In this document: positions 1 to 64,000 of the stretch, piece by piece
Layout: every line of letters begins with the position of its first letter
Numbering within the stretch: the first letter of the stretch is position 1
Source of the DNA: an uncultured Candidatus Hydrogenedens sp.
GTDB lineage: Bacteria; Desulfobacterota_D; UBA1144
Length of the DNA: 64,000 nucleotides
Direction of reading: 5' to 3'
NCBI GenBank assembly: GCA_902609885.1
Contig: CACLTT010000004.1
Location: forward strand, 1 to 64,000
The notes under the pieces: model-generated
What the model was told of the DNA's origin: nothing
Seen by the model: only the letters and a program-made list of their open reading frames with translations
Database searches by the model: none
Made by a program: the position numbers and the translations under genes

Positions 1-1200
1 AGTTTTTTTTATGGCTGGTTTATAATTTTAGGAGCTTTCCTTCTAATATATTTGGATGGTCTTCTATTATACTCATTTGGTGTTCTACTGCCTTCAATAG
101 AAATTAAATATGGCTTATCTAATACAATTGTTGCTTCTATTTTTAGTTTAAGATGTCTTGTATTTGCTTTCTCAATGATCATTTTTGGAAAATTAACTGA
201 TAAATATAAACCAGAAAAAGTTATTTTTTTTGGTGGTCTTATATCAGCATTAGGAATGTTGTTGACTGCATATTCTGATAGTGTTTTTGCACTATTCTTT
301 AATTACGGTGTATTGACCGGTCTTGGTGATGGTGCTTTTTATGTGCCCGCAATTGTAATTGCTCAAAGATGGTTTAATAAAAAAAGAGATTTTGCAGTTG
401 GGCTGGCTACAACAGGTGTGCCTATCAGTGGATTAACGGTTAACCCTTTAGCTGCTTATATTCTTGAAAGTAGTAGTCTTGAAACGACACTAATTATTCT
501 ATCATTTATTACATTCATATTACTTTTCGGCGCTTTCCTAATGAAAGAATCTCCAGAAATAATGGGCCTAGAACCTTACGGCGGCCCTTTTCCAGAAGAA
601 GAAAATGACATTAGAAATAGTTGGTCTAGTTCTGCAGCAGTAAGAACTCTTTCATTCAGCTTGCTCTATATTCAATTAGTTATGGGAATGTTAGCATTTG
701 TTGTTGTTGTCACTTTCCAATACGATCTAGCTTTAGATAGAGGATTTGACATACTCACATCATCTTTAGCCCCTGCTTCGATTGCTGCAGGGAGCTTCTT
801 TGGAAGAATAGTTACTGGATATTTGAGTGATTATATAGATAGAAACAAAATATTATTTTCAGTATTTCTGGGTCAAGCTCTTTCAATTTTTATAATTTTA
901 AATAGCAGTTCTATTATTGGTTTTATATTGTTTGGAATTTCATTCGGATTTTGCTATGCAGGATGGATTCCAATTTTTCCGAGTAAATTAAAAGATTTTT
1001 TTGGAAAAGCAAATTCAGGCGTAATTTATGGAATCTTTGGCACTGGTTTTTCAATATCTGCTATTTTTGGACCACCATTAGGTGGATATTTAATAGATAA
1101 TTTTAAGACTTACGATTATGGATTATATATCTGTATTGTTGCATGTTTGATTGCTGCTTGTATATCATTAATAATAAAAAAACCAATTAAATATAGTTAG
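1..1200 (+). CDS. MFS transporter (5' partial, runs off the left edge)
   Basis: Reading frame of the 52..1200 ORF stays open to base 1 (SFFYGWFIILGAFLLIYLDGLLLYSFGV...), a typical MFS TM1; multi-TM protein. Confidence 0.85.
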   Translation, partial: SFFYGWFIILGAFLLIYLDGLLLYSFGVLLPSIEIKYGLSNTIVASIFSLRCLVFAFSMIIFGKLTDKYKPEKVIFFGGLISALGMLLTAYSDSVFALFFNYGVLTGLGDGAFYVPAIVIAQRWFNKKRDFAVGLATTGVPISGLTVNPLAAYILESSSLETTLIILSFITFILLFGAFLMKESPEIMGLEPYGGPFPEEENDIRNSWSSSAAVRTLSFSLLYIQLVMGMLAFVVVVTFQYDLALDRGFDILTSSLAPASIAAGSFFGRIVTGYLSDYIDRNKILFSVFLGQALSIFIILNSSSIIGFILFGISFGFCYAGWIPIFPSKLKDFFGKANSGVIYGIFGTGFSISAIFGPPLGGYLIDNFKTYDYGLYICIVACLIAACISLIIKKPIKYS

Positions 1201-1214
1201 TATATAATTTTATT

Positions 1215-1417
1215 ATGTTTGGACTAGGTTTTTCAGAAATTGTTTTAGTTCTAGTAATTTTTATTCTACTTTTTGGACCAAAAGAAATACCTGCTATTTC
1301 AAAAAAGTTAGCAAAATTTTATAGAGACGTTTTAAAAGTTAAAGATGATTTCAATGATTCAGTAAACAATGAAATTAATGATTTAAAAAAAATTAAAAAA
1401 GATATAGAAGATAAAGA

Positions 1418-1421
<4 letters not shown>
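1215..1421 (+). CDS. Sec-independent translocase TatA/TatB-like protein
   Basis: [36 protein letters not shown]-terminal TM, FGP hinge, amphipathic helix. Confidence 0.85.
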
Positions 1422-3898
<2,477 letters not shown>

Positions 3899-3925
3899 CT
3901 AACATGGTGATTCATTAAATAAAGA

Positions 3926-4486
3926 TTAATCTTTCATTCTAGGCAAAGTAATTCCAGTTTGGTTTTGATATTTACCTTTTTTGTCTGCATAAGTTACTTC
4001 ACATTGATCATCACCTTCAAAAAAAAGTACTTGGGCAATGCCTTCGTTTGCATAAATTTTTGCAGGTAATGGTGTTGTGTTTGATATCTCTAGCGTAACA
4101 TGTCCTTCCCATTCTGGTTCGAACGGAGTTACATTTACTATTATTCCACATCTAGCATATGTTGATTTACCTAAACATACTGTAATAACATTCTTTGGAA
4201 TTCTAAAATATTCAATAGTTCTTGCCAAGGCAAAAGAGTTAGGGGGTATTATACATTCTTTATCAATAATAGTTACAAAGGATTTTTCATTAAAACTTTT
4301 AGGATCTACTACAGTATTAAAAACATCAGTAAAAACTTTAAACTCATCAGTAACTCTAATATCATAGCCATAAGATGATACACCATATGAAATTGCACCC
4401 TTGGTAGTTTGCTTGTCAGTGAAAGGTTCAATCATTTTATGATCTTTAGCCATTTTCTTTATCCATCTATCAGATTTTATTCCCAT
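3926..4486 (-). CDS. dcd: dCTP deaminase
   Basis: [21 protein letters not shown]...[64 protein letters not shown]. Confidence 0.95.
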
Positions 4487-4496
4487 ATCTTTCTCC

Positions 4497-5483
4497 CTAA
4501 AATTGTTTTAAAAACTTTAAATCATTTTGATAAAAATATCTAATATCAGTAATACCTAATTTTATCATCGCCAATCTTTCAATACCCATACCAAAAGCAA
4601 AACCTGAATATTGATTAGAATCATAATTAACAGATCCAAAAACTTTTGGATTTACTAAGCCACATCCAAGAACTTCCATCCATTTTTTTTCACCATTTTT
4701 ATTTTCCCATTCAATATCTAGCTCCGCACTAGGTTCTGTAAATGGAAAATAACTTGGTCTAAATCTGGTTTTAATTTCTTTTTTGAAAAAATCGATACAA
4801 AAATTATTGAGAATACTCTTCAGATTGGCAAAACTGACATTTTCGTCTACAAAAAGACCCTCAACCTGATGAAACATAGGAGTATGAGTTATATCGCTAT
4901 CACACCTATAAACTTTACCAGGAGATATTATCTTAATTGGAGGACTATTGTTCTCCATAATTCTTACTTGCATTGGTGATGTATGAGTCCTTAAAAGCTT
5001 ATTATCGTCTAGATAAAAAGTATCTTGCATATCACGTGCAGGATGATTTTCAGGAATATTCAAAGCTTCAAAGTTATAAAAGTTAGATTCGACTTCCGGG
5101 CCCTCAACAGTTTGAAATCCATAGCCTTCAAAAATATCGATAATATTTTCAAGAACTTGGGTTATTGGATGTAATGACCCAAACGTTGGGGCTTTACCAG
5201 GCAGTGTAATATCAATTTTTTCACTTTTTAGCTTTTCGTTTATTTCTGCTTCCTCAATATCTTTAAATTTTTTATTAATTGCCATTTCAATCTCTTTTTT
5301 TATGGAATTTATTTCGGCCCCTTTATTTTTCTTTTCATCAATACTTAAATTTTTAAGTTCGGATGTTAATTCAGAAATTAAACCTTTTTTACCAATAAAC
5401 TTAGACTTTAAATTCATCAAATCATTTTTTGAAATAACTTTATTTAAATCTTGCATTAAGATTTTTACTAAATCTTTATTCAT
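4497..5483 (-). CDS. pheS: phenylalanyl-tRNA synthetase alpha subunit
   Basis: Class II aaRS motifs: [68 protein letters not shown]. No pheT adjacent. Confidence 0.95.
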
Positions 5484-6345
5484 CTTTATTAGCTCTCCTT
5501 AATGAAAATATATACATCAAATATGGTGCAAATAAAATTGATGAATATGTTCCAATTATTACTCCAATAATCATTATTAATGAAAAATCTCTTATTATTG
5601 GGCCGCCGAAAAAAAACAAGGGAATTAGAACAATCAACACAGTTATTACTGTTAATATTGTTCTTGAGAGAGTTTGAATAATACTTATATTAATAGTTTG
5701 TTTAAATTCAGACTTAAAATTTAATAAATTTTCTCTCACACGGTCAAAAATAACTATTGTATCATTGACAGAATAGCCAATCACTGTAAGAATTGCGGCA
5801 ATTGTACTTAGAGTAATCTCAATATTTAAAAAAGATATAAAGAATACAGAAATTAGAAAATCATGAAATAATGCAAAAATTGCAGCAATCGCAAAGCTTA
5901 GATTAAATCTGATAAAAACATAAATAAGTATTGCAATAGATCCATATATAATAGCCATTAAACCATTTTGCACTAATTCTTTTCCTACTTTTGGCCCTAT
6001 GAAATCGATTTGAATAATATATGGATTTAAATCCGAATAAAATTCTTCAAAAACCTTATCAAGCTCGCCTTTTAAATTAAATTCTGATTTTTCATCAAAT
6101 GGAAATTTAACTAAATAATTATTTTTATCATATAATTGAACAGTAGTATTTACATTACTTATGAAACTTACTCTTTCTCTTAAAGAATCAATATCAACCT
6201 CTCTATTAAAATCTACAATTACTTCGGTTCCGCCAGAGAATTCAAGGCCGTATTTTAAATTATTTGAATTAATATAATAAATTGAAAATATTATAAAAAA
6301 TAAAGATAGGAAAAAAAAATATTTAGAAAATTTAAAAATGTTCAT
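5476..6345 (-). CDS. secF: protein translocase subunit SecF
   Basis: GLEFSGGTEVIVDF, IGYSVNDTIVIFDRVREN; adjacent to secD. Confidence 0.95.
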   Translation of the reverse strand: MNIFKFSKYFFFLSLFFIIFSIYYINSNNLKYGLEFSGGTEVIVDFNREVDIDSLRERVSFISNVNTTVQLYDKNNYLVKFPFDEKSEFNLKGELDKVFEEFYSDLNPYIIQIDFIGPKVGKELVQNGLMAIIYGSIAILIYVFIRFNLSFAIAAIFALFHDFLISVFFISFLNIEITLSTIAAILTVIGYSVNDTIVIFDRVRENLLNFKSEFKQTINISIIQTLSRTILTVITVLIVLIPLFFFGGPIIRDFSLIMIIGVIIGTYSSILFAPYLMYIFSLRRANKDE

Positions 6346-6346
6346 A

Positions 6347-7909
6347 TTAAATGTTTACACCTTCTTTCTTAAGAAAACCTCGCGTCACAACTCTAGTAAA
6401 AATAACATTTGAAAAAATAGTTGAAAAAATACCTATACATAAAGTTAATGCAAATCCTTTAATAGGACCATCGCCTAATGAAAACAAACAAACAGCTGCA
6501 ATTAGGGTTGTTATATTAGCATCAAGAATTGTTGATAAAGACTTTTCAAATCCTACATCAATTGCAATAGCCTTTTCCTTTCCTTTAGCTATTTCTTCTT
6601 TGATTCTTTCATATATAATAATGTTTCCATCAACTGCCATACCTAAGGTTAAAACAAGTCCAGCAATACCTGGAAATGTTAAGGTAACACCAAATAACGA
6701 TAGTAATCCGAAAATAGTAAAAATATTAAAAAATAGAGCCAAATCACATACAAGTCCTAATTTCTTATAATAAATAAACATGAATACAAATATCATTAAT
6801 GATGCAACAAGCATTGAAATCTTTCCCCTGTTGACTGAGTCTTCGCCAAGTGAAGGGCCAATCGTTTTCTCTTGTAAAATTTTAATTGGAATTGGTAATG
6901 AGCCAGATTTCAGAATAATCGCAAGATCATTTGCGTCATCAAAAGTATAGTTTCCTGATATAGATCCGCTACCAAATATTTGATCTTGAACTGTAGGGGC
7001 TGATTTAACTTTACCATCTAAAACGACAGCTATTTTCTTTCCAATATTATCTTGGGTCATTTTTGAAAAAACTTCTGTGCCTTTTGAATCTAACGAAAAA
7101 GCTACATAGGGTCTATTCAATTGATCATATGCTACATAAGCATCCTTAATTGAACTTCCTAGCAAGGGAGAATAAAATTTTGTAATAAGATAGCTATCAG
7201 ATTCTGAGTCAGGTGATTCATATATAATAAATTCTGTTCCAATTTTATCTTTACCAAATTTAGAAAATAATAGTTGTTGTGTTGATGCTTCTTGAATTAC
7301 AGGTTTAAATTCTAATAATGCAGTTTTAGAAATTATATTTAAGATTCTAGACCTCTGAGATTCTCCAACACCAGGAATTTGAACTAATATCCTATCATTT
7401 GAAGCAAGTTGTATTGATGATTCAACCACTCCAAATTGATCTATCCTATTATTTAAAATATCTTTAACTTGTCTTAATAATAGAATTTTTCTATCATTCA
7501 ATTTTTTATCATCTATCTTTATTAATAAATATAGATTTTCAAAGTTTTCTTCAATAGAATCATTCTTAATAATTTTTTTTGCATCTATTAAACTTTTTTT
7601 ATCATAGAACAGAATCTTAATACCATCTGAAGATATATTAGTGCCTCTAATTAAAATTTTATTTAAAATTAGATCATCTCTTATTCTTGTTTCTTCTTCA
7701 TTAAAAATAACTGGAAGAACTTTTTCTTCATCAACTCCAAGCACAATCGAAATACCACCTTTTAAATCTAATCCTAGATTCAATCTGTTATCAGGAAATG
7801 CATACTTCCACCATGCTGGCAACTTAGCATTAAAGTTTGGATAAATAAAAATTGAGGCCAATATAAAAACCAGTAGACTTAAAATAGTAAAAGTTCTTAA
7901 TCTACTCAT
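6347..7909 (-). CDS. secD: protein translocase subunit SecD
   Basis: LGLDLKGGISIVLGV, LVLTLGMAVDGNIIIYERIKEE; adjacent to secF and yajC. Confidence 0.95.
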   Translation of the reverse strand: MSRLRTFTILSLLVFILASIFIYPNFNAKLPAWWKYAFPDNRLNLGLDLKGGISIVLGVDEEKVLPVIFNEEETRIRDDLILNKILIRGTNISSDGIKILFYDKKSLIDAKKIIKNDSIEENFENLYLLIKIDDKKLNDRKILLLRQVKDILNNRIDQFGVVESSIQLASNDRILVQIPGVGESQRSRILNIISKTALLEFKPVIQEASTQQLLFSKFGKDKIGTEFIIYESPDSESDSYLITKFYSPLLGSSIKDAYVAYDQLNRPYVAFSLDSKGTEVFSKMTQDNIGKKIAVVLDGKVKSAPTVQDQIFGSGSISGNYTFDDANDLAIILKSGSLPIPIKILQEKTIGPSLGEDSVNRGKISMLVASLMIFVFMFIYYKKLGLVCDLALFFNIFTIFGLLSLFGVTLTFPGIAGLVLTLGMAVDGNIIIYERIKEEIAKGKEKAIAIDVGFEKSLSTILDANITTLIAAVCLFSLGDGPIKGFALTLCIGIFSTIFSNVIFTRVVTRGFLKKEGVNI

Positions 7910-8271
7910 TTATTTTTTTTATCTTCAACTAAAAGTGAATTGACAAATTCTCTTTTAACATTGATATGAACTCCTTTCGAAATCTCAAGTAAAATTATAT
8001 CTTCCTCTTTTATCTCAATAATTTTACCAATTATGCCGCCATTAGTAAGAATCTTATCTGATTGTTTTAAATTCTTCAGCATCAACTCTCTTTGTTTTTG
8101 TTGTTTATTCTGAGGTCTAATAATTAAAAAATAAAAAAGAATTATTATTAAACCAAAAGGTAGAAATGGTCCAACTGAAGATAAAAAAGATGAATCACCG
8201 CCAGGAGGTGGTGCACATGATGTAATTAAAAATAGTGAAAAAAATAACAAAAATTTAAATTGTTTATTCAT
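7906..8271 (-). CDS. yajC: preprotein translocase subunit YajC
   Basis: IILFYFLIIRPQNKQQKQRELMLKNLKQSDKILTNGGIIGKI; start moved to MNKQFKF within the track ORF. Confidence 0.9.
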   Translation of the reverse strand: MNKQFKFLLFFSLFLITSCAPPPGGDSSFLSSVGPFLPFGLIIILFYFLIIRPQNKQQKQRELMLKNLKQSDKILTNGGIIGKIIEIKEEDIILLEISKGVHINVKREFVNSLLVEDKKNK

Positions 8272-9370
8272 TGAAATACCTCTCAAAAAAATTTTTTTTA
8301 TACTCTATAAAAGTACCATTATCAATTGAAAATCTTATATATTCAATTAATTTATGATAAAAATATAAATTACACTCTGTCATTAACTGGATTGCACTTA
8401 TTTCTCCGCAATTAAACAAGTGTCGAATATATCCTATACTATAGTCTCTACAAGCCCTGCAGTCACAATCCTCATCTATAGGATAATTTTTTGATAAATT
8501 TTTAGAATTTTTAATATTTATTTTCCCATTAAAAGTAAAAACAGTCCCATTTCTGGCATTTCTAGTAGGAACAACACAATCAAATATATCAACCCCACTA
8601 GAAACTGATTCAAGGATATCTTCAGGCTTTCCAATACCCATAGAATATCTAGGCTTGTTTAAAGGCAAGATATTACATACATCATGAGTAATTTCGTAAG
8701 TTTTTTGTGCACCCTCACCTAATCCTAATCCTCCAATAGCAATTCCATCAAAATCCAAATCAATCATATGATTTGCAGATAGTTTTCTTAAATCTTTATA
8801 GATCCCACCTTGAACAATGCCAAATATTAAATTTTCTGTTTTTTTAATTTTTTTAGATTTCTGGGCCCAAATCTTGGTTCTATTTATTGATTTTATAAGA
8901 TGCGAATAGTCAGCATCGGGCTTAGGACAATCATCAAAAATCATCATTATATCTGATCCTAAGTCTTCTTGAATTTGAATAGATAATTCAGGAGATAATT
9001 TATTAATCTTACCATCAATATGGGATTTAATTATGACTCCATCTGATTCAATTTTTACTAAAGATCCTAAACTCCAAACCTGAAAACCTCCACTATCTGT
9101 TAAAATTCCTTTCTCCCATCCACAGAATTTATGCAAATTGATAAAATTTTTTTTTATAAATTCACTTCCTGGGCGTAAAAACAAATGATATGCATTACTA
9201 ACAATCATTTCATAACCTATGTTATTTAAAATTTCAAAGGTAACAGCCTTTGGAGTGGCATTTGTACAAACTGGCATAAAAAAAGGAGTTTTTACTGTTA
9301 ATCTATTAAGTTTAAGTTCGCCAGTTCTAGCATTGGTTTGAGGATCTTTGTTTATAATTTTAAATGACAT
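8264..9370 (-). CDS. tgt: queuine tRNA-ribosyltransferase
   Basis: FFMPVCTNATPKAVTFE, DSGGFQVWSL, FDCVVPTRNARNGTVFT, CDCRAC zinc site. Confidence 0.95.
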   Translation of the reverse strand: MSFKIINKDPQTNARTGELKLNRLTVKTPFFMPVCTNATPKAVTFEILNNIGYEMIVSNAYHLFLRPGSEFIKKNFINLHKFCGWEKGILTDSGGFQVWSLGSLVKIESDGVIIKSHIDGKINKLSPELSIQIQEDLGSDIMMIFDDCPKPDADYSHLIKSINRTKIWAQKSKKIKKTENLIFGIVQGGIYKDLRKLSANHMIDLDFDGIAIGGLGLGEGAQKTYEITHDVCNILPLNKPRYSMGIGKPEDILESVSSGVDIFDCVVPTRNARNGTVFTFNGKINIKNSKNLSKNYPIDEDCDCRACRDYSIGYIRHLFNCGEISAIQLMTECNLYFYHKLIEYIRFSIDNGTFIEYKKNFFERYFNE

Positions 9371-9373
9371 ATT

Positions 9374-10153
9374 TTATAAGAGCTCAATGACTGAAAAAAA
9401 ACCATTTTTTTTATTTATCAATTTCAACCCTAATTCAATAGAACCAGAAGCAAATACAGATCTAGAAAGTGCTTCATGAGTTATAGAGATATTTTCATTG
9501 GATCCATATGAAAGTAAAGTATGTTCTCCCACTGTATTTCCACCACGAATTGAACTTATTCCAACTTCATTAGGTAATCTTTTTGAACTCGAAGATTTTG
9601 ATCTATACTTAACGATGGAATTCAATTTTTTTTTCTTTAATTTTGCAATATTATCTGCAATTAATAAGGCTGTACCACTCGGTGAATCAACTTTTAATTT
9701 ATGATGTTTTTCAATAATTTCTATATCAGTAGAATCAAAATATTTAAAATTATCTCTTACCATTTTCACCATCAGGTTTATCCCAATACTCATATTGTAT
9801 GATTGTAATATTGGAATTTTGTTTGAAATTTTTACAAGTTCTTTAATTTGCATATCAGAAAAACCAGTGGTTCCTATAACAATTGGAATTTTTAGTTTAG
9901 AAGCAAGTTTTGCTAATTTTATTGACGAATTGGGAATAGAAAAATCTATGATAAAGTCTACGGAAAATTTTTTTGGTAATTTTTCTATAATTAAATTGTT
10001 TTTTAAACTTTTATTTATGTCTGGATGCTTGGGATTCTCAACTGCATGTAAAATTTTTATATTTGGATAGTTTTTGTCAATCTCATCAATAATTGCTATA
10101 CCCATTCTTCCTAATGAGCCATTTAAAAGAATAGTTTTTTTGTTTTTACTCAT
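9374..10153 (-). CDS. dapB: 4-hydroxy-tetrahydrodipicolinate reductase
   Basis: LNGSLGRMG, VIGTTGFS, EIIEKHHKLKVDSPSGTAL, SSIRGGNTVGEH. Confidence 0.95.
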   Translation of the reverse strand: MSKNKKTILLNGSLGRMGIAIIDEIDKNYPNIKILHAVENPKHPDINKSLKNNLIIEKLPKKFSVDFIIDFSIPNSSIKLAKLASKLKIPIVIGTTGFSDMQIKELVKISNKIPILQSYNMSIGINLMVKMVRDNFKYFDSTDIEIIEKHHKLKVDSPSGTALLIADNIAKLKKKKLNSIVKYRSKSSSSKRLPNEVGISSIRGGNTVGEHTLLSYGSNENISITHEALSRSVFASGSIELGLKLINKKNGFFSVIELL

Positions 10154-10206
10154 AAATAAAGGATAATACTCGTAATAAATATTATTTCAAAGATTAAGGT
10201 CAAAAA

Positions 10207-11052
10207 ATGACAAGAAGCATGACGGGATACTCTAGCAAGACTATAACTTTTAAAAATGTTTCTTTATATTTGCAAATTAAATCTGAAAATAGTAAAGGTC
10301 TAGACATTAACTACAATGATGAATTTAACGATTTTCAGTTAAACAATTTAGTTAAAAAAAAAATTGAATCAAAATTTAATCGCGGAAAAATAAGAATCAA
10401 TTTTAATATTGATATAATTAATACTAGCAATCAGATAAAAATTCTCAATACAGAACTAAATAAATATCTAAAATTAATTAAATCGGAGAAAATTAAATTG
10501 AATATTACTTATGGAGACATAGTAAAATTTATTGAAATTGATAAAAATAAATTGCTTAAAAAACCGGATATAAGATCGAAGTTTTTTAAGCTTTTACAAT
10601 TTTGCATTATAGATTTAATAAAAAAACAAAAAGCTGAAGGAAAGCTGACTCTTAAATCTATAAATTTAAAGCTACTTAAAATTGATGCTATTAAAAAAAA
10701 TATTCAATCCAAGTTTGCAAAATATTCAAAGAAGCTCGAAAAAAAATATATGTCAGAATTAAGAAAAACTACTGAAAGTAATTATTTAAAAAAAGAAATT
10801 TCTCCTTTAATTGAGAAGATAGATATTGAAGAGGAAATTGTTAGGCTAGATTCACACATAAAAACTATTTTTAAACTTGTGAAAAAAAATAATGCGAATT
10901 TAGGCTTAATAATGGATTTCTATATGCAAGAAGTAAATAGAGAAGCAAATACATTAGCTTCGAAAAGTAAGGATGCAAGCTTATCAAATGATTCGATAAA
11001 GATAAAACAACTAGTTAATCAAATTAGAGAATTAGCTTCTAATTTGGAGTGA
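10207..11052 (+). CDS. YicC-family endoribonuclease-like protein
   Basis: N-terminal MTRSMTGYS and C-terminal LGLIMDFYMQEVNREANTLASKSKDASLSNDSIKIKQLVNQIREL, diagnostic of YicC. Confidence 0.92.
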   Translation: MTRSMTGYSSKTITFKNVSLYLQIKSENSKGLDINYNDEFNDFQLNNLVKKKIESKFNRGKIRINFNIDIINTSNQIKILNTELNKYLKLIKSEKIKLNITYGDIVKFIEIDKNKLLKKPDIRSKFFKLLQFCIIDLIKKQKAEGKLTLKSINLKLLKIDAIKKNIQSKFAKYSKKLEKKYMSELRKTTESNYLKKEISPLIEKIDIEEEIVRLDSHIKTIFKLVKKNNANLGLIMDFYMQEVNREANTLASKSKDASLSNDSIKIKQLVNQIRELASNLE

Positions 11053-11782
11053 TTCTTTTTATTTCTAAATAAAATACTCCTCTCTTAATAGTTTTATTAG
11101 CATACTCATAATTATATGAATCAAAAGATATTTCATATTTACTACCAAAACAATTTTTTAACAAAGCTCTACTAGGTTTTATAAAATTAGGCCCTGTTAG
11201 GTAAATAAAAGACAATTTAGAAATAGCGTTCAATTTTATAAATTCGAGTATGTATTTTATCAATTGATTAAACTTTGTAATTGCCCTACCTAGGACTAAA
11301 GTATTTTCATGCTTAAAATTTTTATTATGTAAATTTTCTAATCTAGACTGAACACACAAAATATCAAAATTATTTAAGAATTTATTGTTTGATATGAACT
11401 CAGTTATAAAAGCAATTTTTTTCTTACTGGAGTCCACAAAGATATAATCAAAATTCAACTTGCTTCGTTGATCGGATAGATAAATTAGGTATGGCATTAA
11501 AGGAAATCCAGCACCACATCCAAAATCAATTATATTTTCATAGTTATTATAGTTAAAATTCTTAATTTTATTTGATACTTCAACAAGTGGTAAGATTGAA
11601 TCCAAAAAATGTTTTTTTATTACATCTATTGGCTCTACAATTGTCGTGAGATTGTATTTCTTATTTTCATTTATAATATACTCATAAAATTCATAAAATA
11701 TTTTAGATTTTTGTTCATTTATTAATAAGTTATTATCTTGAAAATTGCTTATAATTTCTTTAATAAATAGATTTTTATTCAT
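11039..11782 (-). CDS. rsmG: 16S rRNA (guanine527-N7)-methyltransferase
   Basis: KYNLTTIVEP.DVIKKHFLDSILPL, IDFGCGAGFPLMPYLIYL, VLGRAITKFNQL. Confidence 0.88.
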   Translation of the reverse strand: MNKNLFIKEIISNFQDNNLLINEQKSKIFYEFYEYIINENKKYNLTTIVEPIDVIKKHFLDSILPLVEVSNKIKNFNYNNYENIIDFGCGAGFPLMPYLIYLSDQRSKLNFDYIFVDSSKKKIAFITEFISNNKFLNNFDILCVQSRLENLHNKNFKHENTLVLGRAITKFNQLIKYILEFIKLNAISKLSFIYLTGPNFIKPSRALLKNCFGSKYEISFDSYNYEYANKTIKRGVFYLEIKRITPN

Positions 11783-12929
11783 TATATTTTTTTTCCTTAA
11801 TATAAAGTATCAAAGTAATAGAAAATATAAATATGGAACAAATTTTAAATCCGAAATTAAAACCATAAAAATGTATCAAATACCCAAAAAAGAATGTCAT
11901 TAGATGGACTCCAATTCCAAAAGTTGCATTAAGTGCTCCAAATAATCTCCCTGAGGTATCTTCGGAACCAGGCTTTACTAATAACGAAGAAATAAAAGGA
12001 TATATTAATCCATATGTAGATGAAAAAATTATAGCAAAAATAATAATATCTAAAGTATCGTTAATTAATGGTAAAAAATAAATGGAAACAGCAAACAATA
12101 ATAGCATTATTAATACTTTTTTAAATAATTTAGCCTCCGATATAAACTCCGACATAAAAAGTCTCAAAATTGTAACAACAATACTATATATGGCAAAAAA
12201 AAGGCCTGACTTTAAAGACTTATCTTTTAGAAAAATTGCAATAAAATTCATAATTATTCCAAAGCCAGTTGAGGACAAAAAATTAGTTAGAAGATATTTT
12301 TTAGATTTAACATCACTGATTATATAAAAAAAATCACCAAATTTCATTTTAGTATTTATTTGATTCTTATAATTTCTAGAATCTATTTTAAAAATAATTA
12401 GCAATGCAAGAAATGAAAAAGCTGAAGAAAAAAGGAAAAAATGAACATATCCATAATTTATAATTATCAATTCTCCAAAAAAAGGTCCAACGAAATAAGG
12501 AAATATGCTTGATGAGTAGAATATAGACAATCCCTTTTTTCTATTGGAGTCCTGTAAATTATCAGATGCTAATGCTGAAGAGGAATTAAAAAAAATTGAA
12601 AACGATGCACCTTGGAATAATCTTAATATAAGTAATAAAATCATTGAATTTAGATATACAAATAAAATTGATGAAATAATCATGATAATCAAAGCAATTG
12701 ATCCTAGCAATTTCTTTCCAAATCTATCAATAAAAGTGGAAGTAAAAGGTGTTAACAATATAGATGAAATTCCAAATGAGCCCATCAAAACTCCAATGTC
12801 TGATTTAGTAAACCCTTGTTCATCTAAAAATAGTGGTAGTAAAAAAAATGATGAAAAATTCACAAAAAACAAAAAATTTGCAATTGTTGATAATAAAAAA
12901 TTTCTATTTAGATTAAACATATAGGACAT
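11775..12929 (-). CDS. MFS transporter
   Basis: 12-TM pattern; DIGVLMGSFGISSILLTPFTSTFIDRFGKK MFS signature. Confidence 0.85.
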   Translation of the reverse strand: MSYMFNLNRNFLLSTIANFLFFVNFSSFFLLPLFLDEQGFTKSDIGVLMGSFGISSILLTPFTSTFIDRFGKKLLGSIALIIMIISSILFVYLNSMILLLILRLFQGASFSIFFNSSSALASDNLQDSNRKKGLSIFYSSSIFPYFVGPFFGELIIINYGYVHFFLFSSAFSFLALLIIFKIDSRNYKNQINTKMKFGDFFYIISDVKSKKYLLTNFLSSTGFGIIMNFIAIFLKDKSLKSGLFFAIYSIVVTILRLFMSEFISEAKLFKKVLIMLLLFAVSIYFLPLINDTLDIIIFAIIFSSTYGLIYPFISSLLVKPGSEDTSGRLFGALNATFGIGVHLMTFFFGYLIHFYGFNFGFKICSIFIFSITLILYIKEKKYNE

Positions 12930-12949
12930 TTATAAGTGTAAACTAACTT

Positions 12950-12977
12950 TTGACAAAAAGGGTCTTCATGATATATT
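12950..12977 (+). promoter_or_regulatory. sigma70-type promoter for tRNA-Lys/tRNA-Glu/csp
   Basis: TTGACA (12950-12955), N16, TATATT (12972-12977), about 18 nt before tRNA-Lys. Confidence 0.6.
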
Positions 12978-12994
12978 CAACCAAATAAAAGTGA

Positions 12995-13067
12995 GGGCCG
13001 TTAGCTCAGTTGGTAGAGCAACTCCCTTTTAAGGAGTGGGTCGCAGGTTCGAATCCTGCACGGCTCA
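12995..13067 (+). tRNA. tRNA-Lys(UUU)
   Basis: Cloverleaf: acceptor GGGCCGU/ACGGCUC, anticodon loop CUUUUAA, TPsiC arm GCAGGUUCGAAUCCUGC; CCA not encoded. Confidence 0.95.
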
Positions 13068-13074
13068 TACTTAA

Positions 13075-13149
13075 GTCCCCATCGTCTAGTCTGGCCTAGG
13101 ACGCCGGGTTTTCATCCCGGTAACAGGGGTTCGAATCCCCTTGGGGACG
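13075..13149 (+). tRNA. tRNA-Glu(UUC)
   Basis: Acceptor GUCCCCA/UGGGGAC, anticodon stem-loop CCGGG-UUUUCAU-CCCGG, GGUUCGAAUCC. Confidence 0.95.
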
Positions 13150-13170
13150 CATTTTAAAGGAGGGCACAAC

Positions 13171-13374
13171 ATGCCGAACGGAAAAATTAAATGGTTCAAT
13201 GCAAAAAAAGGCTATGGCTTTATTGAACCTGAAGACGGGAGCAAAGATGTATTTGTACATATTACTGCTCTTGAAGCTGCTGGAATTGAAAACCTCAATG
13301 AAGGTGACGCTGTATCTTTCGAAGTTGTAAACGAAAGAGGAAAAGAAAAAGCTAGTGACTTAAAAACTTTATAA
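13171..13374 (+). CDS. cold-shock domain protein (CspA family)
   Basis: [38 protein letters not shown]. Start moved from 13141 because that overlaps tRNA-Glu; GGAGG site lies just before 13171. Confidence 0.95.
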
Positions 13375-13407
13375 AAATAAGTATTTTTCACAGAATTTTC
13401 AAATTAT

Positions 13408-13441
13408 GAAGGCCTATTAATTTAGGTCTTCATTTTTATTT
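13408..13441 (+). terminator. Rho-independent terminator after csp
   Basis: GAAGGCCT-attaattt-AGGTCTTC (one G-U pair) followed by ATTTTTATTTTT. Confidence 0.75.
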
Positions 13442-13483
13442 TTAATATATTGACATATTTATTTTAATTACTATCTTATAGAG

Positions 13484-13612
13484 ATGGAAAGGAATAAAGT
13501 CAAAAAAATTAAAAAAACTACTAAATATATAGTTTCAAATAAACTTGAAAAAGCATTCGTTTATCTTGAAAGAAATATGTCTTCATCTAATAAAAAACTT
13601 AAAAAACATTAA
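13484..13612 (+). CDS. small basic ORF, 42 aa, unknown
   Basis: ATG..TAA: MERNKVKKIKKTTKYIVSNKLEKAFVYLERNMSSSNKKLKKH; below the ORF-track cutoff; weak upstream TTGACA at 13450. Confidence 0.4.
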   Translation: MERNKVKKIKKTTKYIVSNKLEKAFVYLERNMSSSNKKLKKH

Positions 13613-13629
13613 AATTCTTAAAAGAGATT

Positions 13630-14574
13630 TTAGTTTCTTTTTAGGACTGATGCGCGGATGTCCTCTAATGCATTAGGAAGACTAAATAAGTCATAAACTT
13701 GATGAGAGGATATTTTTCCACAAGTTTTAGAATACAGGCTGGATCTTTTACCGTTTACAATAATTTCAAAGTTATTTCCTAATCCACTTCTTATTCTTTC
13801 TAGCTCCATAGGAATAGTCGGATCATTTAAAGGGAAAAGAATACTCATAATAAGGGCGCTACATTTAGAGCTTATAGCAGCTTCACAGATGTCTCTAGAT
13901 GATAGATCTGTACCTAAATAAACAGGATTCCACCCTGTAGAAACAGCTAGACAAGCATTAACAAGGCAACCCAACTCTGCTTTTTGACCTTTTGGAGTAG
14001 TAACTAAAACAAAAGGGTTATCGGGATTATAGTTTTTAAATGATGATCTGTAATTCTCTAAATAATTCCTAATCACAGCATTAGCAAATCTCTCTTGAGA
14101 TTTTGTAATTTTATTATTTTTCCATAATCTTCCAACATGTTTTATAAAAGGAACCATAAATTTATGAATAACATATACGGCACCTAACTCTAAAGCAACA
14201 TCATATATTGCTTTTTCCATTCTCCTTAAATTATATTCGTTCAGTGCTTCAGTACATTCATTAAAAAAAGGCCTGGCAGAAGATGTAAGTTGTTCCAACT
14301 CAGGATAAATAACAGAACTGTTGGTAGACTCCAATTCGTTCACAAGCGACCTTAACTCTTCAACACCGTATGAACCTATTTCTTGAAGAGTAAACCCTAT
14401 TCTTTTAGCTTCCAACATTAGCTGAAGGACTTCAAGATCTTTATCAGTAAACCTCCTACTTCCTCTTTCAGATCTTGAAATTTTTAGAATGGGATATCTT
14501 TCCTCCCATTTTCTAATTTGATCTGAAGTAAGACCAGTAATTTTACTAACAATTCTTATAGGATACTCTTTCAT
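13630..14574 (-). CDS. MerR-family regulator with LitR/CarH-like cobalamin-binding-fold C-terminus lacking the ligand histidines
   Basis: MerR HTH (YPIRIVSKITGLTSDQIRKWEERYPILKISRSERGSRRFTDKDLEVL), helical bundle, then B12-binding Rossmann-like domain. Start ATG 14574 with GGAG upstream preferred over the TTG at 14586. Confidence 0.85.
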   Translation of the reverse strand: MKEYPIRIVSKITGLTSDQIRKWEERYPILKISRSERGSRRFTDKDLEVLQLMLEAKRIGFTLQEIGSYGVEELRSLVNELESTNSSVIYPELEQLTSSARPFFNECTEALNEYNLRRMEKAIYDVALELGAVYVIHKFMVPFIKHVGRLWKNNKITKSQERFANAVIRNYLENYRSSFKNYNPDNPFVLVTTPKGQKAELGCLVNACLAVSTGWNPVYLGTDLSSRDICEAAISSKCSALIMSILFPLNDPTIPMELERIRSGLGNNFEIIVNGKRSSLYSKTCGKISSHQVYDLFSLPNALEDIRASVLKRN

Positions 14575-14590
14575 AATAAACTCCAATGTT

Positions 14591-14621
14591 TATATAATGT
14601 CATATATATGTCTAATGTCAA
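14591..14621 (-). promoter_or_regulatory. predicted promoter/operator of the MerR gene
   Basis: Minus strand TTGACA (14616-14621), N19, TATATA (14591-14596); the 19-bp spacer contains AGACATATATATGACAT. Confidence 0.55.
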
Positions 14622-14664
14622 GGATATTTTGTCAAACTATTTTTAACTATTTTTAAAAAAAAGC

Positions 14665-14693
14665 TGGACATATGTATAGACATTTGTTATTCT
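14665..14693 (+). promoter_or_regulatory. predicted promoter/operator of the sigma factor gene
   Basis: TGGACA (14665-14670), N17, TATTCT (14688-14693), overlapping GGACATATGTATAGACAT (14666-14683). Confidence 0.5.
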
Positions 14694-14711
14694 AGTTTAG
14701 TGAGGTGATTT

Positions 14712-15701
14712 ATGAAAAATATTAATTCAAATAAAAAGAGTAATTTTTTAAATGCCAAAAATGGATATCTATACAATGAGTCGGCAGGTCAAGAGTTTGA
14801 ATCTGTTAAGGATTACTTTTCTAGAGCCTTAGTAACACCACTTCTTTCTGCAGTCGAAGAAAGAGAGTTAGCATCTAAAATTAGAAATTGCAAAGATAAA
14901 ATATCAACCCTAAAGAAGAGATTAAATAATAATGACAAAGATCCTAAGACACTATCTTTTATTAAGGTTTTTGAACAAAAAAAGTCTCAACTAGTCCAAG
15001 CATTCACTAAAGCAAATTTAAGATTGGTTGTAAGTATAGCAAAAAAATACGGTGGCCGTGGCCTACCTTTGTTGGACTTAATCCAAGATGGTAATGTAGG
15101 TTTAATTCGTGCTGTAGAAAAATTTGATCATACTAAAGGTTTTAAATTTTCTACTTACGCTGCATGGTGGATTCATCAATCTATTACTAGAAGTATTATG
15201 GATCAATCACGAACTATTAAAGTTCCTGTTTATATCCTAGAAAAATCTGCTAAAGTTTTCAAAGCATATAAAACTCTTGAAGATAAACTTAATAGAAAGC
15301 CAGAATTTTATGAAATTGCAGAAATTGTTGATCTTCCTGAGGAAGCTATCAAGCAAATTCTTGAGTCAGGCAGCGACACATTCTCTTTAGATACACCTAT
15401 ATCAAATGAAGAGAATGCTACATTTGCAGATTTTCTTGAGGATAATAATGATAAACCTGATGAGTTAAGTGCAAAAATATCACTATCTCAATCAATTTCT
15501 TCCGCACTGACCCAACTTGATCAGAGAGAAAAAGAAATTATTGAAATGAGATTTGGATTTAATGGATCTAACACTTATACTTTAGATGAAATTGGAAACA
15601 AATATAATTTAACTCGAGAACGTATTAGACAAATCGAGAAAAACGCACTCAAAAAAATTCAAAGAATTGAAGGCGATAAATTAAAAAGCTTTATGAATTA
15701 G
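14712..15701 (+). CDS. group-2 sigma70-family RNA polymerase sigma factor
   Basis: Regions 2-4 conserved: [85 protein letters not shown]; no long region 1.1. Confidence 0.9.
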
Positions 15702-15711
15702 GGGTTTTATC

Positions 15712-15852
15712 ATGACTATAAAATTTAGTGAGAAAATTAAAAATAGTGTTTATAAAAAAACACGTACTTCTAATGGGACTAAAAACTTACAAAAAAAGCA
15801 AGTTTTAGAAAAAACTATTAATACATCTACTAGAATTTTGTTAATGTATTAA
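15712..15852 (+). CDS. small basic ORF, 46 aa, unknown
   Basis: ATG..TAA between sigma and SDR genes: MTIKFSEKIKNSVYKKTRTSNGTKNLQKKQVLEKTINTSTRILLMY; AGGGG upstream; below track cutoff. Confidence 0.45.
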   Translation: MTIKFSEKIKNSVYKKTRTSNGTKNLQKKQVLEKTINTSTRILLMY

Positions 15853-15855
15853 TGT

Positions 15856-17259
15856 ATGAATGAATTTACATTTCAATCTAAAATTAACTTAAATGTTAAT
15901 AAAGTCTTTGATTGGCATAAAAATACTTTTGCACTTGAAAGATTAACTCCACCCTGGGATTTTGTAAGTGTCGGCAAAAGACAATTTATCAACTCCTACC
16001 CTTTGATCAATGGTGGAACAATAGAAATTAGACAAAAAATTTTACCTTTAGTTAATTTAAAATGGAAATTAGTTCACCAAGATTACTCTGAAAATAAAAA
16101 ATTTACAGACTTAATGTTAAAAGGCCCATTTAAATTTTGGAGACATGAACACTTATTTCAAGAAGAAAATTTACAAACGAATATGATAGATAAAATACAG
16201 TATAAGATGTATCTATCAAATGATTCGCTCAACAGTTTTATAAAAAATAAATTATATAAATCTTTCGAATATAGGCATAAAATACTTAAAAGAGATTTGA
16301 ATGATAAAAATTTAAATGAAAATGGAAATAAATACGTCCTAATAATTGGTGGTAGTGGTCTAGTTGGATCTCATTTAATACCATTACTTAATTCTTTAAA
16401 TTATAAAATAATACAATTAAAATATAGTTCGAATGGAAGTGAAAATATTATAAGTCATGATTTTCATAAATTAAATTGGAATCCATATAAAGATCATTAT
16501 CCAGAAATTTCTAATGAGATTGCTAACAAAATTAAATTTGCTATAAATCTCTCAGGAGAAAATATTTTGGGCCTCGCTACTAAGTCTAAAAAAAAGTTAA
16601 TACTAGAAAGTAGAATAAAATCAACATATTCTCTAAAAAACTTTCTAATTAAAAATAAAATCAAATTGGAATGTGTAATTCATGCATCTGCTACGGGGTT
16701 TTACGATGGTAATTCAGATATAAAAAACGATGAAGATTCTAAGAAAGGTAAAGGATTCTTATCAGATACAACAGAAGAATGGGAGTATTATCAAAATAAA
16801 TTTAGTGATATCGCAGATAGAATTATCAACTTAAGAATAGGAGCAGTTATTTCGAGAAAAGGTGGTTTTTTAAAAAATGTATTGTTACCCTATAATCTTA
16901 AACTCGGAATTGGTATAAATTCCAACAATCATATAAGTTATATATCCATAGAAGATCTTTGTAGGTCCATTAGTTATTTGATGAAGAATGTAAATATAAA
17001 AGGTGTTGTAAATGCTGTTAGCCCATCACCTATAAAATTAATAGATATCTTTAAAGAGATAAACTTAATAAAAAAACCAATTATTAAATTTAATATACCC
17101 TCTAATATAATCAGGAAAGCTTCAGATGATATTGCTAAAGAGTTAATATTCTCAAACCAATACATTCTTCCTTCTAAACTTATTAAAAGTGATTTTAATT
17201 TTTTACATAAAACATTTTTTGACTCATTAAGATATGAATTTGGAGTAGAAAAAAAATGA
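15856..17259 (+). CDS. SRPBCC-domain plus TIGR01777-type NAD(P)-binding epimerase fusion
   Basis: N-terminal START/SRPBCC-like region (FQSKINLNVNKVFDWHKNTFALERLTPPWDFV), then VLIIGGSGLVGSHLIPLL...VIHASATGFYDG...RIGAVISRKGGFLK. Confidence 0.85.
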   Translation: MNEFTFQSKINLNVNKVFDWHKNTFALERLTPPWDFVSVGKRQFINSYPLINGGTIEIRQKILPLVNLKWKLVHQDYSENKKFTDLMLKGPFKFWRHEHLFQEENLQTNMIDKIQYKMYLSNDSLNSFIKNKLYKSFEYRHKILKRDLNDKNLNENGNKYVLIIGGSGLVGSHLIPLLNSLNYKIIQLKYSSNGSENIISHDFHKLNWNPYKDHYPEISNEIANKIKFAINLSGENILGLATKSKKKLILESRIKSTYSLKNFLIKNKIKLECVIHASATGFYDGNSDIKNDEDSKKGKGFLSDTTEEWEYYQNKFSDIADRIINLRIGAVISRKGGFLKNVLLPYNLKLGIGINSNNHISYISIEDLCRSISYLMKNVNIKGVVNAVSPSPIKLIDIFKEINLIKKPIIKFNIPSNIIRKASDDIAKELIFSNQYILPSKLIKSDFNFLHKTFFDSLRYEFGVEKK

Positions 17260-17879
17260 AAATTGGATCAACTAGAAAAGAGTATAAATTGAAAAAAAAA
17301 TTAATTATTAAGAATAATAATCCAATAGACACCTTCGATTATTGGTACAGAAATGCTACAAAACTGGTTGCTGAACCAAATGCATTTTGTTTATCTACAA
17401 TTAAGGAAAAAGCTCCTGAATCAAGAATGATGCTTTTAAAAGATTACGGAGATAATTTTACTTTTTTTACCAATATTTTAAGTAACAAAGGTATTGAATT
17501 AATGGAAAATAATAATTGTAGTATGAATTTCTGGTGGAAGGAGATACATCAGCAGGTGAGAATCTCAGGAATAACCAAATTAATAAAAACTGATTTCACA
17601 AAAGAATATTTTTATAGTAGACCTAAAGGAAGCCAGATCGCAGCCTATTTATCTAATCAGAGTAAAAGAATTGCTTCTTATGAAACATTAATTAAAAAAT
17701 ACAAAAAAATAGTTAAAAAGTATGAAAATAAAAAAGTCCCATATCCAAAAAGCTGGGTGGGTTTTAATGTTGAACCATCTAAAATAGAGTTCTGGCAAGG
17801 TGCCGAGTTTAGACTTCACCAGAGAGTAGAATTTATAAAGGAAAATAATAAATGGAAGAAAAAACTATTAGCACCATAA
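17256..17879 (+). CDS. pdxH: pyridoxamine 5'-phosphate oxidase
   Basis: AFCLSTIKEKAPESRMMLLKDY, FFTNILSNKGIELMENN, RPKGSQIAAYLSNQS, EFWQGAEFRLHQRVEF. Confidence 0.9.
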   Translation: MKIGSTRKEYKLKKKLIIKNNNPIDTFDYWYRNATKLVAEPNAFCLSTIKEKAPESRMMLLKDYGDNFTFFTNILSNKGIELMENNNCSMNFWWKEIHQQVRISGITKLIKTDFTKEYFYSRPKGSQIAAYLSNQSKRIASYETLIKKYKKIVKKYENKKVPYPKSWVGFNVEPSKIEFWQGAEFRLHQRVEFIKENNKWKKKLLAP

Positions 17880-18295
17880 ATATTAAACCAAGATTCTATG
17901 TAGATAAAGATTGTAATTGGTTTCAAGATGGTAAGCCAATAACACATAAAAGAATTTATATTTATAACTACCAAAATTTATACAAAGATAATAACCTTTA
18001 TTATGTTAAGGAAAGGAATAGTAAGGCATATGTATATTTTGATGATAAGCCTTTTATAGTCAAAAGAGTTAATTATTTAAAGGATAAAATTTTGATTTTA
18101 TTAAATGATTTTACTCAGGAGTTTCTAGATATAGCATCTTTATATTTCAGCAAAAACATTCCGTATTGCTTAGTCAAAAATAAAAAATTTGAAGCAAAAT
18201 TTTCAAGGGCTGCATTATTCCAACTTTCAGAAGAAATAAGTGAAAAAGATGGGAAATTTATTTTATTAAATAATTTAATTGATATAAAAAATTGA
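17852..18295 (+). CDS. DUF1285-like protein
   Basis: DKDCNWFQDGKPITHKRIYIYNYQNL near the N-terminus resembles DUF1285; overlaps pdxH. Confidence 0.5.
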   Translation: MEEKTISTINIKPRFYVDKDCNWFQDGKPITHKRIYIYNYQNLYKDNNLYYVKERNSKAYVYFDDKPFIVKRVNYLKDKILILLNDFTQEFLDIASLYFSKNIPYCLVKNKKFEAKFSRAALFQLSEEISEKDGKFILLNNLIDIKN

Positions 18296-18393
18296 TCTCT
18301 AATTTAAGCTTTATTATCTAATATTAATAAAATCTTTATTTTATCCATCAATTTGTATGCCAAACTGTCCCTTCATGATATAATTTCTGCAAA

Positions 18394-19650
18394 ATGTATC
18401 AATTAAGATTATTAAGAATCTTATTTTTTTTCTTGGTCTTTGTAATAAGTTTTAATAACTTGAAGGCAAACGAATTAGAATTAAGCTTGGACAAGGCTAT
18501 CAATATTGCGGCGTCTAATAACTTAGAATTAAAGTATTTCAAAAAAGAGCTTGAAGCTAAAGATTTTTTGAAAACACAATATTCAGCTGCATATCTACCT
18601 AAAGTTGATATGACATTAATTTATCCCTTTGTAGGAAGATCTTCTCAGGTATCTTTTAGACAAATATTGTATGATTTTGGAAAATTAAATAAAAGAGTAG
18701 AGGCAGGAGGCTATGCTATAAAAGCCTTTCAATATACAATAGCCTCAAAAAAGGATCAGATAGTAAATAGAATATCTGAAACTTTTTATGAAATACTAAA
18801 AATTAAAAATTCCATTGAAAAGGTTAAAAAGGATATAGCAACAAATAAAAAACTCTTAGAAAAAAATATAGCGTTTATGAATGCTGGTAGATCTTCAACT
18901 ATTGATGTAACAGATGCGAACATTGATCTTAGTGAGTCAGAGCTAGAATTTATTGAATTGCAAGGAAAGTTATTAAAATACGAAGAAGATCTTTTTAATT
19001 TAATTGGGATTAAGAAACCAAGGATAATCAATTATGAATCGTCATTAGAATATACAAGACTAAATTTAAATGAAGATCAGGTTCTGGAATTACGATCTTT
19101 TCATGATGCAGAAATTAAATCAATTGAAATGGGTATTCTTTCTCAGAAATCTTTAATAAGTGCATACAAAAGAGACTTTTTACCTACATTAGTTGCTGGT
19201 GGCGCTTACAGGTTTGAAGGAAAAGGTGTTGCTGAAGAAGATAAGGATAATGATTTTATCATAGGTCTAGGGCTAACATGGGAAATTTTTACTGGCGGCA
19301 GGACTATGGGTCAAATCAGAGAAGCTAAAGCTAGAATTGAGGCTTTAAATGCAAAATTAGCTTTTCAAAAAAGCCAAATGAAATCGACTATTAAATATGG
19401 ATTGATAGATCTAGACACTGCATACTACAAAATTGATGTATATAAAAAGTCTTTGAGCGCTGCGAAGCTTAATTATAATTTTGTAAAAACAAAATTTGAA
19501 AGTGGCGAGTCATCTAGTGTAGACTTAGAAGAAGCTGAGCAACTTTTGGAAGAACAAAATTCAAATTATGAAAATGCAATTTATAGCTATTTAATTAAAA
19601 TAGCAAGATTTGAAAAAGTTGTTGGGGTTAAAGTCGATGAAAAAAATTAA
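18394..19650 (+). CDS. TolC-family outer-membrane efflux protein
   Basis: Signal peptide, LSLDKAINIAASNNLELK and LEEAEQLLEEQNSNYENAIYSYLIKIARFEK repeat structure; upstream of HlyD/MacB genes. Confidence 0.88.
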   Translation: MYQLRLLRILFFFLVFVISFNNLKANELELSLDKAINIAASNNLELKYFKKELEAKDFLKTQYSAAYLPKVDMTLIYPFVGRSSQVSFRQILYDFGKLNKRVEAGGYAIKAFQYTIASKKDQIVNRISETFYEILKIKNSIEKVKKDIATNKKLLEKNIAFMNAGRSSTIDVTDANIDLSESELEFIELQGKLLKYEEDLFNLIGIKKPRIINYESSLEYTRLNLNEDQVLELRSFHDAEIKSIEMGILSQKSLISAYKRDFLPTLVAGGAYRFEGKGVAEEDKDNDFIIGLGLTWEIFTGGRTMGQIREAKARIEALNAKLAFQKSQMKSTIKYGLIDLDTAYYKIDVYKKSLSAAKLNYNFVKTKFESGESSSVDLEEAEQLLEEQNSNYENAIYSYLIKIARFEKVVGVKVDEKN

Positions 19651-20794
19651 ATTAAATATCCTTCTTGCAATTATATTATTTATTTTTCTTGTTTTCAGAC
19701 TTTCTATAAAGGATGGGACTCAAGATTTTATTTTTTCAACAACAGATGTGGTTAATGGCGATATAGTTGAGTCAGTTGTAAGTTCGGGAAAAATAATTCC
19801 TGGAGAAGAGATCAAGGTCTTCTCAAGGGTAACGGGCGATATATATCAGACCTATGTCGAATATGGTGATATTGTAAAAAAAGGACAAATACTGATTGAA
19901 CTTGATTCATCAACGTATAAGAATAATTTAAATACCAAGTTAAAAAATCTAGAAATTTTAGAAATTGAGCAAGTTCAAATGAGAAAAAAAGTTGATACTG
20001 ATACTAAACTTCTTGAAGGTGGCTATATTCCTAAAGTTGAATTAGAGGAAAGTGAAAATCAATATAGAATAAAATCAATTGAAATTGATGAATTGAATAG
20101 TGAGATTAATTTGCTAAAACAAAAAATTAGTGATACAAAATTAACATCTCCAATAGATGGAAGAATTGACTACCTTAATGAAGACTTGATCAAAGAAGGA
20201 AAAATTTTTAATGCAAGCTGGGTATATACTATTTCATCTGGTTACAAAGATTTAAATATTAGTTTAAGTATTGATGGTAGAGAAATTACAAAAGTAGATT
20301 TGGGTCAAGAAGTAAAATTTTCAGTAGAAAATACAAGTAATACTAAATTTTCTGGAAAAGTAATAAAAATAGTTGAGCCTATAGGCTTGAAGCCTAATAT
20401 TGACAAGAGTCCTGTTTTTTATGAAGTTATTGTAGAAATTCTTGATACGAACTCATCACTAAAAACTGGTTTAAGTGTTGATGCTACGATCAACATACAA
20501 GTAAAAAACAATATAATGAAAATTAAAAGATCTTGCTTGAGATTTGTTCCCCCTGAAGGGATTATCATAAAAAAAGCACCCGAAAATTCTGAAAGTTCTG
20601 GTGTAATCTGGATACTTAACAGTGACAGCAGTCTTTCAGCATATTCTATAACAACTGGAATTAAGGATGCCGAGTATGTAGAAATAATTGATAAAAATGA
20701 GCTTCCAGAAAATTCAAAAATTATTACAAGTGTAGAAATAATTAAAAAAACTAAATCTAATGGTTTTTCATTGCCACAACCCAAGAGATATTAA
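19637..20794 (+). CDS. HlyD/MacA-like periplasmic adaptor
   Basis: TM anchor; lipoyl-like GEEIKVFSRVTGDIYQTYVEYGDIVKKGQILIELD; start moved to MKKIKLNILL. Confidence 0.88.
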   Translation: MKKIKLNILLAIILFIFLVFRLSIKDGTQDFIFSTTDVVNGDIVESVVSSGKIIPGEEIKVFSRVTGDIYQTYVEYGDIVKKGQILIELDSSTYKNNLNTKLKNLEILEIEQVQMRKKVDTDTKLLEGGYIPKVELEESENQYRIKSIEIDELNSEINLLKQKISDTKLTSPIDGRIDYLNEDLIKEGKIFNASWVYTISSGYKDLNISLSIDGREITKVDLGQEVKFSVENTSNTKFSGKVIKIVEPIGLKPNIDKSPVFYEVIVEILDTNSSLKTGLSVDATINIQVKNNIMKIKRSCLRFVPPEGIIIKKAPENSESSGVIWILNSDSSLSAYSITTGIKDAEYVEIIDKNELPENSKIITSVEIIKKTKSNGFSLPQPKRY

Positions 20795-20795
20795 T

Positions 20796-21473
20796 ATGTC
20801 ATCAAATCCATTATTAGAACTTTCTGGGATAAATAAAATTTATAAAATGGGCCAAATAGATTTACAAGTTCTGTTTGATATAAGTTTACACATTTATGAT
20901 GCTGATTTTGTCTCTATTATAGGACCTTCAGGATCAGGTAAAACAACACTGTTAAATATTATTGCTTGTCTGGATAGACCCTCTAGTGGAATTTATAATT
21001 TTTTTGGTGAGAATGTAGGGTTGAAATCTAACGATGAGATGTCTGCAATTAGAAACCTTAGAATTGGCTTTATTTTTCAAAGCTTTAATCTTATACCGAG
21101 ACATACTGCACTAGAAAATGTAATTATGCCTCTGCATTACTCGACCAAATTTAAAAACTCAAATTTTAAAAATTTAGGTCTTGAATGTCTTGAAAAAGTT
21201 GGTTTGTCGGATAGAGTGAATCACTATCCAAACGAGCTATCCGGTGGACAACAGCAAAGAGTTGCTATTGCAAGAGCATTAGTAACAAATCCTGAAATCA
21301 TACTAGCTGATGAACCAACTGGTAATTTAGATTCGAAAACAAGTGATGACATCATGAAACTCTTAAAAGATCTAAATATGCAAGGTAAAACAATAATTAC
21401 AATTACACATGATAATGAAGTTGCTGAACAAGCCAGTGAAATAATTAGAATCAAAGACGGAAGAGTGATTTAA
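20796..21473 (+). CDS. MacB/LolD-type ABC transporter ATP-binding protein
   Basis: Walker A GPSGSGKTT, LSGGQQQRVAIARAL, ILADEPTGNLDSKT. Confidence 0.95.
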   Translation: MSSNPLLELSGINKIYKMGQIDLQVLFDISLHIYDADFVSIIGPSGSGKTTLLNIIACLDRPSSGIYNFFGENVGLKSNDEMSAIRNLRIGFIFQSFNLIPRHTALENVIMPLHYSTKFKNSNFKNLGLECLEKVGLSDRVNHYPNELSGGQQQRVAIARALVTNPEIILADEPTGNLDSKTSDDIMKLLKDLNMQGKTIITITHDNEVAEQASEIIRIKDGRVI

Positions 21474-22694
21474 TTGATTCGTAAATATTTTTTTTCTAAT
21501 ATTAATGAAGCAAGAATAAATTTATTCAGAAATAAAACACGCACACTATTAACTTCATTAGGAATTATAATTGGTATTACTTCTGTAATTATATTAATTG
21601 CTATTACAAATGGTGCCAGATCAGTAATTGAGACACAACTCACAAGCTTGGGTGCTAAAACAATAATGTTAAAACCTTTCGTTAGAACAGCAAGTGGTTT
21701 TTCTACTGGAAGAGGTCAAAATTTTTCTGATAATGAACTTAAATTAATTAAAGATCTTGACTCAATAGACTATTTAGCGCCTATTGTTAAGGATTCTCAG
21801 GAAGTAAGCTATAGATCAATATCTAATGTAGTTGCATTAGTAGGAACAAATTCTGATTTTTCTGCAATAAATGACTGGAAAACTACAAGCGGCTCATTTA
21901 TAACTAAAAATGATGTACAAGATGGCTCTAAAGTATGTGTTTTAGGATTAACTAATTCAAGGAGATTTTTTGGAGCTGAGGATCCAATTGGTAAGAAAAT
22001 AAGAATCAATGGAATACCACATATTGTTATAGGTGTTCTAGAGGCTAAAGGTTTGACACCAGGAGGTAGAGATCAAGACGATTTTATACTTCTACCCTAT
22101 ACTTCTTTAAATAGATTATTATTTCGACCTGATAATAGTAGTATCGTAACAGTTTTAATGTCCTCTAGAAGCTCTGAAGAACTCGAGTATGCAAAATTCT
22201 CGATTAAAAAAATTCTTAGAGAAACAAGGAATATTAACACTGGTGGTGATAATTTTGATCTTTCATCTTATGAAGGAGTTACAAAAAAAATACTTAATAC
22301 TACTAAGATCTTAAGAATACTGTTAACCTCAATAGCTTCAATATCATTAATTGTCGGTGGAATTGGTATAATGAATATAATGCTTGTCTCTGTTACTGAA
22401 AGAACTAAAGAAATTGGAATAAGGATTACTATTGGCGCAAAGAGTAAAGATATTGTTTTCCAATTCTTATGTGAATCTGCACTATTGTCTTTATTTGGTG
22501 GAATAGTTGGTGTTTTACTTGGCTATATCATAAGTCAAATTGCATCGGCAATAATTGGTTGGCCTGCAATTGTATCTTTAACATCGGTTTTTATTGCATT
22601 TTTTTTCTCGGGCGGAATAGGTATATTTTTTGGTATTTATCCAGCATTTAAAGCCTCAAGATTAGATCCGATAATGGCAATTAGGAATGAGTAA
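21474..22694 (+). CDS. MacB-type ABC transporter permease (FtsX family)
   Basis: RTLLTSLGIIIGITSVI, GGIGIMNIMLVSVTERTKEIGIRITIGAK; TTG start. Confidence 0.93.
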   Translation: MIRKYFFSNINEARINLFRNKTRTLLTSLGIIIGITSVIILIAITNGARSVIETQLTSLGAKTIMLKPFVRTASGFSTGRGQNFSDNELKLIKDLDSIDYLAPIVKDSQEVSYRSISNVVALVGTNSDFSAINDWKTTSGSFITKNDVQDGSKVCVLGLTNSRRFFGAEDPIGKKIRINGIPHIVIGVLEAKGLTPGGRDQDDFILLPYTSLNRLLFRPDNSSIVTVLMSSRSSEELEYAKFSIKKILRETRNINTGGDNFDLSSYEGVTKKILNTTKILRILLTSIASISLIVGGIGIMNIMLVSVTERTKEIGIRITIGAKSKDIVFQFLCESALLSLFGGIVGVLLGYIISQIASAIIGWPAIVSLTSVFIAFFFSGGIGIFFGIYPAFKASRLDPIMAIRNE

Positions 22695-22871
22695 ATGATT
22701 TTTACTGGGTTTAAATTTCTTATAGATAATTTTTTTAAAATTCCATTATATAGAGGAATTCCTTTGATTTTTTTTACAATTTTTATATATCCACTTAGCA
22801 TTATAGTTTTATATTTACTAAAAATATTTGTGTATTTTACTATTTTTATATCTAAGGTAGCTAAAATATGA
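22695..22871 (+). CDS. small hydrophobic membrane ORF, 58 aa, unknown
   Basis: ATG directly after the macB-like stop; stop overlaps the uppS start (ATGA): MIFTGFKFLIDNFFKIPLYRGIPLIFFTIFIYPLSIIVLYLLKIFVYFTIFISKVAKI. Confidence 0.55.
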   Translation: MIFTGFKFLIDNFFKIPLYRGIPLIFFTIFIYPLSIIVLYLLKIFVYFTIFISKVAKI

Positions 22872-23554
22872 ATCAAATCCCCGAGCATATCGCAATAATT
22901 ATGGATGGAAATAGAAGGTGGGCTGAAAATAAGAAAATTGATAAAATAGATGGCCATAAAGAAGGCATTGAAACCGCAAAGAAGATAGCAATTGAATCAC
23001 ATAAAATTGGAACCAAGAATTTAACTCTTTATGCATTTTCATTTCAAAATTGGAATAGGCCTAAAATTGAGGTTGAGTCTTTGTTCCAGCTATTTACGGA
23101 TTTATTCGAAGACAAGTCAAAGTTTTTCAAAGAGAATAGTTTTGTTTTTAATCCAATAGGGAGATTAGATGAATTGAACAGTTTAATGAAGAAAAAGATA
23201 TTTAGACTCCATGAAAATACAATGGGTAATAAAGGACTTATCATAAATGTAGCAATAAATTATGGTGGACAAGAAGAGATTGTTGATACGTTAAAAAAAA
23301 TTAGTTTTGCTGGAATTGATTTAAATTCAATAGATGTAGATTTACTTAAAAAGTTTTCATATCTCCCAAAAACTCCTGATCCCGAATTAATAATCCGAAC
23401 GGGTGGACACAGCAGGATATCAAATTTTTTAAATTTACATAATTCATATTCTGAAATAATAGTATCATCGAAATTATGGCCTGACTTTACTTTAGAAGAT
23501 TTTCATCTAATTATTAAAGAATATAAATCTATAAACAGAAACTACGGAAAATGA
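22868..23554 (+). CDS. uppS: undecaprenyl diphosphate synthase
   Basis: HIAIIMDGNRRWAENKK.DKIDGHKEGIE, LTLYAFSFQNWNRP, ELIIRTGGHSRISNFL. Confidence 0.95.
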   Translation: MNQIPEHIAIIMDGNRRWAENKKIDKIDGHKEGIETAKKIAIESHKIGTKNLTLYAFSFQNWNRPKIEVESLFQLFTDLFEDKSKFFKENSFVFNPIGRLDELNSLMKKKIFRLHENTMGNKGLIINVAINYGGQEEIVDTLKKISFAGIDLNSIDVDLLKKFSYLPKTPDPELIIRTGGHSRISNFLNLHNSYSEIIVSSKLWPDFTLEDFHLIIKEYKSINRNYGK

Positions 23555-24702
23555 TAAAAAAAAAGAAAGTATCAATAATTGGTTCAACGGGACAAATTGG
23601 TAAACAAACAATTAATATAATTAAAAACAGTAAAAATTTTAAAGTGTCACTAATATCATGTGAAAAAGATATTGAAACTTTATCAGAACAAATCAAAAAG
23701 TATAAACCTGGGGCAGTTTACATTAAATCTGAAGCAAGTAAGATGAAATTTAAAAAATTAAAATTCAAACATAAATTTCAACTTTTGGATAATGATTATG
23801 AACTTAGTAATTATTGTTCTTCGTCTTCAACAGATATTTTGGTCGCATGTTCATCTGGAATAAATTCGATCAAATCAGTAATAGATGCTTTAGAAAGTAA
23901 TAAAAAAGTTTGTATAGCTAGTAAAGAAATTTTTATGCTTTATGGAAAACAATTAATGAAAATTTCAAAAAAAAATAAAAATGTTATTTTGCCCATTGAT
24001 AGTGAACATTCTGGAATTTTTCAAACTTTAAATCTTAATGATAAAAAAACTATTAAAAGTATATATATTACGGCATCAGGAGGTCCTTTTTTTGGATTAA
24101 AAAATAGTGAATTAAAAAAAGTTTCCATCAAAAAAGCCTTAAAGCATCCTACTTGGAAAATGGGAAATAAAATTACCATTGATTCGGCAACTCTAATGAA
24201 TAAAGCAATTGAGATTATCGAGGCTTCAATTATATTTAATATTCCAAGCGAAAAAATTATTCCGATAAGAGATAAAACCAGCCAAATTCATTCAATTATA
24301 GAGTTTGAAGATGGAAATTTTATTTTTTGCGGAAGTACCAATGATATGACCGTCCCAATAAATTATGCATTGAATTATCCGAATAGAAAAAAAATTATTA
24401 CAAAGAACAATTTTAATTTATTTAATAAAATCCAATTAGAAAAAATTGATGAAGGTAGATACAAAGCATTTAATATTTGCAGGCTGGCTTTAAAGAAAGG
24501 CGGCTCTACAATTGCGGTTTTAAATGCAGCTAATAATACAGCTGTAAATGCTTTTCTTGAAAAAAAAATATCTTTTCTACAAATTCTTAATATTGTTGAA
24601 AAAGTTGTTAAGAATCATAGACCCATAAAATCATATAATTTAAATAGAATATCCGCAATTTATCAACAAGCAGAGAAATTGACTTTAAATCTTTGTATTT
24701 GA
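23551..24702 (+). CDS. dxr: 1-deoxy-D-xylulose 5-phosphate reductoisomerase
   Basis: VSIIGSTGQIGKQT, PIDSEHSGIFQ, ITASGGPFFGL, HPTWKMGNKITIDSATLMNKAIEIIEA. Confidence 0.96.
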   Translation: MIKKKKVSIIGSTGQIGKQTINIIKNSKNFKVSLISCEKDIETLSEQIKKYKPGAVYIKSEASKMKFKKLKFKHKFQLLDNDYELSNYCSSSSTDILVACSSGINSIKSVIDALESNKKVCIASKEIFMLYGKQLMKISKKNKNVILPIDSEHSGIFQTLNLNDKKTIKSIYITASGGPFFGLKNSELKKVSIKKALKHPTWKMGNKITIDSATLMNKAIEIIEASIIFNIPSEKIIPIRDKTSQIHSIIEFEDGNFIFCGSTNDMTVPINYALNYPNRKKIITKNNFNLFNKIQLEKIDEGRYKAFNICRLALKKGGSTIAVLNAANNTAVNAFLEKKISFLQILNIVEKVVKNHRPIKSYNLNRISAIYQQAEKLTLNLCI

Positions 24703-24720
24703 ATATATATTATTATTTCC

Positions 24721-26028
24721 ATGACTATTATTGTTTTTTTATTAATTATAAGTTTTTTAATATTTGTTCATGAGTTAGGCCACCTATTAGCTGCAAAGTG
24801 GGCAAATGTTAAAGTTGAAAATTTTTCTATAGGGTTTGGACCAAAATTATTTAAGTTCAATATTGGTGAGACTGAATACTCTCTATCATTACTCCCTTTG
24901 GGTGGGTATGTGAAAATGCAAGGTGAGCACATGAATGAGATATCAGATAATGAAACTATTGATCCTGAGAGAAGTTTTGATAATTTACCAATATACAAGA
25001 AGCAAATTATACTTTTTGCCGGGCCTTTAATGAATTTAATTATACCCTTTCTACTTTTCCCACTAATTTTTATTAATGGCATAGATTCCCCAAAATATTT
25101 AGAGGATAAAATGGTTATAGGATCAATCAATATTGAGGATAGTAGATTTAATGAATTTAAATTAGATTCGGAGTTTATTTCGATAAATGATATTAAAATA
25201 AATAATTGGAATGATTTTTTTAATATTGATGATAATAAACTAAATAAAAAACTTAATATTGGCTATATTAATGACGGTAAAGTACTTTATAAAGATTTTG
25301 ATAATTCTTTTGAATCAATCAACTTTAAAAATGCATTCTCACCTAATTTAACAAATCAAATTGGCAAAATTTTAAAAAATTCTTTAGCTTATAAAAATGG
25401 ACTTAAAGTTGGAGATAAAATTCTAAAAATTAATAATCAAAATGTTGCTAAGTGGCAAGATATTAAAAATATACTTATAAATTCAAATACAAACTTATTT
25501 AATTTTGGTATTTTGAGAGATAATCAGTTTCTCAAAATATCTATAAGCTTTAAAAGTGGTCAAGAACGAATAATAGGAGTTTCACCCGTAATTCCTACAA
25601 GTACAAAAGAATTTGCAATTAATGAGGCATTAAAAAATTCATTCAATCAATCTATAAAAAGTATAAATTTAATTTTTTTTGGAATTACAGATATTTTTAG
25701 TAAGCTATTTTCATCTGAGTCAAATCTTTCAGAACTTAAAAAGAGTTTGGCAGGTCCTATAGCGATAGCAAAATATTCAGGAGAGGCAGCCGAAAAGGGA
25801 TTTAATTCAGTTATTCAGTTTGTAATAATAATAAGTATTAATCTAGGAATTATAAATCTTTTGCCAATACCCTTACTAGACGGGGGTCACATAGTAATTA
25901 ATACAATTGAATCACTAATTGGCAGAAGGATAAAGCCAAATATTATTGGATTTTTTAACAAGATAGGATTTGCACTATTAATATCTTTGATGATTTTTGC
26001 AATATACAATGATATAGTAAATTTTTAA
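24721..26028 (+). CDS. rseP: RseP site-2 metalloprotease
   Basis: FVHELGHLLAAKWANVKVENFSIGFGP, PDZ region, NLLPIPLLDGGHIV. Confidence 0.95.
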   Translation: MTIIVFLLIISFLIFVHELGHLLAAKWANVKVENFSIGFGPKLFKFNIGETEYSLSLLPLGGYVKMQGEHMNEISDNETIDPERSFDNLPIYKKQIILFAGPLMNLIIPFLLFPLIFINGIDSPKYLEDKMVIGSINIEDSRFNEFKLDSEFISINDIKINNWNDFFNIDDNKLNKKLNIGYINDGKVLYKDFDNSFESINFKNAFSPNLTNQIGKILKNSLAYKNGLKVGDKILKINNQNVAKWQDIKNILINSNTNLFNFGILRDNQFLKISISFKSGQERIIGVSPVIPTSTKEFAINEALKNSFNQSIKSINLIFFGITDIFSKLFSSESNLSELKKSLAGPIAIAKYSGEAAEKGFNSVIQFVIIISINLGIINLLPIPLLDGGHIVINTIESLIGRRIKPNIIGFFNKIGFALLISLMIFAIYNDIVNF

Positions 26029-26723
26029 GAAATTATTTTTTTAATATCTTTGACCTCTTTGTGTATACAAGTAATTATTGGAACATCTCTTTCTGTATAA
26101 GCTCGTGCTTTTTGGGATCTCATCTCTTCAACAAGATCTAAAAAATCTTCAGGGTAGTCAGTTTCAAATGAAACAACCTGCTCTTGATCATCAATCCCAA
26201 ATGAGTAGGATGTGTTAATACTAATAGATGGATATCTATGACCCGTTCCAATATGCTCGGACATCATTTTTTGCCTTTGTTTTTGGGATAATAAATACCA
26301 TTCAACTTTTTTTACAAACGGATAAACAATTAAATATTTTCTTTTTTTTGGTTTAATCCTAATCCTTGTACCCTCCTGATCTATATTCTTATTTTTACTT
26401 ACATATTGTGAATGTTTAGTCATTGATAAAAAAGAGTAATTTAAAGTTATATAGGGACCTAATCCACAATTCATTATTTCATGAGTCATTTTTTCAAACA
26501 ATTCTAATTTTTCAGAAACTCTCCATACCATAAAATCACATTCTGCTCTGATACCTAAGGTAGAATAAAGATTTAATGTTAGTTTTTTTTCAAAGTTCTC
26601 TAAAATATTTAACAATTTCTGAGAAATATTTTTCCTTTTATTCTTAGTTAATTCATACCAATTTGAGGATAATTTATAAAAAGCATAATTAATGTATTGT
26701 CTTCCGCTTGGTTTTCTATTCAT
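26025..26723 (-). CDS. chlorite dismutase-family (HemQ-like) protein
   Basis: YINYAFYKLSSNWYEL...KYLIVYPFVKKVEWYLLSQKQRQKMMSEHIGTGHRYPSISINTSYSFGIDDQEQVVSFETDYPEDFLDLVEEMR. Confidence 0.82.
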   Translation of the reverse strand: MNRKPSGRQYINYAFYKLSSNWYELTKNKRKNISQKLLNILENFEKKLTLNLYSTLGIRAECDFMVWRVSEKLELFEKMTHEIMNCGLGPYITLNYSFLSMTKHSQYVSKNKNIDQEGTRIRIKPKKRKYLIVYPFVKKVEWYLLSQKQRQKMMSEHIGTGHRYPSISINTSYSFGIDDQEQVVSFETDYPEDFLDLVEEMRSQKARAYTERDVPIITCIHKEVKDIKKIIS

Positions 26724-27434
26724 TTAAATTTCATCACCAGGATTCATAATTATAACTTCAGAATTTCCATGAGACTCAACTCTTTCTTTAAAGTCATCAG
26801 GGTTTCCTGTAAGAACTGGAAATGTTCCATAGTGAATTGGAATATATGTTTTAGCTTTAATTAACTTAGTTGCATAAACTGCCTCTTCAACACCCATTGT
26901 AAAGTGATCGCCAATAGGAATCATACAAAGATTGGGTTTATAAATATCTGATATTAATGACATATCCCCAAAAATAGATGTGTCTCCAGCATGATAAACA
27001 GAAAAATCATCATTAAATTTCAATATTAAACCTGAAGCAATTCCACCATATACTAAATTTTCAGAAGTGGCATCACTTATACCTGACCCATGGACAGCAT
27101 TTACCATCGATACTTTAAAATCTTCAAAATACTGGGTCCCTCCATGCGACATAGGAGATATATTTAACCCACCTTTTTTCTCTAACCATTGACCAATTTC
27201 AAAATTTGCTATTGTAGTTGAGCTAGGATTATTTTTAATTATATCTAACGTATCTCCAACATGGTCGAAGTGGCCATGTGTAATTAATATATAATCAATT
27301 TCTCCAATTGAACTAATATCTTCACATGATGAGGGATTATCCTTTAACCAAGGATCAATTATTATTTTTTTTCCTGATTGGGTAGTGATCAAAAAAGTTG
27401 AATGACCAATATATTTAATTTTAATATTATCCAC
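26724..27434 (-). CDS. UPF0173 metal-dependent hydrolase (metallo-beta-lactamase fold)
   Basis: IKYIGHSTFLITTQSGKKIIIDPWL, THGHFDHVGDT, YHAGDTSIFGDM, YIPIHYGTFPVLTGNPDDF. Confidence 0.92.
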   Translation of the reverse strand: MDNIKIKYIGHSTFLITTQSGKKIIIDPWLKDNPSSCEDISSIGEIDYILITHGHFDHVGDTLDIIKNNPSSTTIANFEIGQWLEKKGGLNISPMSHGGTQYFEDFKVSMVNAVHGSGISDATSENLVYGGIASGLILKFNDDFSVYHAGDTSIFGDMSLISDIYKPNLCMIPIGDHFTMGVEEAVYATKLIKAKTYIPIHYGTFPVLTGNPDDFKERVESHGNSEVIIMNPGDEI

Positions 27435-27502
27435 TTAAGACTCCTATATGGTAGCAAAATCTATGTTATGATATACCAAAAAAAAAGCGAGTTCAAATAA
27501 AG

Positions 27503-28759
27503 TTGCTAGATCCAAATTTAATTTATAAAAATATAGATAAAATATCAGAGAAATTATCCAAAAAGGGTTACCTCTTAAATTCTCAAGAATTTAAAACTTT
27601 ATACGAGAACAGAAAAGATATAATTCAGAAAGCTGAGGCTTTGAAAGAAGAGCAAAATATTTTCACTAAAAAAATATCTAAAGAAAAAAGAAAACCAAAA
27701 AGCGATGAATTAATAAATATAAAAAAATTGATTGAAAAAATTAAAAAATTTGAAGATACAAAAAGAGAAGTTGAGTTAAATTTAAAAAAAATTTTATTGG
27801 ATATTCCTAATATTTTTGATGATGACATTCCAATAGGGACAAGTGAAAAAGAAAATAAAGTAGTCAAAGTAGTTGGGAAAATTACTAATTTTGATTTTCC
27901 CATTAAAGATCATGTCGAAATAGGTGACAACTTAAACTTGTTCAGTACAGATATTGCGGCAAAGATAACTGGTTCAAGATTTAATTTGTATATAGGTCTT
28001 GGCGCAAAATTAGAAAGAGCGCTTATTAATTTTATGTTAGATGAGCATTCAGAAAATGGTTATAAAGAAATTTTTCCTCCTTTTTTCTGTAATGAAGAAA
28101 GTTTTCTAGGAACGGGTAACTTACCAAAGTTCAAGGAGGACTTATTTAAAATTGAAGGAACAAAATATTATTTAATTCCAACTGCTGAAGTTCCTTTAAC
28201 AAATATTTTTTCTGGGGATATAATTGATGAATCAAGTCTACCAATACACCTAGTTGCATATAGTGCTTGTTTCAGATCAGAAGCTGGATCATATGGAAAA
28301 GATGTCAAAGGTCTCATACGTCAGCATCAGTTTAATAAAGTAGAATTAGTTAAAATCTCCACACCAATTAGTTCTAAAATTGAACATGAATCCTTGACTA
28401 ATGATGCATGTAAAATCTTAGATAAATTAGAATTGCCTTACAGGGTTGTATTATTATGTTCAGGTGATACAAGCTTTTCATCTTATAAAACATATGATTT
28501 AGAAGTTTGGCTTCCATCAGAAGAATCTTATAGAGAAATATCTTCATGCTCAAACTTTAATGATTTTCAATCAAGGCGAGCAAATATTAGATACAAAGAT
28601 AATAATAAAATTGAATATGTACATACTTTAAATGGTTCGGGTTTAGCTGTAGGTAGAACATTGGTCGCAATTTTAGAGAATTATCAACAAAAAGATGGGA
28701 GCGTTAAAATACCTACTGTATTAAGACCCTATTTAAATAATTTAGAATATTTAAAATAA
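27503..28759 (+). CDS. serS: seryl-tRNA synthetase
   Basis: MLDPNLIYKNIDKI, TAEVPLTNIFSGDIID, ACFRSEAGSYGKDVKGLIRQHQFNKVELVK, LNGSGLAVGRTLVAILENYQ; TTG start. Confidence 0.95.
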   Translation: MLDPNLIYKNIDKISEKLSKKGYLLNSQEFKTLYENRKDIIQKAEALKEEQNIFTKKISKEKRKPKSDELINIKKLIEKIKKFEDTKREVELNLKKILLDIPNIFDDDIPIGTSEKENKVVKVVGKITNFDFPIKDHVEIGDNLNLFSTDIAAKITGSRFNLYIGLGAKLERALINFMLDEHSENGYKEIFPPFFCNEESFLGTGNLPKFKEDLFKIEGTKYYLIPTAEVPLTNIFSGDIIDESSLPIHLVAYSACFRSEAGSYGKDVKGLIRQHQFNKVELVKISTPISSKIEHESLTNDACKILDKLELPYRVVLLCSGDTSFSSYKTYDLEVWLPSEESYREISSCSNFNDFQSRRANIRYKDNNKIEYVHTLNGSGLAVGRTLVAILENYQQKDGSVKIPTVLRPYLNNLEYLK

Positions 28760-28846
28760 ATTATAATATACTTTCAAATATCTTTAATTGTTTTTAATAA
28801 AAATTTAGTTACATTAACCTTATTACATTTTACAAAGGAGATTATT

Positions 28847-29056
28847 ATGAGAACTTTAGACGTTATTGTTGCAGTATTATTAGTTGTAGGAGGTTTAAAC
28901 TGGGGCCTAGTTGGATTGTTTGATTTTGATTTAGTTGCTACATTGTTTGGCTCTATTCCTGTTGTCCAAAAAACAGTTTATGTATTAGTTGGTCTTTCAG
29001 CTATTTATCAAATTATTGGATTAAAAGGGATACAAACAAGATGGCATGTGAAATAG
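28847..29056 (+). CDS. DUF378 small membrane protein
   Basis: LDVIVAVLLVVGGLNWGLVGLFDFDLVATLFG; SD AAAGGAG. Confidence 0.9.
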   Translation: MRTLDVIVAVLLVVGGLNWGLVGLFDFDLVATLFGSIPVVQKTVYVLVGLSAIYQIIGLKGIQTRWHVK

Positions 29057-29611
29057 TTAGATATTGATTATTTCTTTTTCTTTCTCATTTGTTTCAATAA
29101 CTATTAGATTTACAAATTTATCAGTCTGATCTTGAATTATTTTAAGATCAGACTTTTCTTTATCTTCAGTAATATCTTTATTTTTAAACATTCTCTTTAC
29201 TTTATCATTCAATTCTTTTCTTATATTTCTAATAGAAATTTTATAATTTTCGGATTGCTTATTGAGAAATTTTACTAATTCTCCTCGTCTCTCTTGAGTA
29301 AGTGGAGGTACATTTATTATTATTACTCCATCATCATTATTAGGATTAAAACCTAAATCTGATTTTTGTATTGATTTAACAATTTCATCCGCCACCGAAG
29401 CATCGTATGGGGATAATATTATTGAAGAAGCCTCATTTGTATTGATATTACAAAGCTGGTTTAATGGAGTTTGTGCACCATAATAATCTACTTTAATATC
29501 ATCAAAAATAGATTTATTAATTGTTCCACCTCTTATTTTTGAAATTTCAATTGAAAATGAAGAAAGAGCTTTTTGCATTTTGTCTATGCATTCTTTTAAA
29601 ATATCATCCAT
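29057..29611 (-). CDS. frr: ribosome recycling factor
   Basis: KALSSFSIEISKIRGG, YYGAQTPLNQLCNINTNEASSIILSPYD, PLTQERRGELVKFLNKQSENYKISIRNIRKELNDKVKRM. Confidence 0.95.
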   Translation of the reverse strand: MDDILKECIDKMQKALSSFSIEISKIRGGTINKSIFDDIKVDYYGAQTPLNQLCNINTNEASSIILSPYDASVADEIVKSIQKSDLGFNPNNDDGVIIINVPPLTQERRGELVKFLNKQSENYKISIRNIRKELNDKVKRMFKNKDITEDKEKSDLKIIQDQTDKFVNLIVIETNEKEKEIINI

Positions 29612-29620
29612 AACAAATCC

Positions 29621-30947
<1,327 letters not shown>

Positions 30948-30948
30948 T

Positions 30949-31854
30949 TTATGAATCTTGCTTTTCCTGATTGTCATCCTCTGCATACACAACTGAGTCC
31001 TGCTCAGAATCCTGTGTATTTGATTTAAAGACAAAGGCTTTCCTTTCTACTACATAATCGGATTCTTCTACTTTTTCTGCAGTTAATTCTCCCGATTGAA
31101 CTTTTTGCATGAAAATGTGTCTACCCTCTTCACATGCATTTGCAATCTTTTCAACGCACAACTTAACTGATCTAATTGCATCATCATTACTAGGTATTAC
31201 ATAGTCTGCATCTGAGGGATTTGAATTGGTATCAACTATACCTACTACAGGGATACCAATTTTTTTTGCTTCTTTTATTGCAATTTCTTCTTTTCGAGTA
31301 TCAACTACAAACATTGCAGTTGGCATCTTTTTCATATTCAAAATACCATTAAGAAGATATTCGAGTTTTTCCATTTCTCTGTTTAGAGTTATTTGTTCTT
31401 TCTTCGGTAAATTATCCATTTCTCCATCATCTTTCAATTTTTTTAATTGAATTAAATAATCGACTCTTGATCTAATAGTATTGAAATTAGTAAGAGTTCC
31501 ACCAAGCCATCTTGAATTAACAAAGGGCATATCACATTTTAAAGCTTCCTCTCCAATAATTTCTTGAGCTTGTTTTTTTGTTCCAACGAATAAAATTTCA
31601 CCACCATTGGAAACAGTTTTTTTAACAAAATCATAAGCTTTTAAAAAGGATTTAAGTGTTTTCTGAAGATCGATAATATGGATACCATTTCTTGAGCCGT
31701 AAATATATTCCTTCATTGCTGGATTCCATTGGCTTGATTGATGACCAAAATGAACACCAGCCTCAAGAAGCTGTTTCATTGTTATAACTCCTTCCTCTAA
31801 AGAGCCTTCATTAACTTCGACTTTATTTTGGATGCCTTCAGTGTTTTCACTCAT
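30949..31854 (-). CDS. rpsB: 30S ribosomal protein S2
   Basis: [74 protein letters not shown]. Confidence 0.96.
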
Positions 31855-31964
31855 AATATAAGCTGAAAAGTTAACACAAAAAACTTTAAAATCAAATCTA
31901 ACTATTAATAATTTGTAGTAATGTAAAATATATGATTTACAATATTAACCTTAAGATTATTTTG

Positions 31965-32047
31965 GGAGGGCTGGCAGAATTGGCAATGCACCGGTCTTGA
32001 AAACCGGCGTCCTCACGGACTTCAGGGTTCGAGTCCCTGGCCCTCCG
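31965..32047 (+). tRNA. tRNA-Ser(UGA)
   Basis: Class II cloverleaf; acceptor GGAGGGC/GCCCUCC, anticodon CCGGU-CUUGAAA-ACCGG, long variable arm, GGUUCGAGUCC. Confidence 0.94.
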
Positions 32048-32054
32048 TTATATT

Positions 32055-32882
32055 ATGAGTTTTTTCATTGTTTCTACGCCAATTGGCAATCTTGGAGATT
32101 TATCTATAAGAGCAATAGATATATTATCATCAAGCAACATTATTATTTGCGAAAAAAAAAATAAAGCACTAAAACTAATATCACACTTAAAAATTAATAA
32201 AGTTAGACTTATCTCATATCATGAATCTAGATTGAAGAGTATTTTTCCAGAAATCCTTAAATGCTTGAAAGAATCAAAAAAAATATCATTTATTACAGAT
32301 GCTGGAACTCCACTAATATCTGATCCAGGATCATTATTAATAAAAGAATTAATTAGTAATAATATTGAGCCGATTGTAGTTCCTGGCTCGAGTGCGTCTT
32401 TAACAGCACTTGTTATTTCAGGTTTTAATACTGATAAATTTATTTTTTACGGTTTTTTACCTAAATCCATAGGTAAACTAAAAAAGGAAATTGATAATGT
32501 ATTATGTATTAACATTCCTGTTATTTTTTATGTTAATAAAAATGATATAAATAAAATTTTTAATACTTATAAATTCGACAACAAAGAGATTTATTTTTCT
32601 TTATCAAAAGAACTTACTAAAAAGTTTGAAAAAACAATTAGGGGAAAAATAACAGATATAGATACATCTAAAATTAAATCTTTTATTTCAAAAGGAGAGT
32701 TCGTTCTGATTCTATTCAAACCAAATAAAGATAGAGATTTAAATATTGAAAAAATAAAAAAAAGAATTAAAGAATTAAAAATAAAATCACTAACAAAAAA
32801 AGCTATTTCAGAAAAAATTAAAAATGAGTTTGAATTAAAGAAAAATCAATCTTACAAATTAACTTTGGAATTTTATGATTAA
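32055..32882 (+). CDS. rsmI: 16S rRNA (cytidine1402-2'-O)-methyltransferase
   Basis: FIVSTPIGNLGDLSIRAIDIL, YHESR, ISFITDAGTPLISDPGSLLI, VVPGSSASLTALVISG. Confidence 0.93.
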   Translation: MSFFIVSTPIGNLGDLSIRAIDILSSSNIIICEKKNKALKLISHLKINKVRLISYHESRLKSIFPEILKCLKESKKISFITDAGTPLISDPGSLLIKELISNNIEPIVVPGSSASLTALVISGFNTDKFIFYGFLPKSIGKLKKEIDNVLCINIPVIFYVNKNDINKIFNTYKFDNKEIYFSLSKELTKKFEKTIRGKITDIDTSKIKSFISKGEFVLILFKPNKDRDLNIEKIKKRIKELKIKSLTKKAISEKIKNEFELKKNQSYKLTLEFYD

Positions 32883-34348
32883 ATACTAGGTGAAGGCTTT
32901 GAAAAAGCTACTTCTTGTTCAATTAAATAAGCCATTTTCATCATAGTATTTTCATTTAATCTATCTGAAGCCAGTTGAACTCCAACAGGAAGATTATTTG
33001 AGCTTAAACCTATAGGGATTGATATTGCGGGAAGTTGAGCTAAATTTGCTGGTATAGTCAGAATATCAGATAAGTACATTTGAAGAGGATCATTTTTCTT
33101 TTCACCCAATTTAAATGGTAACTCAGGGCAAGTTGGTGTTAGTACAGCATCAACTTTTTTAAAAACTTCATTAAAATCATTTTCTATTAACTTCTTAACT
33201 TTTATAGCTTTCAAATAATATGCATCATAGTATCCAGAGGATAACGAGTAAGTTCCTAACATGATTCTTCTTTTAACCTCTTCACCAAAACCTAAAGATC
33301 TGTTTCTAATATATGTCTCAACTAAATCTTGATTTTCAGAATGATTATCATTAAATCCATATCTAATCCCATCAAACCTAGACAAATTTGAACTTGCTTC
33401 GCTTGGTGCAATAATGTAGTAAGTTGCTACAGAAAATTTTGCATGTGGTAATTCTATATCAATTAACCTAGCACCAAGACTTTTCAATCTATTTAGAAGT
33501 TCGTTAAATTGTGATTTGACTTCCATATCAAGACCTTCTTCAAGTAATTTACTTGGGACACCGAAAACAAAATCTTTAAATGAATATTTATCATTAACTA
33601 ATGATTGATATGAATTTGTGGGTTTTAAATTTAAAGAGGTTGAATCTTTTAAATCAAAGCCTGAAACTGCATCTAGGACTATTGCTGAGTCTTTAACAGT
33701 ATTTGTTATTGGTCCTGCTTGATCTAGAGAAGATGAAAAAGCTATCATGCCAAATCTACTAATTCTTCCATATGTTGGCTTCATCCCGACAACTCCACAA
33801 AAAGATGCAGGCTGCCTAATTGATCCTCCTGTATCTGTACCTAAAGAAATACAGCTTAATCCCGCTGATACAGCTGCAGCTGATCCTCCGCTCGATCCAC
33901 CAGGAACTCTAGATTGATCCCAAGGGTTAGCAGTTGGACCAAAAAAAGATGTTTCTGTAGATGATCCCATTGCAAACTCATCCATATTATTTTTTCCTAT
34001 CAAAAGAACATTAAGATTTTTTAATTTTTCATAGACAGTTGAATTATAATTTGAAACATAATTCTCAAGCATCTTTGATCCACAAGAACAAATTGAATCT
34101 TTCACAAGGAATATATCTTTAAGAGAAATAGGTATACCAAAGAGTGGATTAGTTATATTTTTATTATCACAAATTAAATTATCAAGTCTTTTAGAATCTT
34201 TTTTTACCTTACTTTCAAACACTTCAGTAAAAGAGTTTAGTCTTTTATCAACCTTATTTATCTGAGTTAAATATTGATTTAAAATTTCTGTTGGCGTAAA
34301 TTCTTTTTTTAAATAACCTTTATAAATATCTTCTATGGATTTATTCAT
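32879..34348 (-). CDS. gatA: Asp-tRNA(Asn)/Glu-tRNA(Gln) amidotransferase subunit A
   Basis: Amidase signature: GIPISLKDIF, VPGGSSGGSAAAVSAGLSCISLGTDTGGSIRQPASFCGVVGMKPTYGRISRFGMIAFSSSLDQ. Confidence 0.96.
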   Translation of the reverse strand: MNKSIEDIYKGYLKKEFTPTEILNQYLTQINKVDKRLNSFTEVFESKVKKDSKRLDNLICDNKNITNPLFGIPISLKDIFLVKDSICSCGSKMLENYVSNYNSTVYEKLKNLNVLLIGKNNMDEFAMGSSTETSFFGPTANPWDQSRVPGGSSGGSAAAVSAGLSCISLGTDTGGSIRQPASFCGVVGMKPTYGRISRFGMIAFSSSLDQAGPITNTVKDSAIVLDAVSGFDLKDSTSLNLKPTNSYQSLVNDKYSFKDFVFGVPSKLLEEGLDMEVKSQFNELLNRLKSLGARLIDIELPHAKFSVATYYIIAPSEASSNLSRFDGIRYGFNDNHSENQDLVETYIRNRSLGFGEEVKRRIMLGTYSLSSGYYDAYYLKAIKVKKLIENDFNEVFKKVDAVLTPTCPELPFKLGEKKNDPLQMYLSDILTIPANLAQLPAISIPIGLSSNNLPVGVQLASDRLNENTMMKMAYLIEQEVAFSKPSPSI

Positions 34349-34644
34349 TAATTCTGATCTTCCTCAATAACTTTTTTTACAGCAAAGAACTTTCCTTCTT
34401 TATTTGAAGCATTTAATAAAACCTCTTCATTGCTTAGTTTATCTACTTGACTATCATCTCTTACTGCATAATCATTAAGAATTTCAATATCCTTTGTATC
34501 ATCCTCTATTTTTAAGGAATTTAACAAATCTATATAATTCAGTATGTCTTTAAAATTTTTAATAAAACCTTCAATCTCATTTTCATCTATTTTTAATCTA
34601 GAAAGTCTAGAAATTTTTTCGACTAAATATTTATCTTTTGACAT
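34348..34644 (-). CDS. gatC: amidotransferase subunit C
   Basis: VEKISRLSRLKIDENEIEGFIKNFKDILNYIDLLNSL; upstream of gatA. Confidence 0.9.
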   Translation of the reverse strand: MSKDKYLVEKISRLSRLKIDENEIEGFIKNFKDILNYIDLLNSLKIEDDTKDIEILNDYAVRDDSQVDKLSNEEVLLNASNKEGKFFAVKKVIEEDQN

Positions 34645-34652
34645 AATAAAAC

Positions 34653-35603
34653 TCAATTTATTTTTTGAATAATAAAATCTAACACATTTTTTTCTAATTT
34701 TGTCTCATTAGCTTTATTTATTTCTTGTAAACATGTTGGGCTAGTAATATTTATTTCAGTTAAAAAACCCCCTATAATATCTATACCAGCTAAGTAAATA
34801 TGATTTTCAATTAAAAAATTTTTAATTTCAGAGCAAATAATTAAATCCTCATCACTTATCTCAGTTTTATGTGGTGTTCCACCTGAATGGAAATTACAAA
34901 TAAAATCTCCCTCTTTTGCTTTTCTTAAAATAGCACCTATTGGTTCACCATTAAGAATTATTATTCTCTTATCTCCATTATAAACCTCATCAATAAATTC
35001 TTGTAAAATATAAGTCTCATTGCTAACTAGTCCTAACGATGAAAAATTTCTACCATCAAACTTCTGTATTCCTTCTCCACCACATAAATTAAGAGGTTTA
35101 ATTACTACTCCATCTTTAAAATTTGAGGTCCATTCTTTTATCGTATCTTTATCGCCACCATTGCAAACTATTGTGTTTGGGATTATTTTTTCAAATCGAA
35201 GCGTAGATAATTTTTCATTAAACGCTCTTAAAGCTGTTGGATTATTTACAACCAAAACATTGTTTTTAACCATCTCGAGCATATAAGTTGTTTTAATATA
35301 TTTTTCGTCAACTGGTGGGTCTTTTCTCATAAATATCACATCGAAATAATCTAATTCTATATCATTATAAGTTTTTTTAATTTCACATATTCGCATATTT
35401 TTCCTAATATTATTCTGACCTATCATATCAACTTTATGAACATTTTTTAGTCTTGGCTGCTTATTTTTTATAAATAGGTCATCTTGAAGAGTAAAAAAAA
35501 TTTCATGTCCTCTTGATTCAGCCTCTAACATTAAAATATAGGTTGTATCTTTTGTAGGTATTACATTCTCTAGAGGATCCATAATAAATAGAAACTTATT
35601 CAT
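34653..35603 (-). CDS. gshB: glutathione synthetase
   Basis: FIMDPLENVIPTKDTTYILMLEAESRGHEIFF, FMRKDPPVDEKYIKTTYMLEM, VVIKPLNLCGGEGI, AGIDIIGGFLTEINITSPTCLQEI. Confidence 0.92.
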   Translation of the reverse strand: MNKFLFIMDPLENVIPTKDTTYILMLEAESRGHEIFFTLQDDLFIKNKQPRLKNVHKVDMIGQNNIRKNMRICEIKKTYNDIELDYFDVIFMRKDPPVDEKYIKTTYMLEMVKNNVLVVNNPTALRAFNEKLSTLRFEKIIPNTIVCNGGDKDTIKEWTSNFKDGVVIKPLNLCGGEGIQKFDGRNFSSLGLVSNETYILQEFIDEVYNGDKRIIILNGEPIGAILRKAKEGDFICNFHSGGTPHKTEISDEDLIICSEIKNFLIENHIYLAGIDIIGGFLTEINITSPTCLQEINKANETKLEKNVLDFIIQKIN

Positions 35604-35639
35604 AATAATTACCTATAATATTTATCAAGATATATATTT

Positions 35640-36713
35640 TCATAACATTTCATAAAATTCTTTAAAGTATCTATATGAATCATGCGGTCCTGGTGAAGCC
35701 TCTGGATGATATTGAACAGAGAAACATTTTAATTTTTTTGACCTTATTCCCTCAACTGTTTTATCATTTAAGTTTATATGGGTAATTTCAACATCTTCAA
35801 TATTCTTATTTTCAACCGCAAAACCATGATTCTGACTAGTTATTTCAACCTTACTGTCTAAAACATTCATTACAGGATGATTTGCACCGCGGTGACCAAA
35901 TTTTAATTTAAAAGTTTTAAAACCCAAAGATAAAGATAAAATTTGATGCCCTAAGCATATTCCAAATATTGGCTTATATCCTAAAATTTCTTTAATATTT
36001 TCAATAGCATATTTAGAGGCGGCTGGATCACCAGGTCCATTTGATAATAAAATTCCATCTGGATTTATCTCTTTTATTTTTTTTGGCTTTGTATCACAGG
36101 GTCCTACTATTAGATTAAGTCCAAATTTCATATTTAAAACTTTTAATATATTATCTTTACATCCAAAATCATATATAAAAACTCTTTTATTACCTTTTTT
36201 TCCTTCAATCTCATATATTTCATTACACGTTACTTTTTTTGTTAGATCATTTCCAATCATCTCAGGAGTTTCCATTAATTTGTTCTTAAAATATTCGATA
36301 TTATCAGACATGCTTGTTATGATACACTTTTGTGCACCTTCATTTCTTATAATTTTAGTTAGTTTTCTTGTATCAATATTATGAATTCCTACGATGTTAT
36401 TTTTTATTAAATAATGATTAAGAGTTAAACTAGACTTGTGGTTGGATGGAAAATCACAAAAATTTCTAGCAATTAGACCTTTTGCTGCACTTTTTGATGA
36501 TTCAATATCTTCATCATTTGTGCCATAATTACCAATATGAGGATAAGTCATTAAAACAATTTGTGAGTTATAAGATGGGTCAGTAATTATTTCTTGATAT
36601 CCTGTCATAGATGTATTGAATACAATTTCACCAGTAGTTTCGCCTTCATATCCAAAAGAAAGGCCCTTAAATACCTCACCATTTTCCAGATATAATAAAG
36701 ATTTTTTATTCAT
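35640..36713 (-). CDS. carA: carbamoyl-phosphate synthase small subunit
   Basis: LENGEVFKGLSFGYEGETTGEIVFNTSMTGYQEIITDPSY; PIFGICLGHQILSLSLG; FSVQYHPEASPGPHDS. Confidence 0.95.
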   Translation of the reverse strand: MNKKSLLYLENGEVFKGLSFGYEGETTGEIVFNTSMTGYQEIITDPSYNSQIVLMTYPHIGNYGTNDEDIESSKSAAKGLIARNFCDFPSNHKSSLTLNHYLIKNNIVGIHNIDTRKLTKIIRNEGAQKCIITSMSDNIEYFKNKLMETPEMIGNDLTKKVTCNEIYEIEGKKGNKRVFIYDFGCKDNILKVLNMKFGLNLIVGPCDTKPKKIKEINPDGILLSNGPGDPAASKYAIENIKEILGYKPIFGICLGHQILSLSLGFKTFKLKFGHRGANHPVMNVLDSKVEITSQNHGFAVENKNIEDVEITHINLNDKTVEGIRSKKLKCFSVQYHPEASPGPHDSYRYFKEFYEML

Positions 36714-36771
36714 TTTCTATCATACTAATATAACAATTTTGTGAAACAATTATAACAGATTAAAATAGAGT

Positions 36772-37494
36772 ATGGCTTTTGACAGAGTAAAGAATTTTCT
36801 AAAAAATATTGAATCAGATTTATTCAAATATAATAAGTATCCAAGTAGCGATTTAAAATCCTATCATCTGAAATATTGGCTTACCTTTATTGTTAATCTT
36901 TATCTTAAAGTTTATCATAGGGTAGAAGTTGTTAACTCAAATAACATTCCGCAAGAAGGCTCGGGAGTAATTGCGTCGAACCATATGTCTCATTTGGATG
37001 GAATAATTATTAATGCTGTGACTGCTTATAATACCAGAAGAAAAATTAATTTTCTTGCAGCAGAAGATGTATATAATAAAAATTTTTTATTTAGATTTTT
37101 ATGTGATTTAGGAAATACTATTCCTGTCCAGAGATCAACTAGTGATAGAGTTGCATTATTAAAAGTAATAAAATTATTGAAATCCGATAAATTGGTTGGA
37201 TTATTTCCAGAGGGACAAAGGTCAAGAGATGGTAAAATTGGTGAAGCAAAAATGGGTGTTGCAATAATGGCTTTAAAAACTGGAACCCCTATTATTCCTC
37301 TTGCAATATCTGGTACATTTGAAGCATTTCCAAGAAAAACAAAGGTCATCAAGCCTGAAAAAGTTAAATTAAAGTTTGGTAATCCACTTAATTTTGAAAT
37401 TGAAAAAAAACCATCTAAAGATCGAATTGAGTATGTTAAAAACGAAATAATGAATGAAATAAAAAAACTTTATAAAGAAATTAATTTATCTTAA
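36772..37494 (+). CDS. 1-acyl-sn-glycerol-3-phosphate acyltransferase (PlsC family)
   Basis: VIASNHMSHLDG (HxxxxD), GLFPEGQRSRDGKIGEAKMGVAIMALKTGTPIIPLAI. Confidence 0.9.
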   Translation: MAFDRVKNFLKNIESDLFKYNKYPSSDLKSYHLKYWLTFIVNLYLKVYHRVEVVNSNNIPQEGSGVIASNHMSHLDGIIINAVTAYNTRRKINFLAAEDVYNKNFLFRFLCDLGNTIPVQRSTSDRVALLKVIKLLKSDKLVGLFPEGQRSRDGKIGEAKMGVAIMALKTGTPIIPLAISGTFEAFPRKTKVIKPEKVKLKFGNPLNFEIEKKPSKDRIEYVKNEIMNEIKKLYKEINLS

Positions 37495-38893
37495 ATTTTT
37501 CTTTCAAAAGCTTGTTTATTATTTTTGGATTACCCTTCCCATTAGATAATTTCATTGCTTGACCCATAAAAAAACTCAGTAGTTTTAACTCACCTTCCAT
37601 AATTCTCTTATATTCCTCTGGAAAATCATCAATAGTTTTAAGAATAATTTGATTTAATGAATCCTCAGAACTTTCTTGCTTAAGGTTCATCGACTCTACA
37701 ACTTCAATAGGATTTTGATTGGATAAAGATATTTTTTCTAAAATATTCTTAGCTGAATTATTATTTATACTTCCATCTTTTATTAATTTAATTAACTCAG
37801 CAAATATCTCTGGTTGTAATTTTAGATTATCAAGATATTTAATAAGTTCTGATATAATCCAGTTGCAAACCATCTTGGGTTCATTGATACATAATATGGT
37901 TTTTTCAAAATACTCCAAAAGTTTCAGGTCAGACATTAATATATCTACATCATCATCTTTAAGGCCCATGTTAATCATAGATAAATATTTTTTATCATAT
38001 GAAGTCCCAAGATTAGTCTTGATATTCTCAATAAATTTTTCATCCAATATCAATGGTTGGAGATCAGGATCTGGAAAATATCTATAGTCATGAGCATCTT
38101 CCTTTGAACGCATAGAGTATGTTTTATTTGTTGAAGAATTAAATAATCTAGTTTCCTGTAATACCTCATCACCCTTTTCTAAAATTCTTTTTTGTCTAAT
38201 TATTTCATACTCTAATGCCTTTTGAACAAACCTAAAAGAATTAACATTTTTAATTTCTGTTTTTACTCCGAGTTCGTCATCACCCTTTTTTCTTAATGAT
38301 ATATTTGCATCACACCTGAAATTACCCTTTTCCATATCACAATCAGAAACACCTGCGAAAAGTAGAATTTTTCTTAGCCTTTTCAGGTAGCTTACTGCTT
38401 CTTCAGGATTTGATAGATCAGGTTCAGTAACAATCTCTATTAGCGGGACACCTGCTCTATTTAAATCAACTAAAGATAAATCGTCTGACAAATCATGAAT
38501 CAATTTTCCGGCATCTTCTTCCATATGAATTCTATTAATTCTAATTTTCTTATTGGAGCTACCAGATTTAATATTTAAGATTCCTGATGAGGCAATAGGT
38601 TCATCATACTGACTTATTTGATAACCTTTAGGTAAATCAGGATAGAAATAATGTTTTCTAGCGAATGTAGATTTTTTATTAATTTTACAATCCGTGGACA
38701 GACCAGCAATTATAGCAAGTCTGACTGCTTCCATATTCAATACTGGTAATACTCCTGGAAGTCCTAAATCAACTATAGAAACATTTGAATTCGGGTTATC
38801 CCCAAATTCGTTATTAGATGTTGAAAATAGTTTAGTCATTGTCTTAAGTTGAGCATGAACTTCTAATCCAATAACTGTTTCAAAATCATTCAT
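37481..38893 (-). CDS. gatB: amidotransferase subunit B
   Basis: VIGLEVHAQLKTMTKLFS, FARKHYFYPDLPKGYQISQYDEPI, RSKEDAHDYRYFPDPDL. Confidence 0.95.
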   Translation of the reverse strand: MNDFETVIGLEVHAQLKTMTKLFSTSNNEFGDNPNSNVSIVDLGLPGVLPVLNMEAVRLAIIAGLSTDCKINKKSTFARKHYFYPDLPKGYQISQYDEPIASSGILNIKSGSSNKKIRINRIHMEEDAGKLIHDLSDDLSLVDLNRAGVPLIEIVTEPDLSNPEEAVSYLKRLRKILLFAGVSDCDMEKGNFRCDANISLRKKGDDELGVKTEIKNVNSFRFVQKALEYEIIRQKRILEKGDEVLQETRLFNSSTNKTYSMRSKEDAHDYRYFPDPDLQPLILDEKFIENIKTNLGTSYDKKYLSMINMGLKDDDVDILMSDLKLLEYFEKTILCINEPKMVCNWIISELIKYLDNLKLQPEIFAELIKLIKDGSINNNSAKNILEKISLSNQNPIEVVESMNLKQESSEDSLNQIILKTIDDFPEEYKRIMEGELKLLSFFMGQAMKLSNGKGNPKIINKLLKEKFKIN

Positions 38894-38940
38894 AAATAAA
38901 ACCAATTAATTAATATTATAAATAGTTTAATATTACAAAT

Positions 38941-39591
38941 ATGATATCGGATTTTCAAAATAAAAAAATACTTTTAGTTTCGCCCCATCCAGATGATGTT
39001 GAAATAGGCATGGGTGGCACCACGATAATTTTATCTAAAAAAAATAAATTATTTCATATAATTTGTACCAATGGATCTCGATCATTTAATAAATATAAAG
39101 ATAAAGAGACACTTATAAGAAACAGAAAAAAAGAATCAGAAAAATGTAACAAATTTATGAATATTAATAAATTCTTTTATTATGGACTCAATAATATATC
39201 TACTAATAAAAATATTAATTTATTCAAAACTCATTTTTTATCTAATTTAGATGAAATTGATCCAGATATAATTTTTTGTCCTCATCCAACACTTGATAAA
39301 CATCCCACTCATAGAAAGATTTCTGAGATAATATTAGAAAATTTGAAAAATAGAAAAATAAAAATATTTTTTTATGAAGTTTGGGGTGCTTTCAATAAAT
39401 ACGACCACTATGTCAATATTGACAAAGTTATAAAGAAAAAGGTTAAAATGATCAATTTTCATAAATCCCAGATTTATTATAAAGATTATGCACTTGGGAT
39501 AGCTGGTTTGAATCACTACCATGCAATATTCAATGATTTCGGAAAAGAAAAAATTCAATATATTGAAGTCTTTGTCGAAAATATTACTTAA
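38941..39591 (+). CDS. PIG-L/LmbE-family deacetylase
   Basis: ILLVSPHPDDVEIGMGGT; DPDIIFCPHPTLDKHPTHRKISEII. Confidence 0.88.
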   Translation: MISDFQNKKILLVSPHPDDVEIGMGGTTIILSKKNKLFHIICTNGSRSFNKYKDKETLIRNRKKESEKCNKFMNINKFFYYGLNNISTNKNINLFKTHFLSNLDEIDPDIIFCPHPTLDKHPTHRKISEIILENLKNRKIKIFFYEVWGAFNKYDHYVNIDKVIKKKVKMINFHKSQIYYKDYALGIAGLNHYHAIFNDFGKEKIQYIEVFVENIT

Positions 39592-40240
39592 TAATTTTAT
39601 TAGTCTTCATGAACCATAAAGTTAAGTCTAACTCAGGCAAATCTATATTGATTTGATTAGATAATTTTCTAAGAATGTCTTCAGTTTTTTCATAATTTTT
39701 TACAGTTAATTTAAAATCTTTAGGAATTAATGACATTTCTTTCATTAAACTTAATATATGAATATCGAGAATTGCCAAGTTTTTAAAACCTATATTTCTT
39801 AAAAAATGACTAGAAGCTTTCATTCCGATTCCTTTTATATCTTTGTTTAATGCTAATTCATTCCTTGCAATTATTGAATTATCAAATTGGTTTATTAATT
39901 TTCTGATATCAAAAGAATAATTTTGATCAATATATTCTCTAACATTATAAATGTATTTACCTCTAACATTATAAAATCTATAACATTTCCTCAGTTCTTT
40001 AATAATTTCTAACTCTGTAGCGTTAATTATTAAATCTTTATTTGTAATAATTCTCACTGTTTTTAAGGCTAGCTCTGCACTAGTACCAGCTGCCAAAATA
40101 CAATATACTAGCTCATAGAATATATCTTTTGGTTTGCCTAAAGAAAATATTTTTTCAAAAGATTTTATTTTTTTTGTTATTATTTTTTTGTTTTTTTGAA
40201 AAGCTGAAATTATTGAATCTATTTTTTTTATATCATTCAT
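39584..40240 (-). CDS. HhH-GPD DNA glycosylase / AP lyase (Ogg2-like)
   Basis: LNKDIKGIGMKASSHFLRNIGFKNLAILDIHIL helix-hairpin-helix with catalytic-type Lys and Asp. Confidence 0.75.
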   Translation of the reverse strand: MNDIKKIDSIISAFQKNKKIITKKIKSFEKIFSLGKPKDIFYELVYCILAAGTSAELALKTVRIITNKDLIINATELEIIKELRKCYRFYNVRGKYIYNVREYIDQNYSFDIRKLINQFDNSIIARNELALNKDIKGIGMKASSHFLRNIGFKNLAILDIHILSLMKEMSLIPKDFKLTVKNYEKTEDILRKLSNQINIDLPELDLTLWFMKTNKIIK

Positions 40241-41432
40241 TTTTTAAGATTAGCTTAATTTTTTGCCCAATTAGAATTTTAGACCCTGATATATCATTCC
40301 ATTTCTTAATACTATCGACTGGAACCTCATACATTCTAGACAACTTATACAGACTATCTCCCTTTTTTACGACATGCATCCAATACCTACCAATCCTAAC
40401 AAAAGATTCATTATTTTCATAAAACATAAGATATTTTCCAGCAATAATTTTAGATGAATTGAGATTATTTAAATCATATAGCTCTTCAACTGAATTATTT
40501 AATTTTATTGCAATTTTTGAGAGTGTATCACCCTTAATAATTTTATATTTTTTTATAATTCTGTCTTCAAAAATTATATCTAATTTCGAATATAAAATTT
40601 CAATTTTATTTATTGGAATGTTAATCTCATACGACTCGTTTGGGGGGGTAATTTTTTTTTGGAGGGAATGGTTTATCTTATTTACATAATCCTTTGTCTC
40701 ACCAATTAAATCTGCAATTTTAGATAATTTTGTATTTTTTGGGACTTTAAATTTTTTTATTTTTAAATTCTGCTTTAATTCCAGATAACCAAAATTATAT
40801 TTTTTTAAATCCTCCGAAATGTGCATCAAAGCAATTATCTGAGGAACATATTCTTTGGTTTGTTTTGGAAAGGCATATTTTGATAGATACCAAAAATCAT
40901 TGGAATTATATTCATCTATTGCTTTTTTAACGTTTAAATCACCACAATTGTAACCTGCGAGCGCCAACTCCCAAGATCCAAATTTTTTCAAAAGACTTTT
41001 AAAATATGAAACGGCTGCATTAGTGGAATGATATATATCCATCCTCTCATCAACCCATTCATCTATCCTTAACCCAAAGATTTTAGCAGTTGAGGGCATG
41101 AACTGCCATAAACCAATTGCTCCAGCACTAGATTCGATCTTGGGATTAAATCCACTTTCTAACATTGAGACAAAAATAATCTCTCTAGGAATATTATTTT
41201 TATCAAATATTTCATAAATGATATCTTTGTAAAGTCCTAATCTTGGATAGGCAGCTTGAAAAAAATCTCTTCCTTTTCTATTTTCACTAAAATATTTTAT
41301 ATATTTATTAACTTTCTGTACTTTAAAAGATGATTTAGTATCAAGATTTTTAAAATCTTCAATAGGTGCTGGGTAGGCTATTGGACCATATAAAAAAAAT
41401 ATAAAAAAAATTAACTTTAATCTATAAATCAA
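40233..41432 (-). CDS. lytic transglycosylase with two LysM domains (MltD-like)
   Basis: SMLESGFNPKIESSAGAIGLWQFMPSTAKIFGLRIDEWVDERMD...LALAGYNCGDLNVKKAI; YKIIKGDTLSKIAIKLN and HVVKKGDSLYKLSRMY. Confidence 0.92.
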   Translation of the reverse strand: MIYRLKLIFFIFFLYGPIAYPAPIEDFKNLDTKSSFKVQKVNKYIKYFSENRKGRDFFQAAYPRLGLYKDIIYEIFDKNNIPREIIFVSMLESGFNPKIESSAGAIGLWQFMPSTAKIFGLRIDEWVDERMDIYHSTNAAVSYFKSLLKKFGSWELALAGYNCGDLNVKKAIDEYNSNDFWYLSKYAFPKQTKEYVPQIIALMHISEDLKKYNFGYLELKQNLKIKKFKVPKNTKLSKIADLIGETKDYVNKINHSLQKKITPPNESYEINIPINKIEILYSKLDIIFEDRIIKKYKIIKGDTLSKIAIKLNNSVEELYDLNNLNSSKIIAGKYLMFYENNESFVRIGRYWMHVVKKGDSLYKLSRMYEVPVDSIKKWNDISGSKILIGQKIKLILKNE

Positions 41433-41441
41433 AATAAATTC

Positions 41442-42620
41442 CTATAACGATAATTTCTTAATAGACCTCGCAGCTTGAAGAATTCTTTGCTCATTTTCTA
41501 TCAACGCAAATCTGACAAAATTATCCCCATTTTTACCAAATCCTATTCCAGGTGATACAGCTACATTACAATCTGTAATTAATTTTTTTGAAAATTCTAA
41601 AGATCCAAGATGTTTATATTTATCTGGGATTTCAGCCCATACGAACATTGTGGCATCAGGCTTATTAATTTTCCAACCAGACTTTGAAAAGCTATCAATT
41701 AACCTATTTCTTCTTATTCTATAAGTTTCAGCAACTTGTTCTACGCAATCTCTAGTTTCATTAAGAGCTGTTATAGCAGAAATTTGAATTGGTTGAAAAA
41801 TACCATAATCCAAATAACTCTTTACTCTTTTTAAAGCAGATATTATTTCTTTATTTCCGGTCATAAAGCCAACCCTCCATCCAGCCATATTATAACTTTT
41901 TGACATGGAAAAAGATTCAACTCCAATATCTTTTGCTCCCACTGCTTGCAAAAAACTCGGTGCTTTATATCCATCGAAACAAATATCAGCATATGCAAAA
42001 TCATGAATTACCACTATTTTATTTTCTTTAGCTATTTCAACAATTCTGTTAAAAAATTCGATATTTACAGTTTGAGTCGTAGGATTACTAGGAAAAGATA
42101 TTATAAGGGCTTTAGGTTTAGGATTTTTTTTAATTCCCTTTAATATACTTTCAATCATTTCCTCTTCTTCAAAAGAATCATATGCTCTTATATCACCTCT
42201 TGCTATCAAAACAGAAAAACTATGTATTGGGTAACAGGGGTCGGGAACCAGTACAACCTCACCTGGTGATAACATTGCGATCATTAAATGCGATAATCCC
42301 TCTTTTGAACCAATTGTGACAATTGTTTCGGTATCAGGATTAATAGATACATTATAATTTTTTTTATACCAATCAGAGATTGCCAGTTTAAGTTTAGGTA
42401 GACCTGCTGATATTGAGTATCTATGATTTTTTCCTTGGACCGAAGACTCCATAAGTTTTTCAACAATATGCTTAGGTGTAGGCTGATCAGGGTTTCCCAT
42501 TCCAAAATCAATAATATCGTCACCTCTTCTCCTAGCTGAATATTTTAGTTCATTAACCACAGAGAAAACATAGGGTGGCAATTTTGATAAAAGCGAAAAA
42601 TAATTACTATCAATAGACAT
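41442..42620 (-). CDS. PLP-dependent aminotransferase class I/II (AlaC-like)
   Basis: IDFGMGNPDQPTPKHIVEKL, SFPSNPTTQ, HDFAYADICFDGYKAPSFLQ, SFSMSKSYNMAGWRVGFMTGN. Confidence 0.9.
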   Translation of the reverse strand: MSIDSNYFSLLSKLPPYVFSVVNELKYSARRRGDDIIDFGMGNPDQPTPKHIVEKLMESSVQGKNHRYSISAGLPKLKLAISDWYKKNYNVSINPDTETIVTIGSKEGLSHLMIAMLSPGEVVLVPDPCYPIHSFSVLIARGDIRAYDSFEEEEMIESILKGIKKNPKPKALIISFPSNPTTQTVNIEFFNRIVEIAKENKIVVIHDFAYADICFDGYKAPSFLQAVGAKDIGVESFSMSKSYNMAGWRVGFMTGNKEIISALKRVKSYLDYGIFQPIQISAITALNETRDCVEQVAETYRIRRNRLIDSFSKSGWKINKPDATMFVWAEIPDKYKHLGSLEFSKKLITDCNVAVSPGIGFGKNGDNFVRFALIENEQRILQAARSIKKLSL

Positions 42621-42676
42621 TTTTTTAAATATAATAAAAGCTATAAGAGAATTGTAAAATGAGGATTTATTAAATT

Positions 42677-43450
42677 ATGAGAAAAACCATTCAAGATTTA
42701 AATATAATGAAGGCTAAAAAGGATAAAATTATAGCTCTCACCTCATATGATTATCAAACTGCAGGCATTCTAGATGAAATTTGCGACTTAATATTAGTTG
42801 GAGATTCATTAGGAAATGTTTTTCAAGGAAAAGAAACAACTTTGAGTGTTACTCTAGATGAAATTATTTATCATGCCAAGGCAGTTGATAAGGCTATAGC
42901 AAATGCTCATTTTTGTGTCGACATGCCATTCATGACTTATCAAAAGTCTACTAGTTCTGCTTTAGAAAATATTGGGAAGGTCTTTAAGGAAACTAATGCT
43001 CAATCTGTTAAAATCGAAATGAATCCAGATTTGATTAATCTTGTTAATAAAGCTAATAAAATTGGGATTCCCATAGTCGCCCATGTTGGGCTATGTCCCC
43101 AATCATATAATTCGTATGGTGGTTATAAGAAGCAAGGCAAAACAAAAAATGAAAGAGATTATATTTATGAATTGGCGATTGAATCTTACCAAAATGGTGC
43201 ATCCCTCCTGGTTATCGAAGGAGTTCCCGAAATTTTAGCTGATCAAATAACAAAAGATATTAAAATTCCCACAATAGGTATTGGTGCCGGAGGTAAAACT
43301 GATGGTCAAATTCTTGTTGCGGAAGATATGCTTGGGATCACTCCATTACCTAGGCCTTCATTCATAAAGTCATATGCAAATATAAGGGATATTGTAAAAA
43401 AAGCTGCTATGGAGTTTAGAAAAGATGTTAAAAAGAAAAAGTTCCCTTAA
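42677..43450 (+). CDS. panB: 3-methyl-2-oxobutanoate hydroxymethyltransferase
   Basis: IALTSYDYQTAGILDE, LILVGDSLGNVFQGKETTL, VAHVGLCPQSYNSYGGYKKQGKT, PTIGIGAGGKTDGQILV. Confidence 0.96.
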   Translation: MRKTIQDLNIMKAKKDKIIALTSYDYQTAGILDEICDLILVGDSLGNVFQGKETTLSVTLDEIIYHAKAVDKAIANAHFCVDMPFMTYQKSTSSALENIGKVFKETNAQSVKIEMNPDLINLVNKANKIGIPIVAHVGLCPQSYNSYGGYKKQGKTKNERDYIYELAIESYQNGASLLVIEGVPEILADQITKDIKIPTIGIGAGGKTDGQILVAEDMLGITPLPRPSFIKSYANIRDIVKKAAMEFRKDVKKKKFP

Positions 43451-44291
43451 AATCATAAACAAGGTTTCAACTTTCAAAAATTTGATAAAAAAACTACACA
43501 ATAAAAAAAATAGAAAACCTATAATTCTAATCCCTACCATGGGAGCTTTACATCAGGGCCATTTATCCTTAATTGAAAAGGGAAAAAAAATTGGTGGATA
43601 TACAATAGCCAGCATTTTTATAAATCCTATACAATTTAATGATAAAAATGATTTAAAAAATTATCCTATCGCTCTTCAAGATGATATCGATAAGTTAAAT
43701 CGATTAAAAGTTGATTATTTATTTATTCCAAAAATTGAAGATATTTTTGAAAAAAACTTTCAAACAACAGTAACTGTAAATGATCTACAAAAAAACTTAT
43801 GTGGAATGCACAGGCCTGGGCATTTTAACGGTGTAACTACAATAGTAATAAAGCTTTTTAATATAGTGAAACCAGATATTGCAATTTTTGGAAAAAAAGA
43901 CTTACAGCAATTAATTATAATTAAAAGAATGGTTAAAGATTTAAATTTAGATATTAAAATCATTGAGGGTAGAACTATTAGGGAGCGAAGTGGGCTAGCA
44001 CTTAGCTCAAGAAATAAACTGCTTACAAAAACTAATTACCACAAAGCAAGTAAAATTTATTTAGGGTTGAAGATGGCAAAAAACCAATTTTTAAATGGAA
44101 GAAATAAGAGCATTTATTTAAAAAATAAGTTAATTAAATTCTTTAAATCTGAAGGCCTAAATAATATTGAATATGTACAAATTGTTAATCAAGAAAAATT
44201 AGAGGAAAATGCAATAGTAAAGAAAGGTGATGTAATCGTAGTAGCACTAAAATTAGGGAAAATAAGACTCATAGACAATTTGAAATTATAA
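43425..44291 (+). CDS. panC: pantothenate synthetase
   Basis: LIPTMGALHQGHLSLI, ASIFINPIQFNDKNDLKNYP, CGMHRPGHFNGVTTIVIKLFNIVKPDIAIFGKKDLQQL. Confidence 0.96.
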   Translation: MLKRKSSLKIINKVSTFKNLIKKLHNKKNRKPIILIPTMGALHQGHLSLIEKGKKIGGYTIASIFINPIQFNDKNDLKNYPIALQDDIDKLNRLKVDYLFIPKIEDIFEKNFQTTVTVNDLQKNLCGMHRPGHFNGVTTIVIKLFNIVKPDIAIFGKKDLQQLIIIKRMVKDLNLDIKIIEGRTIRERSGLALSSRNKLLTKTNYHKASKIYLGLKMAKNQFLNGRNKSIYLKNKLIKFFKSEGLNNIEYVQIVNQEKLEENAIVKKGDVIVVALKLGKIRLIDNLKL

Positions 44292-44306
44292 TTTAAAATT
44301 AGTTGA

Positions 44307-44696
44307 ATGAATTTAACAATTTTAAAATCAAAGATTCACAGAGCAAATGTAACAGAAGCAAACTTATATTATGAAGGTAGTATTACAATTGATAAAGATT
44401 TAATGGATGCTGCTTGTATTCTTCCTTATGAGCAAGTTCATATTTTCAATCTTACTAACGGTGAAAGGTTTATTACTTATGTGATTGAAGGTGAAAGAAA
44501 TTCTGGCGTAATATGTACAAATGGTGCGGCTGCACATTGTGCTAGAAAAGGTGATTGCTTAATTATTGTATCGTTTGCAAATATGCCTTTAGATGAAGCA
44601 AAGAAGTATAAGCCAAAACTAGTTTATGTGAACAATGATAATTTTCAAGTTGAAGCTGATCTTTTAGATGGAAAACTAGTTAAAATTCTTGGATAG
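44307..44696 (+). CDS. panD: aspartate 1-decarboxylase
   Basis: LKSKIHRANVTEANLYYEGSITIDKDLMDAACILPYEQVHIFNLTNGERFITY...GVICTNGAAAHCARKGD. Confidence 0.96.
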   Translation: MNLTILKSKIHRANVTEANLYYEGSITIDKDLMDAACILPYEQVHIFNLTNGERFITYVIEGERNSGVICTNGAAAHCARKGDCLIIVSFANMPLDEAKKYKPKLVYVNNDNFQVEADLLDGKLVKILG

Positions 44697-44777
44697 TTTT
44701 TTAAGAAAATTACTTAATTTTTTTTTATAATATTAAATCAAACACAAAAAAAAAGGATTTTATTCTAAAAAATTAAT

Positions 44778-44801
44778 ATTTTATTTGACTTAAAATAAAA
44801 T
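44778..44801. repeat. 9-bp perfect inverted repeat
   Basis: ATTTTATTT-gactta-AAATAAAAT in the panD / nucleotidyltransferase intergenic region. Confidence 0.5.
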
Positions 44802-44830
44802 GAAGTATATAAATAAAATTCATAATCATT

Positions 44831-45583
44831 ATGAAAGCTATTATTCTTGCAGCAGGTAAAGGTGAAAGACTCCAACCTTTCACAAACGATATCCCAAAAT
44901 CACTTTTGAGAATCGATGATCAAACTATTCTTGAAAACCAGATTAATCATTTAAAAAAATGTGATATTGATGAAATAAATGTTGTTGTTGGTTTTGCATA
45001 CCAAAAAGTTGAAGAATTTTTGAGTAGCCTAAACATCATTAATATTAAAATCAATACTATATTTAATCCTTTTTGGAACTCAACTAATAGTCTCTTTTCT
45101 CTGTGGTGCGCAAGAAATGTACTCGATAAAGATACAGTTCTATTAAATGGTGATGATGTTTTTGAATTACAAGTGTTGAGAAAAATTATTTCAAACAAGG
45201 AAGAAATTTGTGTCCCGTATAAAGTAAAAGACAAATATGCAGCTGAGGATATGAAAGTAAAAATTGAAAATGACTTAGTCTGTTCCATTGGAAAAAATAT
45301 TTCTGATATAAATGGAGAATCTGTAGGGATTAGAGTTTTTAGGGGCGAAGGACTTCAGATTTTGAAAAGGTCTTTAGAAATTGAAATAAGAACTGAGAAA
45401 TTTAATAAAAAATGGTATGCATCTGCAATTGACAGAATTTTAAAAAGGGGTCATAAAGTATCTTCAATAGATATTGGAGATTTATATTGGCACGATGTCG
45501 ACTATCCTAACGACCTTGAAAATGCTAGAGCAAATTCAAATATAATTACATCAGTAAATAAAAATAACCTAAGAGTTGTTTAA
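44831..45583 (+). CDS. nucleotidyltransferase, phosphocholine/inositol-phosphate cytidylyltransferase-like
   Basis: MKAIILAAGKGERLQPFTNDIPKSLLRI; NPFWNSTNSLFSLWCAR resembles LicC/IPCT-type enzymes. Confidence 0.8.
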   Translation: MKAIILAAGKGERLQPFTNDIPKSLLRIDDQTILENQINHLKKCDIDEINVVVGFAYQKVEEFLSSLNIINIKINTIFNPFWNSTNSLFSLWCARNVLDKDTVLLNGDDVFELQVLRKIISNKEEICVPYKVKDKYAAEDMKVKIENDLVCSIGKNISDINGESVGIRVFRGEGLQILKRSLEIEIRTEKFNKKWYASAIDRILKRGHKVSSIDIGDLYWHDVDYPNDLENARANSNIITSVNKNNLRVV

Positions 45584-46816
45584 ATGTCACCGGCTATAAT
45601 ACTTGATGGAAAAGATATAAATAATGAATTTCTTGAAATTTTTTTAGAAGAAAAGATAGCTAATATAAATAATATCGAACGATTAATAATTAACCTCCAA
45701 AATGAAGGTTTTAAAAAAGCATATATAGTTACTAATAAAAATATAGAGTTTGAACTTAAAAAAATTAAAAAACCCATAGAATTAATGTTTATTACTCATA
45801 AAGATTTATGTAATGTAAAAGATGACATACTATTATTTCAAAGTAATGTGGTACTAAATAAAAAACAACTTTCTGATATTGTTGAACTGACAGAAGACTC
45901 AAATGACAGTTATTCATTTAAAAATCAAAATGAGTATGTGGGAGTAAGCTACGTTAAAAAAGATTTGATAATGAATATATTTATTGATAGAAGTCTAAAT
46001 AAAAAATTAATTTTAAATATTGATTCATTTAACTTAGAAGATCCCCCACTGTTATTAAAAAAATCTCAAATAGAAACTAGGGCAGGAAGAGACTTCCTAT
46101 TCTCGCATATAAGTAAAAATGTTAGTGGATGGGTATCTAAAAATATAAATAGTAAAATTTCAATTCCAGTAAGCAAATTACTAATAAAAACTAATCTACA
46201 CCCGAATACAATAACCTTATTTGTTGGGTGCCTTGGAATTTCATGTGGATTTTTCTATGCAAATAATAACGCTTTACTTGGCGCTTTAATTCTTCAGCTG
46301 TCTACAATACTTGATAGGTGTGACGGTGAAGTGGCAAGAATAAAATTAAAAGAATCAAAATTTGGTCAGTGGTTTGATACCGCGCTTGATCAATTATCAT
46401 ATTTCTCAATGTTTATAGGAATTGCGATTTGTTTAAATAATCCTAATTATTTTCCACTTACAAATTTAAATATTATAATAAAACAATTTTCTATAATAAA
46501 TGTTTTACTTTATATAATTTTTATAACAACTGTCTTATTTTTTATGATTAGACGAACTAGCAATGGAAGTTTAGCTTATTATCCTGGGGAAGTGGACAAA
46601 AGAGTTCCATTAAATGAAAGATCTTTTCTGTATAGGCTTATATCTAAATATCGCTTTATATTAAAAAGAGAGTTTTTTTCGCCAGCAATGATATTTGGAA
46701 GTTTATTAGGATATAAATTTTTAGCAATTACAGCTTTGATATTATTTATATTTGGGCTTTACCATCAAGTGTCAGACTATATAGCATTAAGAGAAAGAAC
46801 AGATATTACTTATTAA
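45584..46816 (+). CDS. CDP-alcohol phosphotransferase with degenerate nucleotidyltransferase-like N-terminal region (DIPPS-like)
   Basis: CDP-OH-P motif DRCDGEVARIKLKESKFGQWFDTALDQ; TM helices; N-terminal ~150 aa lacks the LAAGxGxR loop. Confidence 0.8.
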   Translation: MSPAIILDGKDINNEFLEIFLEEKIANINNIERLIINLQNEGFKKAYIVTNKNIEFELKKIKKPIELMFITHKDLCNVKDDILLFQSNVVLNKKQLSDIVELTEDSNDSYSFKNQNEYVGVSYVKKDLIMNIFIDRSLNKKLILNIDSFNLEDPPLLLKKSQIETRAGRDFLFSHISKNVSGWVSKNINSKISIPVSKLLIKTNLHPNTITLFVGCLGISCGFFYANNNALLGALILQLSTILDRCDGEVARIKLKESKFGQWFDTALDQLSYFSMFIGIAICLNNPNYFPLTNLNIIIKQFSIINVLLYIIFITTVLFFMIRRTSNGSLAYYPGEVDKRVPLNERSFLYRLISKYRFILKREFFSPAMIFGSLLGYKFLAITALILFIFGLYHQVSDYIALRERTDITY

Positions 46817-46895
46817 ATTTTTTGAGACAAAATAATAGCAAACCAATAAAAGAAAGCCAAGTAAAAGTTAACATTAAAATTGATTCTAGTTCCAT
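46806..46895 (-). CDS. MetS-like small subunit of NSS transporter, 29 aa
   Basis: MELESILMLTFTWLSFIGLLLFCLKKFNK, single TM; ATG overlaps the TAA of the NSS gene by one base (TAATG). Confidence 0.65.
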   Translation of the reverse strand: MELESILMLTFTWLSFIGLLLFCLKKFNK

Positions 46896-48409
46896 TACTT
46901 ATTACTCCTTACAAGTTTGAACAGTAAAATAAAAATTAGTATTAGACTTAATCTAGAAAGCAAAGTCCATAAATCATTTTTTAAAATTAACGAGGATGAG
47001 GAATTTATATCAGAAAAAATCCAAGAAATAAGTAAAATAATTAAAAATAAAGGAAGTAAATACTTAAATATTAAATCAAAAAATTTAGGTACTTTAATAA
47101 GGCTATTTCTATTAATCTCTTCAACAGGTGAATTTTTAGATATAAAAAAATTATACAGATAAACTTCCAAAAGAGCCAAGACAACCAACATCACTGTACC
47201 AGCCCAAAAATCAAATTCAGATAAAAAGTTTGGAAAAAAGACAATAAAGTTTGCGAAGAAAAAAACTATAAGCATCACAATATTCACGGATTTGATTCTT
47301 GAGAAGTTAAGCTCTTCGTTAAAAAAAGTTATAGCAGGCTGAATAATTCCTATGGAAGATGTTATACCTGCAACGAAAAGAAGAAAAAACCATATAAAGC
47401 AGAGGATATTTCCATAAGGTAATCCATCAAAAATTGCTGGCATAGAAATAAATCCAATGCTGAAAGCACCAGAATTTGCAATCAAAACAGCCCCAGAAAT
47501 ACCCAGAAAAGCAACAGCAGCTGGGATAACAATAGAGCCACCAAAAACAACTTCGATAATTTCATTCAATGTAGCGGAAGTTAGTCCGCTCAGAGCAATG
47601 TCATCACTATCTTTAATAAAGGAGGCATAAGTCACAATCGCACCAAATCCAAGACTTAGTGTAAAGAAAACCTGCCCTGCGGCAGCTATCCAAACTTTTG
47701 GTTGTGAAAGATAACTCAGATCTGGGTTCCATAAAAAATTAAGACCGGAAATTGCTGAGGAGACATCGGTTTTAATAGTTAAAACATAAATAGCTAAAAA
47801 TAAGCTCATAATTAGTAATAATGGCATTGCGATTTTAACAAATTTTTCTATACCAGCCGAAATACCTTTCTTTAAGATTGAGTAATTTATTAAAACAGTA
47901 GTCAATAAGCATAAATAAGAAAAAATTGATGGTGTTTGTAAACCTAAATCATTTATTTTATTGAAACCAGTATAATTATTTAAAAATGATGTAAAATATC
48001 CCATTTTTTCACTAGAAACTATCTTTGAAGACTCTAAATCACCCAACAATGCTTTAATTGAATACCCAAGAGTCCAAGATTCAATATAAATATAATATAT
48101 TGAAACAACAAGAGGTACCCATACTCCCAATAAGCAAGATATTTTAATAAAACTTGGAGCTTTAAGCTCTTTAGAGATTCCATAAGTAGTCCCTTTTCCA
48201 AGCTGACCTCCCCTTCGCCCAATCCCCCATTCTATCCACATTAAGGGTATACCTATTAAAAGAAAACATGTTAGATATGGTATCATGAACGCTCCTCCAC
48301 CATTACTAGCTGCTTGAACTGGAAATCTTAGAAAATTACCTAGCCCAATGGCATTTCCTGCCATTGCTAAAATTAATCCATATTTGGTTGTCCAACCATC
48401 TCTAACCAT
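46895..48409 (-). CDS. neurotransmitter:sodium symporter (NSS) family transporter
   Basis: WTTKYGLILAMAGNAIGLGNFLRFPVQAASNGGGAFMIPYLTCFLLIGIPLMWIEWGIGR. Confidence 0.95.
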   Translation of the reverse strand: MVRDGWTTKYGLILAMAGNAIGLGNFLRFPVQAASNGGGAFMIPYLTCFLLIGIPLMWIEWGIGRRGGQLGKGTTYGISKELKAPSFIKISCLLGVWVPLVVSIYYIYIESWTLGYSIKALLGDLESSKIVSSEKMGYFTSFLNNYTGFNKINDLGLQTPSIFSYLCLLTTVLINYSILKKGISAGIEKFVKIAMPLLLIMSLFLAIYVLTIKTDVSSAISGLNFLWNPDLSYLSQPKVWIAAAGQVFFTLSLGFGAIVTYASFIKDSDDIALSGLTSATLNEIIEVVFGGSIVIPAAVAFLGISGAVLIANSGAFSIGFISMPAIFDGLPYGNILCFIWFFLLFVAGITSSIGIIQPAITFFNEELNFSRIKSVNIVMLIVFFFANFIVFFPNFLSEFDFWAGTVMLVVLALLEVYLYNFFISKNSPVEEINRNSLIKVPKFFDLIFKYLLPLFLIILLISWIFSDINSSSSLILKNDLWTLLSRLSLILIFILLFKLVRSNK

Positions 48410-48487
48410 TATGTATAAATTAACCTCTTATTATATGTCTTGACAAATATTTTTAAAAGATTATCTTTAAAACCTTGAGTTTTCGAT

Positions 48488-48955
48488 ATGCCAGTTAAAA
48501 AAATTACAAAAAAGAAAAGTGCAGTTAAATCTTCAAAAAAAGTTGTTCCAATTAAAAAAACTTCTAGAACTGCTAAAGAGTCTAATTCCTCTAAAAAATT
48601 AAGTTTGAAATTTAGAAGGGAAATGGAAAAAATTCTAAATGATATGAGGAAAAATCTACTTGAAGATATTAACAATACAATGAAAACGGAATCTGACCAT
48701 CTAAAGTTCGATGTAGGTGATTTTTATGACAGCGCTAGCAATGATAGAGAAAGAGAATTATCACTTTCATTAAGCCAAAGAGACAGGCAGAAATTAAATC
48801 AAATTGAGGATGCACTAAAAAGACTTGAAGCCAAAACTTATGGACAATGCCTTATGTGTAAAGATTTAATCAGTGAAGATAGACTTAAAGTTATGCCATT
48901 TACTGTATATTGTGTTGCATGTCTTGAAGAAGAAGAAGCAAGTAACTCAAGTTGA
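48488..48955 (+). CDS. DksA/TraR-family zinc finger protein with Lys-rich N-terminal extension
   Basis: YGQCLMCKDLISEDRLKVMPFTVYCVACLEEEE (CxxC-x17-CxxC). Confidence 0.9.
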   Translation: MPVKKITKKKSAVKSSKKVVPIKKTSRTAKESNSSKKLSLKFRREMEKILNDMRKNLLEDINNTMKTESDHLKFDVGDFYDSASNDRERELSLSLSQRDRQKLNQIEDALKRLEAKTYGQCLMCKDLISEDRLKVMPFTVYCVACLEEEEASNSS

Positions 48956-49975
48956 TAATAATTTTTTAATTTTATTTTTATTTGGCTTTTGGATAATTCC
49001 TTTATCAGTAATAATCCCCGTAATTAATTTTGATGGTGTTATATCAAAAGCAGGATTTAAAGCTTTTTTTGATTGAGTTATTTTTATTTGATTGATTTTA
49101 AAAACCTCTTCTTGATCTCTATTTTCAATAATAATTTCTAAACCTGATTTTGAATCTTTATCAAAAGTGGAAATTGGAGCAGCCACATAAAACGGGATTG
49201 AATAATATTTTGCTAGAATAGCAAGCTGAAGAGTACCAATTTTATTAGCAGTATCACCATTTAAAGCAATTCTATCAGCACCAACTATTACTAAATCAAT
49301 CTCTTTCTCTTTAATAGAATATGCTGCCATTGAATCAGTTATTAAAGTACAATTTATACCTTCTTTATTTGCTTCCCAAGTTGTAAGACGTGAGCCCTGA
49401 TTTAGTGGTCTAGTTTCAGTTGCAAACAACTTAATATTTTTTCTAATTTTATTTGCTTTTGAAATAACACCTAATGCTGTTCCTATTCCTGTTGTAGCAA
49501 GCCTGCCCGTATTGCAATGAGTTAATATATTAAAATTATTTTTAATTAATTTTACACCATTTTTTGAAATCTTATTTGAAACTTCTATTTCTTCTTTTTC
49601 AATGTCAATTGAAATATTAAAAAAAACCTTTTTTAATTCTGGGAGTGAATCTTTTTTGTTTTCAAGGATTCTATAAAATTTTTTTATAGCCCATGTTAGA
49701 TTAACTGCCGTGGGTCTTGAACTTTCAATCTCTTTTAACATTTTTTTAATTTTATTTTTAAAATTATGATTATTATTAAGTTTATTGATTGCTAAAAATG
49801 CTGCAAAACCTCCTGCAACCCCTATTGCAGGCGCACCACGCACAGACAAATTTTTTATAGCTTTAATTACAGTCTTATAATTATCAGTGATTATATAACA
49901 GGTTTTAAAAGGAAGCTTACGTTGATCCAGAATCTTAATTTTATTTTGTTTATTAATTGATATTGTTTTATACAT
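48947..49975 (-). CDS. mtnA: S-methyl-5-thioribose-1-phosphate isomerase
   Basis: LSVRGAPAIGVAGGFAAF, SRPTAVNLTWAI, ILTHCNTGRLATTGIGTALGVI, ETRPLNQGSRLTTWE, VGADRIALNGDTANKIGTLQLA. Confidence 0.94.
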   Translation of the reverse strand: MYKTISINKQNKIKILDQRKLPFKTCYIITDNYKTVIKAIKNLSVRGAPAIGVAGGFAAFLAINKLNNNHNFKNKIKKMLKEIESSRPTAVNLTWAIKKFYRILENKKDSLPELKKVFFNISIDIEKEEIEVSNKISKNGVKLIKNNFNILTHCNTGRLATTGIGTALGVISKANKIRKNIKLFATETRPLNQGSRLTTWEANKEGINCTLITDSMAAYSIKEKEIDLVIVGADRIALNGDTANKIGTLQLAILAKYYSIPFYVAAPISTFDKDSKSGLEIIIENRDQEEVFKINQIKITQSKKALNPAFDITPSKLITGIITDKGIIQKPNKNKIKKLLST

Positions 49976-49976
49976 A

Positions 49977-50744
49977 TTATTTTAAAGTTTCATACAAATC
50001 GTCTATGTATCCAACTTGATTTGGAAAATTAGTGACGTAATCATCTATTAATTTTGTTTTATCTGTTTTGGGGTCAATCATTAAAATACAATAAATTTTA
50101 ATAAATTGAGCTTCAGGGTTTGAGCTGATTAAACTTTTAATACTTTTTTCAGATTCAATTATTCTCTTTAATGATGAATCATATGATTCTTTCTTTAAAT
50201 AAAAATTAGCTATATAAATTGTTCTCTCTAGTAATAAAATATTAGCTTTTCCATAAATTTGTTCTATTTCTGAAAAATATTGAGAATCTTTCATTTCAAT
50301 AGATAAATTGTTAAATAGATCTATAACTCTTTTTGAAGGAGATATATCCTTATCTTTTGAAGTCATAAGTTCACTATAGCTTTTAATTATCATATATTTT
50401 GCATAATTTATCTTTGGATGATTTGGCTGCTCTTCAATGAACATCTCATAATCATCAATTGCATCATAGTAGTCTTTTATTCTATATGAAACATCACCAT
50501 TTATCAGGTAGGTCTCTCTTGTATATTCAGAATAGGGGTATCTTACTTGCAAAGTTAAAAGTAAATCTTCAACTTTACTAAATCTAGGTCCACCAAAAAT
50601 ATTGAGTTTCTTTTTTTTAGATAATTCTGATTTGATTGAATCATATATTTCTTTATCTGAGCCGCCTAAAAGTTTTGCAGTTTGGCTTGTACATGAAATA
50701 AAAATTAATAATAATAGTGAAAGTAATATAATTCTATTGACCAT
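49977..50744 (-). CDS. BamD-like outer-membrane assembly lipoprotein
   Basis: Lipobox LLIFISCTS; TPR-like LTLQVRYPYSEYTRETYLINGDVSYRIKDYYDAIDDYEMFIEEQPNHP. Confidence 0.82.
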   Translation of the reverse strand: MVNRIILLSLLLLIFISCTSQTAKLLGGSDKEIYDSIKSELSKKKKLNIFGGPRFSKVEDLLLTLQVRYPYSEYTRETYLINGDVSYRIKDYYDAIDDYEMFIEEQPNHPKINYAKYMIIKSYSELMTSKDKDISPSKRVIDLFNNLSIEMKDSQYFSEIEQIYGKANILLLERTIYIANFYLKKESYDSSLKRIIESEKSIKSLISSNPEAQFIKIYCILMIDPKTDKTKLIDDYVTNFPNQVGYIDDLYETLK

Positions 50745-50785
50745 AGATGCTATAATATTTGCGCTGAGGTCAAAGTCAAGAGATT

Positions 50786-51769
50786 ATGAACGATTATATT
50801 GATGAAATAGAAATAACCATAAGTTCTGGAAATGGAGGCAATGGTATAACTTCATTTAGAAGAGAAAAATTTGTACCTTTTGGTGGTCCTGATGGTGGAG
50901 ATGGGGGTAATGGTGGAAATGTTTTATTTCAAGGAAGCTCGAATTTAGATTCATTCAAAGATCTTACTCAAACAAGGTTTTTTAAGGCACAAGATGGGGG
51001 TAATGGTAAAGGATCAAATAAAAATGGTAAAAAAGGTAATGATATAATAATAAAAGTGCCTTTAGGAACTGAAATCAAAGATAAAAAGAACAATGCGACA
51101 ATAATTGACGTAATTGAAAATGATAAAATTTATTTAGCTTTATCTGGAGGAACAGGGGGTAAAGGTAACTCCAACTTTAAAACATCTAAAAATCAAAGTC
51201 CTAGAAAAGCTACTATGGGAAAGCCCGGCATGAAAAAAAAGCTTTTTTTAAATTTAAAAACTCTATCAGATATAGGAATTGTTGGATTTCCAAATGTTGG
51301 TAAATCATCTATTATAAATTTAATAACAAATTCTAAAGCAGAAATTGGAGATTATGCTTTCACAACTTTATCTCCAAATTTAGGAGTTATAAAAACAATT
51401 GATAGTGATTATTTAATAGCAGATATTCCTGGGATTGTTGAGAATGCTTCAAAAGGAAAAGGATTAGGTATTAAATTTCTTAAACATATCGAAAGATCAA
51501 GAAATATTGTTATTGTTTTAAATGGATCCTGTGATAAAAAAGAAGATTTAATTGATGAATTCAAGAAACTAACCAGGGAAATAAAGCTTTATTCAACTCA
51601 ACTACTAAATAGAATTAAACTAATTATCATAAATAAGTCTGACTTGTGTTTATTTAAAAATGATTTAAAAAACTTTAGAATTGATGGAGACATACATCAA
51701 ATATTATTCAGTTGTAAAGAATGTAAAAAAGAAGAAATAAACTTTTTAAAAGAAAATTTTTTACTTTAA
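50786..51769 (+). CDS. obgE: Obg GTPase
   Basis: Obg fold GGNGITSFRREKFVPFGGPDGGDGGNGGNV; G1 GFPNVGKSS; DIPGIVENASKGKGLGIKFLKHIERS. Confidence 0.95.
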   Translation: MNDYIDEIEITISSGNGGNGITSFRREKFVPFGGPDGGDGGNGGNVLFQGSSNLDSFKDLTQTRFFKAQDGGNGKGSNKNGKKGNDIIIKVPLGTEIKDKKNNATIIDVIENDKIYLALSGGTGGKGNSNFKTSKNQSPRKATMGKPGMKKKLFLNLKTLSDIGIVGFPNVGKSSIINLITNSKAEIGDYAFTTLSPNLGVIKTIDSDYLIADIPGIVENASKGKGLGIKFLKHIERSRNIVIVLNGSCDKKEDLIDEFKKLTREIKLYSTQLLNRIKLIIINKSDLCLFKNDLKNFRIDGDIHQILFSCKECKKEEINFLKENFLL

Positions 51770-52537
51770 CAAAGTATTAAGTGCTAACTCTCTATTGGAT
51801 GAAACCATAAGATATTCACCAATTAAAAAATTTTTAACTCCTAAATTGACCAACATATCTAAGTCATCTTTGGAACCAATACCACTTTCACTAATCAAAA
51901 TAGAATTATTAGGAATTTTATTAATAAAATTTAAAACATTAGCATTATCTACATCAAAAGTTTCTAAATTTCTATTATTAACTCCAAAAATTTTTACGCC
52001 TACCTCAATTCCTTTATTAAAGTCTTCATTATCATGAACTTCGTAAATCACATCAAGGTTTAACTTCTGTGATATTTCACATAATGAAGCCAGCTTCTTT
52101 AAAGTTAAAGCTTTGCCAATTAAAAGTATTGCATCCGCTCCATAAAACTTTGATTGATATATTTGATAATCATCAACAATAAAATCTTTTCTAAGTATTG
52201 GAATATTAACAATAGACCTTACTGCGGTAATATAATCTATTTTTCCCTGAAAAAATTTCTCATCAGTTAAAATAGAAATTGCAGATGCTCCTCCATTAAA
52301 GTATTCCAAAGCTATCTTTAAAGGCTGAAAGTTCTCTTGGATGATTCCTTTAGAAGGTGAAGCTTTTTTTATTTCAGCAATAATTTTAGTATCATTATTA
52401 TTTAAAGCATCATAAAGACTTCTTAAGTCATATTTTTTTTCAAATATCCCCTCTTGAAGTTGTTCTAATGGAAAAGATTTTTTTAAATTTTCAACTTCAA
52501 ATTCTTTCTCTTTAAGAATTTTATCTAAAATATTCAT
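51761..52537 (-). CDS. trpC: indole-3-glycerol phosphate synthase
   Basis: IAEIKKASPSKGIIQENFQPLKIALEYFNGGASAISILTDEKFFQG; ILRKDFIVDDYQIYQSKFYGADAILLI; GVNNRNLETF; ISESGI. Confidence 0.95.
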   Translation of the reverse strand: MNILDKILKEKEFEVENLKKSFPLEQLQEGIFEKKYDLRSLYDALNNNDTKIIAEIKKASPSKGIIQENFQPLKIALEYFNGGASAISILTDEKFFQGKIDYITAVRSIVNIPILRKDFIVDDYQIYQSKFYGADAILLIGKALTLKKLASLCEISQKLNLDVIYEVHDNEDFNKGIEVGVKIFGVNNRNLETFDVDNANVLNFINKIPNNSILISESGIGSKDDLDMLVNLGVKNFLIGEYLMVSSNRELALNTLLK

Positions 52538-53535
52538 GTCAAATCCATATATTCTTTAAGCGTATCAAAAACCTGTTTATCTTCTAATTTACATCTTACA
52601 TATTTAAAGCTTTCAGCCAAATCCATACTATCATCATATAAATATAAAGATGCACCTGCATTCAAAATACATATATCTCTTTTTTCATCTTTTATAGAAC
52701 CATTTAAAATTCCAATTAATATTTTTTTTGATTCCTCAATATCTTTAATTACTAGATTTTCCAGCATTCCAAGTTTAAATCCATATTCTTGGGGATCAAA
52801 AATATAATTCTTATATTCTCCATTATTAAATTCAAAAATGTGTGTTTTGTCACATATAGAAATTTCATCCATTCCATCGAAGCCATGGACCACCATGCCG
52901 GACTTAACCCTCTGCTTAATTAATACCTTGCCCATTGTCTCTAAAAGCTCTTTGTCATAAACACCAAGAAGCTGATGCTTTGGTCTCAATGGGTTAATTA
53001 ATGGCCCTAAAATATTAAAAATTGTTCTAGTAGATAATGTTTTTCTGATGTTTATTACATTTTTCATAGATTTATGAAAATCTGGCGCAAAAAGAAATGA
53101 TATATTTCTCTTCTCAATACTTTCAATTGCCTCCTCAATATTTTTATCAAAATTAATACCTATTGATTCAAAAAGATCGGCACTTCCAACTTTACTGGAA
53201 ACAGACCTGTTTCCATGTTTAGCAACCTTAACGTTTAGCGAAGAAAGAATTAAAGATGAAATTGTCGAAACATTAATTATAGATTTTGAATCACCACCTG
53301 TTCCGCATAAATCTATTAGGTCTAAGTCAGATTCATATGTATTAATAGAATTTAATAAAAATTCTGATGCATAAAAAACTTCATTATCAGATGGTTTTTT
53401 AATTTTTAATGCTATTAAGATTGAAGATGCTAAAGAAGGATCTATATCACCAGACATTAGTTTAGAAAAAAAAGAATTAATCTCATCTTTATCAAGATCA
53501 ATACCATCGCATAATTTTTCTAAGATTTTATTCAT
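52534..53535 (-). CDS. trpD: anthranilate phosphoribosyltransferase
   Basis: DLCGTGGDSKSIINVSTISSLIL, VAKHGNRSVSSKVGSADLFE, FAPDFHKSMKNVINIRKTLSTRTIFNILGPLINP. Confidence 0.95.
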   Translation of the reverse strand: MNKILEKLCDGIDLDKDEINSFFSKLMSGDIDPSLASSILIALKIKKPSDNEVFYASEFLLNSINTYESDLDLIDLCGTGGDSKSIINVSTISSLILSSLNVKVAKHGNRSVSSKVGSADLFESIGINFDKNIEEAIESIEKRNISFLFAPDFHKSMKNVINIRKTLSTRTIFNILGPLINPLRPKHQLLGVYDKELLETMGKVLIKQRVKSGMVVHGFDGMDEISICDKTHIFEFNNGEYKNYIFDPQEYGFKLGMLENLVIKDIEESKKILIGILNGSIKDEKRDICILNAGASLYLYDDSMDLAESFKYVRCKLEDKQVFDTLKEYMDLT

Positions 53536-54233
53536 TATTGCAATGCTCTTTTAGAGATCGTATCAAGAATTCCATTAATAAAACTGCAGGATTCATCAGA
53601 ACTATATTTTAAGGCCAGAACTATTGCTTCTTTAATACTAATTGGTGCAGGAATCCCTTTAGAAAATAAAATCTCATAAACAGCAATTCTCAATATATTT
53701 AAATCAATAGAGTTGATTCTAGATAATTTCCAATTTTTAGTAGTCTGATCAATTTGATCATCTATTGGTTTAATATTTTTTAGACAACCATTGATTATCT
53801 CTGTAGCTTTATCTTTGATTATATTTTTTGTTATTATTTTTTTTGAATTATCAAATACATCTCTGAGGAGTTCATAATAATTAGTATCATTTGATTTAAT
53901 TCTTTCATTAGCATTATATATCTTGAGAAAATTTTTAAAATTTCTAGAGTCTGTTGCTTTAGATATTATTTTATTAAAAATATCTATTTTTACTACTCTA
54001 AGAAAAACTTTTCCTGACTTCAATAAAGAGCAACCCACAACTACCATTTCTTTCTCAGCGATAACCATTTTTTTTAACATATAGTAATTAACAACAGGAT
54101 TTGAATCCCAAAAATTATTAATATCTAAATTTATGTTTTTAATCGCATCTAATGAGTCTTGATCATCAATGTCAATACTGTACATAAATCTTAGCGACAA
54201 TTCTCTTGCTCTTCTATTTATCCAGTATCTCAT
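53535..54233 (-). CDS. nusB: transcription antitermination factor NusB
   Basis: C-terminal LRIAVYEILFSKGIPAPISIKEAIVLALKYSSDESCSFINGILDTI. Confidence 0.88.
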   Translation of the reverse strand: MRYWINRRARELSLRFMYSIDIDDQDSLDAIKNINLDINNFWDSNPVVNYYMLKKMVIAEKEMVVVGCSLLKSGKVFLRVVKIDIFNKIISKATDSRNFKNFLKIYNANERIKSNDTNYYELLRDVFDNSKKIITKNIIKDKATEIINGCLKNIKPIDDQIDQTTKNWKLSRINSIDLNILRIAVYEILFSKGIPAPISIKEAIVLALKYSSDESCSFINGILDTISKRALQ

Positions 54234-54679
54234 TATATTGTTTCAGCTGAAACTATGAGCTTATAAATTGCATCAACTGCTTCAACTGCCCTATCTTTTT
54301 TTCCACCACTTGTTCTGGGTAAAATTTGTTTTTTATTGCTAACGCTTACAATACCAGAAGTAATAGGCGTATTAAATTTTACACTAAGAATCGTTAGCTG
54401 CTCTGATACAATCTTAGATATATTATCAAAATGATTAGTTTCACCTTTTATTAAGCAACCTGTAGTAACAATTCCATCAACTTTTTTAAACTTTTTAAAT
54501 ATATAGTTTATGATGTAAGGCACCTCTAAAGAACCTTCAATATCAACAACCCTCAATATCAACCTATTGCGCCCAAACAACTTATTTAATCTCTCAGATG
54601 CAAATTTAATCTGTCTGTTGGCTATATCTTTATAATACGAACTAGCAACTAAGTATATATAATATTTATTTTTTTTCAT
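54233..54679 (-). CDS. ribH: 6,7-dimethyl-8-ribityllumazine synthase
   Basis: Position between nusB and ribBA; VDIEGSLEVPYIINYIFKKFKKVDGIVTTGCLIKGETNHFDNI. Confidence 0.9.
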   Translation of the reverse strand: MKKNKYYIYLVASSYYKDIANRQIKFASERLNKLFGRNRLILRVVDIEGSLEVPYIINYIFKKFKKVDGIVTTGCLIKGETNHFDNISKIVSEQLTILSVKFNTPITSGIVSVSNKKQILPRTSGGKKDRAVEAVDAIYKLIVSAETI

Positions 54680-55884
54680 TCTACTAGGCTTAAGACGTGA
54701 CCGAGCTTTTTCTTTTTTGTCTCTAAGTAATTCTTATTATGTTCTCCAGGAGAAATTTCAATTGGAACAGTCTCGGTTATTTTTATTCCATAACCTTCAA
54801 TTCCAGCAACTTTTCTTGGATTGTTTGTTAATAGCTTTATTTTTCTTACACCTATATCACGTAATATTTGTGCTCCTGTGCCATATTCCCTGAGGTCTTC
54901 TTTAAATCCTAATGCTTCATTAGCCTCTACGGTGTCTAAACCTTTTTCTATTAGCGAGTAAGCTTTAATTTTATGAGCTATTCCAATTCCTCTACCCTCT
55001 TGAGCCAAATATAGTAACACTCCTGATCCTTCATTGGTAATCATTTCTATAGCACTATGCAATTGAGAACCGCAGTCACATCTCAAAGATCCAAAAAGAT
55101 CTCCAGTTAGACATTCTGAATGGACCCTTACTAATGTTGACTTTGTCTTACTTATTTTTCCTTTAATCAGGGCTATATGTATTTTCCCGTCTATCATGCT
55201 CTTGTATGCATAGCATTTAAAGTTAGTCATATGTGTTGGGAGCTGACACTCGGCTATTTTTTCAACTAAAGAGTCTTTTTTTAGTCTATATCCAATTAAA
55301 TCTGCAATAGTAGCAATTTTGATTTTATGTTTTTTTGCAAATTTCTCACAATCCTTTAATCTCGCCATCGTTCCATCATTATTCATAATTTCGCATATAA
55401 CTGCTGATGATTGCAAACCACAAATCTTGGCCATATCAACTGAGGCTTCAGTATGACCCGCTCTAACTAAAATTCCTCCATCTCGAGCGACAAGTGGAAA
55501 CATATGCCCAGGTCTATCAAAATCTTGGGGCTTAGACTTTGGATTTGCTACCAACTTTGCTGTTGTAGATCTATCTTGCGCAGATATGCCAGTTGTTGTC
55601 CCCTTGTTAGCATCAATAGAAATTGTAAATGCTGTTGTATCTAGATTTTCTTTTGGACTATTTTTAACTGGAGACAAATCAAGCCTTTCAGCAACTTCTG
55701 TATCCATAGTTACGCATATTAACCCTCTTCCATGAGTTGCCATAAAGTTAATAATATTCGGGTTCGCAAATTCAGATGCAACTATAAGATCACCTTCATT
55801 TTCTCTATCGGCGTCATCAACAAGAATTATCATCTTACCTTTTTTAAAATCTTTTATTGCATCTTCAATTTTTGAAATTGGCAT
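54676..55884 (-). CDS. ribBA: DHBP synthase / GTP cyclohydrolase II bifunctional enzyme
   Basis: MIILVDDADRENEGDLIVASE, GHTEASVDMAKI; VRVHSECLTGDLFGSLRCDCGSQL, YLAQEGRGIGI. Confidence 0.95.
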   Translation of the reverse strand: MPISKIEDAIKDFKKGKMIILVDDADRENEGDLIVASEFANPNIINFMATHGRGLICVTMDTEVAERLDLSPVKNSPKENLDTTAFTISIDANKGTTTGISAQDRSTTAKLVANPKSKPQDFDRPGHMFPLVARDGGILVRAGHTEASVDMAKICGLQSSAVICEIMNNDGTMARLKDCEKFAKKHKIKIATIADLIGYRLKKDSLVEKIAECQLPTHMTNFKCYAYKSMIDGKIHIALIKGKISKTKSTLVRVHSECLTGDLFGSLRCDCGSQLHSAIEMITNEGSGVLLYLAQEGRGIGIAHKIKAYSLIEKGLDTVEANEALGFKEDLREYGTGAQILRDIGVRKIKLLTNNPRKVAGIEGYGIKITETVPIEISPGEHNKNYLETKKKKLGHVLSLVE

Positions 55885-56020
55885 AATATCTCCTAATTCA
55901 ATGAGTTTATAAATATTAAATATATACGTTTTTAAATATAAACCAAAAGGTTTTATAAGTATTGACTTTTTAATAAGTGTATATATTTTAAGATTATAGC
56001 TATAGTTTGGAGGTGCTAAT

Positions 56021-56338
56021 TTGCAACTTATTCATTTAAATAATCTATATTCAACTTTTCCTAACTATATTATGGGAGGAGGAGAAGAATTTAGAGAGTT
56101 CGAAGAGGAAATTCTTGATGATCTTGAAGAAGAGATTGATTATGATGATGACATTTGGGGAGAGAATGAAGATTCAAATGATGAAATTGAAGAGGACTAT
56201 AGTGAAGACGAAGATGAAGACGAGGGTGAGTTTGACGACTTAGAAGAAATTGATGATTTTGAAGAGCTAGATGACCTAGATGATTTAGATGACTTTGAGG
56301 AAGAAGGTGAAGACGAGGATCAATTTGAGGAAGAATAA
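56021..56338 (+). CDS. extremely acidic low-complexity protein, unknown
   Basis: GGAGGT (56009-56014) 6 nt before TTG 56021; D/E-rich ...EEEILDDLEEEIDYDDDIWGENEDSNDEIEEDYSEDEDEDEGEFDDLEEIDDFEELDDLDDLDDFEEEGEDEDQFEEE. Confidence 0.6.
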   Translation: MQLIHLNNLYSTFPNYIMGGGEEFREFEEEILDDLEEEIDYDDDIWGENEDSNDEIEEDYSEDEDEDEGEFDDLEEIDDFEELDDLDDLDDFEEEGEDEDQFEEE

Positions 56339-56347
56339 ATTCTAGAG

Positions 56348-56431
56348 TGCCCGGAGCCGGACTCGAACCGGCACGATGTTGCCATCGAGGGATTTTAAGT
56401 CCCTTGCGTCTACCTATTTCGCCACCCGGGC
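56348..56431 (-). tRNA. tRNA-Leu(UAA)
   Basis: Reverse complement gives GCCCGGG...GGGA-CUUAAAA-UCCC...GGUUCGAGUCC...CCGGGCA; class II variable arm. Confidence 0.94.
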
Positions 56432-56559
56432 AAACCAAAATATTTATGAATATTACATGAATAGAATGTTTTAGGAAATATGCTAATTAATTTTACAGAC
56501 ATTCCCTTTTATAAAGGTTTGAATTATACTCTATATTAGCAATTAATATTTCTTTTTAT

Positions 56560-57375
56560 TTACTGTTGTGGTATTTCTTGAACAGAAACCTTAACATCTA
56601 ACTTTTCATCACTTGAACCTATTGCTACACCTTTAATTGGTGCAGCAAATATAGAATCTGGCCCAGAACAAAGCCTTAAGTATCTTTCATTTGTACAACT
56701 ATTATTTGACGGATCAAATGCAATCCATCCAATATCCTTAAAAAATAACTCGACCCACGCATGTGTTGCTTGAGTATCAATATCTGTTGGCAATAAATAT
56801 CCCACCACATATCTTGCAGGTATTCCAGCATATATAGATGCTGAAATCATTAAATGCGCAAAATCTTGACATACCCCTTTTCGAGAATTAAAAATATTTA
56901 TTGCAGGAGTTGATATTTCAGAGGCACCAGATGAATATTCAATATAATCAAAAATCGCAGAATTTAAGGAATGTGCAAAACTAAGTTTATTTTTTTTCTT
57001 ATTCTTAGCTAATAATTTTAAAACAAATTTTTTAATTCCTGAATCAGATTTAGTTAAATCAGTCTCTCTTAAATAAACCAGAGGATTAATTTTTTCTTTA
57101 TGGCCTGATATGATTCCATTATTATCAGGTGTTTGAACCTCACCCTTAACAATAATCTCAGAACTCTTATTATTTTTAGATGTATGGGCGATAATAGTTT
57201 GATCTCCATTTGACTCTATAACTTTTTCACCTATAAAAGCATTCTTAACAGAAACTTTCCAACTTAGTATTTTTACACCTTTAAATTTTGTTGGAAATAA
57301 TTTTATTGACTGAGTTAAACTCTGAAAAGGTTTTTCATATTTATATTTAGTTTTATGATTAATCTTCAAAAACAT
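56560..57375 (-). CDS. transglutaminase-like cysteine peptidase family protein
   Basis: INHKTKYKYEKPFQSLTQSIKLFPTKF, SRKGVCQDFAHLMISASIYAGIPARYVVGYL, THAWVELFFKDIGWIAFDPSNN; start at MFLKINHKTKY. Confidence 0.92.
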   Translation of the reverse strand: MFLKINHKTKYKYEKPFQSLTQSIKLFPTKFKGVKILSWKVSVKNAFIGEKVIESNGDQTIIAHTSKNNKSSEIIVKGEVQTPDNNGIISGHKEKINPLVYLRETDLTKSDSGIKKFVLKLLAKNKKKNKLSFAHSLNSAIFDYIEYSSGASEISTPAINIFNSRKGVCQDFAHLMISASIYAGIPARYVVGYLLPTDIDTQATHAWVELFFKDIGWIAFDPSNNSCTNERYLRLCSGPDSIFAAPIKGVAIGSSDEKLDVKVSVQEIPQQ

Positions 57376-58306
57376 TATATACACCTCCAAAATAAGAGGT
57401 TTCAATACTAGAATGCAGTATGTTGATATCCTCACTATATTGACTTAGGAATTCATTAAATCCATTATCAAATATTTCTTGAACTGTTAAATCTGATAAT
57501 TTTGAAATAATTTTTCTTGAAGTCGAAAACGCTCTGGATTGCAAGTTGTAAAAAGATGATAAGTTCTTTAAATGAATCTTAATATTTTCTAATGAATGAA
57601 AAAGAGATCTCGGATTAGTATTATTAAAAATCAAAAAATGCGCAATTTTTTCTTGAGACATATTTACACCATAAGAAAGTCTAAATTGCGTATAAGCTGC
57701 AAGAGTTCTTAACAATATTCCCCATTCGTAATCATTATCTTCATTTTCTTGATTACTCATTGGCGATATAAAATTTTTAACATCTATAAACCTAATAATG
57801 TTATCTGCTCGTTCAACGTAATAGCCTAAATTCATAAAATCGTAGCAATCACTTGATAATTGTGTGCTGATTATTGCACCTTTTAACATACTGCTTCTTT
57901 GCTTAATCCATGCACATAGGTTTGGTATTTCAGAGGATTTGTATCTACCAGAAGTTAAATCTTGGAGTTCTTGATAGGTTGAATTGACCACGTCCCATAC
58001 CTCACGTGTAATTCTATTTCTTACTTTACGAAAATTTTCGCGTGTAAATCTTACACAATTCTTTATTGAAGACTCGTTTGTTTCATCAAAAAATAAAAAT
58101 TTTTCGACCTTTCTTTGATTAATTTTTGAGTTTTTAAAAAGATATTCATCCTTTACTGCAGTTGAAAGTAAAATTGATTCCCATTCGTTGTTTTTATTAC
58201 TTGTTAAACTAATTCTATAAGCTACATCAAGTAATCTAGAGGTCATCTCAGCCCTTTCAATATATCTACATGCCCAATATAATTTTTCTGCAGTACTACT
58301 TAACAT
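57359..58306 (-). CDS. alpha-E domain protein
   Basis: MLSSTAEKLYWACRYIERAEMTSRLLDV; ERADNIIRFIDVK; adjacent to ATP-grasp and transglutaminase genes. Confidence 0.92.
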   Translation of the reverse strand: MLSSTAEKLYWACRYIERAEMTSRLLDVAYRISLTSNKNNEWESILLSTAVKDEYLFKNSKINQRKVEKFLFFDETNESSIKNCVRFTRENFRKVRNRITREVWDVVNSTYQELQDLTSGRYKSSEIPNLCAWIKQRSSMLKGAIISTQLSSDCYDFMNLGYYVERADNIIRFIDVKNFISPMSNQENEDNDYEWGILLRTLAAYTQFRLSYGVNMSQEKIAHFLIFNNTNPRSLFHSLENIKIHLKNLSSFYNLQSRAFSTSRKIISKLSDLTVQEIFDNGFNEFLSQYSEDINILHSSIETSYFGGVYNVFED

Positions 58307-59712
58307 TATTTTCTAAGAACCCACGTATCTTTAACTCCTCCGCCTTGAGAAGAATTTACTACTAAAGAATTTTCTTTTAATGCAACTCTTGTAAGAGCCC
58401 CCTTAACAACATCAACTTGTCTGCCCATTAAACAAAATGGTCTAAGATCTACATGTCTTGGAGCTAAACCATTACTTGTATGGGTTGGGCATGTTGACAA
58501 ATCTAATGTTGGTTGTGCAATATATTTTTCTGGGTTATTTCTTATTTTTTTTGCAAAGTTTTTTATTTGATTTTTTGTTGCCTTTGGTCCAATCAACATT
58601 CCAACCCCGCCTGAGCCATGAACTTCTTTAACAACAAGATCTTTAATATTTTGCAAGACATATTTTAAATCCTTTTCTCTAGAGCAATTCCAAGTTTTAA
58701 CATTTTCTAAAATTGGCTTTTCACTCAAATAAAACTTAATAATATCTGGAACATAAGAATATATAGCTTTATCATCTGCTATTCCTGATCCTGGAGCTGA
58801 GCAGATAGTAACATTTCCATTTTTGTATGCATTCATGATTCCAGGAACTCCAATTAAAGAATCTTGATTAAAGCACAACGGATCAAGGTAAGGGTCATCA
58901 ATCCTTCTATATATGACATCAATTTTTTGAGGACCTCTTACAGTTCTCATATAGACCTTGTCTTTTTCAGTAAATAGATCTTCGCCCTCGACTAATTCAA
59001 CTCCCATTAAGTCAGCTAAAAAACTATGCTCATAATAAGCACTATTATATGAACCAGGTGTTAAGACAACAATAATTGGCTCTTTATCGCAATTTAGTGG
59101 GGCTATACTAGATAACATCTTTCTTAGACTTAAAGGATAGTCATCAATTGGTTCAATTATATTATCATTAAATAAATCTGGAAACATTGTCATCATAATT
59201 TCTCTATTTTGCATCATATAAGAAACTCCTGACGGTGTTCTACAATTATCTTCTAAAACCACAAACTTGTTCAAAGAAGTTCTAACAATATCTATACCTG
59301 AAATGTGGGAAAATATTTTTTTAGGAGGACTGAAACCAACCATTGAACTTTCAAATGCACGACTTTTATAAACTAATTCTGCAGGAATAATTTTTTCTTT
59401 AATAATATTAGCGCCATTGTAGATATCATGTAAAAAAAGATTCAGGGCTTTTGTTCTTTGTTTAACTCCTGATTCAATAACTTTCCATTCATTAGCAGTA
59501 AAAACTCTTGGTATCATATCAAAAGGTATCATTCTTTCTTCAGGTGATTTTTTTTCATAAACTGAGAATGTAATCCCTATTCTTTTAAAAATCCTCTGTG
59601 CTTCTTGATGTTTTTTCTCATAAGAATTATCTTTGAATGATTGAATCCATTTATCAATTTTCTTATATGGTTTTCTTATAGAACCGTTATTAAGCATTTC
59701 ATTAAATAGCAT
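58306..59712 (-). CDS. circularly permuted ATP-grasp type 2 protein
   Basis: PFDMIPRVFTANEWKVIESGVKQRTKALNLFLHDIYNG, LEDNCRTPSGVSYMMQNREIMM, VVKEVHGSGGVGMLIGP. Confidence 0.93.
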   Translation of the reverse strand: MLFNEMLNNGSIRKPYKKIDKWIQSFKDNSYEKKHQEAQRIFKRIGITFSVYEKKSPEERMIPFDMIPRVFTANEWKVIESGVKQRTKALNLFLHDIYNGANIIKEKIIPAELVYKSRAFESSMVGFSPPKKIFSHISGIDIVRTSLNKFVVLEDNCRTPSGVSYMMQNREIMMTMFPDLFNDNIIEPIDDYPLSLRKMLSSIAPLNCDKEPIIVVLTPGSYNSAYYEHSFLADLMGVELVEGEDLFTEKDKVYMRTVRGPQKIDVIYRRIDDPYLDPLCFNQDSLIGVPGIMNAYKNGNVTICSAPGSGIADDKAIYSYVPDIIKFYLSEKPILENVKTWNCSREKDLKYVLQNIKDLVVKEVHGSGGVGMLIGPKATKNQIKNFAKKIRNNPEKYIAQPTLDLSTCPTHTSNGLAPRHVDLRPFCLMGRQVDVVKGALTRVALKENSLVVNSSQGGGVKDTWVLRK

Positions 59713-59816
59713 TTAACAGACAACTCCTTATTTATCAATTTTACCGCAATCTTCATACCAACCAAAAAATTTCAATATTAATTAAAAAATCATCAATATT
59801 CTGATATATTAAAAGA

Positions 59817-61136
59817 ATGAATTTTCTTCAGAGTTTTGAAGAGTTTTATGAATCTGCGGCCAAACACCTTGATATACCTAAGGGTTTATCCGATCAAATT
59901 AAATCATGTGACTCTGTTTATCATCTTAGATTTCCAATAACCCTTGATAACGGTGAGATAGAAGTAATAGACGCTTGGCATGGTGAACATAGCCATCATA
60001 GAAGCCCATTAAAAGGTGGAATTAGATATAGTAGTTTGGTTAATGAAGATGAAGTTAAAGTACTAGCCAGTTTAATGACCTTTAAATGTGCGCTTGTAAA
60101 TGTACCTTTTGGTGGTGGAAAAGGAGGTATTAAAGTAGATTCAAAAAACTATACGGACAATGAGCTTGAAAAAATTACTAGAAGGTATACTTTTGAACTT
60201 TTTTCTAGAAATTCTTTAGGACCAAATACTTATGTACCATCAACTGATTATGGAACAACATCCAGGGAAATGAATTGGATATATAGTACATTTAAAACTT
60301 TATCTAATTCCAATATCGATTCAGCTGCATCTGTTACATCAAAGAGCGTTACCCAGGAAGGTGTGAATGGTAGAACTGAAGCAACTGGCAGAGGAGTTTA
60401 CATTGGAATTAGAGAGTTATTAAGTGATGAAAGAGAAATTTCTAGAGCTGGTCTTAAATCAGGTATTGAAGGAAAAAGAATTATTGTTCAAGGCTTTGGA
60501 AATGTTGGATATCATGCCGCTTTATTTTTATACGAGGCTGGCGCTATTATTACGGGAGTTTGCGAATACAATGGCTCAATATATAACGATAAAGGTATAA
60601 ACCCTTCAGAGCTTAAAGAATGGCTTAAGGAAGGAAATAAAATTCATGATTTTGAGACATGTGAAACATCTGAAGACCCTTGGTTTGCATTTTACAAAGA
60701 GTGTGACATTTTAATTCCTGCAGCACTTGAGGAAGTAATTAATGCAACAAACATGTATAAGATTAAAGCAAAAATAATTGCAGAGGGTGCTAATGGCCCT
60801 GTAACCTTTGAGGCAGATAAATATTTAACTAATAGTGGTGTAATAGTCTTGCCTGATCTTTATTTAAATTCTGGAGGTGTCATTGTTTCTTATTTTGAAT
60901 GGTTAAAAAATTTAAATCATGTCAGATGGGGAAGAATCGAAAATCAGGGAAATAATAATTTAAAGGAAATTGATTTGATAAATAATGCATTAAATGAAAC
61001 TATGACTCAGGCTTTTGGGGAATTATCAGAGAAAAGAAATTCTACGGGGAAATACATTTCATATCGCCAAGCGGCTTATAGATTAGGCATTGAGAAGATA
61101 GCCAATACCTACATTGAGATGGGTCTTTTCCCATAA
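59817..61136 (+). CDS. Glu/Leu/Phe/Val dehydrogenase (glutamate dehydrogenase)
   Basis: HRSPLKGGIRYSSLVNEDEVKVLASLMTFKCALVNVPFGGGKGGI; IIVQGFGNVGYHAALFLYEAGA; AEGANGPVTFEADKYL. Confidence 0.94.
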   Translation: MNFLQSFEEFYESAAKHLDIPKGLSDQIKSCDSVYHLRFPITLDNGEIEVIDAWHGEHSHHRSPLKGGIRYSSLVNEDEVKVLASLMTFKCALVNVPFGGGKGGIKVDSKNYTDNELEKITRRYTFELFSRNSLGPNTYVPSTDYGTTSREMNWIYSTFKTLSNSNIDSAASVTSKSVTQEGVNGRTEATGRGVYIGIRELLSDEREISRAGLKSGIEGKRIIVQGFGNVGYHAALFLYEAGAIITGVCEYNGSIYNDKGINPSELKEWLKEGNKIHDFETCETSEDPWFAFYKECDILIPAALEEVINATNMYKIKAKIIAEGANGPVTFEADKYLTNSGVIVLPDLYLNSGGVIVSYFEWLKNLNHVRWGRIENQGNNNLKEIDLINNALNETMTQAFGELSEKRNSTGKYISYRQAAYRLGIEKIANTYIEMGLFP

Positions 61137-61148
61137 GTTTCTTAGTTA

Positions 61149-61751
61149 ATGCAAGTCAATGATATATTAATTATAATAAGCGTTTGCTTTTTAGGCGCAA
61201 TTACTCCAGGACCTAGCTTATTAATTATTTCAGGAATTGCAATAAATAAAGGAAGAAAAGAAGCTATTAAAGCTTGTATTGGCCATGCTCTAGGAATTTG
61301 CTTTTATGCTTTTATCGTTGTAACGGGACTAGCAATTTTAATTGAAGAATTTAATAAAATTTTTATATTAGTTCAAAAAATAGGATGTATTTTTATTATT
61401 TATTTAGGAGTAATATTTCTAAATTCTAGTGGTGATTTAGAAAATACAAACAAAACTATGCGCGTAAATAGTTTTGTTTCAGGATTAACAATAGCAATTC
61501 TCAATCCAAAAGTGATTATTTTTTTTAGTTCAATATTTAGCCAATTTATAAATAATAATACAACTTTGGAAAAAATTATTATTTTTACTTCCATAGCAAC
61601 TTTAATAGATTTTATTGTATATTCGTTGATAGTAATTTTTATAACATTTGCTGTAAAATCGAAAACAATTTTCGAAAACCTGAAACAAATTAACAAATTT
61701 TCAAGTTGTACATTAATAATGTTAGGGATTATTTTATTTATAATTGTCTAA
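61149..61751 (+). CDS. LysE/RhtB-family exporter
   Basis: CFLGAITPGPSLLIISGIAINKGRKEAIKACIGHALG; ILNPKVIIFFSSIFSQF. Confidence 0.9.
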   Translation: MQVNDILIIISVCFLGAITPGPSLLIISGIAINKGRKEAIKACIGHALGICFYAFIVVTGLAILIEEFNKIFILVQKIGCIFIIYLGVIFLNSSGDLENTNKTMRVNSFVSGLTIAILNPKVIIFFSSIFSQFINNNTTLEKIIIFTSIATLIDFIVYSLIVIFITFAVKSKTIFENLKQINKFSSCTLIMLGIILFIIV

Positions 61752-61782
61752 AAAAAGACCCCTTGGTGTTTAACCAAGGGGG
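61750..61782 (-). terminator. Rho-independent terminator for the 46-aa ORF
   Basis: Minus strand ACCAAGGGG stem region: CCCCTTGGT-gttta-ACCAAGGGG 9-bp perfect stem, followed on the minus strand by TCTTTTTT. Confidence 0.85.
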
Positions 61783-61788
61783 TTATGA

Positions 61789-61929
61789 CTAACTCATAGT
61801 TAGCATTAATCTAGTGAACAGAAGTTTCTGCATTTTTGCTCTTTTAACTTTTTGAAAAGCTTTTAGAGCAGAATTATGCACGTTTGTTACAACACGACCT
61901 CTGCTAGATTTTTGAACAGTCTTCAACAT
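61789..61929 (-). CDS. small highly basic ORF, 46 aa, unknown
   Basis: MLKTVQKSSRGRVVTNVHNSALKAFQKVKRAKMQKLLFTRLMLTMS; GGAGGT SD 7 nt upstream; terminator 6 nt downstream; predicted promoter upstream; no D/E residues. Confidence 0.75.
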   Translation of the reverse strand: MLKTVQKSSRGRVVTNVHNSALKAFQKVKRAKMQKLLFTRLMLTMS

Positions 61930-61953
61930 ATCAAATACCTCCAATAAGATATT

Positions 61954-62053
61954 TGAACTTTTGACGCATGTTCAATGCGAGTCTTTTAATCCATGACTTA
62001 TGGAGGGCTTTTGACTCATGCCCTATGAGGGTCTTTATAGCCATGACCCATGG
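61954..62053 (-). repeat. four contiguous 25-nt repeats, predicted tandem pseudoknot array in the 5' UTR of the 46-aa ORF
   Basis: Exact 25-nt period; each unit has NCAU-N5-AUGN plus 7-nt A-rich linker plus N5 complementary to the loop (GGGUC/GACCC, AGGGC/GCCCU, AAGUC/GACUC, UGAAC/GUUCA). Confidence 0.8.
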
Positions 62054-62060
62054 TTCTTTT

Positions 62061-62090
62061 AATATACCAGATTTATAGAATAATTATCAA
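62061..62090 (-). promoter_or_regulatory. predicted sigma70 promoter of the repeat leader
   Basis: Minus strand TTGATA (62085-62090), N18, TATATT (62061-62066); start site expected near 62054, the first base before the array. Confidence 0.6.
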
Positions 62091-62115
62091 CATTTATTAT
62101 ATTAGATCGCTTTAC

Positions 62116-62187
62116 AGGCGGTGCCCGGATTCGAACCGGGGTATAACGGTTTTGCAGACCGTCGCCTTACCGCTTGGCTACACCGCC
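62116..62187 (-). tRNA. tRNA-Cys(GCA)
   Basis: Reverse complement GGCGGTGTAGCCAAGCGGTAAGGC...CGGTCTGCAAAACCG...GGTTCGAATCC...CACCGCCT. Confidence 0.94.
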
Positions 62188-62255
62188 ATTAAAGAACTAT
62201 TATTTATACATTAAAAATGTTTTTTAGTCTATTTCCTATTAAAAAATATAAGAAA

Positions 62256-63362
62256 TTATTCGTATACTTTAAGCTCGTTGTATAAAGCGTCTCTTTCAAC
62301 TGGCAAATAGCCTGCATCTTTAATCATCTTTACAAAAAAATCTCTTGTATGACCAATTTCAGATTTTGCACCTGCATCATGGATAATTTTTTCAGAAACT
62401 ATTGTTCCATCAGCATCGGATACACCATAATGAAGAGCAACCTGGGCAGCTTTTTCGCCAAGCGTGATCCAATATGCTTTTATGTATGGAAAATTATCTA
62501 AATATAATCTAGCAAGAGAGTGGACTTTTAGATCATATGAAAAAGGAAAAGGTTTAACTTTACTTAGTCTTGTATTATATGGTTGAAATAAAACTGGAAT
62601 AAAAGCGAAAAAACCATTTGTATCATCCTGTAAATCTCTTAAACGAGAGATATGGTCAATAACATCATTATAGGATTCAAGATGTCCGTATAAAATTGTA
62701 GCATTGGAGGGCAAACCTTGTTTGTGTGCTTCACGGTGAATTTCAAGCCATGAATCACCTGTAGTTTTAGGAGTACAAATTTTTTTTCTAATTTCGGGTG
62801 AAAAAATCTCTGCACCACCTCCAGGTAATGCATCAACGCCAGCAGTCATTAATTCTGAGATTACTTTTCCAATACTTTTACCAGATATTTGTGAAAACCA
62901 GTCTATTTCAACAGCTGTAAACGCTTTAATGTGTGCATCGGGTGCAGCTTTACTTACTTCTTTTACAATTTCCAAATATTTCTCAAATTCCCAATCAGGG
63001 TGTAATCCACCAACAATATGAATTTCTTTTAGCTCATTACTTACAAGAGAAAGGATTTTTTCCATACTCATTTCATAAGCATCAGAATGCCCTTTTGGTT
63101 TACCAAATGCGCAAAACTTACATGATATGGCACATACGTTTGATGGGTTTATATGTCGATTGACAACAAAATAAACTTTCTTTCCATGCATTTTCTCTTT
63201 AACTGATGATGATAAAATTCCTAAGGAGTTTATGTCCTGAGTTTCCATTATAGCTTTAGCATCATTAAAATCTAACCTTTCTTCAGCAATAAGCTTATTT
63301 TTTATTTTTATGAGATTTTGATCAAAACAAAGACTTTCGAACCCATTTAATAATTTTTCCAT
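62256..63362 (-). CDS. mqnE: radical SAM aminofutalosine synthase MqnE
   Basis: YFVVNRHINPSNVCAISCKFCAFGKPKGHSDAYEMS (CxxxCxxC); EIHIVGGLHPDWEFEKYLEIV; YKAYWITLGEKAAQVALHYG-type MqnE sequence. Confidence 0.9.
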   Translation of the reverse strand: MEKLLNGFESLCFDQNLIKIKNKLIAEERLDFNDAKAIMETQDINSLGILSSSVKEKMHGKKVYFVVNRHINPSNVCAISCKFCAFGKPKGHSDAYEMSMEKILSLVSNELKEIHIVGGLHPDWEFEKYLEIVKEVSKAAPDAHIKAFTAVEIDWFSQISGKSIGKVISELMTAGVDALPGGGAEIFSPEIRKKICTPKTTGDSWLEIHREAHKQGLPSNATILYGHLESYNDVIDHISRLRDLQDDTNGFFAFIPVLFQPYNTRLSKVKPFPFSYDLKVHSLARLYLDNFPYIKAYWITLGEKAAQVALHYGVSDADGTIVSEKIIHDAGAKSEIGHTRDFFVKMIKDAGYLPVERDALYNELKVYE

Positions 63363-64000
63363 TTTTTGTTCACCATATTTTTTACATCTTCATTCATATC
63401 TATTACATTAGGGTACCAATCTTTAAATGTTGCATCTATTACAACTTGTCCTTTAAATGTAACTGAGGATTTCTCGACTGCCACATCTTTAAAATACATG
63501 TCAATTGATGGATCAAACCTAGTAAAAATTCCCCACAACATTTCTACATTTGAAAAAATTTCAACATCATCACTAACAATAAAAATAAATTTAAATTCCT
63601 TTAACAAATCATTATTTTTAATTCCTGAAATGGCTTCAATTTTATCAATATTTATTTTTATTATAATTATATTTTTATTTATGACTCTATAATCTGAAAT
63701 AAAGTTAATTTTTTTTCTGGGATCTTCAATTTCTGGAACTTTAAAAGCATCATATGGGAGTTTTTTCCCCTCACCAATACAGTTAAATCCTACTTTACTT
63801 CCAACATTCATTTTTCCACTTGTAAAATCAAGCGTATCCAAGGGTGTGGTTTGGATTAGTGTTAAATCTTTTTGGGGATCAAAGTTTTCACCTAAGTATC
63901 CAAATACTTCAATGATGTCTCTTGAGTTTACAAATTTGGGAACAGTTATTATACATTTTGTAAGTGATAACTGCCCAGTACCCCAGATTGACATCATGGC
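63347..64000 (-). CDS. UbiD-family decarboxylase, C-terminal part (5' end outside window)
   Basis: AMMSIWGTGQLSLTKCIITVPKFVNSRDIIEVFGYLGENFDPQKDLTLIQTTPLDTLDFTS; frame open to the right edge. Confidence 0.85.
   Translation of the reverse strand, partial: AMMSIWGTGQLSLTKCIITVPKFVNSRDIIEVFGYLGENFDPQKDLTLIQTTPLDTLDFTSGKMNVGSKVGFNCIGEGKKLPYDAFKVPEIEDPRKKINFISDYRVINKNIIIIKINIDKIEAISGIKNNDLLKEFKFIFIVSDDVEIFSNVEMLWGIFTRFDPSIDMYFKDVAVEKSSVTFKGQVVIDATFKDWYPNVIDMNEDVKNMVNKKWKNY

Follow-up and report, generated by a model that had tools for sequence, protein, structure and literature searches.

Among described RNAs, the glutamine-II riboswitch (Downstream-peptide RNA, RF01704) is a leader of marine short-protein genes that contains a pseudoknot and acts as an ON switch near the start codon in response to a nitrogen signal (PMC6698751, PMC2864571). 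The glutamine-I riboswitch (glnA RNA, RF01739) is encountered in the context of gltB, PII and ammonium transporter genes, and tandem copies are known. The STAXI motif (RF01728) is a pseudoknot found in two or three tandem copies (PMC2864571), and the gltD motif (SRC-18-1) is a riboswitch candidate located 5' of a glutamate synthase gene, with a hairpin covering the ribosome-binding site and glutamine as its proposed ligand (PMC8632094). In cyanobacteria, glutamine riboswitches activate small-protein genes, including that of IF17, a glutamine synthetase (GS) inactivator (PMC6316151, PMC6698751).

The array of pseudoknots described here precedes a microprotein gene in a 64,000-nucleotide stretch from an uncultured Candidatus Hydrogenedens sp. 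(the window; positions 1 to 64,000 of contig CACLTT010000004.1, assembly GCA_902609885.1). It differs from these RNAs in several respects. The glutamine-II riboswitch is a single aptamer of about 60 nt with another conserved sequence (CGUUCA..), and the RF01704 covariance model does not match the arrays. The glutamine-I riboswitch forms a three-way junction with no pseudoknot chain; the RF01739 model gives no match to the window array even at E 10, and its matches in SAR86 lie behind the array, not within it. The array shares with STAXI the architecture of a tandemly repeated pseudoknot. However, STAXI is found in Enterobacteriales, near DNA-handling genes, and carries UUCG tetraloops, and its covariance model (RF01728) does not match the arrays. 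The gltD motif, compared from its published description only, differs in occurring in Selenomonadales and Veillonellales, always 5' of gltD and, as described, in single copy.

No match to the array was obtained in Rfam 15 at gathering or permissive thresholds (a published set of 224 RNA candidates being covered only through Rfam 15), and a literature search returned no description of a chained-pseudoknot array. In this comparison, in which the gltD motif was represented by its published description, the array stands as a previously undescribed class of cis-acting regulatory RNA, unusual for its chained fold. Our preferred reading, to which we assign a probability of roughly 0.55, is that it is a translational riboswitch-like leader of a new class, an ON switch for nitrogen-status genes. 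If it is indeed a riboswitch, its fold of chained pseudoknots would make it the first of its class.

The microprotein locus and its pseudoknot array

The array lies on the minus strand (62054-61955) and consists of four H-type units of exactly 25 nt each, arranged head to tail with zero spacer. All follow the same layout: a first stem (S1, 4-5 bp) of the form NNCAT/ATGNN and a second stem (S2, 4 bp) in which the last four bases of the loop are complementary to the four located immediately 3' of an A-rich linker (L3) of about six nt, close to TNAAAA. Unit 1 (62030..62054) combines a 4-bp S1, CCAT/ATGG, whose outer pair is A.C, with the S2 GGTC/GACC. The corresponding stems are CTCAT/ATGAG and GGGC/GCCC in unit 2 (62005..62029), TCCAT/ATGGA and AGTC/GACT in unit 3 (61980..62004), and CGCAT/ATGCG and GAAC/GTTC in unit 4 (61955..61979), where S2 can be extended to TTGAAC/GTTCAA. 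The unit pattern CATNNNNCATGNNTNWAAAG matches four times in the window, against a mean of 0.01 in shuffled sequences, and none of 100 shuffles reaches four. The array goes undetected by Tandem Repeats Finder, since what its units conserve is structure, not sequence. A 37-aa ORF spans the array, but a coding function was ruled out since the 25-nt period is not divisible by 3; by inspection, the relative G003 has a stop in the frame of this ORF.

The first-pass annotation had placed the array within a short transcription unit, and most of that description stands. A repeat array does end 12 nt 5' of a strong Shine-Dalgarno (SD) sequence on the minus strand: GGAGGT (61937..61942) follows the last S2 strand at this distance. 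It is followed by the gene of a basic 46-aa microprotein, MLKTVQKSSRGRVVTNVHNSALKAFQKVKRAKMQKLLFTRLMLTMS (61789..61929, minus strand; ATG at 61929, 46 codons, stop ending at 61789). The proposed intrinsic terminator (61759..61781, minus strand) has the announced 9-bp stem and T-tract, but begins 7 nt past the stop rather than 6. The predicted sigma-70 promoter (62061..62090, minus strand) was also located, with TTGATA at 62090-62085, an N18 spacer, an extended TG and TATATT at 62066-62061. It matches the consensus at 10 of 12 positions; the region contains five promoter-like sites compared with 2.5 in shuffles, so that the promoter match by itself is poor evidence. By inspection, relatives also carry an A+T-rich, -10-like stretch just 5' of the first unit. 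The mapped parts give an expected transcript length of about 300 nt, as had been claimed.

A tRNA-Cys gene (62116..62187, minus strand) is the upstream neighbour; it is conserved in the genus and represents context, not a switch component. Absence of the ORF and array from close relatives, which would have refuted the first-pass description, is not observed. The array, the tRNA-Cys gene and the ORF are all in the same place in the five genomes of the genus, and a GC-rich, terminator-like inverted repeat is seen by inspection 3' of the ORF in all five. Three to four synonymous and no nonsynonymous differences separate the window ORF from its counterparts in two relatives (G000 against G001 and G002), and this restriction to synonymous changes among three genomes indicates that the ORF is real. 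Within the genus the array is near-invariant while the microprotein varies in length from 46 to 67 aa, and in G003 a compensatory change affects S2 of unit 2 (GGGC/GCCC to GAGC/GCTC). A Glu/Leu/Phe/Val dehydrogenase gene (window 59817-61136, plus strand) lies near the microprotein gene, with a LysE-type transporter in between; in the relative G004 the dehydrogenase gene directly adjoins the microprotein gene. Elsewhere in the window, an ORF beside tRNA-Leu (56021-56338, plus strand) encodes a very acidic, repetitive protein of about 100 aa, rich in Asp and Glu.

Both helices of the unit covary strongly. Among 85 distinct units, the three variable pairs of S2 are kept in 247 of 255 cases, compared with 102 +/- 8 after shuffling. 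In an alignment of 20 two-unit sequences, 97.5% of cells are paired and the covariation score is 0.658; shuffling gives 0.139 +/- 0.020, and sliding no more than about 0.10. The S2 helix is independently confirmed by units found without it: a covariance model built with S1 and sequence only was used to find new members, and in their 22 distinct units S1 is paired at 5/5 positions throughout and every S2 is complementary. Their two variable S2 positions are paired in 44 of 44 cases (shuffled 25 +/- 2.5, maximum 34). Among these new units, S1 also takes other forms (CCGAT/ATCGG), and there are loops with one base fewer. In the first set, the bases CAT, C, ATG and AAG are invariant in each unit, the invariance of CAT, ATG and AAG being partly imposed by the search pattern. 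The array shows one feature expected of a riboswitch: a structure in the 5' leaders of related genes that is conserved and supported by covariation.

Distribution and gene context

When about 85,000 species genomes were scanned, 51 loci were obtained, of which 49 were judged real and two (L036 and L049) chance matches. They belong to SAR86 gammaproteobacteria and to the family of the window, whose records are labelled bacterium SP78, NAT430, Deltaproteobacteria TMED58 or Thermodesulfobacteriota. The glutamate synthase (GOGAT) gene gltB is downstream at 26 of the 49 loci, 20 in SAR86 (where two end before the gene) and six in the window's own family. The window's own genome has a second array, located 5' of gltB. 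At 15 loci the downstream gene is torF/Gcw_chp, with amtB in reach at 14 and glnK at one, and microproteins follow the array at the remaining eight. In SAR86, an Rfam glutamine-I riboswitch is found directly behind the torF arrays; none was found in the window's own genome. One SAR86 genome has a match to the IMES-1 RNA (L052:3647-3837, minus strand, 190 bits) about 2.5 kb from its array; IMES-1 is an orphan marine RNA.

Searches with the model detected arrays in 10 of 14 own-family genomes, against none in 47 other genomes (44 from the same class), and in 35 of 199 genomes of the SAR86 order. A third order is also positive (17 of 147 genomes), with arrays 5' of a protein mostly 63-68 aa long. 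Nearly all records of its homologues (25 of 26) come from Pelagibacter phages, and for this reason the third lineage is probably SAR11. Both SAR86 and SAR11 rank among the most abundant marine bacteria. In a sample of 399 genomes drawn across Pseudomonadota, matches were restricted to one SAR86 and one third-order genome.

Arrays are also present in phages. In IMG/VR, arrays of two to four units are present on at least 39 contigs, 5' of proteins of 27-64 aa; a relaxed viral pattern gave many chance matches, which were filtered by the covariance model. A blastn search for the array in INPHARED phages gave nothing beyond one chance-level match. Proteins of 53-65 aa with the conserved tail KEV..ANGT..YVIKKGINKGK, unannotated or labelled hypothetical, are widespread in cultured SAR11 phages and are homologous to the array-associated protein of the third lineage. 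The array is absent 5' of the homologous microprotein genes in all eight cultured pelagiphages checked: HTVC019P, HTVC168P, HTVC008M, HTVC100P, HTVC011P, HTVC027P, Kolga and Eistla (L211-L218). The neighbours of third-lineage and phage arrays are not nitrogen genes.

The array thus belongs to a family that occurs in several lineages of marine bacteria and in many phages and is clearly linked to nitrogen assimilation. This modifies the initial view of the locus as a self-contained oddity, since the array also precedes gltB, torF-amtB, and proteins of other lineages and phages. Occurrence in both phages and hosts, and the proximity of a tRNA gene in the window, might also be expected of a DNA or mobile element, such as a recombination site or a repeat, that merely happens to lie upstream of genes. 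This explanation is very improbable: the array is in sense orientation just 5' of an ORF with an SD at the inspected loci, the compensatory covariation between loop and flank suits a single-stranded RNA fold, and no association with tRNA genes was seen outside this genus.

The Shine-Dalgarno hairpin and a possible ON switch

In the window, the SD lies within an alternative hairpin of 11 bp, TCAAATATCTT/GAGGTATTTGA (61931..61956, minus strand), whose 5' strand overlaps with the 3' strand of the unit 4 S2. The pseudoknot of unit 4 and the hairpin are mutually exclusive because both use this strand, and the predicted stability of the hairpin falls from -10.3 kcal/mol when free to -5.8 kcal/mol when GTTC is captured. 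The same overlap is found, with different sequences, in other genera of the family, at SAR86 gltB, at L137 and in several phages. The energy lost on strand capture exceeds that of shuffled sequences (combined p 2e-7, a value that takes related loci as independent). Such a structure, which cannot coexist with a hairpin covering the SD or start codon and in this resembles an expression platform, is present at many unrelated loci and absent at others. No competition with an SD hairpin was found at own-family gltB or in phages L011, L012 and L015, and the expression platform of own-family gltB may therefore differ. In these gltB leaders (L098, L100 and L032), the start of gltB is mostly 40-55 nt past the array and is preceded by a GAGGTG stretch and a C-rich stretch.

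The exclusion between knot and hairpin suggests an ON switch in which the folded chain releases the SD. The stems of adjoining units can stack, as each unit begins immediately after the previous one with no spacer, and the units may form a continuous rod. The S2 strand of the last unit would double as the base of the hairpin over the SD or start codon. At high nitrogen the chain would be folded, perhaps bound to glutamine, and would capture this strand; the hairpin would then be destabilised, allowing ribosome entry. With the chain unfolded, the SD would remain hidden. For the window locus, capture of 4 nt hardly changes the predicted accessibility of the SD (0.18 to 0.19), which implies that capture must reach about 6 nt (TTGAAC/GTTCAA) or act kinetically. 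On this model, the polarity of the array leader in vivo would be ON. The switch hypothesis is directly testable with short synthetic RNAs. Of the roles first envisaged for the array, that of a leader controlling the peptide is the one that gains support: it is a 5' leader, conserved and cis-acting, in which the last pseudoknot and a hairpin hiding the SD overlap.

A strong fold near the predicted transcription start, together with the several loci that have no SD hairpin, would also be consistent with a stable 5' structure that has no specific ligand and serves to protect the mRNA or to set the level of translation, either constitutively or according to temperature or ions. We regard this as improbable. 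The near-invariance of the units across species exceeds the needs of base pairing, the gene association is restricted to nitrogen genes in two phyla, and the alternative hairpin recurs at many unrelated loci.

Putative nitrogen signal and possible role of the microproteins

The targets of the array would suit a signal that turns genes ON when nitrogen is replete, with GOGAT on the one hand and, in the window, a small basic protein on the other. GOGAT consumes glutamine. Glutamine is a first guess for the ligand because of the association with gltB and amtB and of the adjoining glutamine-I riboswitches, and because the window's own family, in which no glutamine-I riboswitch was found, has the array at gltB. 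This assignment is tentative and, in our estimate, has the odds against it; the position of the array beside a glutamine-I riboswitch in SAR86 suggests that it may sense something else. To our knowledge, nitrogen sensing in such streamlined marine cells is poorly understood. A switch of this kind would place GOGAT, an operon for ammonium transport and several microproteins that have yet to be studied under one signal.

A serious but unlikely alternative is that the chain is a multi-copy platform for a regulatory protein, for example a PII-controlled or other RNA-binding protein, through which translation would be repressed or activated without the involvement of a small molecule. Leaders that bind proteins typically contain short repeated units, as argued for the mini-ykkC and pan motifs (PMC2864571). 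The invariant bases of the unit could be read by a protein, even if their invariance is in part forced by the pattern, and sharing of the leader by different kinds of phages is what a host regulator would lead one to expect. However, no candidate protein was found, and as the element occurs in at least two bacterial phyla and in phages, such a protein would need to be common to all their hosts. A compact pseudoknot with an A-rich linker would suit a small-molecule pocket as well. The peptide itself had also been proposed as the partner of the array, either bound to it as a platform or paired with it as an RNA/peptide antagonist. Neither proposal finds support: the same array is present 5' of gltB and torF-amtB, where there is no peptide, and 5' of more than one family of peptides.

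Indeed, at least two peptide families with no significant mutual similarity follow the array. In family A, which has an ALRxYQK core, the window protein groups with phage peptides (p 0.001). In family B (ILxxFSxxKxARxN), where an NGTSGYVIK tail is frequent, the SAR11-like protein groups with other phage peptides (p 0.001); two further types, that of L137 and L195 and that of L170, are isolated. Comparison of array-associated peptides with Pfam, NCBIfam, PHROGs and PDB gave weak matches only and no convincing relative of those compared.

Under the preferred reading of the array as a nitrogen-responsive ON switch, the microprotein might restrain GS, a possibility that we hold loosely. GlnE adenylyltransferase is the usual GS inactivator. 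Full-length GlnE was not found in the window's own family (G000-G012), where only partial matches of 20-28 bits were obtained, although it is present in sister families (E 1e-42 to 1e-55). The family thus appears to lack GlnE. The window's own genome keeps the GS and PII genes, and it is this combination that makes a GS-restraining microprotein plausible. Against this reading, two genera of the family have neither GlnE nor array matches. The small proteins IF7 and IF17 (gifA/gifB) offer a parallel: cyanobacterial cells inactivate GS by the binding of such proteins, and IF17 is under a glutamine riboswitch (PMC6316151). The likeness of the microprotein to IF17 is one of analogy, not membership. 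In shuffle tests against an Acaryochloris DUF4278/IF17-like protein and an IF7 sequence, the microproteins showed no significant similarity (p 0.11-0.99), and homology was rejected.

Phages carry the same leader with microproteins of their own. It is conceivable, if speculative, that the 25-nt pseudoknot is the unit of a new class of riboswitch, unusually small, whose signal would be a nitrogen compound (glutamine, or even ammonium), and that chaining two to four units into a stacked rod steepens the response. Marine bacteria would use it for GOGAT and for a microprotein that lowers GS activity, and several kinds of phages would have captured both the switch and the microprotein to control host nitrogen assimilation during infection. 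If the array is a riboswitch, this would provide a clue to the presence, in many marine phages, of short basic proteins encoded 3' of a leader that the hosts use for nitrogen genes.

With regard to GS itself, the tyrosine of the adenylylation site (DIYELSEKE) seems to be retained in the enzyme of the window's own genome. A sigma-54-like site, TGGCATACTTATTGCC, is located upstream of the glnB-glnA pair encoding PII and GS (L221; G000:C4:133800-137200), whereas the array leaders have sigma-70-like promoters.

Follow-up and report, generated by a model that had tools for sequence, protein, structure and literature searches.

In cyanobacteria, glutamine synthetase is likewise not adenylylated, and small inactivating proteins are used, one of which is controlled by a glutamine riboswitch (PMC6316151). 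The glutamine riboswitches, glnA RNA (Glutamine-I, RF01739) and Downstream-peptide (DP) RNA (Glutamine-II, RF01704), control genes of the same kinds as those behind the RNA described here, and for IF17 and DP peptides they are of the glutamine-ON type (PMC2864571, PMC6316151). They were called restricted to cyanobacteria in a review (PMC6316151), and are known in cultured marine phages (PMC9004378). Here we describe an array of short pseudoknot units in the window, the whole stretch of 64,000 nt that was analysed, from an uncultured Candidatus Hydrogenedens sp. The element is a new, widespread cis-regulatory RNA, previously uncatalogued. A first reading made from the sequence only had recognised no named RNA class in it, and no Rfam family matched the units when all arrays were searched, nor did literature searches yield a description of the element. 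Searching the window at a permissive E-value, we rejected PyrR, miRNA and CRISPR repeat matches, all far below gathering scores.

Minus-strand positions 61954-62053 consist of four contiguous 25-nt units, and the sequence-only reading had both coordinates and letters exactly. Read 5' to 3', these are unit 1 (62029..62053; CCAU-G-GGUC-AUGG-CUAUAAA-GACC-C; covariance model match of 29.5 bits), unit 2 (62004..62028; UCAU-A-GGGC-AUGA-GUCAAAA-GCCC-U; covariance model match), unit 3 (61979..62003; CCAU-A-AGUC-AUGG-AUUAAAA-GACU-C; covariance model match of 34.3 bits) and unit 4 (61954..61978; GCAU-U-GAAC-AUGC-GUCAAAA-GUUC-A; covariance model match), the last with an S2' strand (61955-61958) that overlaps a hairpin enclosing the Shine-Dalgarno (SD) sequence. 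Over all positions and both strands of the window, the array was the best arrangement of four 25-nt units (35/36 pairs versus ≤28 elsewhere). Genomes of the same genus keep the array, and one has a compensatory change in unit 2, from AGGGC/GCCCU to AGAGC/GCUCU (GAGC/GCUC in G003).

The general unit is 24-25 nt long and reads NCAU-n-nnnC-AUGN-7 nt ending AAA-Gnnn, in which NCAU and AUGN form S1, nnnC and Gnnn form an S2 of 4 bp, and the A-rich third loop measures 6-7 nt. Over 67 distinct 25-nt units, the outer S1 pair covaried perfectly (CG 37, GC 21, UA 9) and S2 had three variable columns with up to six pair types per column. Paired cells amounted to 99.1% in these units, versus 71.4% after shuffling and 24-41% when the partners were slid, and the covariation score was 0.658 versus 0.112 ± 0.015 for shuffles. 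S2 complementarity had been proposed over five pairs, of which four hold across the 67 units; the fifth, outer pair is formed in just 25%, so that a five-pair S2 was ruled out, S2 is 4 bp and the base before it is a linker of 0-1 nt. The linker is 0 nt in 24-nt units (e.g., CCAU-CCAC-AUGG). An A-C exception pointed out in unit 3 is real but sits in the fifth S2 column, outside the 4-bp S2, and the worry about tight zero-length junctions is eased by the shorter S2 together with the linker. S1 and S2 cross, which makes each unit a pseudoknot or, with lower probability, a pair of alternative folds. The invariant columns (CAU, C-AUG and AAA-G) suggest a specific triple-helix core or binding surface. 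S1 doubles as a DNA inverted repeat, which would fit a simple DNA repeat or a DNA-binding palindrome (NCAT-N5-ATGN), but S2 covaries at three columns over 67 units, complementarity between loop and tail is unnecessary for DNA sites and the position of the units tracks leaders, making this explanation hardly credible. That RNA structure is under selection and that the unit is an H-type pseudoknot, as claimed earlier, is borne out by many independent homologues and by their covariation, and it is close to certain that the array is a selected pseudoknot RNA.

Loss of complementarity with retention of the repeat, which had been named as an outcome that would refute the claim, was not seen among the homologues examined. 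Two covariance model matches (L218 in G001 and L217 in G011) lay inside a protein-coding frame and were set aside as chance. Carriers, with 1-4 unit copies, were found in the family of the window, whose clade is ‘Deltaproteobacteria TMED58’-like, in SAR86 Gammaproteobacteria, in marine Alphaproteobacteria (single-cell genomes) and in marine phages. In the genome of the window itself, exactly two arrays scored above noise with a covariance model of the unit, the second being two units upstream of gltB (glutamate synthase large subunit); a single-unit look-alike on contig C5 was without S2 pairing and was rejected as chance. Peptide and array were present together in 4/4 further genomes from the genus. 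Elsewhere in the family, other genera have the array with a more diverged peptide, and some members possess gltB but no array. A degenerate pattern fixing CAUG, AAAG, CAU, CAUG and AAAG returned 18 viral contigs and 85 stretches in species genomes. A blind pattern scan with CAU, CAUG and AAAG as its sole fixed letters yielded 98 loci; in 76 of these, the outer S1 pair and all three S2 pairs that the pattern left free were formed, and the remainder were mostly unrelated chance matches in non-marine genomes. When the inner C-G pair was left unfixed, just phage loci with arrays already found were returned, and the invariance of this pair is thus no search artefact. Additional viral pattern variants gave three further real phage loci (L148-150) and otherwise chance matches.

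Around the array in the window, all on the minus strand, a predicted sigma-70 promoter (62061..62090; TTGATA-18-(TG)TATATT; extended −10) has 10/12 matches, against a chance expectation of 1.9 promoter-like sites for the region. Seven bases separate the predicted promoter end from unit 1, and the array would start at about +1. Downstream of the units, a hairpin of 11 bp (UCAAAUAUCUU/GAGGUAUUUGA; 61931..61956) buries the SD sequence GGAGG and takes 2 nt of the S2' of unit 4. It is followed by a gene for a basic 46-amino-acid (aa) peptide (MLKTVQKSSRGRVVTNVHNSALKAFQKVKRAKMQKLLFTRLMLTMS; 61789..61929 including the stop codon; pI 12) with no Pfam match. This open reading frame differs from those of sister species at 3 and 4 codons, all synonymous with 0 nonsynonymous changes, and is thus a real gene. 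An intrinsic terminator with a 9-bp stem and a T tail lies downstream (61759..61781). Promoter, array, SD hairpin, peptide and terminator follow one another in that order, from which a one-gene transcript of ~300 nt is predicted; the element is read as a 5' leader, and not as a source of processed 25-nt units, which had been considered as well. Upstream of the array, positions 62116-63997 of the minus strand hold tRNA-Cys, a CofH/MqnC-like radical SAM gene and a UbiD C-terminal open reading frame, and these genes gave no sign of membership in the element.

Of 26 leaders, 23 had the S2' of the last unit overlapping a hairpin that hides the SD sequence or start codon, where shuffles give an expectation of 10.6 ± 2.4; the count includes related leaders and is not one of independent cases. 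The hairpins are not related in sequence from one group to another (window, UCAAAUAUC..; SAR86 gltB, GCAUGUUAC..; Alphaproteobacteria, ACAUGCU..; phage locus L148, GUAGGAAAC..). The overlap is absent from phage leaders L045, L046 and L059 and weak in gltB leaders of the window clade. In the window, 2 of the 11 hairpin pairs compete with unit 4 and 9/11 remain when S2 is formed, and switching may consequently be modest or opposite in sign. As in riboswitches, a conserved structured RNA thus occupies a 5' leader together with an expression platform. The array lies near the predicted 5' end of the transcript and varies in copy number, as a stack of pseudoknots that protects or presents the mRNA (for stability or ribosome standby) without sensing would, but such a passive role is very unlikely, given the confinement of the units to genes for nitrogen functions or small basic peptides, and the conserved overlap with the SD-hiding hairpin. 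On phage contigs, arrays L044, L045, L052, L059 and L148-150 start 13-16 nt after TATAAATA-like sequences, resembling by their letters T4-type late promoters, and arrays L047, L054 and L055 start directly after a terminator hairpin. Comparison of the peptides and leader regions of phage loci with named phages gave no useful relatives. The contig of L148, which has a two-unit array, also carries a cluster of four tRNAs (L148:2799-3128).

The gltB leaders of the window clade have two units, those of SAR86 two or three. Operon leaders of SAR86 have two or three units directly followed by one or two RF01739 riboswitches (57-72 bits), and then a TorF-family porin and a marine amtB (L072, L134 and L076); in L104, with the same type of leader, glnK (PII) lies between porin and amtB. 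Also in SAR86, one unit and directly thereafter one or two RF01739 riboswitches precede glutamine synthetase GSII or GSI, and in one genome one unit plus RF01739 precedes a basic peptide of 36 aa. Behind arrays of the window clade and of phages are basic peptides of 29-73 aa, and a 64-aa phage protein lies downstream of L148 and L149. In marine Alphaproteobacteria a different peptide of ~40 aa (MLLTKNIIKFNN..RWGYK..), without family match, follows the array (L066-L068 and L137) and has a relative in two phage contigs (L050 and L057), with a two-unit array before each. If the phage protein and the peptides without assigned function are set aside, the genes behind the units are a nitrogen-assimilation regulon, and the element very probably controls nitrogen-linked genes in cis.

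A search for RF01739 in 21 genomes around the window, most of its family among them, found none, and RF01739 was above cut-off in 19/28 array-bearing SAR86 and alphaproteobacterial genomes, which argues for one regulon in which the two RNAs may replace each other. Apparently, the units have the same role as glutamine riboswitches or take their place. In SAR86, RF01739 lies upstream of GSII, GSI and porin-(PII)-amtB operons (L208-L216, L071, L072 and L104), and SAR86 may be the uncultured source of environmental RF01739 links to glutamine synthetase, PII and ammonium transporters. In marine Alphaproteobacteria, a CP-ATP-grasp homologue (50% identity) stands directly behind RF01739 (L224, L225 and L227); in the window, CP-ATP-grasp, Alpha-E and transglutaminase genes (PF14403, PF04168 and PF01841) are found at 56560-59712 on the minus strand, a few kb from the array. 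The placement of RF01739 suggests a nitrogen-related role for this uncharacterised CP-ATP-grasp amide-ligase system. One alphaproteobacterial genome has RF01739 on three contigs with identical scores, and the copy examined (L226; G085:C2:46900-49300) precedes a gene with a phage-structural look.

Two other ways of reading these leaders were weighed. Since the units lie immediately 5' of RF01739 within one leader, and two different aptamers per leader suggest two inputs, the units could respond to a second nitrogen or carbon metabolite (e.g., 2-oxoglutarate), in which case they and the glutamine riboswitch would together act as a two-input device in SAR86. Elsewhere, however, units stand without RF01739 at gltB and peptide genes, and the substitution for the glutamine riboswitch is equally consistent with a shared ligand, and we regard a second metabolite as improbable. 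Somewhat less improbable, though still unlikely, is that the units bind an RNA-binding protein, maybe the arginine/lysine-rich peptide itself, with autoregulation and control of gltB in trans. Repeated simple hairpins can bind oligomeric proteins, and the small units repeated in 1-4 copies, the very basic peptides (pI 10.6-12, hardly any acidic residues) and the invariant CAU/AUG and AAA columns as a possible recognition surface would all fit. Against a protein ligand, the downstream genes also include gltB, amtB operons and glutamine synthetase, the alphaproteobacterial peptide differs in kind, units are juxtaposed with a metabolite riboswitch and phages carry array plus peptide as a self-contained cassette in unrelated genomes.

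The peptides behind the arrays contain almost no acidic residues, and that of the window is homologous to several phage peptides behind arrays (z up to 7.6). Searches of the peptides against Pfam, NCBIfam and PDB returned nothing. Homology to cyanobacterial IF7 was not significant in pairwise comparison (P ~0.1 or worse, no NCBIfam match of the peptides), for which an IF7 sequence that NCBIfam NF052599 (IF7A) identified as such was used, nor by profile, with a score reached by 248/2000 shuffles. GlnE was found above its family cut-off in 0/28 array-bearing SAR86 and alphaproteobacterial genomes (G061-G088). Matches to PF03710 in the window's family were short and weak, with one, in G007, just over the cut-off, and the match examined in G000 lay inside the GlnD gene. 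No full-length GlnE was found in this streamlined family, and sister families of the class retain a full, two-domain GlnE. By analogy with the cyanobacterial factors, a glutamine synthetase-inactivating role of the peptides is plausible.

Taking the computed fold, conservation, gene context, SD-hairpin overlap and GlnE absence together, we infer a translational RNA switch for nitrogen status that works by direct metabolite sensing, a model to which we give slightly better than even credence. The array would be the 5' leader of a small mRNA, in which each unit would fold as an H-type pseudoknot with its A-rich third loop in the S1 groove, and contiguous units are probably stacked end to end. 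Under ample nitrogen, the pseudoknots would be stabilised by a metabolite, for which glutamine or some other compound that reports nitrogen status is the likeliest candidate; the S2' of the last unit would then be held, the SD/start-codon hairpin would lose basal pairs and translation would presumably rise. With no ligand, the hairpin would invade the last pseudoknot and translation would be low. The outputs would be glutamate synthase and the small basic peptide, and in cells without adenylylation by GlnE this peptide may hold glutamine synthetase in check. On this reading, the element is probably a riboswitch in tandem form, with glutamine or a related metabolite as its ligand. Speaking against the model, an aptamer of 25 nt is unusually small, and a ligand-binding pseudoknot of ~25 nt would lie below the size of any aptamer known to us; against a single ligand, the SAR86 unit beside a glutamine riboswitch could have a second, different one. 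We propose only tentatively, at somewhat less than even credence, a new riboswitch class of ~25-nt pseudoknot modules, in 1-4 copies, alone or before glutamine riboswitches, with phage copies steering host nitrogen metabolism in the course of infection.

In the surface ocean, SAR86 and other streamlined clades like it reach very high abundance. If the reading as a riboswitch class is true, SAR86 and further streamlined ocean bacteria set nitrogen assimilation by RNA, and their phages carry the modules along with a homologous peptide. For the array carriers tested, which are without GlnE, the units and the known glutamine riboswitches offer a testable RNA-based route to control of nitrogen assimilation. 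The phage copies point to an unrecognised viral action on host nitrogen metabolism via tiny peptides. Direct binding of a metabolite would make the units a modular aptamer of very small size, of use for structural work and sensors.

Among described systems, type III toxin-antitoxin RNAs (ToxI/antiQ) share tandem pseudoknot repeats with the array. A ToxI-like system was rejected, in agreement with the sequence-only reading, as no ToxN-like endoribonuclease gene lies downstream: the array is the mRNA leader of gltB or a peptide, and the genes behind units are gltB, amtB operons, glutamine synthetase and tiny basic peptides. The STAXI motif (RF01728) is also one small pseudoknot in tandem repeats (PMC2864571), but it lies near DNA-handling genes in Enterobacteriales, often with UUCG tetraloops; its Rfam model did not match the units, which lack that gene context. 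Downstream-peptide RNA resembles the units as a nitrogen-linked leader of orphan short-peptide genes (PMC2864571, PMC6316151), but it is described in marine picocyanobacteria and is not composed of short contiguous units, and the RF01704 covariance model had no match on them. The gifA/gifB products (IF7/IF17) are, like the peptides behind arrays, small and basic, with gifB under a glutamine riboswitch and hosts without adenylylation of glutamine synthetase, but show no significant sequence similarity to them. RF01739 differs from the units in sequence and fold, in size (53 model positions versus 25 nt) and in its absence from the window's family, and its Rfam model hit beside units and never on them. 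It nevertheless shares with them the tandem copies, the marine distribution and a regulon of glutamine synthetase, gltB, PII, amtB and inactivating-factor peptide genes, and adjoins them in SAR86 leaders; the control of nitrogen-assimilation genes that characterises RF01739 is found with the units as well.
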